This document shows positions 1 through 64,000 of a stretch of DNA of 64,000 nt, in pieces (within the stretch, counting starts at the first letter, position 1; every line of letters starts with the position of its first letter). The stretch is taken from NCBI GenBank assembly GCA_938023035.1, contig CALIDI010000013.1:62001-126000 (forward strand). The letters run 5' to 3'. This stretch comes from an uncultured Leptolyngbyaceae cyanobacterium. GTDB taxonomy: Bacteria > Cyanobacteriota > Cyanobacteriia > Leptolyngbyales > Leptolyngbyaceae. The notes beneath the pieces were generated by a model. It worked only from the letters and a program-made list of their open reading frames with translations, was not told the DNA's origin and did no database searches. Position numbers and translations under genes: made by a program.

Positions 1-2
1 CT

Positions 3-416
3 TGGCTTGTCAGCGTCGCCCTCGGAATTATTGGGCAACCAGTTTCAGTGCAAGGGGCATTACTTTCTCTTTCGCCCAATCTTGACCCCCAAAAAGCTGT
101 CGAAGTAGCTTCTGGATGTAGTGGGTTTGATATGGCCTTTCCTATTGCTGGGTTTGCCTTCATGCTGGGTTTTTACCTAAAGCAGTCTTGGCAAAAAATC
201 GGAGCTTTGATAGGGGTCGGAGTTGGCTTGGCGCTGGTCTTTAATGTGCCCCGCATTATGTTACTAGCCTTTGCCGTGGTGTATTGGGGCAAAGGCTCCT
301 TTGAATTTTGGCATGGACCTATTGGTGGGCAGATCTTTGCAGCCGTTCTGTTTACTTTGTACTACTATGCGGCTATGGCAATTATTCATCACAAGCCGCG
401 AAAGGTAAAATCCTGA
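3..416 (+). CDS. exosortase family protein, C-terminal part (cut by window edge)
   Basis: Membrane transpeptidase-like enzyme of the exosortase/archaeosortase family, which processes exported proteins carrying PEP-CTERM-type sorting tails. The frame is open from the left edge, so the true start is outside; the GTG at 48 is internal. All three family catalytic residues are visible: the Cys in SGCSGFDM (about residue 39 of the visible part), the Arg in NVPRI, and the His in FWHGPIGG, placed at the ends of hydrophobic segments as expected. The Cys-Arg-His order and spacing make the family call firm. The protein ends with a short basic tail (HHKPRKVKS). No sorting partner or tagged substrate is seen; downstream lies a decayed oxidoreductase gene. 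Confidence 0.85.
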   Translation, partial: WLVSVALGIIGQPVSVQGALLSLSPNLDPQKAVEVASGCSGFDMAFPIAGFAFMLGFYLKQSWQKIGALIGVGVGLALVFNVPRIMLLAFAVVYWGKGSFEFWHGPIGGQIFAAVLFTLYYYAAMAIIHHKPRKVKS

Positions 417-479
417 TAAATATTTGTTTTGTGCCTTGTGATGAATTGCATATAAATCAAAATAAAGTTATCAAAATCG

Positions 480-1475
480 GTAGCATGAGAGTAAGCCCGT
501 TTAGGGAGCGAGCAATTACCAGACACGGCGGGGTGGTGAAATTGTCAACCCCGGTAGAGCAAATTGAGGTGTGCGATCGCATGGTATGCGATGTCATCAC
601 CAGCGAAGGCAACATCTATCATGCTAAAAAAGCCCATGTTAGTGATCTTGACCCAAAACTCACAGTCAGTTTTGATGTCGAAAGGAGCCTTAACCCCTGA
701 CAAATATGAGCGGTTGACCCGCTACGAATACTCTGCTAACGCCTTTAACGCTCTGCTAACGCCTTTAACAACGTTTACCTAGGACTCGATAGTCGCTTTC
801 AACCAGAGCGCTACGGCATTGGCAACTGGAAAAATTGATCGAATCCATAATCACTCCTATAACTACCTTTTAACTACCTTTTAACCAGAGCGCTACGGCA
901 TTGGCAACTGGAACATCTGGTACTGTCCTACAGGTAACTTAAATCAAGCCTATCAGCGGCAACTTCAGGGAGATCTTACCCATCCCTGCATTTTCGTCTC
1001 TTGCCCGACGATGAAATCTTCTGAACCGGGGATAGCCCCTACCGGGCATCATGTCTTGGAGATTGCCACCGTCTGCCCCTACGAGGCGTTTGCCCAACTC
1101 CACCAAACCGATCTCAAAGCTGACAAAGCTAAGAAACGGGAGGTTTACCAGCACATTATGACGAGTGTGGGCGTGTGATTCCTGATGTGGATGCCTACGT
1201 CCGCGTGAAGGTCTACGGGACTACTACCACAAGCGAATATTAGCTAGGACAACCTAAGGACAATATCTACGGAGCCAAACTGATTCCCAGTCAAGTGGGT
1301 TTAAATCGATTGGGTTACACAACCGAACTGTCTAATCTCTATGGTGGGGGCCAGTGCTGGCTACCCCAGTGTGCCCGGCGTGATTGGCAATGATATGGAT
1401 GTGGCCGAACTGCTCACAGGCCAGTCAGTTTGGAAACAGCCCAGCCTATCTAAGCAACTGGTGAAAGCGCGATGA
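480..1475 (+). pseudogene. decayed FAD-dependent oxidoreductase of the phytoene desaturase/CrtO type
   Basis: Remnant of the C-terminal half of a carotenoid-desaturase-like NAD(P)/FAD oxidoreductase. Recognisable pieces in order are HGGVVKLSTPVEQIEV (about 530-580), YEYSANAFN (722-750), GNWNIWYCP (903-929), HHVLEIATVCPYEAF (about 1048-1092) and the FAD-binding C-terminus GYPSVPGVIGNDMDVAELL (about 1360-1420), ending at TGA 1473-1475. The pieces lie in different frames with internal stops. Two lesions are duplications: a 20-bp tandem copy at 731-770, and an insertion between two 31-bp direct repeats at 801-831 and 883-913. Removing both rejoins NAFN to NVYLGLDSRF and GNW to NIWYC. The N-terminal dinucleotide-binding half is absent. 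Family assignment is by remembered motifs, so the exact substrate class is uncertain. Confidence 0.75.
731..913 (+). repeat. duplications inside the pseudogene (20-bp tandem, 11-bp tandem, 31-bp direct repeat)
   Basis: Three duplications are packed in 183 bp. The unit ctctgctaacgcctttaacg at 731-750 is followed by a copy with one mismatch at 751-770. The 11-mer aactacctttt stands twice head to tail at 861-871 and 872-882. A perfect 31-bp direct repeat occupies 801-831 and 883-913, offset by 82 bp. The 20-bp and 82-bp additions together equal 102 bp, so the reading frame before the first and after the last is the same. Confidence 0.9.
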
Positions 1476-1942
1476 TAGTCAAAGTCGGGAAATTATTGCT
1501 TTAGTCAGAAGGCTTAGGCCGAAACCGAGTGATCAACCGCCAATACTGGGTAGGCTTTCTGAGGCGTTGCTAAACACAGGGATGAATTGCCCATCCCCAC
1601 GCCCTTGCATACGAACTAGCGGGCTTCTTCGCGAATTGTCTCCAAAGAATGCTGAACGCTTGGCACCATTGCGACTTCCGCGCTGGTCAGAGCCAAAACA
1701 GCCGAGCGATTAGGGCGATCGCCTATCTTCACACTAACCTCAAAAATTGAGGAAGCTGTGAGAAACAACTAGGCTTGCTACATCGTGAGATGCAGATGGC
1801 TCGGTCAACTAGTTGAAGGTGAGTCACTGGCGCACGTTTGCTCAAGCCGTCGGCCATTAGATTCAGCATCGGCAAAAACAACTGAAACTGGGATAGCATG
1901 CCCGTTCCACCGCACCTGTCAGTTAAAGATTCAGGGAAGGGG
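1476..1942. other. gene-free stretch with possible coding remnants
   Basis: No intact gene is seen. On the minus strand, from about 1735 down to a TAG at 1616-1618, a frame without a clear start reads as protein-like sequence (contains GDRPNRSAVLALTSAEV and SLETIREEAR). It could be the last 40 or so residues of a lost gene. I do not recognise the family. Confidence 0.35.
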
Positions 1943-3241
1943 TTATAGGGTCAGCGATTCTGCTTTTTTCTCAATCAAGTCTGCCAGATCTTTCAAGAAG
2001 GCGGCGGCATGAGCACCATAGATAATCCGATGGTCGCAGGTGATATTTACCTGCATTTGCCGTTTGACCCCTAACATCCCATCAGCAGTGGCAACCACTG
2101 TTGGCAAGGAAGCGCCGATCGCTAAAATTGCACCCATCCCTGAAGGTAAAATTGCGTCAAAGCGATCCACCCCAAACATACCCAAGTTTGAGAGCGCGAA
2201 GGTGCCGGTATTGTACTCATCGGGTTGCAGTTGCTTGGTGCGAGCACGATCAACTAGATCCTTCCAACTACGAGATAGGGAGTAAAGATCTTGCTGATCG
2301 GCTTGACGCAAGACTGGGGTAATTAAACCGCCGTCATCCATCGCCACAGCGACGGCAATATTAATCTCGGCGGGATAGTGAATGACATTGTTGACAAAGC
2401 TAGCATTTACCAGGGGATGCTTTTGCAGGGTGATAGCAACAGCTTTTGCCAGCAGGGCGGTCATCGTCACGCCCTTAGATTTTACCTGCTTATAAAGCTT
2501 ATCCAGATTGTCGGTGGTGATCGTGTAGCCGACATGGAAAGTTGGCACCTCTAGGCTGACCATCATGTTCCGCACAACGGCATTTTGGAAGGTGGTGAGC
2601 GCGACTTGTTGTCCAGGGGAGATGGGGGCAGGTGGCGGAGTAGTGGGCTTAGGCGAACTCACGACAGGAGCCACGACAGGTGCTACCACGGGGGGCGGGG
2701 CTACCGGGGCTGTTGCAGGAGCCTTACCCGTTACTCGTTCAATATCTGTGGCGATAATTCGCCCGTGGGGGCCTGTACCTTTCACCGTGGCCAGATCCAC
2801 TTTTAGCTCTTTGGCCAATTTACGGGCACGAGGAGAAGCAATAATTCGACCATTGGGCGTGCTGCCGTCTTGGTGAGTGGTTGTTTCGGTGGTTGCTGCT
2901 GTTGCCGCTACGGGTTCGGGTTCAGGTGCGGCAATGGGGTCAGGTGTTGCCGCCGGAGTCACGGCCACCCCTACTTGCTCAGCCGCCGTGGCAATTTCTG
3001 CCTCGGTTTCAGCAATCAGGGCGATCGCCTCACCGACCGGTGCGGTTGCTCCTGCTGGGGTAATGATCGTAGCCAGGTAGCCTTCATAAAAGGATTCCAC
3101 ATCCATATCAGCCTTGTCTGACTCCACCACTACGACCGTTTCGCCCTTTTCGACCTTATCGCCTGGCGACTTCACCCAGGAAACAATTGTTCCCTCGGTC
3201 ATCGTGGAACTCAAAGCAGGCATAAAGACTTCATAGATCAT
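1943..3241 (-). CDS. pdhC: dihydrolipoamide acetyltransferase, E2 of pyruvate dehydrogenase
   Basis: Core E2 subunit of the pyruvate dehydrogenase complex, moving acetyl groups from lipoamide to CoA. Domains in order: one lipoyl domain (about 1-80) with the lipoylated Lys in ESDKADMDVESF; an Ala/Pro/Thr-rich linker; a peripheral E1/E3-binding domain (about 133-170, ASPRARKLAKEL and GTGPHGRI); a second Pro/Val-rich linker; and the catalytic domain (about 210-432) with the His motif DHRIIYGAHAAAF near the end. Tyr stands where many bacterial E2s have Asp (DHRxxDG), as I recall being usual in cyanobacterial and plastid E2. Length of 432 residues is normal. ATG start at 3241. It is monocistronic in this window; E1 genes are not nearby, which is common in cyanobacteria. 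Confidence 0.95.
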   Translation of the reverse strand: MIYEVFMPALSSTMTEGTIVSWVKSPGDKVEKGETVVVVESDKADMDVESFYEGYLATIITPAGATAPVGEAIALIAETEAEIATAAEQVGVAVTPAATPDPIAAPEPEPVAATAATTETTTHQDGSTPNGRIIASPRARKLAKELKVDLATVKGTGPHGRIIATDIERVTGKAPATAPVAPPPVVAPVVAPVVSSPKPTTPPPAPISPGQQVALTTFQNAVVRNMMVSLEVPTFHVGYTITTDNLDKLYKQVKSKGVTMTALLAKAVAITLQKHPLVNASFVNNVIHYPAEINIAVAVAMDDGGLITPVLRQADQQDLYSLSRSWKDLVDRARTKQLQPDEYNTGTFALSNLGMFGVDRFDAILPSGMGAILAIGASLPTVVATADGMLGVKRQMQVNITCDHRIIYGAHAAAFLKDLADLIEKKAESLTL

Positions 3242-3380
3242 GAGACTAAAGTACTCCCCGATAGTTAGCGAAGGATTACAACAATAGGATGGTAAACAGA
3301 CAAAAACCAGTGGAACTTACTTCACCCGCTGATCAGATCTAACTTCAGAGGCAAAAATTGGGAGAATCACAATCTTCCCA

Positions 3381-3500
3381 AGGGTGCATGTCACTTCTGC
3401 CCTCACCCTAAACCCCTCTCCCAATTTGAGAGAGGGACTTTGAGATGGCTCGACCACCCTTCTCCCAGGTTGGGAGAAGGGCCTGGGAAATGAGGGCCTG
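3381..3500. repeat. spacer repeat cluster with two hairpins
   Basis: Non-coding repeat-like block between pdhC and the YlqD gene. It begins with agggtgcatgtcac (3381-3394), a core shared with spacers at 33.6, 41.1 and 59.8 kb. It then holds an imperfect hairpin at 3413-3436 (ccctctc...gagaggg) and a perfect 11-bp inverted repeat at 3457-3481 (ccc ttctccca, loop ggt, tgggagaaggg). Reading frames crossing it are not protein-like. Confidence 0.7.
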
Positions 3501-3638
3501 AAAAGGTGACATGCTCTCCCTCCTCCCAGCGGTTTCTGCCCCTGATGAAAGTTACTCTCTCTCCAGGTCTCAAGGTTGCAATCCAATGGTTAACGGGTTG
3601 AGCTAGCCGGGAAGAGAGGTATCAAGCAAATTAGGAAG

Positions 3639-4088
3639 CTATACGCTACCCCGAATTTCTTCAATCACGCCATCCCGCAGCAGAATCTCAACCTGCATTT
3701 TCTCAATTAAATTATCACCGACTTTTACCTCAAAAGTGCTTTCAATCTGGCCTTGGGTCACTTCTTGATTCATTTCTAGCATTTGCACTTGCTGCAACTG
3801 TTGCAGCACTTGGTTCTTTTGTTCTAAAAATTCGCTTTTGCGTTGATTGACCTGCGCCTGAATGTTTTCAATCTGCTGAGTGGTTTCAGGGCCAGGTGGC
3901 ATCAGAGATTGCTTTTGAATCTCCGAAATCATGCGCTGTGCTTGCATTTCTAGTTGCTGCAACTGACTGTCAAGCTGGTTAATTTGCGCTTGCAGTTGTT
4001 GTTGCGCTTCTTCCTTCCAACGGGGGGTGACGATCGCCTTGACATTAATCGATCGCCGGAGAACAAGATGAGACTGAGAGGCATCCAT
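3639..4088 (-). CDS. YlqD family protein
   Basis: Small cytosolic protein of the YlqD family (found in Firmicutes and cyanobacteria; function unknown). The 149 residues start with a beta-type segment (SHLVLRRSINVKAIVTPRWK), continue with a long Gln-rich coiled coil (about 27-105), and end in a short beta domain (VKVGDNLIEKMQVEILLRDG). ATG start at 4088. It begins 7 bp downstream of the acyl-ACP synthetase stop, so the two are very likely co-transcribed. The Gln-rich coil makes distant matches unreliable, but both ends fit the family. Confidence 0.8.
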   Translation of the reverse strand: MDASQSHLVLRRSINVKAIVTPRWKEEAQQQLQAQINQLDSQLQQLEMQAQRMISEIQKQSLMPPGPETTQQIENIQAQVNQRKSEFLEQKNQVLQQLQQVQMLEMNQEVTQGQIESTFEVKVGDNLIEKMQVEILLRDGVIEEIRGSV

Positions 4089-4095
4089 AAACCAT

Positions 4096-6075
4096 TCAAG
4101 CGAACATCTCGTTAATCATACCCTGGTAGCGATCCATCACGACATTTCGCCGGACTTTCAGAGTTTGAGTCAGAAGTCCATTTTCGGTCGAGAAGGGTTC
4201 GATGATGAGTCGAATTGGGCCAATTCGATCATCGGGCCGATAGCCAGGCCGATTTTGGATTTCGCGGTTCAGTTCTTGGCGAAGTTTGTCATGCATACTA
4301 CGACTATTGATATCGACGAGGGGTAATGTCGGATTAACTACCGGATGAGAGTCTCGCTCAATCGGCAAATCAAGCCGGAACCCATGACCAGCGGCCCAAA
4401 GCTCTAAGGCTTCCAGATTGGGTACCACTAGAGCGCCGAGGCTCTTTTGATCTTGACCCACCAGCATGATCTGACTGATCAGCGGACTTCGTAGACAGGC
4501 ATCTTCGATAGGTTGCGGTTCAATGTTTTCGCCATTGGTCAAGACAATGGTGTCTTTTGCCCGCCCTGTCAGCACTAGGTCATTTTGAGCAGTGACCCAA
4601 CCCAGATCGCCGCTGTCAAACCAGCCCTCTGGATCAATGGCCTTGCGGGTCGCTTCTGGGTTTTGGTAATAGCCCTGCATCACCTGTGGCCCCCGAATCA
4701 ACACGAGACCTCGTTGCCCCTGGGGTAGCGATCGCCGGGTTTCAGGATCGACAATGCGAATTTCGGTACCGGGGATGGGTTGCCCCGCAGACCCCCTGAG
4801 GTTGCGCCAGGGGCGGCGAGCATTAGTCACGGGGGAAGTTTCTGTCAGGCCGTACCCCACCAACAACTCCACCCCAACAATTTCAAAAAAGTCATCCAGG
4901 TGCTTGGCTAGGGAGCCACCCCCGCTGATTGCCTGGCGAAATTCACCACCTGTTACGGCCTGCCGGACTTTTTGATAGACGATTTTTTCTCCCAGGGCAT
5001 GGAGTGGAGTCAGCATGGCAGCGGTTAGGGTTGCGATTAGTCGCTGGGGCAAGGAGGGGTTGAGGTTGAGCAAATCCATCCGTTGGGCTATTCGTCGGGC
5101 TTGCAGATGGCGCTGGCTGACTTCCAAAAAGAAATGAATCAGCTTTTGGCGGTTGGCTGGCTGTTCTTTGAATTGTTTTTGAATGCCCTCATAGACTGAT
5201 TCCCAGATGCGGGGAACGCTCACCATATAGTGGGGCTTATAGGTAGCGAGATCTTTTTTAATCGTGCGAATACTGGTGTAGATTTGGGTACAGCCCTGAG
5301 ACAGTAGAAAATACTCGGCACTGCGTTCATAGGCGTGCCAGGTTGGTAAAATGCTGAGTACCCGATCGCCGGGTTGGGGCTGTACCACCGTACCTAGGGT
5401 GGTGACCTGATGCATCAAGTTGCCATGGCTCAGCATTGCACCTTTGGGTTTGCCAGTGGTGCCGGAGGTATAAATCAAGGTGGCCAGATCTTCACGGGTC
5501 AGGGAAACGGGGACAAAAAGATGTTCTTTACCCCGGGCAAGCACTTGGGTGAAATTCCACACCTTTAGGCCCAGATGGTCTGGAGGGGTCTCTTCCGACA
5601 GGAGAATGACAAACTGGAGGGGTAAGTCCTCCAGCCAGGCCTGTAGTTTCTGAAGAGTGGCTACATCTTCTACCACGAGCGCGATCGCCCCACTGTGGCT
5701 GGCAAGATAGTGCAGTTCCTCCATCTCCGCTTGGGAACTTCGTACCGCATTCACCGCCCCTGCTAGCATCATGCCCTGATCCGCCACTAGCCAGCGGCTA
5801 TTGTTATCAGAGAAAAACGCGATGCGATCGCCAGCTTTGATACCTAGAGATTGCAGAGCCGCAGCAAACACATGAATGTGCTCCGCCAGTTCCCGATAGG
5901 TTACCTTGACTGCCGGCTTTTGGTGGGGTGCCTGAAGTGCCACCCGATCGCCAAACCGCTCTGCCGCAATCTTCCAGATATCTGGTAAGGCGGCCACCTG
6001 GTTATAATCAACCGCAAGTTGACTCAGGTTTTGCCGTTCTCGATCCGTCATGGGATAGGTGGCAACTGGGTTCAT
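4096..6075 (-). CDS. aas: long-chain acyl-ACP/acyl-CoA synthetase (AMP-forming)
   Basis: ATP-dependent fatty-acid-activating enzyme. The cyanobacterial member of this length (about 660 residues) works as an acyl-ACP synthetase that recycles free fatty acids released from membrane lipids. Visible motifs: the P-loop-like LIYTSGTTGKPKGAML (about 205-220), LVGYGLTETSP (about 415), the GWFDSGDLGWV motif (about 490) and the C-terminal lid Lys region TQTLKVRRNVV. Start: an ATG at 6075 (MNPVATYPMTDRERQ) is preferred over a GTG four codons upstream at 6087. It is followed 7 bp later by the YlqD gene and preceded by a sulfotransferase gene on the same strand. ACP rather than CoA as acceptor is inferred from family knowledge. 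Confidence 0.92.
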   Translation of the reverse strand: MNPVATYPMTDRERQNLSQLAVDYNQVAALPDIWKIAAERFGDRVALQAPHQKPAVKVTYRELAEHIHVFAAALQSLGIKAGDRIAFFSDNNSRWLVADQGMMLAGAVNAVRSSQAEMEELHYLASHSGAIALVVEDVATLQKLQAWLEDLPLQFVILLSEETPPDHLGLKVWNFTQVLARGKEHLFVPVSLTREDLATLIYTSGTTGKPKGAMLSHGNLMHQVTTLGTVVQPQPGDRVLSILPTWHAYERSAEYFLLSQGCTQIYTSIRTIKKDLATYKPHYMVSVPRIWESVYEGIQKQFKEQPANRQKLIHFFLEVSQRHLQARRIAQRMDLLNLNPSLPQRLIATLTAAMLTPLHALGEKIVYQKVRQAVTGGEFRQAISGGGSLAKHLDDFFEIVGVELLVGYGLTETSPVTNARRPWRNLRGSAGQPIPGTEIRIVDPETRRSLPQGQRGLVLIRGPQVMQGYYQNPEATRKAIDPEGWFDSGDLGWVTAQNDLVLTGRAKDTIVLTNGENIEPQPIEDACLRSPLISQIMLVGQDQKSLGALVVPNLEALELWAAGHGFRLDLPIERDSHPVVNPTLPLVDINSRSMHDKLRQELNREIQNRPGYRPDDRIGPIRLIIEPFSTENGLLTQTLKVRRNVVMDRYQGMINEMFA

Positions 6076-6164
6076 GGCATCAAGCACCTAAAAATAACAA
6101 GGGTGAATGGAGTGGCTGGTAGAAACAAGCCAAACTGCCCAAAGCATAACAAAGGTCGGTTCAC

Positions 6165-7445
6165 CTATCCGACTCCGAATACTTTTTTTAACCGGAACCA
6201 GGCTTGCCGCATTTGCCAGAATTTGCTGCTTGCCACCGCCGCAAGCTGCCTATGGGCGTCTGCAAGTTGGGTCTGCACCTCCACCAAGGTCGCCATCGCT
6301 TGCTGCTGGGCCTGTACCAGGTGAACCTGGGCGGCAATCAGTTGCTCGTTATGGGTTTTAAGATTGACCAGTTCATTCTTAAGATTGACCAGTTCATTCT
6401 TAATCTCGGTTTTCTCAGTGATCAGTTGGGCGTATTGGCTTTCTAGATGGCTTTTTTCTGTGGCCAAAGCGGCCGAATGTGCCTGGAGTTGGGCCAAGGT
6501 TGCTTCCAATTCGTCGTTCCGTTGCTTCAGTGTCGCCAACGCTTGAGCCAATTTTTTTTGCTCGTGGGCACTTTTCCAGGTGGTCAACCAGTCTTGAAAG
6601 GCCCAATCATAGCCAGAACTAAGCTCCATTGTGGATAGCCAGCTTAGATCTGCTTCACACCCTAGCAGGGCGGCCTCTTTGCGAATCAAGTCTTGGTAAA
6701 GCGCGATCGCCTCTGGCACGTAATGGTGAATCAGTTGCGCCTTTTGCTGCCTGGTCAAATCTCCATGGAGCAGGGATGGATCGTAGATGTCATTTGCTGG
6801 CGTGGTCAGACTCAAACCAAAATGCCGATTGATTTTGGCCACGACCGTCTCCATGTGGTGGGTAAAAGTGGTCACATTCACCAGTAGCGTGCGCTCTGGA
6901 AATGCAGCACAAAATGCTAGAACCTTGTGGTTGTAATGCAGCCAGAGTTGAATGGCAAAATCAGGCCGGGTCAGGAATATATCGTCATCGATAGGCGATC
7001 GCCGGAGCAGTGAATCAACGACTTCCCACGGCGCACGATAGAGAAACAAAAACTTTGCATCGGGTAAAAGCCTGGCCCAAAAATCGAGAAACAAGGTTGT
7101 GCGAGGGTCTTTCCAGCCCCAGACAGGAGCGATCTGGTTTTGAGCGACAATCACCTGCGCTTGCTGTACCTGAGTGTAGGTCAGCTCCAGATGATTTTGC
7201 AGCGTCCAACCCGCTTCGTGAAGTCCCAACGATTCTAAAACCGAGCGGTGAAACTCAACGAAGTCCAAATTTTCAAAATGACCCTTGGGGTTAAACTCGC
7301 CAGCCCCCATCAGGCGTTTACCCACATCTAGCCCGCTACTCTGAAGCAGCGCAGCGGCCAGAGAGGTTCCCGAACGATGCATGCCGGCAATAATTAATGG
7401 AGTCGCCTGCTGTGAAGCTAGGGTCGTTGTTACGGTCATTTCCAT
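6165..7445 (-). CDS. sulfotransferase family protein with C-terminal coiled coil
   Basis: Probable PAPS-dependent sulfotransferase. The N-terminal 280 residues carry the 5'-phosphosulfate-binding loop AGMHRSGTSLAAALL (about 20-34), the conserved FNPKGHFEN segment, and a 3'-phosphate-binding-type segment (FLYRAPWEVVDSLL, about 135-148). From about 290 to 400 runs a Gln/Leu/Glu-rich coiled coil, then a short basic end (FWQMRQAWFRLKKVFGVG). A 21-bp perfect tandem duplication gives the heptad NELVNLK twice in the coil. The gene follows cysC on the same strand with a 101-bp gap, so the PAPS supplier and the user are neighbours. The acceptor is unknown; such N-terminal domains often sit in polysaccharide or glycolipid loci. 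ATG at 7445, alternative ATG at 7439. Confidence 0.82.
   Translation of the reverse strand: MEMTVTTTLASQQATPLIIAGMHRSGTSLAAALLQSSGLDVGKRLMGAGEFNPKGHFENLDFVEFHRSVLESLGLHEAGWTLQNHLELTYTQVQQAQVIVAQNQIAPVWGWKDPRTTLFLDFWARLLPDAKFLFLYRAPWEVVDSLLRRSPIDDDIFLTRPDFAIQLWLHYNHKVLAFCAAFPERTLLVNVTTFTHHMETVVAKINRHFGLSLTTPANDIYDPSLLHGDLTRQQKAQLIHHYVPEAIALYQDLIRKEAALLGCEADLSWLSTMELSSGYDWAFQDWLTTWKSAHEQKKLAQALATLKQRNDELEATLAQLQAHSAALATEKSHLESQYAQLITEKTEIKNELVNLKNELVNLKTHNEQLIAAQVHLVQAQQQAMATLVEVQTQLADAHRQLAAVASSKFWQMRQAWFRLKKVFGVG
6361..6402 (-). repeat. perfect 21-bp tandem duplication in the sulfotransferase coiled coil
   Basis: Two identical 21-bp units (6361-6381 and 6382-6402) lie head to tail and stay in frame, duplicating one coiled-coil heptad (NELVNLK). 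The perfect nucleotide identity suggests a recent event. Confidence 0.95.
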
Positions 7446-7546
7446 CGAAAAATGAATAAAGATTGAAGAAGCAACATGTCAAATGCATTCAAGACTGTGA
7501 CGGCGGGAGAAAGGTTTCAGACCACTTACAGTATTTTGGCTTCGGC

Positions 7547-8089
7547 TTATTCCCGGAGCCAGCCATTTTCGCTGAGATAGCCCAAAATTTGTTGAACCGA
7601 TTCTTCGACGGTAAACCGCTCTGTATCAACAACAATGTCAGGAGCAATGGGAGCCTCGTAGGGGTCAGAGATCCCTGTAAACTTGGGAATTTCACCAGCC
7701 AGGGCTTTCTTATACAGGCCCTTTGGATCCCGTTGAATGCAAACCTCTAAGGAACAATTCACATAAATTTCAATAAAACCCGGCAAAAAATCCCGTAGTT
7801 TATCTCGGGTGGCCTGATAGGGCGAGATCAAGGCAACGATTGTGTTGACCTGGTGTTTGTTGAGTAGGCCGCAAACAAAACCGACGCGCAATACATTCGT
7901 GTCACGGTCTTCTTTAGAAAACCCTAACCCCTTAGACAGATTGGTTCTGACAACATCCCCGTCGAGTAACTCACAGGCAACTTGGCGTGCTTGGAGTGCT
8001 TCGTTGAGGGCGAGTGCCAGGGTTGACTTGCCTGCCCCCGAAAGTCCAGTTAGCCAACAAGTAAATCCATGCCTTTGATGAGGTGTCAT
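7547..8089 (-). CDS. cysC: adenylyl-sulfate kinase
   Basis: APS kinase, phosphorylating adenosine 5'-phosphosulfate to PAPS in the cytosol. The 180-residue protein has the Walker A motif GLSGAGKST (about 15-23), the family segment [18 protein letters not shown] (about 42-59), REEARTTF-region equivalents around [15 protein letters not shown], and the [19 protein letters not shown] substrate loop. Length is typical of single-domain CysC. ATG at 8089. Cyanobacteria mostly reduce sulfate through PAPS, but here the direct downstream neighbour is a sulfotransferase, so PAPS may serve sulfation as well. Confidence 0.95.
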
Positions 8090-8918
8090 TCAGCGAATAT
8101 GGAACTCGGTTTTGCTTAAGAGTCAGTAACCAATTCTACTCTTGAGCACGCCTTTCCGTGTTGGTTTATCTGAAATTGAGCAATAGCCATAGCCATCTGA
8201 TTGATAGCGGCTTGATAGTGGCATGCAGATGCGTCAAGCACAGCAGTAACAGTAACGGGTGGATCAAGGCTAGACAGTTTGCCGGGTGATTCGGCTCAGA
8301 TCGGCAGCGATCGCCGTGAAAAGAGCCTCCCTTATGCGAGCTTCAACAGCCGCTCTCATGCCCTCCAACGGATGAGCCGGCAACACCGCCCCCAGCTACA
8401 ACAGGGCAAGGAGCTATCGTCTAACCGAGCCTTTTTCTATCGCTATTAGCATAGAGGTTCAACTGGCAAGGCTACACCTGATCGAATCCATGCTCCAGAG
8501 ACATAGAAAAATAGCTTCTTTGTCGTTGATTGAAGCCACTCTTCTGAGAGGGCGTTCCGGAATTGGCAGAAAGCACGGTATAAGAGTAGAAAGGAAAGTT
8601 TGAGAGTAGGAAAAAATTCACTACAAACCTTTCTGAGGATCGGCTCAAGAGTCAACGCCTCTCAACCAGGGGCATGTTTCTGGGAACTTTATAGTTGTTT
8701 GCATTGAGTTGACTCATATCCATTCGTTAGAAGGAGCTTATCCATGGAGGCGATCGCAAGCCCTTCCTCCCAACCCTAACCAAAGGGGAAATCAATGGAA
8801 GTCTTTGTCACTCTCTTGGCAAGGGGCTGACCGAGTGAGGGAGTCACAGTCTGTAACGCTCTCCCAGATTTGGTATAACCAACTCAATTGGGTAGCCCAC
8901 ATTGCGGTAATACATTGA
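8090..8918. other. 829-bp divergent spacer, no gene recognised
   Basis: Spacer between divergent cysC and the kinase gene. Short open frames (for example 8709-8918 plus) have no recognisable motif and cross HIP1 sites; I do not call them. Short direct repeats such as catagc twice at about 8181-8193 are present. Promoters for both flanking genes must lie here but no convincing -10/-35 pair can be singled out. Confidence 0.5.
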
Positions 8919-11033
8919 ATGTTAGGAACTCTGCTGAACAAACGCTATCGCATTGTGAGTGTCCTGGGCGGCGGTGGCTTTGGTAAAACATTCATCGCTG
9001 AGGATACACAGCAATCCCCAGCAACTTCCTGTGTGATCAAGCAGTTTCAACCCAATAATAACGACGAATCCTTTCTGCAGATTGCTCGACGACTCTTTAA
9101 GAGTGAGGCCGATACCCTGAGGCGGCTGGGTAGCCATGACCAGATTCCAGCCTTGATTGATAGCTTTGAAATTGACAATGAGTTTTACCTAGTGCTGGAG
9201 TATGTGGAGGGGCAATCGCTCAGCCAGCAACTAACTGACATGCGCCGGCTAGACGAACCAGCCGTACTAGCTCTATTGCAGGATGTTTTAGAGATTCTAG
9301 AATTTGTCCATCGCAACCAGGTAATCCATCGCGATATTAAACCGGGCAATTTAATTTTGCGCAAGCGAGACCATCGCTATGTGCTGATTGACTTTGGAGC
9401 GGTTAAAGAGATTCACACCCAAATCAATACAGAGTTATTGCAAACTGGCTATACGGTTGGCATTGGCACGCAGGGCTATGGGCCGAGCGAGCAGTTGATG
9501 GGTAAGCCGCGCTACAACAGCGATATCTATGCCCTGGGAATGACAGCAATTCATGCTCTGACGGGGTTACAGCCTTCCCAGTTGCCGACTCATCCCGATA
9601 CGGGAGAGGTAATCTGGCAAGATCAGGCTCTGGTTAGCCCAAGGCTGGCAGCCATTCTTAGCAGAATGGTGCGATACCACTTTAGTGAGCGCTATGCTTC
9701 GGCAACGGAAGTGCTGCAAGCGCTGGCTCAACCCACAGAGCTGATTTTAGAAGAAACTCAGGCTCCTATGGTGATGGATGGGCAGCAGACTGACTTGCTG
9801 GAAGATACGGCTAGTCAGCCGACTCGGGTGATTCAAAAGCGCGATCGCCGATTATTGGCTCCTCTTGTGGTAGGAGTGTGCAGTTTACTGGTCAGTGGTG
9901 TGGTCGGTGGTTTACGCGGTCTTGGCAGCCTACAACCCGCCGAGCTTGCTGTTTATGACCAGATGGTGCACTACGGCTCGACGCTGGGGCCCGACCCGCG
10001 CTTAGTCATTGTTGCGATTACCGATACCGATATCCAAAACTTGCGCCGTTTTCCTGTGCCCGATGAGGTCATTGCCCGTCTGCTAGAGCAGTTACAAACC
10101 TACCAACCCAGAGTGATTGGATTAGATCTCCTGCGGGATATTCCCCAACCCCCTGGCAATGCTGAGCTGTTGCAGCAGTTGCGGGCGAAGAATGTGATTA
10201 CCATCCTGAATTTAGGGGAACCACCCACTCCCGCTCCTCCTGGCACCTCCCTTGAACAGGTCGGGTTTAATGACTTGCTGCTGGATCCTGGCGATGTTGT
10301 GCGGCGCAATCTGCTCTTTTTGAACATTCAGGAACAAAGCTACTATTCCTTTGCCCTGCGACTAGCGCTGAGCTATTTGCAACCAGAAGGGATTGAATTT
10401 GCCAACAATCAGGGCGATCGCGCGAAGGTGCAACTGGGATCTGCCCATTTTGTCCCTCTAGAGGCTAGCAATGGAGGCTATCAAAAGATTGATGCCCGGG
10501 GTTATCAGATTCTTCTCCGCTATCGGGGGCAGGAAGTGGCGCGCCAGATCACCCTTTCGGAGGTGCTTGAGGGAAACGTGCAGCCAGAATGGTTTCACAA
10601 TCGGGTGGTGTTGATCGGCACTACGGCTTTAACAGCCAGGGATCTGTTTTCGACCCCCTACAGTGCCAGCAATGAAAATGTGCCGCGCATGCCAGGGGTC
10701 ATGATCCATGCCCAGATGGTGAGTCAAATTATCGATGCGGCCCTGGGGCAGCGATCGCTGTTCTGGTTTTGGGCAGAGTGGGGGGAATGGCTCTGGTTGG
10801 GGGGGTGGGCTATCCTGGGTGGCAGTGTAGCCTGGCTGATTCGCCATCCCCTCTGGTTAGGAATGGTAGGCACTGGCTTGATGCTGCTATTGGTTTTAAT
10901 CTGCTACAGCCTCTTTCTACTGGGGGGCTGGGTACCGCTGATTGCACCCGCCATGGCGTCCATGTTAGCCGGTGGAGTCGTGACTGCCTATCGGGCCTAT
11001 GCTAGCCAGCGGTTAGAATTCCTGCGCCGCTGA
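8919..11033 (+). CDS. serine/threonine protein kinase with CHASE2 sensor domain
   Basis: Membrane-bound eukaryotic-type (Hanks) kinase. The N-terminal kinase domain (about 10-275) has the glycine loop GGGGFGKT (17-24), the ATP-binding Lys41 (VIKQF), the catalytic loop HRDIKPGN (about 141) and DFGAVK (about 160), a GxGTQGYGPSEQ activation-segment end, and the DIYALGMTAIHALTG helix. A first membrane segment follows at about 312-332, then an extracytoplasmic CHASE2 domain (about 340-600, FDLL-type and RVVLIGTTALTARDLFSTP motifs), and two or three closely packed membrane helices to the C-terminus (about 620-690). The usual order is CHASE2 first with the output domain last; here, as in other cyanobacterial proteins, the kinase is N-terminal. 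It is monocistronic. The signal sensed is unknown. Confidence 0.92.
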   Translation: MLGTLLNKRYRIVSVLGGGGFGKTFIAEDTQQSPATSCVIKQFQPNNNDESFLQIARRLFKSEADTLRRLGSHDQIPALIDSFEIDNEFYLVLEYVEGQSLSQQLTDMRRLDEPAVLALLQDVLEILEFVHRNQVIHRDIKPGNLILRKRDHRYVLIDFGAVKEIHTQINTELLQTGYTVGIGTQGYGPSEQLMGKPRYNSDIYALGMTAIHALTGLQPSQLPTHPDTGEVIWQDQALVSPRLAAILSRMVRYHFSERYASATEVLQALAQPTELILEETQAPMVMDGQQTDLLEDTASQPTRVIQKRDRRLLAPLVVGVCSLLVSGVVGGLRGLGSLQPAELAVYDQMVHYGSTLGPDPRLVIVAITDTDIQNLRRFPVPDEVIARLLEQLQTYQPRVIGLDLLRDIPQPPGNAELLQQLRAKNVITILNLGEPPTPAPPGTSLEQVGFNDLLLDPGDVVRRNLLFLNIQEQSYYSFALRLALSYLQPEGIEFANNQGDRAKVQLGSAHFVPLEASNGGYQKIDARGYQILLRYRGQEVARQITLSEVLEGNVQPEWFHNRVVLIGTTALTARDLFSTPYSASNENVPRMPGVMIHAQMVSQIIDAALGQRSLFWFWAEWGEWLWLGGWAILGGSVAWLIRHPLWLGMVGTGLMLLLVLICYSLFLLGGWVPLIAPAMASMLAGGVVTAYRAYASQRLEFLRR

Positions 11034-11078
11034 AAGCACATTCCTCTAAAACCAGAACCGGTTCAGGCGATTTTCGTT

Positions 11079-12557
11079 TCAAACTCCTGGCAGCCCAATC
11101 TCCTGGCTGAGTTCCTGGCGCAGGCGATAGATAATGGTGTGAGAATCGAGCTGACCTAAGATATCTTGAATCACTCGACTGGCTCCCTGAGGACCCCAAC
11201 TACAGCCATTTTCTAAATAGGTTTGGATAGCTCGTCCGACGGCATAGGAGCCAAAGCCGGCGATCGCCCCCTGCAAGCTAGCGGTCGCAGCATAGGCGGG
11301 CAAACCCAGAGACGTATCCGCCCCAGCAGCCACAGCAACCCCACTTTTACCCAGGCCCAAGAGCAAACCACTACCCAATTCAGTCGCCAATAACCCTCCC
11401 GCGCTCAGTAAAATCGTGCGCCAGAGTTGATGGGCTTCGTGACGGGTCACCGGTAACCCGTACAGCTCAGATAGGGCACGAATCATCGCCAGGTCAGAAA
11501 TCGTGCCCCCAATCACATCCAGTACCGCAATCGGATTCAGGGCAACCGCGATCGCCTTATAGCGAACAAACTTCCAAATCAGAGCCTCGGCTTCCGGGCG
11601 ACGCAGTTCGACCACCTTACCCGCCAGGCTTTGCTCTGCATCCCGTGCCTGAAAGAGGGCATTTAAAGCCAGCAGGGTAGAGCCTTCCTGGGCCAGTAGC
11701 CTAAGAATCTTTTGCTTCAGTGGTTCAATCGCGATAGGTGGAGTTTCCCATTGGTAGGTAACTCGCCCATCGGCTTCCTCAACCCTTACCTGGATGGGGG
11801 CAGGGTCAGCAGCAACCAACACAATCTCCTGCGGCGAGAGGAGTCGCTGTAAACCACGATCATCCTCAGCTGCAGCCCCCAGACGCTGAAGATTTTGGTA
11901 AATTTCCTGGCGGGTCTGATCGGGATAGAGGTCAATTTTGTTAAAGACCAACAGCAGGGGCTTTTGGGCACGCCGTAAGTCACATAGGGCTGTGTATTCT
12001 GTGCGGGTGATATCACCGGACACTACAAATAAAATCAGGTCAGCCTGTCGCGCGACCTCCTGGGCCATCCTTGCCCGGGTTTGACCGTCAATTTCATCTA
12101 AGCCGGGGGTATCAATCAGCTCAATTTGCAAATGGTCGGGCAAGTCGTTGCCAGGGGTGGGTTCTGGCGTCCAAAAAACCGATTGGGGGGTGAGGGTGAC
12201 CCCATTCAATGGGCCTGTGGGCAAAATCTTGCGTCCCAACAGGGCATTGAGCACCGCCGATTTACCCCGACTCACTAACCCAAACACAGCGAGTCGCACG
12301 ACTGTGTTTTCTAATTTATTGAGGGTGACAGTGAGCTGCTGGAGATCTTGCCGTAGCGCTTCTTGAATGACTCCAGTCGGGCGCGTTCGCACAGATCGCA
12401 GGTAGGTGTTGTAACGGGCAATGGTTTGCCGTAGGCTGGCCCGAGCACGGGTCAATTGAGTATCTTGAAGGGAATGCTCCCCAGAGGGCATTGGCTCAGT
12501 GGAGGGGGAACGAGGATTTAAGCTCGGTTGGGTTACTGAGGGAAACTCGGACTTCAT
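11079..12557 (-). CDS. DUF697-type GTPase (membrane-associated, dynamin-like G domain)
   Basis: GTP-binding protein with a full set of G motifs: G1 GLVSRGKSAVLNALLG (about 90-105), a G2-type Thr (GVTLTPQSVFW), G3 LIDTPGLDEID (about 146-156) and G4 LVFNKIDLYP (about 203-212). The C-terminal 200 residues contain hydrophobic Ala/Gly-rich helices typical of the DUF697 domain (AGGLLATELGSGLLLGLGKSG region), expected to bind or span the membrane. It is the second gene of a pair with a related GTPase; the start at 12557 overlaps the upstream gene by 62 bp. An ATG at 12491 would avoid the overlap and is a fair alternative. Cellular role unknown. Confidence 0.8.
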   Translation of the reverse strand: MKSEFPSVTQPSLNPRSPSTEPMPSGEHSLQDTQLTRARASLRQTIARYNTYLRSVRTRPTGVIQEALRQDLQQLTVTLNKLENTVVRLAVFGLVSRGKSAVLNALLGRKILPTGPLNGVTLTPQSVFWTPEPTPGNDLPDHLQIELIDTPGLDEIDGQTRARMAQEVARQADLILFVVSGDITRTEYTALCDLRRAQKPLLLVFNKIDLYPDQTRQEIYQNLQRLGAAAEDDRGLQRLLSPQEIVLVAADPAPIQVRVEEADGRVTYQWETPPIAIEPLKQKILRLLAQEGSTLLALNALFQARDAEQSLAGKVVELRRPEAEALIWKFVRYKAIAVALNPIAVLDVIGGTISDLAMIRALSELYGLPVTRHEAHQLWRTILLSAGGLLATELGSGLLLGLGKSGVAVAAGADTSLGLPAYAATASLQGAIAGFGSYAVGRAIQTYLENGCSWGPQGASRVIQDILGQLDSHTIIYRLRQELSQEIGLPGV

Positions 12558-14202
12558 ACTTTTCCGGAATTTTGGCTTCTGGCAGGGGAATTTGCAGCGG
12601 TTCTAGGGGCACCGACGGCTCTAACGGAACTGCAGGTACAGGTTGTGATGGCGGTTCTAGGGGGGCCGGTGGCTCTAACGGAACCGTAGGTAAAGGTTGT
12701 GACGAGAAAGCAAATGTAGACTCAGAGGCGTTGGATGGAGTGGGTTTGTTAAATAATTGCGCGATCGCCTGGCTGATAAACTCCTTCAGCATATTCTGCC
12801 GCTGGCTATTCTGAAACACAGAACGCAAAATTTGGCTGATGCGCTCAATTGCCAGAGGACTGGCCTCCGTCATTGCTAGGGTTGGCTCTTGACGACTAAA
12901 GTACTCAACTAGGCTGAGCCCCGCCAATCGGGTAAGGTAGGCGGCACTCACTGCCTGAACAGAGCCGCCAGCAATGTAAGTGATCGCATTGGTTTTGAAT
13001 AGGGTGGCGATCGCCTGGGTCGAAAGCTCGACCACGCCAAACTTCAACATCAAACTGCCAATCTCTAGGGCCACCTTCTGAGCTTGTTGCAGCGAAAATT
13101 GTTGCCGATAGATCTTGCCCAGTTCCGTTACCATCTGGGCGTTGATTGCAGCTGTCGCTACCATATCCAGCGTTGGTAGAGGACTAGCAAAGGCAGAAGC
13201 CGCCGCCACCCACTGGTATTTTTCTACAATTGGCATGGCCCGCGTCTGTCGCACTTGGTTGAGGGTGCGTTGGGCCTTCGCTTTGAGGTTCCGGGCATCG
13301 CCAAAGGAGCTGGTCAATACCAACCGTTCACTTTCTTGGGTAAGAATCTGGTCGAGCCGCTCCGTCAATGGCTCAATCTGAGCAGTTTGGTCTTCCAGCC
13401 ATTCTTTGATGGAGCCATCTGGCTGGTGTTGTCGCACTTTGATGGGCTGGGGAGCCGCCGCGATCGCCACGATATCTTCAGCCGATACAATTTCTTGCAG
13501 CCGCGATCGCAAAGCATTCAGCAAAATCGACTGCTCATCGGGCAAAACCGTATCCCGCTTATTTAACAACACCAGGGTACGCTTGCGCTGGGCAAGTTGC
13601 TGAATCAGCAAAAACTCCGACTCGGTTAAATCGCCAGTCACTAAGAACAATACCAAGTCGGCGATGTTAGCCCGTTCTAGGGCCTTTACCTCTGCCGCTA
13701 AACCCGCTGCACTCGTACCCCCAAAACTCGGCGTTTCCGTAATTAAAATCAGCTTGGGAGTTGCCCACCCCACCTGTAATTGCTGAATCAGCGTCGTTTT
13801 GCCACTCCCCTTTGCCCCAATCACGGCCAGGCGAATCTGCTCTCGCTGCATCCCAGACACAATTTCAGCAATCTGGGCCTGCAATTGGGAAACCTCAGGC
13901 AAAACGTGATCAACTCCATCCTTGTTATCAGGGGTTTCGGCTTCTGTACGGATCTGGGTAATGACTTGTTCAGCCTCGTTCAGCACCTGTTGCACTACTG
14001 CCGTATCTAGGGGTTGTGGCTCTGCCACAGCCGGGGTTGAAGCAGGCTTTTGCCACCACCAGCCAATTAAACCAACAGAACCCGCTAGCAGCAGGTAAAA
14101 GAATCCATCCCCGGCAACTTGATGCAGTAAATCCAGGAGCCAGATGCCAAGGGAAAGGCTAGCGCCTCCCACTAGGATTGAACGCGACAACTTGGAAGTC
14201 AT
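12496..14202 (-). CDS. DUF697-type GTPase-like protein with degenerate switch motif
   Basis: Paralogue of the next downstream gene. Two N-terminal hydrophobic segments (about 8-50) are followed by a P-loop, VIGAKGSGKTTLIQQL (about 130-145), and G4 LVLLNKRDTVLP (about 210-221). Where a G3 DxxG is expected the sequence reads ITETPSFGGTSAAG, so the switch II aspartate is replaced by Glu. A DUF697-like helical region follows (about 300-440), then a repetitive Pro/Leu/Glu tail (PLEPPAPLEPP and similar, about 495-545). Nucleotide binding looks possible but hydrolysis may be altered. ATG at 14202. Its 3' end overlaps the start region of the downstream GTPase, suggesting translational coupling. Confidence 0.78.
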   Translation of the reverse strand: MTSKLSRSILVGGASLSLGIWLLDLLHQVAGDGFFYLLLAGSVGLIGWWWQKPASTPAVAEPQPLDTAVVQQVLNEAEQVITQIRTEAETPDNKDGVDHVLPEVSQLQAQIAEIVSGMQREQIRLAVIGAKGSGKTTLIQQLQVGWATPKLILITETPSFGGTSAAGLAAEVKALERANIADLVLFLVTGDLTESEFLLIQQLAQRKRTLVLLNKRDTVLPDEQSILLNALRSRLQEIVSAEDIVAIAAAPQPIKVRQHQPDGSIKEWLEDQTAQIEPLTERLDQILTQESERLVLTSSFGDARNLKAKAQRTLNQVRQTRAMPIVEKYQWVAAASAFASPLPTLDMVATAAINAQMVTELGKIYRQQFSLQQAQKVALEIGSLMLKFGVVELSTQAIATLFKTNAITYIAGGSVQAVSAAYLTRLAGLSLVEYFSRQEPTLAMTEASPLAIERISQILRSVFQNSQRQNMLKEFISQAIAQLFNKPTPSNASESTFAFSSQPLPTVPLEPPAPLEPPSQPVPAVPLEPSVPLEPLQIPLPEAKIPEKYEVRVSLSNPTELKSSFPLH

Positions 14203-14276
14203 GGGCCATTGCTGCTGACAGAAATACCTCTATTCTATCGACCCAAGGTTTATCAATGATATGGCGTAACAAACGG

Positions 14277-14300
14277 AAAAACCCTGCCTATAGACAGGGC
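14277..14300 (-). terminator. rho-independent terminator of the tRNA-fMet gene
   Basis: Read on the minus strand: stem CCCTG, loop tctatagg, stem CAGGG, directly followed by a run of five T. It sits 26 bp downstream of the tRNA. Confidence 0.75.
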
Positions 14301-14325
14301 TTCCGCGTTATTATCCTTGACGTGG

Positions 14326-14399
<74 letters not shown>

Positions 14400-14543
14400 A
14401 CGCGCTTATCCAATATAACGAAGAACAGCAAAAACAACAACCTTGACTTTTTCATCTTCCAGCCCATCTTTCGAGGTGTGGGTCTACCCAGCTACAATAA
14501 CTGAGCTATCCCCTTTGGGGGCGATCGCGGTGGAAATAAGACA

Positions 14544-15425
14544 ATGCGTTCTTTCTGGTCTGATCCTTATCTTTGGATTCACCTCGCTGGGCTGGCAGCT
14601 TTACCCCTATTTCTCGATCTCTGCCTAGTTGGTTTTGCTATGGGCGATCCCCTGTTACCCCCGTGGCTTGAAGGGGTAATTGTCGCCATTGCTGGAATTG
14701 CGCCGATTTTATGGATGCAGTGGCAACGTCCTTTCTATATCTTTAGCCTGCCAGGTTTGGCTTTACAACCTGAATCACTCAGTGACGGGCAGCGGCAACT
14801 CTTGAGCTTTTTTAAAGCTCAACAAAATCGGGCTGGTGCATTGATCGGGGCTATGATTGTCTTTTTACTGGTTCGTTGGGCGGAGCAAGCCGCCGCGATC
14901 GCGGCAGAAGTCTCTCCTTGGGCAACCCAGAGTCACCTGCTAGGCCTACTGCTAGCAACCCTTGGCAGCCTAGGGCTGAGTTTATTCCTGCAAGTACCTA
15001 TCAGTGTCTTTCTGGTCATGCTGCATCGTGATGATGAAGTGATAGCGGCTCCGCCTTATCCGCTCTCGCGAATTCGTCAAGAATTTAGCCTGCTCGGTTT
15101 ACGGGTTCGCCAGTTGCTTCCTCCCCTAGAGCGAGCCGCTGTGGGGCAGTCGGCTACCGCGCCTGTTAACACAGATCTCACCATTCCAGGAAGCAGAGAT
15201 GTGGATCAAACTCCCTCCTTGACCCTTTCCCCTGGTCACTCAGAGGCCAGCGCAGAGCTGACTGAAATCACAAAACCAGTGAGTGAAGGCACAATCGCTG
15301 AACCGAGTGACATTTGGGATGAAGTCGAGTCAGAAACCTTTGAACCAGAAATTGCCGTCTCGGAGGGGGCTTTGCCTGATGCATTATCCGCTCTCGATGA
15401 AGCCGCTGCTGATTTGGAACTGTAA
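14544..15425 (+). CDS. low-complexity tail membrane protein
   Basis: Conserved cyanobacterial membrane protein of unknown function. About four hydrophobic segments (approximately 12-34, 42-60, 90-112, 125-155) are followed by a conserved cytosolic stretch (PPYPLSRIRQEFSLLGLRVR) and, from about 200, a low-complexity Ser/Thr/Glu/Asp-rich acidic tail to the end (ADLEL). This architecture fits the family known by that descriptive name. ATG at 14544. It stands alone between the tRNA gene and a small hypothetical gene on the same strand. Confidence 0.8.
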   Translation: MRSFWSDPYLWIHLAGLAALPLFLDLCLVGFAMGDPLLPPWLEGVIVAIAGIAPILWMQWQRPFYIFSLPGLALQPESLSDGQRQLLSFFKAQQNRAGALIGAMIVFLLVRWAEQAAAIAAEVSPWATQSHLLGLLLATLGSLGLSLFLQVPISVFLVMLHRDDEVIAAPPYPLSRIRQEFSLLGLRVRQLLPPLERAAVGQSATAPVNTDLTIPGSRDVDQTPSLTLSPGHSEASAELTEITKPVSEGTIAEPSDIWDEVESETFEPEIAVSEGALPDALSALDEAAADLEL

Positions 15426-15684
15426 CTTTGACCCGTCATGTGTTGGCGTCCTCAATCACTAGGTGCACTTCAGCCGAATTACCTGCAATTGACAGGTTCT
15501 TTTGCTAGCCCTTCAGACCATTTGTAATGAATGTAAAGTGAGCAGAGTGTTACTCCGAGCACAGTCTTAGGCTATAGATTTTATTAACGTTAGGGTAATG
15601 ATATGAATTGCTGAACCCTGGCTCTATAAAAGCTTCGTTAGAATAAGTTAGATTTGCTCAAACTAAAGGCTTAGGTAAACCTGT

Positions 15685-15912
15685 ATGGCTGCTTCTTCTC
15701 GTTCTGAATTTTATGAGAGTTCCAAAGATCTGATGTGCCAATTACCCGATGATGCGACGATTTGGCAAAATTTGAAGGCAGCGATTGCCAGTAGTTCTGG
15801 GTTTCAACGCTGGCAGCTAGAGCAGCAAGGAGACAATAGTCTCAATGGCCTCACCCTGGAGTTGAGAGTGCAGCGCTATCTGCGTGAGACCTTGGAAACC
15901 TTGGCCTACTAG
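15685..15912 (+). CDS. small conserved hypothetical protein, 75 aa
   Basis: Short soluble protein, Ser-rich at the start (MAASSRSEFYESSKDL), then an amphipathic helix region and a regular C-terminal pattern (LTLELRVQRYLRETLETLAY). No motif allows a functional call. Codon use is like that of its neighbours, and the preceding 260-bp spacer with AT-rich sequence (about 15580-15640) gives room for its own promoter. I think it is a genuine cyanobacterial orphan rather than a chance frame. Confidence 0.6.
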   Translation: MAASSRSEFYESSKDLMCQLPDDATIWQNLKAAIASSSGFQRWQLEQQGDNSLNGLTLELRVQRYLRETLETLAY

Positions 15913-16251
15913 ATAGGTGAGTCGTGCAGGCGGCTCGATATTCGCTGCTAGAGGCGAACAAGAATGGAGCCTCTTCACCCCGCCCTCAACTGTCTGACTG
16001 TAGTTGTAGGCTCTTGTCTAATTGGCATTACTATTGCGAGGCAATTTTGAGCTGTAGTCAGACAAGTTAGGGCAAAGCCTAGCGATTAACCGCCACTGAT
16101 TCTGCTTCTTGATTCGCCGTCGCTATCTGCAGGATAAGTGTTAACGAAAGCAGGGGCAATTCTCACACTAGAGTTGGTCACCCAAATCAGGATGACTAAT
16201 TGACTCTTGCCCCTATCAGAAAAACTATTGAAGTAAATAGAATCAGCAGGA
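15913..16251. other. spacer between convergent genes with imperfect inverted repeat
   Basis: No gene. An imperfect inverted repeat (caactgtctgactgtag at about 15985-16001 and ctgtagtcagacaagtt at about 16053-16069) could form a long hairpin between the convergent small ORF and atp operon ends. No clear T-run follows on either strand. Confidence 0.45.
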
Positions 16252-17199
16252 TTAGTTGAGCGCTTCTGAACCGCCCACCACTTCCAGGATTTCTTGCGTA
16301 ATTGCAGCCTGACGGGCCTTGTTGTAAGACAGCGTCAACGTTGAAATTAGTTCTTTGGCGTTGTCGCTGGCGTTACTCATAGCGGTCATACGAGCCGCCA
16401 ATTCACTGGCTGATGATTCTTGCAACGCTCGCAAAAGCTGATTATTGAGATAAAGGGGTAACAGCGCATCCAAAATTTGCACAGGATCTTGTTCAAAAAT
16501 CATATCCTGAGGCAAGAATTGTGAGGGCACCGGCAATTTTTCCCGCTCTACTTCAAACTTTCCGCATCGGGTTGTCAGCCGAAAAATTTCATCATCCGGC
16601 GTTTCCAGACCCTGAGGATCAAGAGGTAACAAGGTTTGAATAACAGGGCGAGAACTGATCAGCGAAACAAACCGGGTATAAATCAACTCGACTCGATCAA
16701 CCGTTTCAGATAGAAACAGGGAAAGAAGTTGATCCGCAATCTGAGAAGCTTCTGTGGCAGTCGGTATCTGCTCTAGGGCGGTAAAGGAGGCCTCAATCGG
16801 GTAATCGCGCCGCTGAAAGTACTGCATGGCTTTTCGCCCAGCAATCACAAAACGATAATCTAACCCCTGGGATTTCAACTCTTGCGCACGATTTTCAGCG
16901 CAGCGAATCACGTTAGAGTTGTAGGCACCACAGAGGCCGCGATCGCCAGAAACTACTAAAATTCCGACCGTTTTCACCTCGCGCTTTCGCAATAGCGGCA
17001 GGTTAGCGTCTTCAAACTTAAGACGAGATTGCAACCCGTAGAGAACTTGAGCTAAGCGATCAGCAAAGGGGCGGGTTGCAATGACCTGTTCCTGGGCACG
17101 ACGCACCTTTGCCGCCGCGACTAGCCGCATGGCCTCTGTAATTTTCTTGGTGTTTTTGACCGACTGGATGCGATCGCGAATACTTTTCAGATTAGGCAT
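16252..17199 (-). CDS. atpC: ATP synthase F1 gamma subunit
   Basis: Central stalk of the F1 head, coupling proton-driven c-ring rotation to catalysis on the thylakoid membrane. N-terminal helix [20 protein letters not shown] and the C-terminal helix ending [14 protein letters not shown] are classical. At 315 residues it is longer than typical eubacterial gamma because of the cyanobacterial/plastid-type insertion around [17 protein letters not shown] (about 195-215). The plastid dithiol pair for thioredoxin control is not present; a single Cys is seen. It is the last gene of the large atp operon, following atpA after 294 bp. Confidence 0.97.
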
Positions 17200-17493
17200 A
17201 GCTTTTAGGGAGTGAGAACGGAGATGGAGAGCTATGAGCCAGCCGGCTTTTGGAAAAATTATCAGCCCATTGAACCAGAAAAGCCGGACTGGTTAGCGTT
17301 GTCTTATCAAACTGACAACAGCAATGAAAATGAAAACTCAATCAATTGAACAAATCAGCGAGGTAGACAGGTTAGCTAGCACTTTGATCATTGGTTATTC
17401 CCAAATTAACCGACAAGCAGACGATGGCAACCTAGAAGGTTGGATAGAAGGAGCGTGGAAGTACAACTCCTTCTGCCGTCTCTGCCTGTTTTC

Positions 17494-19095
<1,602 letters not shown>

Positions 19096-19656
19096 CTAAC
19101 GACCACTCGAAAGTTGGAGAGAAATGCGACGCAGTTGTCCCCGCAAGCTAGCATCAATCACCTGAGAACCAACTTTGATAATGACCCCGCCGATCAAATC
19201 AGGATCTATCCGGGTCTGTAGCTCTACCTGTTCGGCACCAGTAAGGGCAAGGACGCGATCGCACACAGCCTGCTGCTGCTCTTCCGTAAGATCGACCGCA
19301 GAGGTCACCTCGGCCAACACTGTTTTGCGGAGTTCCCGTAACAATGCCTGATATTGCTTCAAGATGCTCTCTAGAAATTGAATCCGGCGGCGATCCACAA
19401 GCAGCAGTAAAAAATTATGCGTGTAAGGATGCACCTGCCCCCGCGTTATTTGCTCTAGCACAGCCTTCTTTTGAGCTGGCTTGATGATTGGAGTCGCCAA
19501 CAACTGGCTGAGATCCTCCGATTCAGTCAAAAGTTGAAGCAGGCTCGCTGCATCAGCACCAAACTGGTCAATTAAACCATGGGACTGAGCCAAAGCCATG
19601 TAAGCCTGGGCATAGGGTTCTGCAACTTCAGTTGCAATGATACTTCCACCCTTCAT
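19096..19656 (-). CDS. atpD: ATP synthase F1 delta subunit
   Basis: Peripheral-stalk connector (OSCP homologue; called atpH in E. coli naming) of 186 residues. Contains AEPYAQAYMALAQ at the N-terminus and the C-terminal DPDLIGGVIIKVGSQVIDAS motif. The ATG overlaps the TAA stop of atpF as TAATG, indicating translational coupling. Confidence 0.95.
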   Translation of the reverse strand: MKGGSIIATEVAEPYAQAYMALAQSHGLIDQFGADAASLLQLLTESEDLSQLLATPIIKPAQKKAVLEQITRGQVHPYTHNFLLLLVDRRRIQFLESILKQYQALLRELRKTVLAEVTSAVDLTEEQQQAVCDRVLALTGAEQVELQTRIDPDLIGGVIIKVGSQVIDASLRGQLRRISLQLSSGR

Positions 19657-20216
19657 TAGGAACCTCCCAGCATCGCAATACTGCGATCAACTAGATTTCT
19701 CTGAGCTTCGCCATCTAACCGGTTAGGTAACTCAGCCTCCACTCGCTGTAGTGCCAGCGCCACCACGCGCTGACGCAATTCGGCAATCACCCGCTCCTGC
19801 TCTGAATTTAACTCCTGGCTAGCCGACTCCCTCAAACGCACAATGTCTTGCTCCGCCTTTGCCAAAATTTCTGCATGGGCAGCCTGAGCAGCCTCCTGGG
19901 CAGATAATCGAATTTTCTCCGCTTCTGATTGAGCTTGCGCCAACTTTTGTTGTTGCTCAGCTAAGGCAGCAGCAGCCCTCTGCTTGCGCTCTTCTGCTTC
20001 TTTAATGGCAACTTCGATATTCTCACGACGATTACTCAAGGTTTTACCTAAGAAACCTCGACCAAAATAAACGAGTAAGCCAATCACTACTAGCAAATTA
20101 ATAACGTTTGCTTCCAGAATGTTCGGGTTAATGCCGAACCCTCCTGACTCGGCAGCTTCTGCCGTCTCGGAGGCAAGCAAACCTGCCCCCATTGCTAGCC
20201 TCATCCACATTTCCAT
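19656..20216 (-). CDS. atpF: ATP synthase Fo b subunit
   Basis: Peripheral stalk. One N-terminal membrane helix (NLLVVIGLLVYFGRGFLGKTL, about 39-58) precedes a long charged, Ala/Gln-rich helix (about 60-170). 186 residues. Two further Met codons near the start make the exact start (20216) slightly uncertain. Paired with the shorter b' gene upstream, as usual in phototrophs that carry b and b'. Confidence 0.95.
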   Translation of the reverse strand: MEMWMRLAMGAGLLASETAEAAESGGFGINPNILEANVINLLVVIGLLVYFGRGFLGKTLSNRRENIEVAIKEAEERKQRAAAALAEQQQKLAQAQSEAEKIRLSAQEAAQAAHAEILAKAEQDIVRLRESASQELNSEQERVIAELRQRVVALALQRVEAELPNRLDGEAQRNLVDRSIAMLGGS

Positions 20217-20347
20217 ACAATTAAACCCACAACTGCGCTCTCACCGCGATCCAGGAACTAGAAATATAGACCTTTTCTAGTCCGCTTTCATTGCTCTCCG
20301 TTTGCTTCTTGCCAAATCAACCCAACTTCTGATCAATCATCCTCAAC

Positions 20348-20770
20348 TTAAACACCCATCAAAATCTTATTGAGGATCTGCTGACTAAGAGCTTCAACCT
20401 GCTGCTCTAGCGCCGTCATTGCAGCTTGCTTTTGCTCGCCAATTTCTTTCTGAGCTTGCTCCCTCTGGGCTTGGGCTAGTTGCTGGGCCTCTGCAATTTT
20501 CTGAGCAGCTATCGCCTGCGCTTCGCTCTGGGCAGCAGCGATCGTCGCCTGATACTGCTTACGGCTCTCAGCCAAATCTCGCTCATACTGCTGAGCTAAA
20601 GCCTCCGCCTTAGCCAACCGCTCCTTTGCGTCCACCTCATTTGAGCGGATGTACTCGCTCCGCTCATCGATCGCCTTTGTCAAAGGCTTAAAGAAAATGA
20701 CATTCAAAATCGCCATCAATAGCAAAAATTGAACTGCCATCAGGGGCAACGTTGCATCAAAATCAAACAT
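20348..20770 (-). CDS. atpG: ATP synthase Fo b' subunit
   Basis: Second, divergent b-type stalk subunit of photosynthetic organisms, 140 residues. Has the N-terminal membrane helix [20 protein letters not shown] followed by [17 protein letters not shown] and a long Ala/Gln/Glu helix. It lies between the c and b genes in the standard cyanobacterial order. The symbol follows cyanobacterial usage, where atpG is b'. Confidence 0.95.
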
Positions 20771-20863
20771 CGTCTTGAGTCAGGTAGTTTGAACGACCGC
20801 CCGGTTTCAGGCAGCATCAACACCACTCCTGAAACCGGATACACACCACAGGTAAAGAAGCGA

Positions 20864-21187
<324 letters not shown>

Positions 21188-21233
21188 TCAGGGGCTTCAT
21201 GGTTGTAAATCTAAAGGTTAATCAACTAAGGAA

Positions 21234-21983
21234 CTAATGTTCCTCATGCTCTTCACCGTGACCTTCTAACGCCTCGTGGATGTAAGCACCCGCCAGAGTT
21301 GCGAATACTAGCGCCTGAATGGCACTTGTAAACAAACCCAATAACATCACTGGCAAGGGTACAAACAAAGGCACTAGAAGCACTAACACTGCCACCACCA
21401 ACTCATCAGCCAGAATATTTCCGAAAAGACGGAAGCTGAGAGAAAGAGGCTTCGTGAAGTCTTCTAAAACCGCGATCGGCAGCAATATAGGAGTTGGCTG
21501 CACATACTTGGCAAAGTAGCCTAGACCCTTCTTACTAAAACCTGCGTAGAAGTAAGCTAGAGACACCAACAATGCCAGCGCTACGGTCGTATTGATGTCA
21601 TTGGTTGGGGCGGCCAACTCGCCTGCTGGCAACTTAATCAGTTTCCACGGCACTAGGGCACCCGACCAATTAGAGACAAAGATGAATAAGAACAATGTTC
21701 CAATAAAAGGAACCCAGGGACGGTAATCCTTTTCGCCCAGTTGGTTTTTAGCAAGTTCCCGGACAAAATCAAGGGCATACTCCATCAAGTTTTGAATGCC
21801 GGATGGAATCCGCTGAATGTTACGGGTTGCCAACAGCGATGCAATTACAAGAATGGCAATCACAAACCAGGAAACAAGGAAAACTTGTCCGTGAACCTTG
21901 AGGCCACCGATTTGCCAATAAAAATGTTCACCAACCTCTAGGTTGGCCAACACAAAACTGGAGTTAGTCAGAAAACTCAGCAT
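21234..21983 (-). CDS. atpI: ATP synthase Fo a subunit
   Basis: Stator channel subunit, 249 residues, with about five membrane helices. The essential Arg is in [15 protein letters not shown] and the proton path continues with the C-terminal [14 protein letters not shown]. It is the second gene of the operon (atpB in E. coli naming). The His/Glu-rich C-terminus (GHGEEHEEH) is usual. Confidence 0.96.
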
Positions 21984-22043
21984 TACACTCTCGCAGTTTT
22001 TCTGAGGGATAACGTAGATTGGACAGGCTTTGACGATGCCAGG

Positions 22044-22457
22044 CTAACGAGAGTCAGTAGGCATCAAGCCACGCAGCATGTAGATAATGAGCGCCATCTT
22101 ATAGGTGAGAAAACCTAAAAAAATTGGCAGGACTTGTAGCTGATTCAACTGAGTTGCGAATATAATCAACCCAACAAAAAGTGCGAGTTGTGACTTTCCG
22201 ACTCGCTTGCTACTTGTACCAAGCTGCTCAACATTTCTTGCCAACACTTTCAAGTAAACCACACCTGTGCACGCTCCAAGTAAATAATTCAGAGCAATGT
22301 TCAAGTTGTAAACAACCCAAGCACTGACAAAGATGATGCCGCTACAAACAAGCACGGTAACCAGCAGTTCTTGCTGTAGCTTGTAGTACTCCTGCATGGA
22401 AGCATTCGCTTGCTTTGGGGCAGACGGAAAAACGGTTGTCTCTGAAGGTGTTGACAT
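22044..22457 (-). CDS. atp1: ATP synthase subunit I (atp1-type)
   Basis: Small membrane protein at the head of cyanobacterial atp operons, of the AtpI/UncI type, thought to help assemble the c-ring. Four hydrophobic stretches are visible ([66 protein letters not shown]). The ATG at 22457 ([15 protein letters not shown]) is preferred; a longer frame reaching 22553 lacks a convincing N-terminus. 137 residues. Confidence 0.85.
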
Positions 22458-23208
22458 GGCGGTTAGTGATGGTGAGCAAACGTATTTTATCTGAGCATCT
22501 TGCTTGATAGATACTATTGCTTTGCACCCGCACTGAAAACCATAGAAAATCATACCACGGTCAGGGAGTAATAATACCTACTAGCCTTTTTGTTTGATCG
22601 ATAGGATGTGCCATGGTGCAATCAGCGATCGCCCCAATCAAAGGGCTTTTAAGCACTCCTAAAGCCAGGCAGAGCCCAAGCGAGCGAGCTCAGCACCGAA
22701 GTCTGTGTTTAAACGCTACACGCCTCTCTCTTACTTAAGCCTCAGATGGGTGCTAATTTGTCTTGACGCTTCCATCGATGGCAATGCTGTTGAGCAGACT
22801 AGGGGAAAGCTCCCAGTATCCGCAGCGTTTCCCGAAAAGCCAACACCGGGCTAGTGCAGCGTCCAATCAAAACAAGGGGGGTCACCTATGCTCTGGCGCT
22901 CAAGCACTTGTTCAGGAGACTTCTATAGCTACAGACGCCTGATTGAAGAGATTGAAGGCAGAAACAAGGGAAACCCCTGGTTGGGGGCAGCGCTCCCCCC
23001 CTTAACCGGCAATGGGCCTGGTAACCGGGCGATCGCCCTAGAAACCAAATGACTAACGCTTCCTCTGTGAAAGATTAGACAACAACGACAATGCCCAGCT
23101 ACCAGTACTCTTACAAGGCTTAGGACACTAGCCTGAAGAGTTGTATCTTTCCTAGGAATCGCCTAAGAGCTGGAATGACTCTTTCAAGTCGGTTTTTTGG
23201 GCAACACC
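22458..23208. other. 751-bp spacer upstream of the atp operon, with dispersed repeat
   Basis: No protein gene is recognised. It must hold the atp operon promoter. At 22983-23028 it carries a GC-rich hairpin-prone segment (gggggcagcgctccccccc and caatgggcctggtaacc) that resembles 37586-37638. Confidence 0.5.
22983..23028 (+). repeat. dispersed repeat C, copy 1
   Basis: Segment gggggcagcgctccccccc followed by ttaaccggcaatgggcctgg and taaccggg. The copy at 37586-37638 shows the same block order with substitutions. The first half can fold as a hairpin (gggggc/gctcccc). Confidence 0.55.
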
Positions 23209-25224
23209 CTAGCTGAGTAAAGCCTTGGCCTTTTCGACAACATTCGCGACAGTGAAGCCAAACTTCTCCATGCAAGTGCCACCAGGAGCCGAAGCACCAA
23301 AGCGGTCAATACCGAGGATATCTCCTTCACTGCCCACATACTTGCACCAGCCCATTGTGATGCCCGCTTCGACCGCGAGCCGCTTCGTCACGGCCTTGGG
23401 TAAAACCGACTCTTGATAGGCCGCATCTTGAGCATCAAATAACTCCCAGGACGGCATGGATACCACGCGCACCTTCACGCCTTCAGCGCTGAGTTGAGCC
23501 GCTGCTTCAACACAGAGGGACACCTCACTACCCGTACCAATCAGAATAAGGTCAGGCGTCGATTCGCTATCTGACAACACATAGGCACCCTTAGCAACGG
23601 CCTCGATCGAACTGCCCTGAAGTTGGGGTAGATTTTGGCGAGAGAAGGCCATCAGCGTGGGCCGGTGCTGATTTGCCAGCTCAATGGCTACCTTGTAGGC
23701 TCCGGACGTTTCGTTTCCATCAGCGGGACGAATCACGGTCAACGCTGGAATGGCGCGCAGAGAAGCAATGGTCTCAACGGGCTGGTGGGTGGGGCCATCC
23801 TCACCCAGAGCAACGGAGTCGTGAGTCATTACCCAAATCACTCCGCATTGGGCTAAGGCCGACAAGCGAATCGCGGCTCGCATATAGTCGGTGAAGACCA
23901 GGAATGTGGCTCCATAGGGAATCAACCCAGAACCATGCAAGGCAATGCCGTTACAAATGGCTCCCATGGCATGCTCCCGCACACCGAAGCGCAGGTTACG
24001 ACCGGCGTAGTTACCCTTCTGGAAGCTGTCAGAAATCTTGAGGTAGGTGAGGTTAGAGTGGGTGAGATCGGCAGAACCACCAATCAACTCTGGCAATACT
24101 GGGGCCAGAGCATTGAGGGTTATTTCAGAGGTTTTGCGGGTGGCGATCGCCTTATCCGCTGGGGTGTAGGTAGGCAGGCTCTGCTCCCAGCCCTCCGGTA
24201 GCTTACCGCTCAAACGGCGCTCAAACTCAGCGGCTTCTGCGGCATATCGCGTCTTATACTGGGCCCAAATCTCATTCCACTCCGCTTCATAGCTAGCGCC
24301 CCGCCCAACCGCCTGGCGGAAGCGGTTAAGTGCTTCATCGGGAACCACAAACGGTTCATAGTTCCAACCAAGGTGAGCACGAGTCGCCGCAATTTCATCG
24401 CTTCCCAGGGCTGCACCATGAATCCCTGCGGTATTTTGCTTATTTGGCGAGCCATAGCCAATGGTGGTCGTCACCTTAATCATGGTGGGTTTATCTGTCA
24501 CTTGCTTGGCTTCGGCGATCGCAGCCGCAATCCCGGCTAAATCAGTATTGCCATCGGGAACGTGTAACACATGCCAGCCATAGGCTTCAAACCGCTTGCT
24601 GACATCTTCGGTAAACGAAACATCCGTCGAGCCATCAATGGAAATATGGTTGTCATCATAAAGGGCAATCAACTTGCCGAGACCAAGGTGCCCAGCCAGA
24701 GAGCAGGCTTCCCCTGAAACCCCTTCCATATTGCAGCCATCTCCTAAAATCACATAGGTGTAGTGATCCACCAGTGTTAGGTCAGGCTTGTTAAAGCAAG
24801 CAGCCAGATGGGTTTCTGCCATCGCTAAGCCAACGGCATTGGCAATCCCCTGCCCGAGAGGCCCAGTCGTCACCTCGACCCCAGCGGTTTCAAAATTTTC
24901 GGGGTGCCCAGGAGTCTTTGACCCCCATTGGCGAAACTGTTTGATATCGTCCAGAGTTACACTGTCATAACCAGTCAGATAGAGCAGGGCGTATTGCAAC
25001 ATGCAGCCGTGCCCGGCAGATAAAACAAAGCGATCGCGGTTAAACCACTGAGGGTTTTTAGGATTAAACCGCAGAAACTGATCCCATAACACAAATGCCA
25101 TTGGAGCAGCTCCCATCGGCAAACCCGGATGCCCCGACTTGGCTTTTTCTACGGCATCGATAGCCAGAAAGCGAATGGAATTAACACAAAGTTCTTCTAC
25201 AGATGGGGTCGTTGCAACAGCCAT
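23209..25224 (-). CDS. tkt: transketolase
   Basis: Thiamine-diphosphate enzyme of the Calvin-Benson cycle and pentose phosphate pathway, 671 residues. Visible: the N-terminal [18 protein letters not shown], the ThDP pyrophosphate-binding motif beginning [18 protein letters not shown] (about 155-172), the Glu of [14 protein letters not shown] (about 408) and [17 protein letters not shown] (about 465-481). C-terminal domain ends [20 protein letters not shown] at 25224. Monocistronic, with 280 bp upstream for its promoter. Confidence 0.97.
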
Positions 25225-25504
25225 GACTTCCTCTACCTAACAAGGGCTAGCGACTGGGTGGATAGTGCGGACAAAAACAAGCATCTAAATCTAAAATAAG
25301 TGTGGCAATCATCGTTTCCCTGCGGTAAAACGACCTTCCTGCCCTTGAACAAGCTTAAATGAAACGGTTACCCGAATAAAGAACCATCAATGACTCGTCC
25401 TTCTACTAGGCAACAATACCTATTGATACTGCTTATAGTTTATAACTTAACAGGTCAGGGATCTACCCTACAAGTCGGAAGTCTACCAGAATCCGTGGCT
25501 TTTA

Positions 25505-26311
25505 CTACAGATTTTCCCCAGCCTTAATTTTGGTTGCGGTACGCAGGATTTGCCCTGCGAGAATTGCCGCTCCAAAGCCATTATCAATATTCACAACTCC
25601 GATGCCTGCTGCGCAGGAATTCAACATGGATAGTAGAGCAGCCAGACCATTGAAACTGGCTCCATAGCCAATGCTGGTTGGCACCGCCACCACCGGGCAA
25701 TCGACCAGACCGCCAACCACACTGGGAAGAGCGCCTTCCATGCCGGCCACTACAATTAAAACATCTGCTGCCGCGATCTCCTGGCGATGATTCAACAGGC
25801 GATGAATGCCTGCGACCCCCACATCCCAAAATCGCAGCACCTGGAACCCGCACAGCTCAGCCGTCACTGCTGCTTCTTCCGCAACGGGTAAGTCTGCTGT
25901 ACCGGCTGAAAGAACCCCGATTAACCCGGGGTATTGGGCTACCGGGGGATAGGGTTGGTGGGTTTCATTCTTAGCTTGTACCGCGCAGATCCGTGCCATC
26001 TCGTAGTAGTGCAAACCACTGACTAGGGGTTGCAACTGGGCATAAACCTCTGGTTCGATTCGGGTTGCCATGACAATGGGTGTATGGCGTCGCATCGTTT
26101 CCATAATCTTGGCGATTTGGGTCGGGGTTTTACCTAGCCCCCAAATCACCTCTGGAAAGCCAGTTCGCAAGCTGCGGTGATGATCAATGCGGGCAAAATT
26201 GTCAACGGGTTCGTAGGCAAAGTACTTGAGCTGCGTGAGCGCCTCACCAGGGCTAATTTCCCCTTGGGAAACGGCGGTCAGTAAATCCTTCAAAGTAGTC
26301 GGTTGAGTCAC
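25505..26311 (-). CDS. larB: nickel pincer cofactor biosynthesis protein LarB
   Basis: LarB carboxylates nicotinic acid adenine dinucleotide as the first step toward the nickel-pincer cofactor of lactate racemase-type enzymes. The 268-residue sequence has the family pattern: N-terminal helical region, FPEVIWGLGKTP (about 53-64), then a PurE-like core with LSAGTADLPVAEEAA (about 135-149), VAGMEGALPSVVGGLVD and PTSIGYGASFNGLAALL. GTG start at 26311. No larC or larE lies in this window, as is frequent in cyanobacteria, where larB is widespread. Confidence 0.9.
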   Translation of the reverse strand: MTQPTTLKDLLTAVSQGEISPGEALTQLKYFAYEPVDNFARIDHHRSLRTGFPEVIWGLGKTPTQIAKIMETMRRHTPIVMATRIEPEVYAQLQPLVSGLHYYEMARICAVQAKNETHQPYPPVAQYPGLIGVLSAGTADLPVAEEAAVTAELCGFQVLRFWDVGVAGIHRLLNHRQEIAAADVLIVVAGMEGALPSVVGGLVDCPVVAVPTSIGYGASFNGLAALLSMLNSCAAGIGVVNIDNGFGAAILAGQILRTATKIKAGENL

Positions 26312-26478
26312 GACAAAAATCCTTCACCTGCCAGTCTTCTAGTCTAGCAAGGGGACTAGGGAGTAGTGTATGCCCTTTTTTCTTTCTTGAACTCCCAGAA
26401 CCTAGGCGATGTGCTGCTGTTACCCTCTTTGCCCCTCATATTTCTAAGCCCATCCACAGACAACTGGCAGATTTTGGA

Positions 26479-27183
26479 TTAAGCAGGGGGGGCAACCGGG
26501 CGATGCCATTCTAGTAGGCTCAACGGCAGCCACTTTAGCATTGGCTTCTGCCATTCTGAAAAATCAATGGAGGGAAAGGTAAAGGGCATTTCTGACTGCG
26601 GAGCCGGCTGCTCTGGGAGTGGCGGGCGCGTCGGTTGGGGAACCGACACCGGAGTCAAGGTCGGCCAAGTCGTCCAGACAAACACGGTCACACAAATCAT
26701 CGCCAAGAATGTTTGAATGAGTCGCCCCACGAGCGAGCCTACGACAATCCCTAGGGCTGCTTTCAGGGCAATCAGTAGATTCTTGCGGTAGAACAGTTCT
26801 CCCACTATGGCACCGGCCATTGCCCCCAGCAAAAGCCCAATGACAGGGCCAATCGGGCCACCGATGGGTAAAGTTGGCAACAACCCGAACATCCCTAGCA
26901 AAAGGCCAATCACCGAGCCAATCTGTCCCCAGTTACTGGCTCCTGCTTTTTTAGCCCCTAGGTAGCTGGCCAAAAAGTCAACGGCACTCCCCAGAAGAAA
27001 CAGAACCCCGGCGACTACCAATGGCACGAAAACAAGATTAAACCCCTTGACTAACCCCCAAATCGCGATCGCCAGCACAATCAAGCCAATTCCTGGAATG
27101 CCGGGTAATAGTGCCCCGGCTACTCCTACCAGCATCACCAACACGAGTACACCGTAGAGTCCGAGCGTCCAATCCAGCGTCAT
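26479..27183 (-). CDS. DUF456 family membrane protein
   Basis: Integral membrane protein of 234 residues. The first 165 residues hold Gly-rich hydrophobic segments with the family pattern LLPGIPGIGLIVLAIAIWG, GSVIGLLLGMFGLLPTLPIG and PIGPVIGLLLGAMAGAIVGE. After these comes a Pro-rich cytosolic tail ending in a basic/aromatic segment. The ATG overlaps the stop of the upstream CCB gene by four bases (ATGA), so the two are coupled. Function unknown. Confidence 0.88.
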   Translation of the reverse strand: MTLDWTLGLYGVLVLVMLVGVAGALLPGIPGIGLIVLAIAIWGLVKGFNLVFVPLVVAGVLFLLGSAVDFLASYLGAKKAGASNWGQIGSVIGLLLGMFGLLPTLPIGGPIGPVIGLLLGAMAGAIVGELFYRKNLLIALKAALGIVVGSLVGRLIQTFLAMICVTVFVWTTWPTLTPVSVPQPTRPPLPEQPAPQSEMPFTFPSIDFSEWQKPMLKWLPLSLLEWHRPVAPPA

Positions 27184-27881
27184 GATGTCAATTCTCCATG
27201 ATTGTTGGGGGTCAGGTTCTGCCCTTTGCTGGCAGCAGGAAATTCCTGGCTGAGGGTGTTGCTCAGTTTATCGGCGATCGCCCCAATCCAATTTTCATCC
27301 TGGCGCGTGTAACTACGAGGGGCGTGAGCACCTAAAATCAGCACGCCTCTGGAACCAACGGGCTGACAAATGACTCCCTGGGTATTTTCAGGCAAATAGT
27401 CAAACTCCAGCCGCCCAGGGTAAAGCTTGAGGGCAACAAGATAAACGGGTTGCTGCTTCGTTAAAACCCGATTTAGAATAGCACCCGGAGTCACCGACGG
27501 CTGTTCAGGCAAAATCCCCCGACGGAGCAGAGTCTTGCCATCGTACCAGAGGATCAGCGATCGCGTCACTGTGTTGGTCAGCAGCAGATGGGAAGCCCAA
27601 GCTAGCTCTGTTTTGGCCGCATCGGAGAGGGTTGGCTCTAGCTCAAACTGTTCTCGCCCCACCAATTCAACGCTATCGGGACGACGCGGCTGCACTTGCT
27701 GCCACAATAACCCCGTCAAAACCAGAATAGCACTCACCATAATCCCCAAAGCATCCGAACGGGCTTGGGCATCGGTGAGTTGAGGGGTAAGAAGACGATT
27801 GGTCATCAACAGCGTACCTGCCAACATGCCGACCCCAATCGGCAGCCAGCGGAGCATTGCATTAGGATCTGGCTTGGCCAT
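27180..27881 (-). CDS. cofactor assembly of complex C subunit B (CCB2/CCB4-type)
   Basis: Cyanobacterial relative of the plastid CCB2/CCB4 proteins, which help attach haem ci covalently to cytochrome b6 of the b6f complex. 233 residues: two N-terminal membrane helices (WLPIGVGMLAGTLLM and ALGIMVSAILVLTGLLW, about 11-65) then a soluble stromal-type domain with RSLILWYDGKTLLRRGIL and a GAF-like end (GVLILGAHAPRSYTRQDENW). Head of a two-gene operon with the DUF456 gene. The call rests on overall pattern recognition, not a catalytic motif. Confidence 0.82.
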   Translation of the reverse strand: MAKPDPNAMLRWLPIGVGMLAGTLLMTNRLLTPQLTDAQARSDALGIMVSAILVLTGLLWQQVQPRRPDSVELVGREQFELEPTLSDAAKTELAWASHLLLTNTVTRSLILWYDGKTLLRRGILPEQPSVTPGAILNRVLTKQQPVYLVALKLYPGRLEFDYLPENTQGVICQPVGSRGVLILGAHAPRSYTRQDENWIGAIADKLSNTLSQEFPAASKGQNLTPNNHGELTS

Positions 27882-27990
27882 GCCCGTTTACTTGAAACCC
27901 TTCTATATTGTATGGGACAGATTTGTCTAGATCGGTCAGTAAAACCGGTAGAAAATGACCGGATTTCTCACCATCAGGAGGAACGCAGCC

Positions 27991-29328
27991 ATGCTCGATT
28001 TGTTTAACGCTGGGATCATCTCTCTCGTGATTACGACAGCAGGCTTACCAACAACCGCTGACCCAACCGAGCTGATGGTCTGGCAAAATACCCTGCCAGT
28101 TTTGATTCGGGAAGCTGACCCGGTCGCTCAAGTGGCCCTGTTACAGCATCTCCAAAATTTGAGCCAACGCGGGTTAGATCCGCGTGCTCAGGGAGTCTGG
28201 ATTCAGCAGGGGAACGTATTGCTGGCCCAAAACCAGGGCACTACTCCGGTGCCTGCGGCTTCCTTGACAAAGGTGGCGACCTCCCTAGCAAGCTTGTATA
28301 CGCTAGGTCCCAACCATCAATTTGAAACCCAGATCCGGGCAACTGCCCCGGTTGTGAATGGGGTCTTGCGAGGTGACTTGATTGTTGAGGGCGGTGGCGA
28401 TCCCCTCCTGGTTTGGGAGGATGCGATCGCCATTGGGAACGCCCTGAACCAGTTAGGGATTCGCCAGGTAACTGGCAATCTGCTGATTACGGGTAACTTA
28501 ATGATGAATTTTGAGAGCGATCGGCTCAAGAGTGGCAACCTGCTGAAACAGGGGCTAGATGCCCGCCAATGGAATCGCGAAGTTGAGAGCCAGTACCGAA
28601 CGCTGGCCGCCGGTACACCCCGTCCCCAGGTAGAAATCGCTGGGGGGGTGGGCCTGGTCGGCTATGGAACCAACTTGTTACCTGCCAGCACCCTATTGCT
28701 GCGACAAAAATCGTTGCCAGTCAAACAAATCATCAAATTGATGAATATTTACAGCAACAATGCCATTTCTGAGGCGATGGCCACCACAGTGGGAGGCGCT
28801 TCGGTGGTGGCTCAGCAAGCCGCACAACTTGCAGGAGTCCCCCAAAATGAGATTTTATTGCGAAATGGTTCTGGCTTAGGGGTCGAGAATCGAATTTCTC
28901 CCCGGGCCGTTTGCGCTATGTTTGCGGCACTGCAACGCTATGCTGAAAGTCACAATCTTACCCTGGCAGATTTATTCCCTATTGCAGGTATCGACGAGGG
29001 TACCATCGAGAATCGGCGAATTCCCCGCTACGCCTTGGTCAAGACGGGCACTCTGAATGATGTCAGCTCTTTGGGGGGAGTGATCTCAACACGCGATCGC
29101 GGCTTGGTCTGGTTTGCAATTATGAATCGCGGCACCGACCTAAATGGATTGCGCGCCCGGCAAGATAGTCTACTCCAGGCCCTTACTGCTCAGTGGGGCA
29201 TTGCTACCCCACCCCCCCTAGCTGTACAGCCAACCGCCCCAATTCACTCGGTTATAGGGATTGTTGGAGATACCCGCCGAATTAGCTCAGCTCAAGCCGC
29301 TGCTGAAAACTATTGGCAACGACAGTAG
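27991..29328 (+). CDS. dacB: D-alanyl-D-alanine carboxypeptidase / endopeptidase (PBP4, S13 family)
   Basis: Periplasmic penicillin-binding protein trimming peptidoglycan cross-links. All three active-site motifs are present: SLTK (in PAASLTKVATSLASL, about residue 90), SNN (IYSNNAISEAMA, about 255) and KTG (ALVKTGTLNDVSS, about 350). The N-terminal hydrophobic stretch LFNAGIISLVITTAG can act as a signal peptide. Start chosen at ATG 27991 because a strong AGGAGG lies at 27976-27981, nine bases ahead; the longer frame has no such site. 445 residues, slightly short for class C PBP4. It is convergent with a small minus-strand gene. Confidence 0.92.
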   Translation: MLDLFNAGIISLVITTAGLPTTADPTELMVWQNTLPVLIREADPVAQVALLQHLQNLSQRGLDPRAQGVWIQQGNVLLAQNQGTTPVPAASLTKVATSLASLYTLGPNHQFETQIRATAPVVNGVLRGDLIVEGGGDPLLVWEDAIAIGNALNQLGIRQVTGNLLITGNLMMNFESDRLKSGNLLKQGLDARQWNREVESQYRTLAAGTPRPQVEIAGGVGLVGYGTNLLPASTLLLRQKSLPVKQIIKLMNIYSNNAISEAMATTVGGASVVAQQAAQLAGVPQNEILLRNGSGLGVENRISPRAVCAMFAALQRYAESHNLTLADLFPIAGIDEGTIENRRIPRYALVKTGTLNDVSSLGGVISTRDRGLVWFAIMNRGTDLNGLRARQDSLLQALTAQWGIATPPPLAVQPTAPIHSVIGIVGDTRRISSAQAAAENYWQRQ

Positions 29329-29333
29329 GGCAG

Positions 29334-29361
29334 GGGGTGAGCAATTCATTGCTACTCACCT
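29334..29361. terminator. possible bidirectional hairpin between convergent genes
   Basis: ggtgagcaattcattgct followed by actcacc forms a stem (ggtgag/ctcacc) with inner gcaat/attgc pairs between dacB and the 77-residue gene. T-runs are weak on both sides, so termination is inferred from position. Confidence 0.45.
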
Positions 29362-29594
29362 TAAATCTTTGAAGTCAGCGTTACGCCCGAAATTCCCCAG
29401 GTTTGAAAAAAGCGGCGATATAAAACCTCGCTAGCTTGGCTAAGGTCACCATCTGCTGTAATTTTGCCGCCCTCAATCAGCTTGCCCCGCTCCGTGCGAA
29501 AGGCCAGGATCCAATCTCCTTCATCGTCTTCGAGAATGCATAGGGATCCATAGGCTAATACTTGCCCAGAGCTGCTTAAAACTGCAAACCGCAT
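29361..29594 (-). CDS. small conserved hypothetical protein, 77 aa
   Basis: Short soluble protein with alternating beta pattern: MRFAVLSSSGQVLAYGSLCI, an acidic turn (EDDEGDWILAFRTERGKL), then a helix (QASEVLYRRFFQTWGI). No functional motif known to me. Codon use and the clean ATG at 29594 support a real gene. It is convergent with dacB, sharing its 3' spacer. Confidence 0.6.
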   Translation of the reverse strand: MRFAVLSSSGQVLAYGSLCILEDDEGDWILAFRTERGKLIEGGKITADGDLSQASEVLYRRFFQTWGISGVTLTSKI

Positions 29595-30140
29595 CTTTAA
29601 CCTTTGTCGATAAGTGCATAATGATCCCTGAGGAAGCCCTTGATTCGACCACTTTCAAGAAAATTACCCTTCAAAACAGCACCCTTAGTGGTTTGTCTTG
29701 AGCAAGGCTGAAAGGAATCAAAGGGTGCGGTGATCAGCGCATCGTCCTCCTGTAGAATTTCGCCATTGAAGCCTCTTTGGCTAGAAACATCACTCCTCTT
29801 GAGAGTCGAAAAGCGGCTAGTCAATCCGATTTTTATGCCTCTGAACCTAGAAATTTCGAGCACAGCAAGATACCCAATACGTGCGATCGCTCGGTTGCAA
29901 ACCCATTAGGTGCTAGGGAATCAAGGGGCCATCCCCCCAACCAGGAACCCTGCCCTGCGCCCTATCCTCAATCAGTTGGCTATCATCCCCTGGCAATGGC
30001 AATACCTGCGATCGCATCTCCATAGGGTGAACGCTGCTCTGCGAATTAGAGGCGTACTGGCAAAAAAGGTAAACAATCAAGCTGCCAATAACCCTACCCT
30101 AAGACATTCCCAGTCAGAATCGAAGCTTAATTCGAGCAAC
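29595..30140. other. 546-bp spacer, no gene recognised
   Basis: Two longer open frames here (29597-29863 minus and 29777-30025 plus) overlap each other and neither shows family features or a good ribosome site. It ends at the atpB-atpE terminator. Confidence 0.45.
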
Positions 30141-30200
30141 CAAAAAAAGGCACCAGCCAATCAAACAACGCACTTATTGTTAGCACAACTGATGCCTTTC
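30141..30200 (-). terminator. terminator of the atpB-atpE operon
   Basis: Minus strand: aaaggcatcag and ctggtgccttt pair as an 11-bp stem with one wobble around a loop of about 36 bases, followed directly by TTTTTTT. It stands about 20 bp past the atpE stop. Confidence 0.8.
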
Positions 30201-30220
30201 TCAACAGAAGTGCCACTCGT

Positions 30221-30634
30221 TTAAGAAACCATTGCACCTGTTGCCTGGTAGCGAGCACGGGCCCTTTTATAAGCCTGAGTCGCTTTGATAAATTCCTGGC
30301 GATTACCCGACTGCTGAGCCTTAGCAAAGCGCTCTTGAGCCTGAGCAAAGGTTGTACGAGCTTCTTCGCGGTCAATATCCGCCCCCCGCTCTGCCGAATT
30401 CACCAGAATCGTTACTTCATCTTGATCTACTTCGGCAAACCCGCCCATTACCGCAATGGGCAGCCATTCCTTACCCGTCCGTACCCGCATTACACCGGTA
30501 TCAAGAGCCGTCAGTAAGGGGGCATGCCGTGGCAAAATACCCAACTGACCTGTTGTGCTCGGCAGAATCACTTCCTCTGCCGTAGAATCCCAGACCGTCT
30601 TGTCTGGAGCAATTACGCGAACCGTTAAAGCCAT
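30221..30634 (-). CDS. atpE: ATP synthase F1 epsilon subunit
   Basis: Rotor/inhibitory subunit, 137 residues. The N-terminal beta sandwich shows [20 protein letters not shown] and the conserved [20 protein letters not shown]; the C-terminal helical hairpin starts at [22 protein letters not shown] at 30634, 97 bp after atpB. Cyanobacterial naming (atpE = epsilon) is used; E. coli would call it atpC. Confidence 0.96.
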
Positions 30635-30731
30635 GGTTGTGTCCGTAGAGAGTTAGAGTTATCGGTTGCAAAGGATAAAAACCATGCAGAGACAGGTGCC
30701 GCTATCGGGCCGGCACCCGCCCAGAAGAAAC

Positions 30732-32670
<1,939 letters not shown>

Positions 32671-33585
32671 GTGGTTTCTAGCATTTCTGTGATGGTACCG
32701 GCAACAACGGCCAATATTGGGCCGGGGTTTGATTGTCTGGGAGCGGCGTTGAGTCTCTACAACCAGTTCCGTTTTACGCTGACTCCGGGGGAGCCAGGGA
32801 GTTTGAAAATTACTGGCTCTGGGCTGGGATCGGTCAGTCTGGGAACTGACAACTTGCTCTATCGTGCCTTTAAGCACTTATTTGACTGTTTAGGGAAACC
32901 CTGCCCTGCGATCGCCCTGGAGATTGCTGTCAATGTGCCCTTAGCACGGGGGCTAGGTAGCTCAGCAACGGCCATTGTGGGAGGGTTAGTAGGGGCCAAT
33001 GAGTTAGCCGGGCGGCCCCTCAGCCAGAGCGAAGTTATGAGGTTGGCGATCGCCCTAGAGGGACATCCGGATAATGTTGTGCCCGCACTTTTAGGAGGCT
33101 GTCGATTAGCCGCATCTAATCGTGAAGGCACCTGGGAGATTTGCGAACTTCCCTGGCAGGGGGACATTGTCCCCGTTGTAGCGATTCCAGATTTTGAGCT
33201 GTCAACGGCGACAGCTCGGCAAGTGTTACCCACCCATTACTCGCGGGCGGATGCCATTTTTAATGCCGCTCATCTGGGGTTATTGCTACGCGCCCTAGCA
33301 ACGGGCAATGCTGACTGGCTACGCGCGGCTCTGCAAGATAAAATTCATCAGCCTTACCGCAAATCCCTAATTCAGGGCTATGATGCCGTCGAGGCCGCTG
33401 CGATCGCGGCAGGAGCCTACGGACTAGTCATTAGTGGGGCAGGCCCTACCCTCTTAGCCCTCAGCCCAACCGGACAGGCCGCAGCCGTGGCGGGGGCAAT
33501 GGAGCAAGCCTGGTTGGCTCTGGGGGTGCATCCCCAGGTTAAGGCCCTGGCGCTGGATACGCAGGGTGTGCAGATAGAGGCGTAA
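32671..33585 (+). CDS. thrB: homoserine kinase
   Basis: GHMP-family kinase phosphorylating L-homoserine for threonine synthesis. Motif 1 [19 protein letters not shown] (about 8-26), the ATP-binding motif 2 [20 protein letters not shown] (about 94-113) and C-terminal motif 3 [15 protein letters not shown] (about 258-272) are all visible. GTG 32671 ([13 protein letters not shown]) gives the usual short N-terminus and 304 residues; a TTG ten codons upstream (32641) is possible. Stand-alone gene. Confidence 0.94.
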
Positions 33586-33595
33586 ATAAAGATAC

Positions 33596-33622
33596 AAAAA
33601 ACCCCTCGCCAATGGCGGGGGG
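33596..33622 (-). terminator. terminator-like hairpin oriented to the minus strand
   Basis: Minus strand: GC-rich stem (cccc gcc, loop att, ggc gagggg) followed by TTTTTT. The flanking genes thrB and NlpC are both on the plus strand, so no known transcript uses it in that direction. Six bases further right begins a 15-base sequence (33629-33643) repeated next to a similar hairpin at 59.8 kb. Confidence 0.6.
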
Positions 33623-33769
33623 CCGAAATCAGGGTGCATCTACCATTCCCTTCTTCCAGATGGGGGAGTTGCATCCGGAAAAAATCAGCAAGAGTGTCAA
33701 AATTGTTGCTTGCCTAAATCGTGCGTGGTTCATTTCCCTCTGGCCTGATGCATTCTCATAGAAGCGGGT

Positions 33770-34471
33770 ATGGTTGACTTCAACGCCCTCAGGACCGATC
33801 AGGTTTATCGGTGTAAACGTCCTCTCAATCTTTATCAGTCGCCCCAGGCTGAGAGTCTTGTGACGCAGGTGGCTACAGGGCGCTACCTGCGAATCCCTTC
33901 AATTGGAGCAGCGACTGAGGCAGTCTACATCACACTCTGTGAAGATGACTATCCGGGCTGGTTGCGGTGCGCTGACCTAGATGCACTGATGCCTACCCAG
34001 GATGCTTATCACCCCCCTCAACTAAGCCATCGCGAAATCTGCGATCGCCTTCCCCAGGTGATTGCTTTCTGTCAGGCCGCGATGGCCACCCCTAATGAAT
34101 ATCTTTGGGGTGGCACCCTTGCCCCGAATTATGACTGCTCTGGGCTGATGCAAGCAGCCTTTGCCGCCGCTGGCATCTGGATCCCCCGCGATGCTTATCA
34201 ACAAGAAGCGTTTTGTCAGCCCATCCATCTAGAAGAGCTGAGGCCAGGGGATCTCGTATTTTTTGGTACGCCCCAAAAAGCAACGCATGTCGGCCTTTAT
34301 CTGGGCGACGCTTACTACATCCACAGTTCTGGGAAAGTTCAAGGAAGGGATGGGATCGGTATTGATCGTCTGTCTGCTGAGGGCGATCGCGTTAGTCAAA
34401 CTTACTACGCCCAACGCCGAGGGGGTGGGCGGGTCGTTGCCAGCTATCAGCCCGGGCAACGGGGCTGGTGA
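33770..34471 (+). CDS. NlpC/P60 family peptidase with SH3-type N-terminal domain
   Basis: Cell-wall peptidase likely cleaving gamma-D-Glu-diamino acid bonds. The N-terminal ~80 residues form a bacterial SH3-like domain (YRCKRPLNLYQSPQAESL); the C-terminal C40 domain has the catalytic Cys in NYDCSGLMQAAF (about 125), His in KATHVGLYLGD (about 178) and the polar His in YYIHSSG (about 188). Size and order match the cyanobacterial two-domain amidases of known structure. No signal peptide is seen, as in those homologues. ATG at 33770. Confidence 0.93.
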   Translation: MVDFNALRTDQVYRCKRPLNLYQSPQAESLVTQVATGRYLRIPSIGAATEAVYITLCEDDYPGWLRCADLDALMPTQDAYHPPQLSHREICDRLPQVIAFCQAAMATPNEYLWGGTLAPNYDCSGLMQAAFAAAGIWIPRDAYQQEAFCQPIHLEELRPGDLVFFGTPQKATHVGLYLGDAYYIHSSGKVQGRDGIGIDRLSAEGDRVSQTYYAQRRGGGRVVASYQPGQRGW

Positions 34472-34593
34472 TAGCGACTGGTCGCTGGTTAAACATACCT
34501 GACTCTCAACAGCAGAAAAATCCGGCAATGCTATTCTGTGTTCTAGGTTGAGAATCGGGCTTCCATCTACTTTCCCCTACTTTCTGTTAAGCC

Positions 34594-35613
34594 ATGAACC
34601 TTTCACTCTCATCGATTCCTTCCCCTGGGCCAACTGATGCTGAAAAGAGGCCACAGGTATCGATTGTTGTACCCATTTACAACGAGTATGCTAACCTGCC
34701 CCTGCTGATTGAGGCGATCGCCGGAGTGGTGCAGCGGGCATCCCTAGATTATGAAATGATTTGTGTGGATGATGGCTCAACGGATGGCTCAACGGATTTG
34801 CTGAAACAAATTGCGGGCAATCGTTCCGATCTGCGAGCGATTATTCTGCGCCGCAACTATGGACAGACGGCGGCCATGGCGGCTGGGTTTAGTGCGGCTC
34901 GAGGGCAAGTCATCATCACCCTAGATGGAGATATGCAGAATGACCCAGAAGACATTCCCATGCTGCTAGGCAAGCTGGAAGAGGGCTACGATCTAGTAAG
35001 CGGCTGGCGCAAACATCGTCAGGATGATGCTTTGACCCGACTCCTTCCTTCTAAAATTGCAAACTATCTAATTGGCCAGGTGACCGGGGTTAAACTCCAT
35101 GATTACGGCTGTTCCCTCAAGGCCTATCGCACAGAAGTTGTGGCTGATATGAACCTCTATGGAGAACTGCACCGCTTTTTGCCTGCCCTGGCCTTTATTG
35201 AGGGAGCAAGAATTACAGAAGTGCCTGTGCGCCATCATCCCCGTCGGTTTGGCAAAAGTAAATATGGTCTGGGTCGCACGTTTCGGGTAGTGATGGATTT
35301 ACTGACGGTTTGGTTTATGCGGAAGTTTCTCACCAAACCCATGCATGTTTTTGGCTTATTTGGGCTGCTATCAATGCTGGCGGGAACTGCCCTGGGGCTG
35401 TATCTGACAATTTTGAAGCTGGGATTTGGAGCAAGCATTGGCGATCGCCCGTTGCTGATTCTCGCGGTTGTATTGTTCTTAACAGGTATCCAGTTGCTTT
35501 GCTTTGGTCTCCTGGCAGAGTTACTAATGCGCACTTACCATGAATCTCAAGATCGCCCCATTTATCGCATTCGCGAAATTGTCGGAGGCCCCCCCCCTTC
35601 TAACCAGGATTGA
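34594..35613 (+). CDS. glycosyltransferase family 2, membrane-anchored (DPM/GtrB-like)
   Basis: Polyprenyl-phosphate hexosyltransferase type. GT-A domain (about 20-240) with VSIVVPIYNEYANLP, CVDDGSTDGSTDLL, and the metal motif TLDGDMQNDPEDIP; two C-terminal membrane helices follow (about 248-273 and 285-312). A perfect 12-bp in-frame tandem duplication (34771-34782, 34783-34794) doubles the Asp-Gly-Ser-Thr block. Ends with a disordered PPPSNQD tail. ATG at 34594. Probable product: a lipid-linked sugar donor; the sugar is unknown. Confidence 0.9.
   Translation: MNLSLSSIPSPGPTDAEKRPQVSIVVPIYNEYANLPLLIEAIAGVVQRASLDYEMICVDDGSTDGSTDLLKQIAGNRSDLRAIILRRNYGQTAAMAAGFSAARGQVIITLDGDMQNDPEDIPMLLGKLEEGYDLVSGWRKHRQDDALTRLLPSKIANYLIGQVTGVKLHDYGCSLKAYRTEVVADMNLYGELHRFLPALAFIEGARITEVPVRHHPRRFGKSKYGLGRTFRVVMDLLTVWFMRKFLTKPMHVFGLFGLLSMLAGTALGLYLTILKLGFGASIGDRPLLILAVVLFLTGIQLLCFGLLAELLMRTYHESQDRPIYRIREIVGGPPPSNQD
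34771..34794 (+). repeat. perfect 12-bp tandem duplication in the GT2 gene
   Basis: gatggctcaacg stands twice head to tail and in frame, giving DGSTDGST near the metal/nucleotide site, where one copy is the family norm or the second is more variable. Confidence 0.85.
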
Positions 35614-35688
35614 TGCCAAGACTGACGTTAGTGTTTTCCTGAACTTGGCATCGTTGGTTCAAGAGGTATTGCTGATGAGTGCATCCCA

Positions 35689-35726
35689 AGGGGTATCGCT
35701 CTAACGCGCATTCAAGCAAGGGAATG
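35689..35726 (+). repeat. dispersed repeat A, tail segment
   Basis: ggggtatcgctctaacgc followed by gcattcaagcaagggaatg. Related segments: 38565-38609 (plus), 43846-43895 (plus, more diverged) and 39950-39987 (minus). Confidence 0.65.
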
Positions 35727-35752
35727 TAGAGCGTTGCTCTTCTCACAGGGTG

Positions 35753-35781
35753 GGGCAACTTGCAAAAGTGAGATACGCCCT
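35753..35781 (+). repeat. dispersed repeat B
   Basis: gggcaacttgcaaaagtg followed by agatacgccct. Its reverse complement matches 41069-41097 with few substitutions. Confidence 0.65.
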
Positions 35782-36002
35782 GCCGAAGTGGAGCTGTGTA
35801 GGCGTTTCAGCCAAATCGTTAAGTGCGAGCGGCTGATCGCTTTTGGGAAAATGATTTATCCATCAATTCAGCAATATTGCTCAGGTCGGCTAGATCAACG
35901 AGCCGATCGCGGGTCTGATTACGTTTGTAATCCTGGGTTTTCGATTTTTATCCCTCTAGGTGGCTATCTTCAAACGCTAGCTGCGCCGGTTATCTAGCTA
36001 AT

Positions 36003-36037
36003 ACAGCAAGACAGAAATTTCTGGACTCGCCTCAGCC
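36003..36037 (+). repeat. dispersed repeat A, head segment
   Basis: acagcaagacagaaatttct then ggactcgcctcagcc. Copies at 38497-38531 and 43731-43771 share most bases. Confidence 0.75.
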
Positions 36038-36239
36038 AGCCTCAGCCAGACTGATGCTTGAGTCCACTAGTTCGCTAATGGACTGGTTGCCTCTACTTAT
36101 GGTCTCAGCCGTTAATAGTGGCCGTTTCTTCCCTAGAAGTGTGAATGTATGTGTCTGCCATCTTCTGAATCGAGAACAGATGACATAGAAGTAAGAGAAG
36201 ATACCAAATTGACCAGCTAAGCGGAGCGAATAACCAACT

Positions 36240-36704
36240 ATGACCAAAACGGTCGCTGCGGTGATGACCCCCGATCCGATCACGGTTACGCCGACAACTC
36301 CTCTCACAGAGGTGATTAAAACTCTGGCAGAAAAGCGATTTAGCGGGTTACCTGTCGTGGATGCCGCAGGTAAGTTGATCGGAGTTGTATCTGAGACCGA
36401 TCTGATGTGGCGCGAGTCGGGAGTGACCCCCCCGGCCTACATCATGCTACTTGACAGTGTGATTTATCTAGAAAATCCAGGTCGCTATGAACGGGAATTA
36501 CATAAAGCCCTGGGAGAAACGGTGAAGGATGTGATGAGTGAAAGTCCAATCACGATTACTCCCGACAAACCCTTAAGCGAGGCAGCTCGCCTGATGCATG
36601 AACGCAGTGTCCATCGTCTGCCAGTGGTGGATGACTCTGGTCGGGTAATTGGCATCATTACCCGGGGCGACATTGTCCGGGCGATGGCGGCAGAGCAAGC
36701 TTGA
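36240..36704 (+). CDS. CBS-domain pair protein
   Basis: A 154-residue protein consisting of two CBS motifs (about 6-60 and 90-150): VMTPDPITVTPTTPLTEVI with GLPVVDAAGKLIGVVSETDL, and VMSESPITITPDKPLSEAA with RLPVVDDSGRVIGIITRGDI. Such free-standing modules bind adenosyl ligands and regulate partner proteins. ATG at 36240. The nblB gene starts 54 bp later on the same strand, so the two may form an operon. Confidence 0.92.
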   Translation: MTKTVAAVMTPDPITVTPTTPLTEVIKTLAEKRFSGLPVVDAAGKLIGVVSETDLMWRESGVTPPAYIMLLDSVIYLENPGRYERELHKALGETVKDVMSESPITITPDKPLSEAARLMHERSVHRLPVVDDSGRVIGIITRGDIVRAMAAEQA

Positions 36705-36758
36705 TGTCAGGTTTGAGTGGACTCTTTGATCAAATTGTGGATAGCTGGATTTTCACCA

Positions 36759-37412
36759 ATGAGTATTACCCCAGAATCTATTGAAACGCTGTTAAATTCC
36801 CATGATTTTGGCGATCGCCTGCGGGCGGTCAACCAGATTCGGCAATTGCCCTCTGAAATTGCCTTTCCTCTCATTCAGAAAGCAACGCAAGACAGTAACC
36901 CACGGGTACGCTACGCCGCTGTTAGCCAAATTGCAAGCCTGGGGAAACACAATCCTGAATTAGCAGAAACCATTCTCCGCGATCGCCTCCAAGATGAAGA
37001 GGCCGATGTGCAAGCAGCGGCTGCCGACGCTATCGGGGCACTTGGTTTGACCAATAGCTTCACAGCCCTACAACAGCTTTATCAAAGCACTTCTGAGTGG
37101 CTGGTGCGATTTAGTATTGTGGCAGCTCTGGGTGAACTCGGCGATTGCCGCGCCTTTGACCTGCTCAAGGAAGCTTTGGATTCAGGGAATGAGTTACTCC
37201 AAACGGCTGCGATCGGTTCCCTAGGAGAACTGGGGGATGCACGGGCGGTTACAATCCTAACCCCCTATGCGACGAACCCAGACTGGCAAATTCGCTATCG
37301 GCTAGCGCAGGCATTGAGCCGATTGGAGGGAGAAGCCTGCCGCATCACCTTAGAGCAACTCGCCAGGGATGAAGTTGTTCAGGTGGCAGAAGAAGCAAAA
37401 AGTCATCTGTAA
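36759..37412 (+). CDS. nblB: phycobilisome degradation protein NblB-like (HEAT repeats)
   Basis: A 217-residue all-helical protein of HEAT/PBS-lyase repeats (for example RLRAVNQIRQLPSEIAFPLI, RVRYAAVSQIASLGKHNPEL, LQTAAIGSLGELGDARAVTIL). NblB is needed for phycobilisome breakdown during nutrient starvation and is thought to act on the chromophorylated proteins. Start at ATG 36759 (MSITPESIETLLNS), which is the family N-terminus; the longer frame from 36717 uses a weak codon. HEAT proteins of this kind also include phycobilin lyase subunits, so I give NblB as the best fit from length and the MSxTPESVxxLL start. Confidence 0.82.
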   Translation: MSITPESIETLLNSHDFGDRLRAVNQIRQLPSEIAFPLIQKATQDSNPRVRYAAVSQIASLGKHNPELAETILRDRLQDEEADVQAAAADAIGALGLTNSFTALQQLYQSTSEWLVRFSIVAALGELGDCRAFDLLKEALDSGNELLQTAAIGSLGELGDARAVTILTPYATNPDWQIRYRLAQALSRLEGEACRITLEQLARDEVVQVAEEAKSHL

Positions 37413-37585
37413 TTTTGCGGTTGTTTCATTAGAGTCAGGCCGGGATTCTATAGTTTATTACTGTATTTTCTCGGAGAAGATTTATCCTAGGCATAGCTTT
37501 TTTAGGCAAGTCAAGGAATAATAATCATGATTTGTAGCCATTGCCACCGGATTGAGGACAGAGGGTAGGGATAGATCACCTAGGT

Positions 37586-37638
37586 GGGAGCAATGCCCCC
37601 ACCCCCCTGAACCCCCCAATGGACTCAGCAACCTGGCA
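37586..37638 (+). repeat. dispersed repeat C, copy 2
   Basis: gggagcaatgcccccacccc then cctgaaccccccaatggact and cagcaacctgg; same block order as 22983-23028. Confidence 0.5.
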
Positions 37639-37701
37639 ATGGCTGCTCTCCATTTGATCATTTTCTGTTCACAAATATTTCAGATAGGGAGTTAGCCAAT
37701 A

Positions 37702-38484
37702 ATGCCTCTCAACAAAAAATTACTGGCTGAGTTTCTCGGCACCCTTTGGTTAGTGCTGGGTGGCTGTGGCAGTGCGGTTTTTGCCGCTGCTTTTATGGGT
37801 GCCCGACTAAATGACACAACCCCCTTTCCGTTGGGGATTGGGTTGCTTGGGGTTTCGCTCGCTTTTGGTTTAACCGTGTTTACTGGAGCCTATGCCCTGG
37901 GTCATATCTCTGGTGGGCACTTTAATCCGGCGGTTTCCTTTGGCCTGTGGGCTGGCAAGCGCTTTCCGGCCTCTGGTCTGTTGCCTTACATCATTGCCCA
38001 GGTGCTAGGTGCGATCGCGGGTGCGGTGATTATTTACATTATCAAAGGTGGTCTGGGCGGCAACGTCGGGGATGCTGGCTTGTTTGCAACCAATGGCTAT
38101 GGTGATTTGTCCCCGGGTGGGTATCAAATTCTCTCTGCTCTGGTTTGTGAATTTGTCATGACCTTTTTCTTCCTGCTGATCATCTTGGGAGTGACGGATG
38201 GTCGCGCCCCTAAGGGCTTTGCCCCGGCGGCGATTGGTCTGGCCTTAACTTTGATTCACCTGATTAGCATCCCCGTCACCAATACCTCGGTGAACCCTGC
38301 TCGTAGCACTGGTGTCGCGCTTCTGGCTGGGGTACCCTATATTGCCCAACTCTGGTTGTTCTGGTTGGCTCCAATTTTGGGGGCGATCGCCGCAGGTTGG
38401 CTCTACCACTCTTTCTTTGAGCCGACCCGTGAAGAACTGGTAGCTGCTGAGACCGCAGCCGCTGCTGCTGCTCGTATCAACTGA
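37702..38484 (+). CDS. aqpZ: aquaporin Z family water channel
   Basis: Plasma-membrane water channel of 260 residues with six membrane helices and both half-helix NPA motifs: [16 protein letters not shown] (about 73-88) and [14 protein letters not shown] (about 195-208, with the selectivity-filter Arg). The start [29 protein letters not shown] is characteristic of AqpZ. Ala-rich C-terminus ([13 protein letters not shown]). ATG at 37702. Single gene. Confidence 0.96.
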
Positions 38485-38496
38485 GTAGGGCCTAGG

Positions 38497-38609
38497 ACAG
38501 CAAAGCAGAAATTTCTAGACTAGCCTCAGCCGCCCATATTCTTCAGCACTCCCATCAAGGGAGAGGAGTATCGCCCTAACGAGCATTCAAGAAAGGGGTG
38601 AGGCTAGAC
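38497..38609 (+). repeat. dispersed repeat A, complete copy (head plus tail)
   Basis: Head acagcaaagcagaaatttct with agactagcctcagcc (38497-38531), then a short middle, then tail gaggagtatcgccctaac with gagcattcaagaaagggg (38565-38600) and gtgaggctagac. This copy suggests that the head and tail pieces seen elsewhere belong to one element of about 110-165 bp. Confidence 0.7.
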
Positions 38610-38680
38610 AGACTGATACCTTCGTCTCCTAGTGAGAAGTTGACATCAAAATCAATCCCAATCATCGTCGCGTAATCATA

Positions 38681-38719
38681 CCGTGGGCTTCGACTCTGCG
38701 CAGTCCACGGCTTTTTATT
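38681..38719 (+). terminator. rho-independent terminator
   Basis: Stem ccgtgg...ccacgg with inner partly paired ctctgcgcagt loop, followed by ctttttatt on the plus strand. It is about 200 bp past aqpZ, beyond the repeat A element, and probably ends the aqpZ transcript. Confidence 0.7.
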
Positions 38720-38943
38720 AACGTGATCCGCTCTGAGATTGAACCAAAGATTGCAGCAGATACCTGATTAAACGCTGGGCACCGCAAAACTTCTGTTAGC
38801 CAAAATCCTCTATTCAAAGGTCAGAATGGTGTGAAAGCTTTTTGCAACCACGATTGGCAGATTGCATCGATACTCTTGCGCCTTTAGTCACCAAAGCAAC
38901 GAGTCAGGTTTGCATTCCTGCCGATTCTCGGCACAATGGAGGA

Positions 38944-39846
38944 ATGGCTAATTACCTCCTACCTCAACTCTGGGTAGGGTTGTTGAGCTTCTGGCTCTGC
39001 TGTGCCCTGCCAGCCCACGGTAACACCCTGCCTGTAGACGCAACTGCCGAACCGATCGCGTTCAATTTGGCTCAGCAAAAATCTTTATCACTCCAGCAGG
39101 CGCTTCAACGCTGGCAGCAAGCCGATATTCTTTATTTAGGAGAAACCCACGATCGCCCAGCCGATCACGCGGCCCAGTTAAAAATTATCCAGATGCTTCA
39201 CCCGTCGCGAAATCTGGTGATTGCCATGGAAATGTTCCAGCGCCCCTACCAAGCTGTGCTCAATCGCTTTCTCCAGGGGGAACTGTCAGAAGTAGAACTG
39301 CTGGCCCGGAGTGAATATAAAACACGCTGGGGCTATGATTGGGAATTTTATGCACCGGTTATGCGATTCGCTAAAGCCGAGGGCTTACCGGTAATTGCCT
39401 TAAATACGCCAACCGAAGCCACCCGTAAAGTTGCTCGCCAGGGTTTAAACAGCCTCACTTGGGCTGACCGACGCTTTGTGCCGCCCCTGTCAGCAATCGC
39501 CCTGGGGCCAGAGCGCTACCGCCAACGCCTGCGGGATATTTTTACCGAAATTCACCAGGGTAAAACGAGCAGCCTTAACTTTGACTACTTCTTTCAAGCT
39601 CAGGTGCTATGGGATGAGACCATGGCCGAGCGCATTGCCCAGATTCGCCAGCAGCACCCCCAGGCTCTAATTGTGGTGCTAGTAGGTCAGGGCCATCTGT
39701 TTTATGGGGAAGGGGTGCCCCAACGGGTTAGCCGTCGTCAACCGGCCACTTACCAGATTAGTGTGCTGCTAAATCCAGTGGCGGAAATTCGCACCGCCCC
39801 CTCTGAAATTGCAGATTACTTTTGGTTCACGCCTTTAGAGCAATGA
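38944..39846 (+). CDS. ChaN/Tiki-like (DUF399) haem-binding uptake family protein
   Basis: Exported protein of the ChaN superfamily. The ATG at 38944 begins a signal peptide (LLPQLWVGLLSFWLCCALPAHG) and gives 300 residues; a longer frame from a TTG at 38842 lacks a sensible N-terminus. Domain hallmarks: ILYLGETHDRPADHAAQL (about 60), AMEMFQRPYQAVLNRFL (about 95), YDWEFYAPVMRFA, NFDYFFQAQVLWDETMA and the C-terminal VVLVGQGHLFYGEGVP. Family members bind haem or act as metal-dependent proteases related to Tiki; which applies here is not clear. Single gene. Confidence 0.88.
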   Translation: MANYLLPQLWVGLLSFWLCCALPAHGNTLPVDATAEPIAFNLAQQKSLSLQQALQRWQQADILYLGETHDRPADHAAQLKIIQMLHPSRNLVIAMEMFQRPYQAVLNRFLQGELSEVELLARSEYKTRWGYDWEFYAPVMRFAKAEGLPVIALNTPTEATRKVARQGLNSLTWADRRFVPPLSAIALGPERYRQRLRDIFTEIHQGKTSSLNFDYFFQAQVLWDETMAERIAQIRQQHPQALIVVLVGQGHLFYGEGVPQRVSRRQPATYQISVLLNPVAEIRTAPSEIADYFWFTPLEQ

Positions 39847-39949
39847 GTCACTCGAAATGTGCAATTAAACGTGAGAAACCTCAATTGAAGGCCATTTTTA
39901 ACCTTGCATATAACGACTTAAGCGATTCTCTGAGGACCAAATCGCCCTT

Positions 39950-40061
39950 ATTCACTTGCTTGAATGGCTGTCAGGGCGATACCCCTGCTGCGAGATCTTC
40001 CCACGTTTGGGAGAAGGGAAGCCAGATTCAGAGGCTCTTTCCCAAATGTGGGAAGGGATCT
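39950..40061 (-). repeat. inverted repeat A tail plus long palindrome
   Basis: 39950-39987 is the reverse complement of the repeat A tail (reads ggggtatcgccctgacagcc then attcaagcaag on the minus strand). It is followed at 39993-40061 by a long imperfect palindrome: agatcttcccacgtttggga with its partner tttcccaaatgtgggaagg and gatct, able to form a hairpin of about 70 bases. No T-run follows. Confidence 0.7.
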
Positions 40062-40163
40062 AGGGCGTCGCTTGCTTCCCGCAGGGTCGGTAGGCTAAGT
40101 CACCACCCTCACACTTTTTCACATTTTTAATGAGGTCTTTTCAACAAGGTCTTTGATGAGTTC

Positions 40164-40682
40164 TTATTTTCTAGAAGGCAACAGGTAAATCAAACCTGAA
40201 ATTAACGTGAGGCTAACGGTAAGCCAAAATAGCAATAGCGGCCAGGGTTGCCAGTTGGCGGTTGGAGGAGCTAGCAACAGGGCGATCGCCCCAATTTGTA
40301 CGACTGTTTTGAGTTTGCCCCATTGATTGGCACCCGGAATGGCCCCCGATTGCAGGGTGGGGTTAACCCGCCAGCCGGCGATCGCCAACTCCCGTGCCAA
40401 GATCAAAAACACTCCCCAGGCAGGTACTTGGCCTAGCTCTACAAGTGCCAGCAGGGGAGCTAGCACCAGCAACTTATCCACCAGAGGATCCAGAAATTTG
40501 CCAAGCTCAGTTACCTGGTTTAAGCGCCGGGCCAGATAACCGTCGAGCCAATCGGTCGCCGCCGCCAGCAAAAACACAGCCAGCACCCCCCAACGCATCC
40601 CTAAACCCGGCTGCTGGAGGCCATAGAGGCAAAACGGCACCGCCAGCAGCCGAGAGAGCGTTATCCAGGTCGGTAAATTCAT
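40164..40682 (-). CDS. pgsA: CDP-diacylglycerol-glycerol-3-phosphate 3-phosphatidyltransferase
   Basis: Membrane enzyme making phosphatidylglycerol phosphate, the precursor of PG, which photosystems need. The CDP-alcohol phosphotransferase motif DGYLARRLNQVTELGKFLDP (about 48-67, D-G-x2-A-R-x8-G-x3-D-x3-D) is complete with the final Asp in PLVDK. About five membrane helices. Start at ATG 40682 (MNLPTWITLSRLLAVPF), which matches the family; a TTG two codons upstream is not needed. 172 residues. Confidence 0.95.
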   Translation of the reverse strand: MNLPTWITLSRLLAVPFCLYGLQQPGLGMRWGVLAVFLLAAATDWLDGYLARRLNQVTELGKFLDPLVDKLLVLAPLLALVELGQVPAWGVFLILARELAIAGWRVNPTLQSGAIPGANQWGKLKTVVQIGAIALLLAPPTANWQPWPLLLFWLTVSLTLISGLIYLLPSRK

Positions 40683-40874
40683 AGGCAAATCGCTAAAGAC
40701 AGATGCAGTGCAGAAACCAGCTCGGCTCTATCCCTATCATGGCAGCAGCCCAGCCGATTGCGAATAGCGCGCTTTTCTTTTGTCAGTAACAATTTTGGGA
40801 ATTTGATGGCGATGGCAGAAAGTAAATCCTAGAATTGGAACGGAGTTACTAGCACACCTGAACTATCCATTACA

Positions 40875-41006
40875 ATGTTCTGCATATTGATTTATGCCTT
40901 TGTTTCAGAAGTATTTGCAAAGCAACCCTCTCAAAGCCCCGAAGAAGAATTTGGTAAAGCTGTCACTAAGTACCTCTCGAAAGCATTTAAGGACAAAAAA
41001 GACTAA
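40875..41006 (+). CDS. possible small protein, 43 aa
   Basis: Frame from ATG 40875 to TAA 41004-41006: a hydrophobic start (MFCILIYAFVSEVFA) then a charged, helical-looking end (SPEEEFGKAVTKYLSKAFKD). It is AT-richer than the neighbours, has no clear ribosome site and no family I know. It could be a short secreted or membrane peptide, or the remnant of a larger gene. Confidence 0.3.
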   Translation: MFCILIYAFVSEVFAKQPSQSPEEEFGKAVTKYLSKAFKDKKD

Positions 41007-41068
41007 CAATAACCTATCTAGTCGGGAGTCTGCTATGGCTATAAGTTGAGCAGTGAATGCCCTGGCTG

Positions 41069-41097
41069 AGGGTGCATCTCACCTTTGCAAGCTGCCC
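41069..41097 (-). repeat. dispersed repeat B, inverted copy
   Basis: agggtgcatctcacctttgc followed by aagctgccc; reverse complement of 35753-35781 with few changes. Its core gggtgcatct also occurs at 33.63 and 59.83 kb, and as gggtgcatgt at 3.38 kb. Confidence 0.65.
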
Positions 41098-41265
41098 AGT
41101 GGGTTACGAAACTAAGATGCACTCACGGCTGCCAGCAACAAAGGCTGGGGAGGTAATCTTTCTGAGTCCTACTTGAGTCGAATAGAATCTGTACGAGTTT
41201 TAGCAATTTCGGATAAGGTATTAGGGATAAAGTAAAACGTCTGTACTGAGGTTTTTTGTACTGCT

Positions 41266-42441
41266 ATGACCCTAAAGCTGTCGCAGGTAATGCACACCTT
41301 GCAATCCAAGCGCGACGATCTGGCAAACTTTGGCGATCGCGCAAAAGAGTCGTTGAATCTTTACCGCACCGCCTTGCAAACGACTTCAACCCTAACCAGT
41401 GCTGAAGTTTTAGACCAACTTAGGGACATTCCACCTGACCAACGGAGTAGTGAACCATTGGAGTCTTTGGGGTGCGATCCCAATTGGGTAAGATCCTTTG
41501 GCACTCATTGGGATAATCGAGAACAAAGTTTGGAATGGGCTAGAAAACATATTACCAATGTGGCGACGATTGCCGTTGATGGCTCCCAAATTTATCCTAG
41601 TAAAGATGTCTCTATTCCAGTTGCATTGGTACAAGTAGGTTGGTATGAAAACTTTCATACGGATGATGGCCGATATGAAAAAGATGTTGATTTTGATATC
41701 CTGACACCTCAAAACCTGAGGGTAAGCAATAGTGGCGAACCAGTTGATCGCCGCGTCAATATGCGGCGATTTGAAATGGAAATTGAGCGCTTAATTAGCT
41801 ACATGAAATCCCATGCAGGTCGTGTAGATTGTTTAACATTTTTTGATGGTTCTCTTGTTGTCAGCTTTGCAGATGCCTTTGATCAGGAGACGCGTAAACA
41901 TTATGTTCACTGGGTATCTGAGTTAGTGCAAGCTAGTAAAGCCTATCAGGTTCCTGTGGTTGCTTATATTGATACATCCTATGCCGGAGATTTGATGGGG
42001 TTGTTGCGTTGCTTAAAGCCAACCCTGCCCGATGCCCCCTCGCTCTCAGATGCCACCCTTGTCGGTAAATATATGCAATGGGGCGATCGCACTCCTCTGT
42101 TTCGCTGTCGCCGACCAGGAATTTTGGCAGATTACCCAACCTCAGTAGCGAACCAAATTGCTTTTACATACCTCAAGGCCCACAATGCAGCCCCGGTTCG
42201 ATTAGAGCTGCCGGTCTGGATATATGAAACGAATCGCCACGAGCAAATTCTTGATTGGGTGCGTTGCGAGATTATTATTGGGCAGGGCTACCCCTATGTG
42301 ATTGAAACAGCCGATCAAACAGCCGTTTTAACGACCGAAGATCGGCAAACTTTTTATCGTTTATTGCAAGAATGGGCCACCCAAACTGATTTGAAGTTGC
42401 ACTTTTCACGCAAGCTGGCGAGTAAAATACGGAGACGCTAA
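41266..42441 (+). CDS. nurA: NurA-domain nuclease
   Basis: A 391-residue protein with a NurA fold, the 5'-3' nuclease that in archaea works with the HerA translocase in DNA end resection. Key acidic motifs are seen: IAVDGSQIYPSKD (about 103-115, first catalytic Asp) and CLTFFDGSLVVSF (about 187-199, second). The N-terminal 90 residues are helical. The C-terminal part has ETNRHEQILDWVRCEIIIGQGYPYVIETADQTA with a late family-type region. ATG at 41266. No HerA gene is adjacent; cyanobacterial NurA genes commonly stand alone. Confidence 0.88.
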   Translation: MTLKLSQVMHTLQSKRDDLANFGDRAKESLNLYRTALQTTSTLTSAEVLDQLRDIPPDQRSSEPLESLGCDPNWVRSFGTHWDNREQSLEWARKHITNVATIAVDGSQIYPSKDVSIPVALVQVGWYENFHTDDGRYEKDVDFDILTPQNLRVSNSGEPVDRRVNMRRFEMEIERLISYMKSHAGRVDCLTFFDGSLVVSFADAFDQETRKHYVHWVSELVQASKAYQVPVVAYIDTSYAGDLMGLLRCLKPTLPDAPSLSDATLVGKYMQWGDRTPLFRCRRPGILADYPTSVANQIAFTYLKAHNAAPVRLELPVWIYETNRHEQILDWVRCEIIIGQGYPYVIETADQTAVLTTEDRQTFYRLLQEWATQTDLKLHFSRKLASKIRRR

Positions 42442-42580
42442 TCAAGAAAACCTTTTTGCAATCCAAATAACTGGAAGAGATATGTAAAGTTTCAGTGAAT
42501 GCCTCCGGGTTTGTGCTTGTCAGTTGTCCGTAGCCCTCACTACTATTCTGGTAGCTATCAGTAAAACCCCAGAGTAACCC

Positions 42581-43603
42581 ATGACACAAACCAAAGGTGA
42601 GATCAGTGTTTCTAGGGTAGTGGATGCTTCTACGCTGGCTTCAGAAGGTTCTGCGGCCGCTTATTCTAGATTTAGTTTCTTTAAAAGCCCCTATCTTAAG
42701 GCCTTGCGCCCTAAGCAGTGGACAAAGAACTTAATTTTATTTGCAGCTCCTCTATTTTCTTTCAAGATTGGTTGGTTGCCCTTTTTAGAGGTGCTCCACG
42801 CCTATGTCTTGTTTTGCTGTGTATCTAGTAGCTTTTATCTTATTAACGATGTTTTAGATGTCGAGTCGGATCGGCGGCATCCGGTCAAGTGCAAGCGTCC
42901 GATCGCGGCAGGGCTAATCAGTATTCCGACCGCAATCGCGATGGCAGTGCTCCTATTGGGGGGTGCGCTCTCCATCGCTTGGAGCACGAATTTAGGGGTT
43001 GGCTTTGCGCTCAGTAGTTATGCGCTCTTGCAAATTGCTTACAATCTGAAGCTAAAGCACACGGTGATTTTGGATATTGTGGCGATCGCGACGGGCTTCG
43101 TTTTACGAGCCTATGCCGGGGCTGCGGCTACAAGTACCCAGCTTTCTGCCTGGTTTCTTCTCTGCACCGCAATGTTGGCACTCTTTCTGGGCATCGAAAA
43201 GCGCAAGGCTGAGTTACGCCATTCCCGCGGCGGGGCTAGCAAGCGTCGCGCCGTGTTAGCCCGCTACAGTTTGCCCATGTTAAGCCGCATGGAGAGTGTC
43301 GTAACGACAGGAACAATCATGTCTTATGCAGCTTGGTCAGCCGGGCCTAACTTGAGTGGTGCCTCCACTCACTGGATGATGCTAACCTTACCCTTTGTCG
43401 TCTACGGGATCTTTCGTTATCAGCTTTTAAGCGACCCGAAGGAAATTGCCCGCCGTCTGAGCAATAGCGGGGATAGGGGAGGTAAAACTGAGCGTCCGGA
43501 AGAAGTCTTGTTAACAGATCGCCCTATTCTATTGACCGTGGTTGCCTGGGTCGCCGTGGTCGTTCTGATCTTATTTCTGAAGCAACAGGGCTTGATTCAG
43601 TAA
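42581..43603 (+). CDS. decaprenyl-phosphate phosphoribosyltransferase-like (UbiA family)
   Basis: Integral membrane prenyl/phosphoribosyl transferase of the UbiA superfamily with about eight or nine membrane helices in 340 residues. The N-terminal 38 residues are hydrophilic; then LRPKQWTKNLILFAAPLFSF, the first Asp-rich motif NDVLDVESDRRHP (about 89-101) and the second conserved segment YNLKLKHTVILDIVAIATGF (about 152-171). LRPKQWxKN at the start points to the DPPR synthase subgroup, which makes polyprenyl-phosphoryl-ribose. Its partner epimerase genes are not in the window. ATG at 42581. Confidence 0.85.
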   Translation: MTQTKGEISVSRVVDASTLASEGSAAAYSRFSFFKSPYLKALRPKQWTKNLILFAAPLFSFKIGWLPFLEVLHAYVLFCCVSSSFYLINDVLDVESDRRHPVKCKRPIAAGLISIPTAIAMAVLLLGGALSIAWSTNLGVGFALSSYALLQIAYNLKLKHTVILDIVAIATGFVLRAYAGAAATSTQLSAWFLLCTAMLALFLGIEKRKAELRHSRGGASKRRAVLARYSLPMLSRMESVVTTGTIMSYAAWSAGPNLSGASTHWMMLTLPFVVYGIFRYQLLSDPKEIARRLSNSGDRGGKTERPEEVLLTDRPILLTVVAWVAVVVLILFLKQQGLIQ

Positions 43604-43730
43604 AGTCTCTGGCGCTGCTGTGCGAAGTTTAGAGCGCAAGATCGAAAGTGAAGGATGCTGATTAAATGCTGGGTTTATCCGTGTTGAAAGGTTCCTGAAT
43701 CGGCGACTAGTTTTTGCCGTGGCTACTAGT

Positions 43731-43895
43731 ACAGCAAGGCAGATATTTCTGGTTCTGGACTCACCTCAGCCATTTTCATCCCTCAGCCCCTTCTTCTGCC
43801 AAAGCAGAAGGGGAGTCACAGCGAAGTCTCTCTCCCAGCGTGGTAGAGGCGTATGGCTCTACCAGGCATTCAAGGAGAAGGTTGAGGTAGCTAGA
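43731..43895 (+). repeat. dispersed repeat A, longest copy
   Basis: Head acagcaaggcagatatttct with a 6-bp insertion relative to the other copies, then gactcacctcagcc; a middle with hairpin ccccttct...agaagggg (43786-43812); and a diverged tail ggcattcaaggagaagg with ttgaggtagctagac. Confidence 0.65.
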
Positions 43896-44311
43896 CCTAT
43901 CCTGTGGCGTACTAGTCGCTAAGCGAGGAGGTTGTGAAGGGTTCGGATCGCTGCGCACCGTTCCTTGGGTAAACTCCTTAAGTTTGAGGGTTGTGAGTGC
44001 AGCTAGGGCTGGATCAATATAGTTGGCAAGACCTTGCGCGTAGAATTTGTTAATTTCATCACAATTCTTTAGGGCAGCAAATGGGTCTGAAGAGTAAGGT
44101 TAAGATCTCTGGTTTCTGTGAGGCTAATCGCCGCCGCTAGAACCCTACTGGGAATCGGGCATGGCGCATGCTTTTTTCTTGGGTACGTAGAAGAGCGCTA
44201 GCATGGCTGAGTTGGTACCTTTAGGCGAAGTGGGCTTTCCTCTAAGGGCAATGAATCATCCGAAAGATGCCCTTATAAGATGGAAAACCGCATCTAGAAG
44301 GCATTTTTAAG

Positions 44312-44339
44312 TTCTAACTTTTTATTTCTAACTTTTTAT
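44312..44339. repeat. perfect 14-bp tandem duplication
   Basis: ttctaactttttat occurs twice head to tail, 27 bp upstream of the YqeG start, so it may alter its promoter or leader. Confidence 0.9.
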
Positions 44340-44366
44340 TTTTAATGCGTTCTCATTCTTAGGTTG

Positions 44367-44990
44367 ATGTATCTATTCCTCAGGGAATTTTGTGATAGGG
44401 TGATGCGGAAAAAGCGATCGCGCCTGTTTGATTCAGGTCATTTTTCTCAAACTAGTCAAGGATCAGGCTATCGCCTTCCGCTTCTACCTTTATCAGGAAG
44501 AGTTTGGCGAGTCGCAGACATTTCCTTTGAGCAACTCGATCAGGCGGGTATTCGGGGGATTATTCTTGACTTGGATAATACCGTTATTTCTGAAGATGAC
44601 CGTTATCTATCTCCAGGGGTAGAAGCTTGGGTCACAGAAGCCCAACAGCGAAGACTAAAGCTATTTATCTTGTCAAATGGGAAACGTCGGCATCGGGTTC
44701 AGTTTTGGTCAGAACGATTGGGGGTAGAAGCGTTTAGCCCTGCTAGAAAGCCCCTTCCCCATGGGTTTCGGCGAGCCTGTGCCAGGATGCAATTAAGCTC
44801 GGATCAAGTGGTCGTTGTGGGAGATAGCTTGCATACGGATGGGGTGGGTGCCTGGTTGCATGGATGTACCTGGATTCAAGTGGCATCCTTGCCTCACCCG
44901 CCCCGTTGGTGGGAAAAAATCGCTGGACGTTGGGTGCAATTTCCCTATCCTCAGGATTTACCGCTTCTAAAGTGGGATGCTGACGGTTAA
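44367..44990 (+). CDS. YqeG family HAD IIIA-type phosphatase
   Basis: HAD-superfamily phosphatase with the nucleophile motif IILDLDNTVISEDD (about 67-80; DxDNT), motif II LFILSNGKRRHRVQF (Ser-Asn) and motif III-type VVVVGDSLHTDGVGAWLHG (about 150-168). In the YqeG/Gep4 family, members dephosphorylate phosphatidylglycerophosphate, which would complement pgsA in PG synthesis; that substrate is an inference here. ATG at 44367 is used; a TTG directly before and an ATG at 44403 are alternatives. 207 residues. Confidence 0.88.
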   Translation: MYLFLREFCDRVMRKKRSRLFDSGHFSQTSQGSGYRLPLLPLSGRVWRVADISFEQLDQAGIRGIILDLDNTVISEDDRYLSPGVEAWVTEAQQRRLKLFILSNGKRRHRVQFWSERLGVEAFSPARKPLPHGFRRACARMQLSSDQVVVVGDSLHTDGVGAWLHGCTWIQVASLPHPPRWWEKIAGRWVQFPYPQDLPLLKWDADG

Positions 44991-45150
44991 GTTGTGTATT
45001 GTTAAGTTGTATTATCGCCAATCATTACTAGCCGTTCTCACCTGCATTGAGGGCATTGTCTCCCGAATTTCTTGATTTCTTGCTCTCAAAAGGGATGGCA
45101 TTTAACCACGAATCGTTATAGCTAGCTGCACGCTAGAAGAGAGGTATTTC

Positions 45151-45483
45151 ATGGTTCAGATCTTGTTTGGGGTTCTGATGCTTCTGACGATCGCACTCAA
45201 CACAGTGGCCCAGACTCTCCTCAAACTGGGATCTGGACAGGGGCTGCTGAGTTTCTATTTGCTAGGGGGCATTGCGGCCTATGGGGTCAGTACAATCTTT
45301 TATATTCTGGTACTGAGTAAATTTGATCTCTCCATTGCCTATCCCGTGGTGATTGGGTTGACGGTTGTGGCCACAACCGTGTCTGGGGCAATGTTGCTGC
45401 GTGAAAAGGTGCAACTGACTCAGTGGGTCGGCATTGGCTTAATGCTAAGTGGTATTTTTGCGATCGCCTTAGGTAAACGCTAA
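45151..45483 (+). CDS. small multidrug resistance (SMR)/EamA-like membrane protein
   Basis: Four-helix membrane protein of 110 residues (about 1-22, 29-51, 58-79, 85-107). Pattern YPVVIGLTVVATTVSGAMLLREKVQLTQWVGIGLMLSGI is typical of SMR and half-EamA transporters. The usual substrate Glu of helix 1 in EmrE is not evident in LTIALNTVAQTLLKLGSG, where Gln occurs, so a drug-efflux role is not implied; polyprenyl-sugar flipping (ArnE-like) is another option. ATG at 45151 with gagagg upstream. Confidence 0.82.
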   Translation: MVQILFGVLMLLTIALNTVAQTLLKLGSGQGLLSFYLLGGIAAYGVSTIFYILVLSKFDLSIAYPVVIGLTVVATTVSGAMLLREKVQLTQWVGIGLMLSGIFAIALGKR

Positions 45484-45505
45484 GCCGTAAATCGAGCAGC
45501 AACCG

Positions 45506-45537
45506 TGCTGTTAATTGACTATGCTGTTAATTGACTA
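45506..45537. repeat. perfect 16-bp tandem duplication
   Basis: tgctgttaattgacta stands twice head to tail in the spacer after the SMR gene. Confidence 0.95.
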
Positions 45538-45793
45538 GAGAGGCTCGGCGCGATCGCACAGGCCAGTCAACCACCCTCGCACCGACCTCTGCCACGGCTC
45601 GCCGGTTTAATTAAACTTGACGCAGTATTGCAGACTGATTCAGTTCAGTTCACCGGTTAGGCAGAGCCTGCGGCAGATCCCCAATTAAGCGCTTGGTGCA
45701 GCGAAGCTGCGGCTAGCCAAAATTACCAACCATTCAACCCTCTCACTACCTGGCCAAAATCCCAGACGATACTCAAACTTCCCCAACAGAACA

Positions 45794-46330
45794 TTACTCA
45801 CTGGGAGGTTTTGTCACACCCATGCGGATTTCGGAGCAAAAAGAAGCGGTGCTAAAGCCGTCGCGACGTTTTAACAGATGGGTGCGCAAACGCAGATTAG
45901 GGCTGGCAAACCAGAGCCGCTCTTCGAAGTAGAGGTCGTCTGACTCAGTAATCAGGGTGAGGGCTTCATCCCCTCCCATAAGGTAACGACCGACAAAGCA
46001 TTGTTCATCTTTTTGGTTTGACTGGCGGAGGAGCTTACCTTGATTGGGTTGTACAGGGTCGGCGATCGGTACAAGCACAGTGGAATAGGAGCGCTTTTCT
46101 TTATCCCATTCCATTGTGCCGTTCCAGGTAATGCGGGCACCGCACAAAGCCAGTGCAGGGGCGAGGTGACACTGTTCACAAAGCTGAATCACAGCCTGAT
46201 CGGTTTTAGCTAACATATCAATAATGATGTCAGACTTACCACTTTCTAATTGTTGAAAGGCAAGATGGTGACTTGTGCGTTGGGAAAACCATTTGCCCTC
46301 ACTTTGCTGAAAGAATTCGACAATATCCAT
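45794..46330 (-). CDS. cpcS: phycobiliprotein lyase, CpcS/CpeS family
   Basis: Chromophore lyase attaching phycocyanobilin to phycobiliproteins; a lipocalin-like beta barrel of 178 residues. Family marks: MDIVEFFQQSEGKWFSQRTS at the start, WNGTMEWDKEKRSYSTVLVP in the middle and LYFEERLWFASPNLRLRT before the end, followed by FSTASFCSEIRMG. ATG at 46330. CpcS and CpeS forms are hard to tell apart from sequence alone. Isolated gene, not in a cpc operon. Confidence 0.9.
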   Translation of the reverse strand: MDIVEFFQQSEGKWFSQRTSHHLAFQQLESGKSDIIIDMLAKTDQAVIQLCEQCHLAPALALCGARITWNGTMEWDKEKRSYSTVLVPIADPVQPNQGKLLRQSNQKDEQCFVGRYLMGGDEALTLITESDDLYFEERLWFASPNLRLRTHLLKRRDGFSTASFCSEIRMGVTKPPSE

Positions 46331-46533
46331 CGTTGCTTAAGCGCCTCTATGCGTGCAAACCAGTCCTTCTATCTTATCGTTTTGGCTGATAAACCCTGGC
46401 TAGTAATGATTGGCATCAGTCTGTCTACCCTTACCCCTTTCTTGAATACCTGTTAGGGCCATACTCCCCTCCCAGCGCAAGAGGTGCTTCCCGCCGACTC
46501 CCCTTGTCGTCTAATTAAGAGAAGCCAAACCAT

Positions 46534-46563
46534 CCTGTTTATTTAAACCCTGTTTATTTAAAC
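46534..46563. repeat. perfect 15-bp tandem duplication
   Basis: cctgtttatttaaac occurs twice head to tail just past the 3' end of the following minus-strand membrane protein gene. Confidence 0.95.
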
Positions 46564-46581
46564 ATCGAGGAGGTGCTTGGC

Positions 46582-47727
46582 TCATGCCCTTCCTAAAATG
46601 AGCGGTAGTTTAAAGAAGCCAACGAGCCAGCCAAACCCAATACTTACTAGCAACAGTTTCCAAGCCAGGTCAAGTAACAAACTCCCCCTTAAATCATGCA
46701 CTAAAAGGCTCCCCGAAGGTAAGAAGGTGACCTGGAGCCGAGCCAGGGAAGGATAGGCTTCTGTCTTGGGCGGCGCAGGCGGGGGGGTTACCAGGGTTGG
46801 CAGCGGAGTATGCACGGCATAGTCAGCGGCTAGGCTGTTTTCTGGTTCATAGGCGGCGATCTCTCCTAACTCGGTGACCCCAACCAGATAGCTCGTAGGG
46901 CGTTCACAGGTAACCTCCCCTTCCCAGGTACGATTCAACTGATTAAACAGTCGCCGGGCCAAACGACGCACCTGAGCAGTTTGGGTGATTTCTGGAGCCT
47001 CCAACAGCAGTGGGTTTTCGAGCCGGAGCGAAAAAGTCGTGCACCGCCTCAGCGCGCAGAGGGTCATGGCCTGAGTCCAACCCACGAGGCTAGCCGCTAG
47101 CCCGTACACCTGGGCAGAGACCTCGTCCGCCGACAGCCAGCGCTGCATTGGTAAAAGCTGATAAAGACCTACAAACAAGCTGGAGACTATCACTCCCAGC
47201 GCAGGGACAAAAATCCATACCCAACTGGGGCGCGCATAGTGGCGGAGCACCAGCCACTGCAATATCCCTAACCAAATCATACAAATGGCTGTTAGCCCTA
47301 CAGAAACCAGAGAGACCGCAGATGGCGCTAGCCCTGCTAGAAACGAAAAGCGGCTGCCATAGGCCTGGAGCCAGCCTTGCCAGGCCTGAATTCCCGTCAT
47401 TGATAGGCTATATCCCGCAATGCTGGTCAAAATCCACAGCCAATCAGGCGCAACCTGTCGCAACACGAGCCACTGCAAAGCACCCACCATCATGCCAGCA
47501 ACGATGCCACTCACAAAGGCCGATAAAAGACTATTGGGCTGTAGCAGGAGCGGCAGATTTGGACTTTGGAGTGGACGGAGGGCTAGCCCGACTAGTAGCC
47601 AGCTGATTGCAGTAGCCAGCATAAATAGAAGGGCAAAGGTAAAGCGATTCGTCGGTTCAACTAAATATTTGGGCCGAAACTCACGAGAAGTGGAGGCTGC
47701 TGGGAACAAGGGAAAACGCGATCGCAT
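46582..47727 (-). CDS. unknown multi-pass membrane protein, 381 aa
   Basis: I do not recognise a named family. The first ~230 residues hold about six or seven hydrophobic helices and include the motif LQWLVLR twice (LQWLVLRQVAPDWLW and LQWLVLRHYARPSWVW), pointing to an internal duplication. A hydrophilic middle (about 235-335) follows, with WEGEVTCERPTSYLVGVTE and a Pro-rich stretch, and then two closing hydrophobic segments (LLLDLAWKLLLVSIGFGWLV). ATG at 47727. It is divergent from smc, with about 250 bp between. Confidence 0.7.
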   Translation of the reverse strand: MRSRFPLFPAASTSREFRPKYLVEPTNRFTFALLFMLATAISWLLVGLALRPLQSPNLPLLLQPNSLLSAFVSGIVAGMMVGALQWLVLRQVAPDWLWILTSIAGYSLSMTGIQAWQGWLQAYGSRFSFLAGLAPSAVSLVSVGLTAICMIWLGILQWLVLRHYARPSWVWIFVPALGVIVSSLFVGLYQLLPMQRWLSADEVSAQVYGLAASLVGWTQAMTLCALRRCTTFSLRLENPLLLEAPEITQTAQVRRLARRLFNQLNRTWEGEVTCERPTSYLVGVTELGEIAAYEPENSLAADYAVHTPLPTLVTPPPAPPKTEAYPSLARLQVTFLPSGSLLVHDLRGSLLLDLAWKLLLVSIGFGWLVGFFKLPLILGRA

Positions 47728-47977
47728 CTGACTAACCGAAATTTATCGTTAAACTTAGCACCCCTTCCCTGAGAGCAGTTACTTCTCGCCAAGATAGTTA
47801 AACGTTACTTAAAAATTACTCCTGGTGATCCCCAACATCCAAACTTTTACTCAGAAACCCACTTCACCCCTCGATTTAGGGCAAATGTACTGATAGACTA
47901 ATAAACCAGGGGATAAGCTGATGCACTTCGAGCGTTTCTCGTTACACTAAACTTGATTTTCCCGGCTAGTGTAGCCC

Positions 47978-50900
47978 GTGTATATTAAGCGTCTAGAGCT
48001 GACGAACTTTAAATCCTTTGGAGGCACAACGCAGGTACCGTTGCTGCCAGGGTTTACAGTGATTTCAGGGCCAAACGGCTCTGGTAAGTCAAATTTGATC
48101 GATGCCCTGCTGTTTTGTTTGGGGCTAGCCGGTTCCAAGGGGATGCGGGCTGAACGACTTCCTGACTTAGTCAACCACACCCAGTCTTCCCGTAGTCGCT
48201 CGACTGTTGAAGCTAGTGTAACGGTTACCTTCGATCTCTCCGATGAGCCAGAATGGCTAGATACTCTGATTGAGCGGCGGATGACGGCAATGGCCCAAGG
48301 AGAGGCATTGGCGACTGCCTCCCAGGAGGGTGTAGCCATACCCCATCTAGCCAATGACCATGACCATGGCAATGGGCAGTTAACCCGTGAATGGAGGGTC
48401 ACGCGCAAACTACGGGTCACCCAACAGGGCACCTATACCTCAAATTACTACATCAATGGTGAACCCTGTACCCTGACCGAACTCCATGAACAGTTAAACC
48501 AGCTCCGAGTTTACCCAGAAGGGTATAACGTGGTGCTGCAAGGGGATGTCACTCGAATTATTTCCATGAACTCGCGAGAGCGGCGGGAAATTATTGACGA
48601 ACTTGCAGGCGTGGCGGCCTTTGATCGCAAAATTAACCAGGCTAGAGACAAACTGAATGCAGTCAAAGAGCAGGAGGATCGCTACCGAATTGTCGAGCGC
48701 GAGCTGATTGAGCAGCGCGATCGCCTGGCTCAAGATCGCATTAAAGCTGAGAAATATCAAAAGCTCCGGGCAGAGATGCAAACCAAGGAGCAATGGGAAA
48801 TGGTACTGCGCTATCGCCAGGCCGAGCAATCGTGTTTGCGACTGCAACAGCAAATTGAGGCAGATGATCGGGCGATCGCCGAGCTTAATCAACAACTCAC
48901 GACACTTACCACTGCAATTCAACAACTCAGCCGCGAACTCGAACAACGCAATGCTCGGGTTCGAGCCATGGGCGAAGAAGAACTACTAACCCTGCAAGCA
49001 ACCCTAGCAACCCGTGCCGCCGAACTGCGGCAACTGCAACGGCAGGGGCAGGAATTACAAAACCAGCAACGGCAAACTGAAGCCGTGATCGCCCAGGCCC
49101 AGCAAGAAATAGCCGAGCACCGCCAAATCCTAGAACAACTGGCTCAAGAACAGGCTGTCGAGTCATCCCGCTTGACAGCTCTGAAGCTGGCCCGCGACCA
49201 GGCCCATACCCTGCTCGAGCAAACCCGCGCCGCCGCTACGGCCTCAGCAGCCCATGCCGAAGCCTGGGTGCAAGAACAAACCCAGCTACATCATCAAATC
49301 GAGACCCTGGTAAACACCCTGGAGCCTCAGCGCACTGAACAGGCCCAATTGCAAGAGCGCTATCACCAACTGCAACGGCAACAGCAAGAAATGGGCCAGA
49401 ATCTCCAGACCCAGGCCCAACAGCTTGCAGAAAAGCAAGAACAGGCTGTTGCCCTCAGCGATCGCCGCAAACAACTCCAGGCTCACATACAGGATCTGGC
49501 AGAGCGGGTGAATTTGGCCGAGCAAGAGCTGCAAATTCAGCAAGAAACCCAAACTCGACTATTGCAAGAACAACGCGACAAACAACGCCGTCTAGACAAG
49601 CTAGAAGCCCAAAGCCAGGCAATGCAAGAGGCCCAGGGCACCTATGCGACTCAGTTAATTCTGCAATCCAATCTTCCGGGAGTTTGTGGTTTGGTGGCCC
49701 AGCTCGGTCGGGTCGATCCACGCTATCAACTCGCCTTAGAAACTGCCGCAGGGGCACGCCTGGGCAACCTGGTGGTCGAAGACGATGGGGTCGCCGCTGC
49801 CGGAATTGAATTGCTCAAACAAAAGCGAGCGGGACGCGCCACCTTTTTGCCACTTAACAAATTGCAACGCGGGCGTTCACTGAACTCAGTCGCGCTTCGT
49901 GGTCTCCAGGGCTGTATCGACTACGCCCTCAACCTGGTTGAGTTTGACGATCGCTACCGGGATGTGTTTGCCCATGTCTTTGGCAATACAGTGGTCTTTG
50001 AGCAGTTGCATGACGCCCGCCGTCACCTAGGCGAGTTTCGCATCGTCACCCTAGAGGGGGAATTGCTTGAAGCCAGTGGAGCGATGACAGGTGGGAGTCA
50101 TCCGACGCGTCAGGCCATCCATTTTGGTACCATGGCCGCTTCAGAATCGGCAGAGGTTTTGGAGTTGCGCGATCGCCTCAAAGAAATTGAGCAGATCCTC
50201 ATCCGCTGTGAAAATGCCAGCTTCCGAACCAATGAGATTTTGAAGCAGCGGAGCCAAGAATTAATCGAGGTGCGGCAACACCACCGTGAAACAGAGTTGC
50301 AGGCCGAGCAACTGGCGACAGAACTGGTGAACCTTACCAGTAGCCTAGAACAAGGGCGATCGCAGCTAAGTCAGCATCAGCAAGAACTAGCCACAACCCA
50401 AGCACGCCTCCAGATCCTAGCAACCGAGATTCCCCAGCAAGAGCAGCAGCTTCAGATAAAACGGCAGCAACTCGCTGAGTTAGAAGCCTCCCATACCCAC
50501 AGTGAATGGCAGCAAATTCAGACCACTCTGCGCTCCCAAGAAGCTACGCTGAATCAGTGTGAAATCGCCCTGCGGACAGCAGAGCAACATCTGCAAGACC
50601 TAGAAAACCAACGCCAGCGCCAGCAAGAGCGGTTAGAGCAGAGCCAAACCCGTCTCCAAACCAGTCGAGCGCAACAAACCACCCATCTGCAACAGGCAAC
50701 CCAATTGCAGCAGCAAGAAGCCGCTCTACAAGAGCAAATCAATCAAACTCAAACCGCTCAAACTCAGTTAGAACACCATCTGAGTCAGGAGAAACAAGAA
50801 CGAGATCGAGTCGATCGCCAACTACGCGATCAGCAGACCCAGCAGCAACAACTGGAGTGGCAACAACAAAAACAACAAGAAACCCAGCAGGAACGTCGTC

Positions 50901-51655
50901 AGGAACTGGCAACCCAACAAGCCGAACTAATGGCCCAACAGCAAGAACTCCCCAATCCGCTGCCAGAGCTGCCGACAGAGGCATACACCCGCGACCTGCC
51001 CACACTACAGCACGAAATTCGTTCCTTACAAAAACGAATTCAGGCCATGGAGCCAGTCAATATGCTAGCGCTGGAGGAATACGATCGCACCCAGGCCCGG
51101 CTAGAAGAACTCAGCTACAAACTAGAGACCCTAGAGCAAGAACGCACCGACCTATTATTGCGGATTGAGAATTTTACGACCTTGCGCCAACGGGCATTTA
51201 AAGAAGCCTTTGATGCAGTGAATGAAAACTTTCAAGCGATTTTTGCCACCTTATCCGATGGCGACGGCAGGCTGCAACTAGATGATCCGAATGATCCTTT
51301 TAATGGTGGGCTTAACCTGATTGCCCATCCTAAAGGCAAACCAGTACAACGGTTGGCCTCAATGTCAGGAGGCGAAAAATCGCTAACAGCGCTTAGCTTT
51401 ATTTTCTCCCTGCAGCGCTACCGCCCATCCCCCTTCTATGCTTTTGATGAAGTCGATATGTTCTTAGATGGGGCAAACGTCGAACGATTAGCTAGAATGA
51501 TCAAACAACAAGCTAAACAAGCACAGTTCATTGTCGTAAGCCTCCGCCGACCGATGATTGAGTCTGCCCAGCGCACAATTGGTGTAACCCAGGCGCGGGG
51601 AGCCTACACTCAAGTTTTGGGGATCAACTTGCAAAGCTCAAGCCCATCTGCTTAA
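47978..51655 (+). CDS. smc: chromosome segregation protein SMC
   Basis: Condensin ATPase of 1225 residues that organises and segregates the chromosome with ScpA and ScpB. N-terminal head with MYIKRLELTNFKSFGG and Walker A GPNGSGKSNLIDALLFCLG (about 32-50); a coiled coil very rich in Gln, Glu and Leu (about 220-540); hinge (about 555-700, LPGVCGLVAQLGRVDPRYQL and SGAMTGGSH); return coil; C-terminal head with signature LASMSGGEKSLTALS (about 1128-1142) and Walker B PFYAFDEVDMFLDGANVERL. GTG start at 47978. A partly Gln-repetitive coil explains the many open antisense frames here. Confidence 0.97.
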   Translation: MYIKRLELTNFKSFGGTTQVPLLPGFTVISGPNGSGKSNLIDALLFCLGLAGSKGMRAERLPDLVNHTQSSRSRSTVEASVTVTFDLSDEPEWLDTLIERRMTAMAQGEALATASQEGVAIPHLANDHDHGNGQLTREWRVTRKLRVTQQGTYTSNYYINGEPCTLTELHEQLNQLRVYPEGYNVVLQGDVTRIISMNSRERREIIDELAGVAAFDRKINQARDKLNAVKEQEDRYRIVERELIEQRDRLAQDRIKAEKYQKLRAEMQTKEQWEMVLRYRQAEQSCLRLQQQIEADDRAIAELNQQLTTLTTAIQQLSRELEQRNARVRAMGEEELLTLQATLATRAAELRQLQRQGQELQNQQRQTEAVIAQAQQEIAEHRQILEQLAQEQAVESSRLTALKLARDQAHTLLEQTRAAATASAAHAEAWVQEQTQLHHQIETLVNTLEPQRTEQAQLQERYHQLQRQQQEMGQNLQTQAQQLAEKQEQAVALSDRRKQLQAHIQDLAERVNLAEQELQIQQETQTRLLQEQRDKQRRLDKLEAQSQAMQEAQGTYATQLILQSNLPGVCGLVAQLGRVDPRYQLALETAAGARLGNLVVEDDGVAAAGIELLKQKRAGRATFLPLNKLQRGRSLNSVALRGLQGCIDYALNLVEFDDRYRDVFAHVFGNTVVFEQLHDARRHLGEFRIVTLEGELLEASGAMTGGSHPTRQAIHFGTMAASESAEVLELRDRLKEIEQILIRCENASFRTNEILKQRSQELIEVRQHHRETELQAEQLATELVNLTSSLEQGRSQLSQHQQELATTQARLQILATEIPQQEQQLQIKRQQLAELEASHTHSEWQQIQTTLRSQEATLNQCEIALRTAEQHLQDLENQRQRQQERLEQSQTRLQTSRAQQTTHLQQATQLQQQEAALQEQINQTQTAQTQLEHHLSQEKQERDRVDRQLRDQQTQQQQLEWQQQKQQETQQERRQELATQQAELMAQQQELPNPLPELPTEAYTRDLPTLQHEIRSLQKRIQAMEPVNMLALEEYDRTQARLEELSYKLETLEQERTDLLLRIENFTTLRQRAFKEAFDAVNENFQAIFATLSDGDGRLQLDDPNDPFNGGLNLIAHPKGKPVQRLASMSGGEKSLTALSFIFSLQRYRPSPFYAFDEVDMFLDGANVERLARMIKQQAKQAQFIVVSLRRPMIESAQRTIGVTQARGAYTQVLGINLQSSSPSA

Positions 51656-51700
51656 TTTGCTATAGTAATCAGGATTTACCTATCAGGATTCGGGATTTAA

Positions 51701-52657
51701 ATGTCAGCAGAAGAAATTCGCCAACGTTCCGACCTTCTCGGCACACTGGTTGTTACTCGCGACACAGGTAAAAAGTTGGGGGTCATCAGTCAACTATGGG
51801 TTGACGTTGATCAGCGCAAAGTGGTGGCCTTAAGTCTTCGTCCGAACCTGCTGTATGGTACTCCCCAGCCCATGTTGCTGAGTAGTATCCGGCAAATTGG
51901 GGATGTCATTCTGGTAGAGAATGAAGATGTTGTCGAAGATATTGATGTTGAAATTTACAACACTCTGATTAACTGTGAAGTGGTCACCGAAACAGGCGAA
52001 CTGCTGGGTAAAGTGCGCGGCTTTAAGTTTGATGTAGATACAGGCGAGGTAACCGCTCTGATCATTGCTTCCCTGGGGCTGCCACTCATCCCCGATCAAA
52101 TGGTGAGTACCTATGAGCTAGAGATTGAGGAAATTGTTAGCAGTGGCCCGGATCGCCTGATCGTATTTGAAGGAGCGGAGCAGCGTCTGGTGCAGCTTAC
52201 CGTTGGGCTGCTAGAGCGGATGGGAATTGGGCGTGCCCCCTGGGAACGCGATGATGATGAAGCCTATGTTCCTCCCATTCGGACAGACAACCAGTTACCT
52301 ACCGGGTTACGCACACCAATCGCTACCCCAATGCGCGAACGAGAACCCGCAATTCAAGAAACCTGGGATGAAGATAACTGGGAACCCCGCCAGTTACGGC
52401 AAGAATCGCGTCAGATGGAGGCGGCTTACTACGAAGAAACCGCTGACGAAAACTGGAGCGAAGCTAGCGATCGCGATGCTTACGAGCGCAACCCGCGCTA
52501 CTCAGAGGAGCGCTACGATGATGACTACGATGAAGCTGAATACGAAGAAATTGAGGCAGTCACTTGGGAAGCTGAAGAACGTAAAGCTTACCGTGCTCCC
52601 CGGTTAGAAATCCCTGAGAAAACCAAAGCCCCCGAATACGAAGAAGAGGGATACTAG
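51701..52657 (+). CDS. PRC-barrel domain protein with acidic tail
   Basis: Two PRC-barrel modules lie in the first 165 residues (VVTRDTGKKLGVISQLWVD and NCEVVTETGELLGKVRGFKF). PRC barrels act in RNA processing and photosynthetic assembly. From about 190 a long, low-complexity, Asp/Glu/Tyr/Arg-rich tail runs to the end (for example YDDDYDEAEYEEIE), likely disordered. ATG at 51701, 45 bp after smc; a SET-domain gene follows after 5 bp, suggesting co-transcription. Similar PRC proteins are conserved in cyanobacteria, role unknown. Confidence 0.88.
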   Translation: MSAEEIRQRSDLLGTLVVTRDTGKKLGVISQLWVDVDQRKVVALSLRPNLLYGTPQPMLLSSIRQIGDVILVENEDVVEDIDVEIYNTLINCEVVTETGELLGKVRGFKFDVDTGEVTALIIASLGLPLIPDQMVSTYELEIEEIVSSGPDRLIVFEGAEQRLVQLTVGLLERMGIGRAPWERDDDEAYVPPIRTDNQLPTGLRTPIATPMREREPAIQETWDEDNWEPRQLRQESRQMEAAYYEETADENWSEASDRDAYERNPRYSEERYDDDYDEAEYEEIEAVTWEAEERKAYRAPRLEIPEKTKAPEYEEEGY

Positions 52658-52662
52658 GCATA

Positions 52663-53298
52663 ATGATGCATCCTCACACAACGCTCCGATACATCAACGA
52701 TGTAGTCGGTTACGGTGTGTTCGCAACTCAAAAAATCCCAAAGGGTACGATTACCTGGGCCTTAGATGATCTTGATCAGCATTACGATGAGTCCTACGTT
52801 AATGCTCTGGAACCTCTGCGGCGGGATTTAGTGATTAAGTATAGCTACCGTGATGAGCAGGGGCGCTATGTCCTCTGTTGGGATCTTGCTCGTTATGTTA
52901 ACCACAGTTTTCATCCCAGTTGTATTGCCACCCCCTATCAATTTGAGTTGGCCTGTCGGGATATTTACCCTGGCGAAGAATTAACCGACGACTATGGTTA
53001 TCTCAACCTCGATTACCCCTTTTACTGTCAATCTGAGGTCGGGTGCGATCGCACCGTTGTGTTACCCGACGATATTTTGCAGTACTACCCCCAGTGGGAT
53101 GCAATCGCGACAGAATCCTTCCGCTACTTTAACCAGGTTGAGCAGCCCCTCAAGCACTTAATCCAGCCGCAATACCGCTTTAAGGTTGAGGCAGTCGCCG
53201 CAGGTACCGCACCTATGGATTCGATCCTGACCTGTTATTACGATCGCAATCGTAGAAATAAACCACTCACTCAAACAACGTGTAGCAACACAAATTAG
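52663..53298 (+). CDS. SET-domain protein-lysine methyltransferase-like protein
   Basis: SET fold protein of 211 residues, as used by eukaryotic histone-lysine methyltransferases. Seen: RYINDVVGYGVFATQKIPKG (N-terminal SET strand), the SAM-binding LARYVNHSFHPSC (about 84-96, NHS motif), and the catalytic-Tyr pseudoknot YPGEELTDDYGYLN (about 104-117). A Cys-containing post-SET-like region follows (FYCQSEVGCDRTV). Start at ATG 52663, alternative ATG one codon later. Five bp after the PRC-barrel gene. Substrate unknown; ribosomal or photosynthetic proteins are possible. Confidence 0.88.
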   Translation: MMHPHTTLRYINDVVGYGVFATQKIPKGTITWALDDLDQHYDESYVNALEPLRRDLVIKYSYRDEQGRYVLCWDLARYVNHSFHPSCIATPYQFELACRDIYPGEELTDDYGYLNLDYPFYCQSEVGCDRTVVLPDDILQYYPQWDAIATESFRYFNQVEQPLKHLIQPQYRFKVEAVAAGTAPMDSILTCYYDRNRRNKPLTQTTCSNTN

Positions 53299-53631
53299 GT
53301 ATGGCAGTACAAACTAGCCTGAGGACAGGATGTAAGCGTGAACCCTTGGGCTAGGGCAACCCCCACACATCCCCTTAGCCCTCGCACTCAGCAAACTAAT
53401 GATGGCTATGATTACCGCGACGACATGACATGGGTTAGGCTAGCTTGCGCGGACTGCAACCAACAGAAACCTTTCATCGCTGGCAGCAGCAGGTTTTATC
53501 CAGGTCATGACTTTAGTTGTCAACCGATTGGACGTTCTGCGTTGCAAGACTGCGGCTATCCAAAATCGCATGGACATCCCCTCTTCTGTATTGAAGGGTA
53601 ATGAAGTTTTCGGCTATAAGATCCATCTTCC
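53299..53631. other. spacer between convergent genes, no supported gene
   Basis: Open frames exist on the plus strand (53338-53601 and 53507-53755), but they lack family features and the second runs through the antisense of the Pro/Glu-rich tail of the next gene. Nothing else is recognised. Confidence 0.4.
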
Positions 53632-54429
53632 TCAGGACGTAGCTTCGCCGGATTTCTCCTCCTCCTCTTCAAACCAGTCTTCAGCATCTACTTCGGGTTC
53701 TTCTACAAAGTTAGAAGGGCTAGGAGGCGGGGGGGGAGGTGGTTCCAGCGGTTGAATCGGTGGATCAATCAGACGATATTCCGCATCGATCACTGGTTTA
53801 CCAATAGCAGGTTCCCGTCGATGGACTTCATCTCGGTTTGATTCTCGGTATTGATAGGAATAGATTGAGCCAGAGCGATCCACTTTTTTGGGGGCTTGGG
53901 ATGACTCAAACGCTCTAACATCTGATAAGTCATCATCAGACTCTGGCACAGGTGCCGTCGATTTTTCCGGTATCGGTTCCCAGTCATCGGTGGCAGGAGA
54001 TTCCCAGTCATCTATCGGTTTGGCCACCGGAGTTGCTTCTGGGCGAATTGTCTTTTTGGTCGTAACCGTAGGGGCACCGCCCCAGGCTGGTGCCGAGTCT
54101 TGAATTTTGGTGGTTTCTGGCTGACGCTCTGTGCTGCCGCTAGAGCTTGGCCGGCTCGGGTTAGCTGAGGCTTCACCACGAAAAGCTTGCTTGCGGGCAA
54201 AGCGTCGTACCTTCCGAGCTGCCACGTAGCTGCTCAGTTGTACAAGTAAATGAATGACTCCGTAGGTAAGGGCACCCGCCGCGATCGCCCCCAACACCCA
54301 AACCGCCAGAGGCAGAGCTGGTGTTGAAAGGCCCCAAAAATTGAGTGCTACTACCAGTGCCCAGTTAGAGTAGGCAAAAACTAGCAGGACGCTGGCAATA
54401 CCGAGCAGTAGCAACAGACGAAACAGCAT
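53632..54429 (-). CDS. LapA-like membrane protein with long disordered tail
   Basis: Two N-terminal membrane helices (about 2-20 and 36-62) in the arrangement of LapA/DUF1049 proteins (FAYSNWALVVALNFWG between them), then a basic stretch (RKVRRFARKQAF), and about 180 residues of low-complexity acidic/Pro/Ser-rich sequence (IDPPIQPLEPPPPPPP near the end). 265 residues; ATG at 54429. Function unknown. A shorter LapA-like gene lies 1.3 kb upstream on the same strand, with scpA between. Confidence 0.7.
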   Translation of the reverse strand: MLFRLLLLLGIASVLLVFAYSNWALVVALNFWGLSTPALPLAVWVLGAIAAGALTYGVIHLLVQLSSYVAARKVRRFARKQAFRGEASANPSRPSSSGSTERQPETTKIQDSAPAWGGAPTVTTKKTIRPEATPVAKPIDDWESPATDDWEPIPEKSTAPVPESDDDLSDVRAFESSQAPKKVDRSGSIYSYQYRESNRDEVHRREPAIGKPVIDAEYRLIDPPIQPLEPPPPPPPSPSNFVEEPEVDAEDWFEEEEEKSGEATS

Positions 54430-54618
54430 GGGCAGAATCCGCTACTTAACTTAATGTCCCTTCAGCTTAGCTTAATAACCAGCATTCACCATTCAGTAGT
54501 ACGAACTCACAGGGCACGCCCCGGTCCGCATTGCGCCCTAAGGGACGGAGCCTATACCCAAAGAGCGCTAACCCTCAACCCTTTTCTCCTTCTAACTCTT
54601 GCGGCTCAAATAGATCCC

Positions 54619-55491
54619 CTAGTCAACGGCTACCTGTTCAACCCAATCGGCCATTTGGGTGACGGTTGCGGGTTCTATGAGGCGAATTTTTAAGTCCTGG
54701 TAAAAGGTTTCTTGTTCTAATTCCACCTTAGATTGGGCCGAAAGTAGTAATAACGCCCAAAAAACGCCCACCCGATCATGACGGCTAGCTGCCATTTCAG
54801 CCGCTTCCTGATCATGGGAGTGGATTTCACTCGTGCGAAAGGCTTTGATACCGGTCCACAATTCCAACAGCAAATCAAAATCTAGCCACTGCTGCCCCTC
54901 GGTGATACGTGTCCAGTGGTGGTTAAGGAAATCGGCCAAAGCCTCGGCCAATTCAGATAGGTTTTCTTGGTGAGCCAGTTGGGCGATCGCCCGAATAGCC
55001 TGCTGCCGCGATTGAGGTCGAGCACGACGTGACCGCTGATTGCGGGGAATACCTTCTTCTAGGGCCGTGGCAATGGTTTGAAGCTGGTCGATCAGCTCCT
55101 TTAAAGTAACCCGTCGTCGCTGGGGGGGACGGGCAACAGCCCGACGTTGCAGTCGGCGTTCTAAAAAAGGGGGCAAGCCAACGGTTTCGGCAACCTCGCT
55201 CTCGATTAAATCAGCAGTTTCCTCTAAAGTTTCTGCGGGATGGTCTGTTTGGGTCAGACTTTCTGCCTTGAGCAACAGCAACATTGAGCCGTATAGAAAG
55301 GCCTGCCCAGATTGGGACAGGTTCGCCTCATAGGGTTCGCTCGAGTTTTCAAAGGGGTTTAGCTCACTGAGAAACCGATCAATCACATCGACGACTTTGA
55401 CATCCCAGGGGTCAATCTCACCCCGTTCGGCCATTTCAATCAACAGGGCGATCGCATCTTGAGCAAGTGTAGCGGGCGTTGAATCAGCCAC
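54619..55491 (-). CDS. scpA: segregation and condensation protein A
   Basis: Kleisin subunit bridging the SMC heads. The N-terminal kleisin helix region DAIALLIEMAERGEIDPWDV with VVDVIDRFLSEL (about 12-44) is diagnostic; the middle is charged and variable (RRRVTLKELIDQLQTIA); and the C-terminal winged-helix region includes RHDRVGVFWALLLLSAQSKVELEQE (about 240-264). 290 residues. GTG start at 55491, abutting the stop of a 42-residue membrane ORF. Its partner smc ends about 3.8 kb to the left on the other strand; scpB is not in the window. Confidence 0.93.
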   Translation of the reverse strand: MADSTPATLAQDAIALLIEMAERGEIDPWDVKVVDVIDRFLSELNPFENSSEPYEANLSQSGQAFLYGSMLLLLKAESLTQTDHPAETLEETADLIESEVAETVGLPPFLERRLQRRAVARPPQRRRVTLKELIDQLQTIATALEEGIPRNQRSRRARPQSRQQAIRAIAQLAHQENLSELAEALADFLNHHWTRITEGQQWLDFDLLLELWTGIKAFRTSEIHSHDQEAAEMAASRHDRVGVFWALLLLSAQSKVELEQETFYQDLKIRLIEPATVTQMADWVEQVAVD

Positions 55492-55620
55492 TTAGCGAGA
55501 AGCTAGCCTTATAAAGTAAATAGCAGACGCCCCGATAATGCCCAATAAAACCAGCGGTACCCAGAGACTCCACAAACTTGAGGGGGTAAAAAAATCAGAT
55601 AACGCGACTGCTGATATCAT
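55492..55620 (-). CDS. small single-pass membrane protein, 42 aa
   Basis: ATG at 55620 to TAA at 55492-55494, ending exactly one base before the scpA GTG. The protein has a polar N-terminus (MISAVALSDFFTPSSLW) and one strong membrane helix (VPLVLLGIIGASAIYFI) with a basic end (RLASR), so N-out/C-in topology is likely. I do not recognise it among the small PSI, PSII, b6f or NDH subunits. The tight junction suggests a leader gene whose translation is coupled to scpA. Too short for many gene callers. Confidence 0.55.
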   Translation of the reverse strand: MISAVALSDFFTPSSLWSLWVPLVLLGIIGASAIYFIRLASR

Positions 55621-55733
55621 AGACTCTGGCAAAAGAGCACTGAGAAAGCATTCCTCTAGCTACCATACCTTGTATGCTAGCCCAAGCTGGATAGAATGCG
55701 CCAGAAGTGTTTCTGGCGCTGCCAATAGCGCAC

Positions 55734-56099
55734 CTACTGAACAAATGCCTCAGTGGATTCTGTTTCCTGAGTGTTGACCGAGGCCGCTGGCAATAGGCGT
55801 TGTTGTTCCTGAATTTCTGCCTTGTAGCGCGCTAGATCCTCTTCTAATTCTTGAATTCGGGTATCACGGGTGCGCAGCTCTTTATTGGTTTCAATCATCC
55901 GTTGCAACTGAGACCAAACGCTAAAAACCCAGGCCAATACAGCTCCGATTCCCATTGCCAGAATTAACTCAATCGACAGCGGCGCTTGAAACTGAACTCC
56001 TTCGACAAACTGTACAGACGCTGGCTGGGTGTTCTCAATGCCAAACAGCATTAGAGCAAGACAGATGACAAAAATGATGAGGAAATTAATTTGACGCAT
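55734..56099 (-). CDS. LapA family protein (DUF1049)
   Basis: 121-residue protein with two membrane helices (INFLIIFVICLALMLFGI, about 3-20, and IELILAMGIGAVLAWVFSVW, about 43-62) separated by the LapA-type ENTQPASVQFVEGVQFQAPL loop, then a coiled coil (about 63-105) with a Glu-rich end. In other bacteria LapA/B regulate LPS synthesis; in cyanobacteria the role is not established. ATG at 56099. Confidence 0.88.
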   Translation of the reverse strand: MRQINFLIIFVICLALMLFGIENTQPASVQFVEGVQFQAPLSIELILAMGIGAVLAWVFSVWSQLQRMIETNKELRTRDTRIQELEEDLARYKAEIQEQQRLLPAASVNTQETESTEAFVQ

Positions 56100-56227
56100 G
56101 GTGGTTTTCCAAGCTACTCAAGTAGTTTGACAGCAGACTTAGCGACAAGGATAAACCCCTGTTGCTCGCTGACTCAATTTGTACCAGAGCCTAGGGGAAA
56201 ATGCTGCTTTTTTGTCATTGGTTTTAC

Positions 56228-57313
56228 CTATTCCTGAATGGATTCTTCAGGAAACTCTTCCTTGGAATGCCGTTGGTTAGGGTTAAGGTGATAAACCGCA
56301 TCAATGGTGCTTTTGATTGTGCCAGCAATGGGGACTGCAACGATAATGCCGAGAAACCCGGCAATTTGCAAACCCGCTAAAAGGGCGACGAAAATCCAGA
56401 TGGGGTTGAGGCCAGTGAAATTGCCCATCATGCGCGGAGCCAGGATATTGTCTCGCACCTGTTGTAACAGTACAGCAACGATCGCGATTTCAATCGCCAA
56501 CCCGATGTTTTGTAGGGCTAAGAGCAGACACACCAGCCCAATTCCCAGGCTGGCACCCACTAGGGGGATCAGCTCAGCTAGCCCAATCACTAAAGCAAAC
56601 AACACCGCGAAGGGAACGTTGCGTACTAAAAAGTAGGGCAACAGCACCAAAAACATAAGAACTGCTAATAGAATCTGGCAGATAAAAAACTTATGGAAAT
56701 TCAGCCGCAAAGACTCACTCAGGGGTACCCCAATGCGTGCCGGAATCAGGTTGACTAGCCCGTACCAGAGGCGATCGCCATAGAGCAACATGTAAAAGGT
56801 CAGCACCAATACCAGAATCGTATTGATCAACCCTGAAAGGGTTGCTACCGCCAGACTGAGGGTTTGTTTGAGCAGAGCTTCTAATTGGGTTTCCAGCTGA
56901 GTAACCAGGCGATCGCCCAAATCTCGAATATTGATAGGGAAATTGCGCTCAATTGCCCAACGTTCCCAAGCTCGGAAATTGGCTTGACTGGCTGCTAGCC
57001 AATCAGGAATGCGTCCAAGCAGTTGGTTGGTTTGCTCCACTAAAAGGGGAACAAATAGCACTAACGATACCACCAGAACAGCAGAAGTGATTGCCAGCAC
57101 GACCGTGGCTGCTTGAATACGGCTAAGTCGTGCTCGTTGAAACGCCTGCACCGGATAATTCAATAAAAAGGCCAGCATTGCTGCAATCGCAAACAAGCTG
57201 ATCATTGGCTCAAAGTAGCGATACACCTGGCTGAGCAACCACACATTCAGTGCTACAATCGGGCCACTTAGCCCTAAAATCAGCAGCCTCTGGAAGTTGG
57301 TCGAAAGATTCAT
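56228..57313 (-). CDS. AI-2E family transporter (PerM-like)
   Basis: Eight-helix membrane protein of 361 residues from the AI-2E/PerM family. Hallmarks: an N-terminal hydrophobic hairpin, a long periplasmic segment between helices 3 and 4 (about 90-155), the LVLTFYMLLYGDRLWYGLVNLIP segment (split around 170-190), and the C-terminal PRMMGNFTGLNPIWIFVALLAGLQIAGFLG pattern. Named after a proposed autoinducer-2 exporter; members include ion antiporters, so the substrate is open. ATG at 57313; it follows the DUF3153 gene by 6 bp. Confidence 0.9.
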   Translation of the reverse strand: MNLSTNFQRLLILGLSGPIVALNVWLLSQVYRYFEPMISLFAIAAMLAFLLNYPVQAFQRARLSRIQAATVVLAITSAVLVVSLVLFVPLLVEQTNQLLGRIPDWLAASQANFRAWERWAIERNFPINIRDLGDRLVTQLETQLEALLKQTLSLAVATLSGLINTILVLVLTFYMLLYGDRLWYGLVNLIPARIGVPLSESLRLNFHKFFICQILLAVLMFLVLLPYFLVRNVPFAVLFALVIGLAELIPLVGASLGIGLVCLLLALQNIGLAIEIAIVAVLLQQVRDNILAPRMMGNFTGLNPIWIFVALLAGLQIAGFLGIIVAVPIAGTIKSTIDAVYHLNPNQRHSKEEFPEESIQE

Positions 57314-57319
57314 CGGGTG

Positions 57320-58096
57320 CTATGAGGAGGAGACAGAGGAAGTCAAAGCCGGAGATTTTGCCGGTGCCGGATAGCGCAGATAATAGCCAAACCCAACCAG
57401 CACAATGATCACAACAGTACCGATACCCAGCCAATTTGGCATCCAAAATACAACATCTAACTGATTTTCGACGCCCGGTAACAGTTTCCAGGTTAAATCT
57501 CCGCTGCGTTGTTGCACGGTAGATGATGGCTGCGGCGACAAGACCTTGGCCTTCCAAGGGGTTGAAAGGTGAAACGTCAGCCCCAACAGGGTACCCGGAC
57601 TAAAGAGGAGGTTGCCACTCGAGCTGGCCACTCCTAAGCTTCTTAAATCAATGACATATGCTAGCCGGGTGCGCTCTAAAAGCAAAAAGTTGTTCCGCTG
57701 TAGGGATAGATGGCTAGAAATCGGTGGGAAATTGCTGAGAGCGCTGGCGGCTTTACCTTGGGGCTGAAAGAACTGGTTGAATTTTTGCTCCAAATCACTC
57801 CCATCCCGGAATGGAATGGTTATCTGCAAACCCTGATCGGGTAAGCGCTTCACCGTACCACCCACGCTACGTGCTTGTTGCTCAACCGCTTTGAGCCATT
57901 GCTGAACGGTCGCTTGACTCAGATTTTGCAAGCGTTCACTGATAGCAAGACGTTGGGTGATCATGCCGTGGCTGGGGCTATTAAACTGCACCCCAATCTC
58001 ATAATCGACACAGCCTGCTAGAAGAATCGTCAAAATGGTACACAGGCTGAACCACCGCAATCGGCCAATCCAGTGCTTAAGGGATTGGGTAAACAT
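57320..58096 (-). CDS. DUF3153 lipoprotein
   Basis: Probable exported lipoprotein conserved in cyanobacteria. ATG at 58096 (a GTG at 58120 would add eight residues) starts a signal with lipobox: FSLCTILTILLAGCVDY, Cys about residue 29. The body has YEIGVQFNSPSHGMITQRLA and a conserved soluble domain; one membrane helix lies near the C-terminus (GIGTVVIIVLVGFGYYL, about 220-240). It is followed after 6 bp by the AI-2E transporter gene, so the two are likely co-expressed. Function unknown. Confidence 0.85.
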   Translation of the reverse strand: MFTQSLKHWIGRLRWFSLCTILTILLAGCVDYEIGVQFNSPSHGMITQRLAISERLQNLSQATVQQWLKAVEQQARSVGGTVKRLPDQGLQITIPFRDGSDLEQKFNQFFQPQGKAASALSNFPPISSHLSLQRNNFLLLERTRLAYVIDLRSLGVASSSGNLLFSPGTLLGLTFHLSTPWKAKVLSPQPSSTVQQRSGDLTWKLLPGVENQLDVVFWMPNWLGIGTVVIIVLVGFGYYLRYPAPAKSPALTSSVSSS

Positions 58097-58399
58097 CGCG
58101 ATCGCCTGTGCTCGGTTCACTCGCTTATCCTCAACCTCTACTCGTTCTAAAGCCTACATGGTCAAGCCCAATTTCGTTTTTGATTTTCAAAATAAAAAAT
58201 AATCTCTTGAAAAATAACCCCTTGTCAGTCGATTCTGAAGAATAATCGCTTTACTCAGAAAGCTGCGGGCAAAACCGAGCGCCCGGCCAATGCTAGCTAG
58301 CCTTTCTGAAGGCCCGGCTGAGTTGCACTGTGGGGCAGCTTCTTGCTCGTAGGGAAAACAACCCGCCTCATGCTGGACTGGCATTTATTTGGCATTCGT

Positions 58400-58906
58400 T
58401 TAAAGAGCGGGTTCATTGGTAAAACGTTTTACCCCCCACCCTGGAGCTTCCTGAGCTGCGCGCAGCACAAACCCGGCCAAATTTTCTACCTCTGCCTGAG
58501 CTAACCAGCTTTCTGGTACCTGCCGGCACCAGAGATTTTCTTCACTGCCGTCGTATTCCATCGGTTGACGCATATAGGCAACCAAGGCGTTAATCGTATC
58601 CCGTGGCGGTTTCGCCCCCTGCAAATCAGCCAGAGACAAAGAGACAGAAGGATTGGAGAGGGTGCCGCCGGCGACATGACAGTTGAGACAATTGCGCTCA
58701 AACAGTTGCTTGCCGATCTCCAAGTCAGTCGCTGAAAATAAGCGAGTATTTCCCTGGTGGTCGAGGGCCAGCGAAATCGGTTCACTGACCTTCAAATAGT
58801 TGCGAATGTAATGATCTGGGGCGGCCAAGGCAGTGGCTGGCAACAAACACCCTAAGGCGAGAAGCACGCCACACAGGCGGGTTAACCAAAGAAAAAAAGC
58901 AATCAT
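58400..58906 (-). CDS. psbV2: cytochrome c-550-like protein PsbV2
   Basis: Exported c-type cytochrome, paralogue of PsbV, in the thylakoid lumen. Signal peptide (about 1-28, ending ALAAPDH), haem site CLNCH (about 73-77) and a PsbV-like C-terminal helix. In PsbV the second axial ligand is the His of SEIHPSVKS; here the aligned stretch YDGSEENLWCRQVPESW has Cys with no His nearby. PsbV2 from Thermosynechococcus is reported to use His/Cys ligation, which this sequence would allow. 168 residues; ATG at 58906. It lies directly downstream of psbV, after a terminator. Confidence 0.92.
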   Translation of the reverse strand: MIAFFLWLTRLCGVLLALGCLLPATALAAPDHYIRNYLKVSEPISLALDHQGNTRLFSATDLEIGKQLFERNCLNCHVAGGTLSNPSVSLSLADLQGAKPPRDTINALVAYMRQPMEYDGSEENLWCRQVPESWLAQAEVENLAGFVLRAAQEAPGWGVKRFTNEPAL

Positions 58907-58928
58907 TGGAAAAAGTGATTAAAAACGG

Positions 58929-58978
58929 AAAAGGGTGAAGCTTAGGCTAGCACAGCAAGGCTAAGCTCAACTTCACCC
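58929..58978 (-). terminator. terminator between psbV and psbV2
   Basis: Minus strand: gggtgaag...cttcaccc (8-bp stem) with inner cttagcc/ggctaag-type pairing, then TTTTCC. It should end most psbV transcripts before psbV2, so psbV2 is expressed weakly by read-through or from its own promoter. Confidence 0.75.
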
Positions 58979-58997
58979 GGCTAAAAAAGACAGCCAA

Positions 58998-59489
58998 TTA
59001 GTAGTAAATCTTGCCGCCGCCCCACTTGTCGCCGACAACTTTAGGCTGAATCAAGATATGCCCCGCGATCGCCACCAAGTCATCCTTCGTCAGGTTACGC
59101 ATCTCAGGAAAAATATCCTTACTCTTAACACTGGGATGAATTTCAGAAATTTCGGTTGCCCCATCATAGGTAGTGGGGTTCTCCATATAATCGACCAAAG
59201 CTTCAATGTTGTTACGGGGCGGCGTGGCTAAATCCAGAGACTCTGGATCCAAGCCAATATTGGGGTCTGTTTTGGTAATGCCCCCCACATGACATTGAGC
59301 GCAGGCATATTGAAACAATCGTTTTCCTTCTTTCACCTGCTTCAAGCTCAGCACTGTGGTGTCTCCCAAGGCATTAAGGGGCACTGTGCGAGTTGCTTCG
59401 TCGAGTTCAGCCGCCGCAACATCGCCGACGAAGGTCTGAAACGCGAAGAATACAGTGGCTACCAACAGCCAAATGTATCTCTTAAACAT
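58998..59489 (-). CDS. psbV: photosystem II cytochrome c-550
   Basis: Extrinsic lumenal subunit stabilising the oxygen-evolving Mn cluster and its Cl/Ca requirement. Signal peptide of about 26 residues (LLVATVFFAFQTFVGDVAAA), mature start AELDEATRTVPLN, haem site CAQCH, the second axial His in SEIHPSVKSKDIFP, and the family C-terminus KVVGDKWGGGKIYY. 163 residues; ATG at 59489. Upstream 500 bp carry no gene and hold its promoter. Confidence 0.97.
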   Translation of the reverse strand: MFKRYIWLLVATVFFAFQTFVGDVAAAELDEATRTVPLNALGDTTVLSLKQVKEGKRLFQYACAQCHVGGITKTDPNIGLDPESLDLATPPRNNIEALVDYMENPTTYDGATEISEIHPSVKSKDIFPEMRNLTKDDLVAIAGHILIQPKVVGDKWGGGKIYY

Positions 59490-59786
59490 GGTTCTCCTTA
59501 AGTGTGGCTCAGATGGATTTTGAGTTTATCCTGACTCAATCTATGCGGTAGAAACGTGGGATTTCTCATACCTCCAAACCCTCTATCCTGGTTTCCCCCT
59601 TAAAGGTCTAAGAAACTCAGAAGGCTTAACTGACTTCTCTCAGGGAAAGGGAATCTGGCAATGGTACTGAGAAAATCTCAAGCAGCTACCATCAATGATT
59701 TAAATATCTGCATTGAGTCCTTCTTATTATCTTTATCATGCCACTGAGTGGCTGCTTTCCCAAGCATCTTTCGTCTTAACGGATCT

Positions 59787-59820
59787 AAAAAAAGGGGAGG
59801 CACCGATTTGGCACCTCCCC
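59787..59820 (-). terminator. terminator-like hairpin oriented to the minus strand
   Basis: Minus strand: ggggaggt-type stem (gggg agg pairs with cct cccc, then two mismatches and gg/cc, loop aaatc) followed by TTTTTTT. No minus-strand gene is seen upstream of it. Next to it, 59829-59843, stands the same 15-base sequence (tcagggtgcatctac) as beside the hairpin at 33596-33622. Confidence 0.65.
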
Positions 59821-61424
59821 CCATATCATCAGGGTGCATCTACATAACATATTATGCCATCTTGGATGTGAGGGGTGTAACCCCCCACTCACATTTCTTA
59901 TTAATTTTTGTTAGCATCCTTTTTATTTGAGTGGTTCTAGCGCGTTTTTAGCAGGTAGCCTCTAAATATAATGGCGTACAGCGCTTGTCTGCTCTGGCAT
60001 AAGAGTGTTTGTCAGCAATCAGCTTAGAACAGTGCTGTCGCAGCGTCTTTGGCCCAGAACCAGCCAGATTCGACCGCTATTTGCAGTGGCTGCGATCGCC
60101 CGCTTTCAACCGGTTTTGTGAGCAAACCGTCTAATTTTTAGCGTGAGCCTTAGAAGACGCTTGCAAAGTATCCAGCAGCGAAAACCGAGATCATACGAGT
60201 TCCTGCCGATACGGACTTTACCCAACCGGAGCCTTCAGTAACCAGCGGCAGCAGATTTTGTCTGTATAACCACGACTTCAGTTGCTAAGGCTACCAGCAA
60301 ATCGGCCTTCAAAGCATCTTCTTACGGGAGATTATTCTAGCCTGGAGTCAAAACCGCAGCCTGCCAATCCAGGTCAGTGGTTTGGAAAGATTGGGGCTGA
60401 GACCTTCATCGGTGCCTGCTTCCATTGCAGCGCCACCCCTTGGTTCGTGATTTTACGGTAACAGTGTCATAGGGAGCATATCTAGATCAACTCGTACCTC
60501 TTTTGTATAAAACCTTAGAAAGAGTTGCCGACAGATTCCTAAAGAGAAAATTATCAATTCCTTCAAAGAAAAGTAATAAATTCGCTGAAAATCAAGAATT
60601 TTTACTGAAGATATCAGCGCTCCCACGATTTTTCGCTGCAATCACCGCAATAAAAATTAAGCTATAGAAAGACCGTTTGCTCGATTAGGGGCATTAGTTG
60701 AAATCGGGTTTAGCCCTAGCCAAGCTCAGGCAAGAAAGTTTCTTTTTAGAGAAGCGCTCGGTTTTGGGCGGGTGTTGGCTAAACGATTCGACCTCTGAGA
60801 TGGCCTAGATCCTTTGCCAAGATCTTGACCTAATCAAGGCCAAAGATGTGTGGGGTTGCCAACTTCTTCGAGGTGTAAGCTGATTGCCCTTTTGTCAGAC
60901 AATCGCTGAATGATGGAATGGTTAAGTCCGCTATTGATTCTGGAGTGGCTAACTCCTGTTGCTGGTTCAAAGGAAGTCATAACGTGCTGTAAACTACGCT
61001 GTGACTTGTATGGAAACCTGCTTTGCCCCTGGCGCAAGCCCTTTGTGGAGAGTAAAGGTTGCCGATTCCATGTTTTGTTACTTGGAGAAATTGGGTAAAA
61101 GGGTGTCCCTAGAGTCAATGTTCTCAAGGGGGCAATCCTTAAAAGCAGACCTGCTCGGTCTCGCCTTTGTTTCTCAAGATTTAAAGTGGCTTCCAAATCA
61201 GCGCAGCAGGGACTGAAAAAAGTAAGGCTTGTCCTGTGAAATGCTCAAAGATCTTCCCTTGCCCCTTGGGGAAGTCTAGAGGTTAATGAGGTTCCAATCT
61301 ATCGAACGCTCTTTGGGGTAAACCCCGACTATTTGCCAGAATGCTACGCTCTTTAGTGCTCCGAGTCTCTCTGGCGAGATACTTGGTGTGCAAATGGGAA
61401 GCAACTGGCTCGCTTGCCTCTTTT

Positions 61425-61458
61425 GAGGCAAAAGCCTGGTAGAGGCAAAAGCCTGGTA
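61425..61458. repeat. perfect 17-bp tandem duplication
   Basis: gaggcaaaagcctggta occurs twice head to tail in the gene-free region. Confidence 0.95.
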
Positions 61459-61749
61459 AGAGAACTCTAGGAATGTCAGGAGACTGTGAGGTGTTGGGAT
61501 GCATCGCAAGGTTTTCAACCATACTCTCAAGTTTCGCTATGCCAGGGTTGGACGTTGAACAGGATGACCACGAGGTAAGCAGCGTGCTGATTTTTACGGA
61601 GCGATAGCCTCAAGGAGGGGGTGATAACCGGTCATTACTTTGTCACTTTTTTGTGGCTTCCTATAGGTTAAAGAGCTGTGCCGGCAGCAATCGGCTAGCA
61701 AACCATCACGATTTCTAAATGTTATTGCTCAGTGTAGGTCTGGAAAGAA

Positions 61750-64000
61750 ATGCAACATGAACTAACCGGTGTTTATACCCCTTGGTTGATGGTGGCATCT
61801 TATGTGATCGCGGTGCTTGCATCGTATACAGCCCTCAACTTGGCGAGCCAGGTACTTGCCAATGCCATGGGACGGGAGCGCCCCCTCTGGCTGCTAGGCG
61901 GAGCCGGAGCCATGGGAACTGGCATTTGGTCGATGCACTTTGTAGCCATGCTGGCTTTTCATTTGCCGGTTGTGGTTGTATACGATCCATGGTTGACGGT
62001 TTCTTCCTGGTTTTTAGCCGCCTTTGCCTCTGGTGTTGCCCTCTGGTTGGTCAGCCAACCCGCAGTGCCACTATCAGTGCTGCTAGTGGGAGGCAGCGTG
62101 ATGGGGCTGGCCATTGCGGGTATGCATTACGTTGGCATGGCTGCCATGCAGCCATCGGTTCAGTTGCATTACACCTTTAGTTGGGTGTTTCTTTCTGTTG
62201 TAATCGCGATTGCAGCCTCTCTGGTTGCCCTATGGTTGCAACAACAATTTCAAACAGATTCACTTCGCAATACCCTCTGGCGCAAGTTAGGTAGCGCGAT
62301 GGTAATGGGTCTGGCGATTAACGGAATGCACTATACGGGTATGGCGGCGACCCATTTTTCATCGCCATCGCTGGAGTTATCCACCGTGATGGGTATGGAT
62401 GCGCATCTGCTGGCGGTTGGCGTGAGCTTTGGGACGTTGTTTATTTTGGGGTTGACGCTAACCAGCTCGATCTACGATCAACAGTTGGTGGCTCAAAAAG
62501 TTCGCCAGGCTGTATTGAAGGAAAATGAAGCCCGCTTCCGCACGTTAATTCGCGAAATGCAGGTGGGGGTGGTGCTGCTTAATGCCCAGTTAGAAATTTT
62601 GATGGTGAATCAGGCCGCTATGGCGATGTTAGGCAGTGAGGCGTTGGGGCGGTCGCTGTTTGCAGAAAAGGGTGGGATTGCCGTTCAGGAAAATGGGGTT
62701 CCCTATTCGCTGGATGACCTGCCCCACTATCGGGCGATCGCAGAGAAGCAGCCCATTCGCAATTGCCTGGTGGGGTTAGCCTCGCATGTCAGCGCCCCGG
62801 TGTACCGTTGGCTGCTGGTGAATGTTGACCCCCAAATCGCTACCGATGGCACAGTGGAGCAGGTGATTTGTACCCTTAGCGACATCACCCAACAAAAACA
62901 AACGGAGGCCACCCTTTTAGAAAGTCAGGAGCAATTTTCCAAGGCGTTTCACTCCAACCCTGTTGCTTGTTGCATTTCAACTCTGGCAGATGGCAAGGTG
63001 CTGGATGTGAACACCAGTTTTTTACAAACCTTTGGCTATGAACGATCCGAGGTGATTGGCCGAACCGCTGCTGAATTAAACCTCTGGGCAAACTATCGCG
63101 ATCGCCAACGCCTGCTTGCAGCACTCCAGCGTCAAAGTTCCTTTCGAATGGAAGCCCCTTTTCGTACAAAATCTGGGCAAAAGCGGGAGGGGTTATCTTC
63201 CTTTGAAAAGGTGGAAATAAACGGAGTCGCCTGCTTGCTCAGCATGGTCTATGACATTACTGAACGCAAGCAGGCCGAACTAGCGCTGCGCCAGAGTGAA
63301 GAACGTTTTGCACTGGTGATTGAGGGGGTTAATGACGGCATTTGGGATGCCAACCTGGAAACTGGGGCATGCTACTACTCACCCCGCTGGAAGCAAATGG
63401 TGGGCTATGCAGAAGCAGAAATACCCAACCATATCGATAGCCTCTACAAAATCGTGCATCCTGAAGACCAACAACGATTTCAGCAAGCCTTGAGCGATTA
63501 CCTGGCTGGCAACATCCCAGAGTACGAGATTGAATTTCGCTGCCTCCAGCCATCGGGAGAAACACGCTGGATGTTGGCTAGGGGGATTGCCCTCCGAGAT
63601 GAAAAGGGGCACCCCTATCGGCTAGTGGGTTCTCACACCGATATTACCGAGCGGAAACAGGCAGATGCCTTGCAACAGCAACAGATGAAGATGGCCGCCC
63701 TGCGAGCGGATATTGGGACGATTCTGGCCAGTAGCAATGCTCTTAGCGACATGCTACACCAGTGTGCCCAAATCCTCTGCCGTTATCTGGATGCGGCGGT
63801 TGTGCGAATTTGGCTTTATGACAGCGCCGATCAAGTGCTAGTACTGCGAGCAAGTGCGGGAATGTCTACTCATTTAGATGGTGCCCATAGCCAAATTCAG
63901 CTTGGGTGTTTCAAAATTGGTCGGATTGCTGAATCCCGTCAACCCCTTTTGACAAATCAGGTACAGACCGATGAGCAAATTCACGATCGCGATTGGGCCG
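61750..64000 (+). CDS. MHYT-PAS-GAF sensor protein, N-terminal part (cut by window edge)
   Basis: Open from ATG 61750 to the right edge (750 codons) with no stop. The N-terminal 240 residues are a MHYT domain of about seven membrane helices with three MHxxxM motifs: MHFVAM (about 66), MHYVGM (about 126) and MHYTGM (about 192), proposed to bind copper and sense a gas such as oxygen, CO or NO. After it come three PAS/PAC units (about 258-375, 385-505 and 515-640), with DITERKQAELALRQSEERF and DITERKQADALQQQQ at their ends, then a GAF domain (about 655 onward, LCRYLDAAVVRIWLYD). The output (histidine kinase or GGDEF/EAL) lies outside. Gene preceded by the 2.2-kb gene-poor stretch. Confidence 0.9.
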   Translation, partial: MQHELTGVYTPWLMVASYVIAVLASYTALNLASQVLANAMGRERPLWLLGGAGAMGTGIWSMHFVAMLAFHLPVVVVYDPWLTVSSWFLAAFASGVALWLVSQPAVPLSVLLVGGSVMGLAIAGMHYVGMAAMQPSVQLHYTFSWVFLSVVIAIAASLVALWLQQQFQTDSLRNTLWRKLGSAMVMGLAINGMHYTGMAATHFSSPSLELSTVMGMDAHLLAVGVSFGTLFILGLTLTSSIYDQQLVAQKVRQAVLKENEARFRTLIREMQVGVVLLNAQLEILMVNQAAMAMLGSEALGRSLFAEKGGIAVQENGVPYSLDDLPHYRAIAEKQPIRNCLVGLASHVSAPVYRWLLVNVDPQIATDGTVEQVICTLSDITQQKQTEATLLESQEQFSKAFHSNPVACCISTLADGKVLDVNTSFLQTFGYERSEVIGRTAAELNLWANYRDRQRLLAALQRQSSFRMEAPFRTKSGQKREGLSSFEKVEINGVACLLSMVYDITERKQAELALRQSEERFALVIEGVNDGIWDANLETGACYYSPRWKQMVGYAEAEIPNHIDSLYKIVHPEDQQRFQQALSDYLAGNIPEYEIEFRCLQPSGETRWMLARGIALRDEKGHPYRLVGSHTDITERKQADALQQQQMKMAALRADIGTILASSNALSDMLHQCAQILCRYLDAAVVRIWLYDSADQVLVLRASAGMSTHLDGAHSQIQLGCFKIGRIAESRQPLLTNQVQTDEQIHDRDWA

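Follow-up and report, generated by a model that had tools for sequence, protein, structure and literature searches.

A conserved family of predicted single-helix membrane proteins of Cyanobacteriia that includes a short gene next to scpA

Does a reading frame of 42 codons that ends exactly where scpA begins encode a membrane partner of the condensin kleisin, or does it belong with another protein? The question is raised by the window, the whole stretch of 64,000 nucleotides from an uncultured Leptolyngbyaceae cyanobacterium that was analysed here. The initial annotation had noticed an ATG-to-TAA frame at 55492-55620, without stating its strand, and had read the tight junction with the GTG of scpA as a sign of coupled translation and of a link to the kleisin. 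The frame is present on the minus strand, with its ATG at 55620 and its TAA at 55494-55492, and its 42 codons would give the protein MISAVALSDFFTPSSLWSLWVPLVLLGIIGASAIYFIRLASR. An in-frame TTG at 55632 is an alternative start, which would lengthen the product to 46 aa. The GTG occupies 55491-55489, with 0 bases between the TAA and this start; the tight junction is thus borne out, the stop and the start abutting.

The short gene and its surroundings in the window

Downstream of the small gene lies scpA (54619-55491, minus strand), which encodes segregation and condensation protein A (PF02616, 95.8 bits) and starts with GTG. The nearest named ScpA is that of Leptolyngbyaceae cyanobacterium M33_DOE_097, with 78% identity. 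The upstream neighbour is lapA, a gene for a LapA-domain protein (55734-56099, minus strand; PF06305, 60.5 bits), and the second upstream neighbour is a gene for an AI-2E/PerM family transporter (56228-57313, minus strand; PF01594, 222 bits). The gene downstream of scpA (53632-54429, minus strand) encodes a 265-aa protein with a long charged tail and a second, weak LapA match (PF06305, 19.6 bits, below the cut-off of 28). A gene of this type was not detected adjoining scpA in the other loci compared for synteny.

The Shine-Dalgarno signals are no better than chance at either start, 44% of random 20-mers being equally strong at the small ATG and 40% at the scpA GTG. On this account coupled translation of the small gene and scpA may occur in the window. 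A signal scan of the window found neither a promoter nor a terminator in the interval from lapA to the small gene, and both signals were therefore rejected there. The interval holds a G+C-rich hairpin with a perfect 9-bp stem and a loop of 4 (55698-55719, minus strand); it is without a T-run, and the scan does not call it a terminator. The folding of the stretch between lapA and the small gene is only 1.56 sd below that of shuffled sequences.

A conserved family with two gene contexts

ScpA is present in 56 of the 58 genomes searched, the window's own and its relatives. Among the 54 loci with upstream DNA, an iterated profile detected the short frame ahead of scpA and in its orientation in 36, and the frame also occurs in 35 of 80 named ScpA loci, a set (the best 80 of 155) that overlaps the 54. 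Over pairs with 0.05<dS<1.5, which are not independent of one another, the median dN/dS is 0.30 in class A (480 pairs) and 0.24 in class B (211 pairs), the two classes being defined below. In class A and class B pairs, differences at the third codon position are about twice as frequent as those at the second. This pattern of substitution indicates that the small gene is under purifying selection, with codon changes that are mostly synonymous. A chance frame is ruled out by the conservation at 36 of 54 scpA loci together with the median dN/dS of 0.30. The initial annotation had proposed a look upstream of scpA in relatives and had feared loss of the frame or non-synonymous drift; the frame is present in part of both sets of loci, and the dN/dS medians run against drift.

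No family in Pfam-A or NCBIfam matched the window protein above its curated cut-off, and 36 family members gave chance-level matches only in the same libraries. A sequence search of solved structures likewise stayed at chance level, the best match being a light-harvesting gamma chain (E 0.03 over 14 residues), with PsaX at E 1.5. An identity with a known family was rejected on these grounds. The initial annotation was right that a small membrane protein gene beside scpA had been overlooked: it is genuine and conserved, and it is absent from the annotation libraries searched.

The distribution was followed in 290 Cyanobacteriia genomes with completeness of 90% or more, using profile A1, built from the scpA-adjacent (class A) members only, and profile A2, built from both classes. 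A1 matches in 111 of the 290 genomes and A2 in 112, counts in which misses are possible because the profile searches start with a loose first look. The gene is single copy in 111 of the 112. Class A, defined by scpA within the fetched stretch, comprises 66 genomes, the window's included, in which the small gene lies directly upstream of scpA and in the same orientation; in the other 46 of the 112 genomes, class B, it lies away from scpA. No genome among the 112 has both classes. A1 also detects class B members where a genome has no class A, with a best E of 6e-12 and one member per genome with one exception. A sample of the whole phylum gave matches in 32 of 194 genomes, 31 of them Cyanobacteriia and the other at E 2.5e-4.

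In all, 117 small-gene loci were examined, 70 of class A and 47 of class B, from the 112 genomes, the less complete G002, G010, G027 and G030, and the second copy of G193. The members have about 27-42 residues and share the core VP-x-x-LL-x-x-I-x-x-AA-x-x-F followed by a basic end. The core aligns gap-free in 115 of the 117 loci, and P, L, L, I, A, A, F and the following R are nearly fixed; the case for homology between the two classes is built on some 22 residues of membrane helix. On this sequence evidence the members form a family of predicted single-helix membrane proteins of Cyanobacteriia, hitherto undescribed, and the 42-aa product of 55492-55620 (minus strand) is a real member of class A.

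All 70 class A loci (11 families) have the small gene upstream of scpA and on its strand. We found lapA upstream in 52 of the 70; where it was not detected (18 loci), the small gene nonetheless keeps its place ahead of scpA. In G046, of class B, LapA and scpA genes adjoin each other and no small gene intervenes. The gap from the small gene to the estimated scpA start ranges between a small overlap and some 105 bases; measured to the scpA match itself it reaches 126. It is roughly 8-120 bases in most relatives, and at one named locus 289 bases separate the small gene from the scpA match. The zero-base junction of the window is atypical, and strict coupling is not a conserved trait. Of the coupling proposed initially, the zero gap in the window stands and its generality does not, since relatives mostly have the wider gaps. 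The proposed kleisin link fares similarly: the position upstream of scpA is constant in class A, whereas 46 of the 112 genomes encode the small gene elsewhere. With 66 genomes linked and 46 not, linkage across the family does not mark the small protein as an SMC/ScpA component, and a condensin link is not supported as the family's function; scpA is one of two lineage-specific contexts.

ScpA itself is found in 275 of the 290 genomes, as against 112 for the small gene, and G100, with no scpA found, still has a weak small-gene member. As a separate observation, a ScpA match is absent from all seven f16 genomes and from the single sampled f15 genome, which are rated 96-99% complete, an apparent loss of the kleisin.

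A conserved helix face and a candidate partner

Single-sequence AlphaFold2 predicts one long helix over residues 13-40 of the window protein, with a mean pLDDT of 92.5, and the C-terminal end carries two Arg. This agrees with the single membrane helix and basic C-terminus described initially. Conservation along the helix is periodic, peaking at 100 degrees per residue (P 0.0001, 105 distinct cores), a signal to which the alignment of the cores on the invariant P adds slightly. The periodicity is seen in each class (P 0.0001 for class A and 0.0026 for class B), and the conserved positions agree between the classes (Spearman 0.76, P 0.0007). One conserved helix face argues for a specific integral membrane partner in both classes, and the helix most probably packs against such a partner. 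Since ScpA is a soluble protein, packing of a conserved membrane-helix face against it is not expected. Nearly all of 14 members tabulated are acidic on the N-terminal side of the helix and basic on the other; two of the 14 rows had been split at a later IP, and for these the sequence itself is the guide. According to the positive-inside rule, the basic end of a membrane helix faces the cytoplasm, so the C-terminus would lie inside and the N-terminus in the lumen or otherwise on the non-cytoplasmic side.

Which membrane protein could this partner be? At 37 of the 47 class B loci, a gene for a protein of about 850 residues lies head-to-head with the small gene. We coin the name CAF for this protein, which combines cyclic-nucleotide-binding, NtrC-type AAA+ and NapH-like 4Fe-4S membrane parts; by the same test the other 10 loci are not beside CAF. 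The Pfam domains of CAF above cut-off are cyclic-nucleotide-binding, sigma-54-activator AAA+ with its lid, and Fer4_5 (35.9 bits), and its residues 472-652 match TIGR02163 at 49.4 bits, far below the cut-off of 213. The likeness to the ferredoxin-type membrane proteins NapH and MauN extends to this match and Fer4_5 only; CAF differs from them in its added cyclic-nucleotide-binding and AAA+ domains. To our knowledge sigma-54 is absent from cyanobacteria, and the AAA+ domain of CAF should therefore have another role. The CAF gene of the window's genome lies at G000:C22:44344-46854 (L185; 58% identity), and a further example is L176:1192-3732. G193 alone carries the small gene twice; it likewise has two copies of the CAF gene, and each small gene faces one of them head-to-head. 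The neighbour differs in the two f31 genomes found, where a gene that we take to be pipX-like runs divergently from the small gene. The small gene is beside CAF at none of the three CAF loci of the window's genome and two other class A genomes. In another class B genome, G146, a gene for a protein that looks PerM/AI-2E-like by eye adjoins the small gene (L149:245-1384); in the window the PerM/AI-2E gene is two genes away from it.

CAF occurs in 199 of the 290 Cyanobacteriia genomes at E 1e-60 or better, the window's own included. The small gene and CAF are found together in 110 genomes, the small gene alone in 2, CAF alone in 89 and neither in 89. The two genomes with the small gene only, G017 and G278, are drafts of hundreds of contigs and show no CAF even at 1e-5. 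The control, the orange carotenoid protein (OCP) domain PF09150, is present in 238 of the 290 genomes and likewise in 110 of the 112 small-gene genomes, so the raw overlap alone is not telling. When CAF labels were shuffled within families, 12.0 genomes with the small gene only were expected against the 2 seen, and none of 20,000 shuffles reached 2 or fewer; the same shuffle for the OCP control gave 2 against 3.7 expected (P 0.04). Only this within-family test separates CAF from the control. With the families that hold class B left out, 2 were seen against 5.6 expected (P 0.00125), and the persisting deficit points to a tie between the small gene and CAF also where the genes are not neighbours. 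These correlations were computed within families and not on a resolved tree, so that shared ancestry is not fully removed from them, and correlated gaps or joint gene loss in patchy draft assemblies would push the same way. A diverged small gene beside CAF in the CAF-only genomes was considered and rejected: 20 stretches from the 89 such genomes held no short hydrophobic frame there. With 89 CAF genomes lacking a detected small gene and these stretches empty, CAF does not appear to need the small protein.

Weighing the explanations

What, then, does the small protein do? We rank an accessory membrane helix with CAF as the leading partner first, with chances that we put at about even; other membrane complexes come second and a kleisin tether third. 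It is quite unlikely that the peptide is a membrane adaptor for the kleisin, produced in constant proportion to ScpA through coupled translation and anchoring ScpA/SMC to the membrane. Such an adaptor would account for the place upstream of scpA at every one of the 70 class A loci (11 families), for the 18 of 70 loci where the small gene stays with scpA and lapA is undetected, and for the weak Shine-Dalgarno signals at the ATG and the GTG (44% and 40% of random 20-mers), which fit coupling. It does not account for the 46 of 112 genomes that encode the small protein away from scpA, for G100 or for a conserved helix face that calls for a membrane partner, and ScpA, found in 275 of 290 genomes as against 112, manages without the small protein. 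At a spacing of about 0-120 bases, moreover, rearrangements that split the pair would damage the scpA 5' region, and closeness could itself maintain the linkage. Were the act of translating the short frame, and not its product, to control scpA translation, the zero-base stop-start junction and the weak Shine-Dalgarno signals of the window would follow; the conserved amino-acid sequence (dN/dS about 0.3), the varying gap and the occurrence of the same protein away from scpA make such a translated leader highly improbable.

The size, charge pattern and helix face would equally fit one of the 3-5 kDa single-helix subunits that serve thylakoid complexes of photosynthesis or respiration (PSI, PSII, b6f or NDH-1), one not specially linked to either scpA or CAF, and the family is nearly confined to Cyanobacteriia (31 of 32 positives in the phylum sample of 194). 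Core subunits of such complexes, however, are not missing as this protein is, which was not found in 178 of 290 genomes, and the solved chains matched at chance level only (PsaX E 1.5, light-harvesting gamma chain E 0.03); we consider a subunit of this kind rather unlikely. Classes A and B might also be unrelated helices, alike by membrane composition, with class A alone relevant to the window, for the shared stretch is about 22 residues of hydrophobic helix. This is very unlikely given that the gene is single copy, that the classes never co-occur in one of the 112 genomes, that the class-A-only profile finds class B at E down to 6e-12, that the two classes agree in their conserved positions, and that the phylum sample holds just one match from beyond Cyanobacteriia, a weak one.

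The preferred explanation, to which we give not quite even chances, is that the small protein serves a membrane protein, CAF being the likeliest, as an accessory helix, and that in certain lineages the small gene travels with scpA. The helix would stabilise or tune CAF, its candidate partner, and the location at scpA would be a lineage-specific arrangement, perhaps co-transcribed with scpA, and not part of the SMC complex. A more specific version is doubtful: the microprotein would be an accessory helix of a nucleotide-sensing, AAA+ and NapH-like iron-sulphur electron-transfer protein, and in some lineages the unit with scpA would tie expression of this redox regulator to chromosome segregation.

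CydX and KdpF are small single-helix accessory subunits that stabilise or tune their complexes. The family resembles them in having tens of residues, one helix and a short gene beside or near that of the partner; it differs in that it matches no described family, its partner is a candidate and its gene has two contexts. We know of no membrane subunit like the small protein in the ScpA/ScpB/SMC complex, to which the likeness is that of a gene neighbour in class A only, the family being found also away from scpA. In a limited test of an open library, no paper described the small protein or CAF by title or abstract. SliP4 of Synechocystis, with 37 aa, is a small cyanobacterial protein linked to membrane complexes (PMC12850537). 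The family may be compared with it in this respect; the member of the f31 genome G093 has 30 aa.

The locus carries the lesson that a tight stop-start junction can mislead, and that a neighbour in one lineage need not be a functional partner. The small family is a conserved, single-copy addition to cyanobacterial genomes with a concrete candidate partner. If the link to CAF is true, it would open the study of an odd membrane protein that roughly two in three of the Cyanobacteriia genomes sampled encode (199 of 290).
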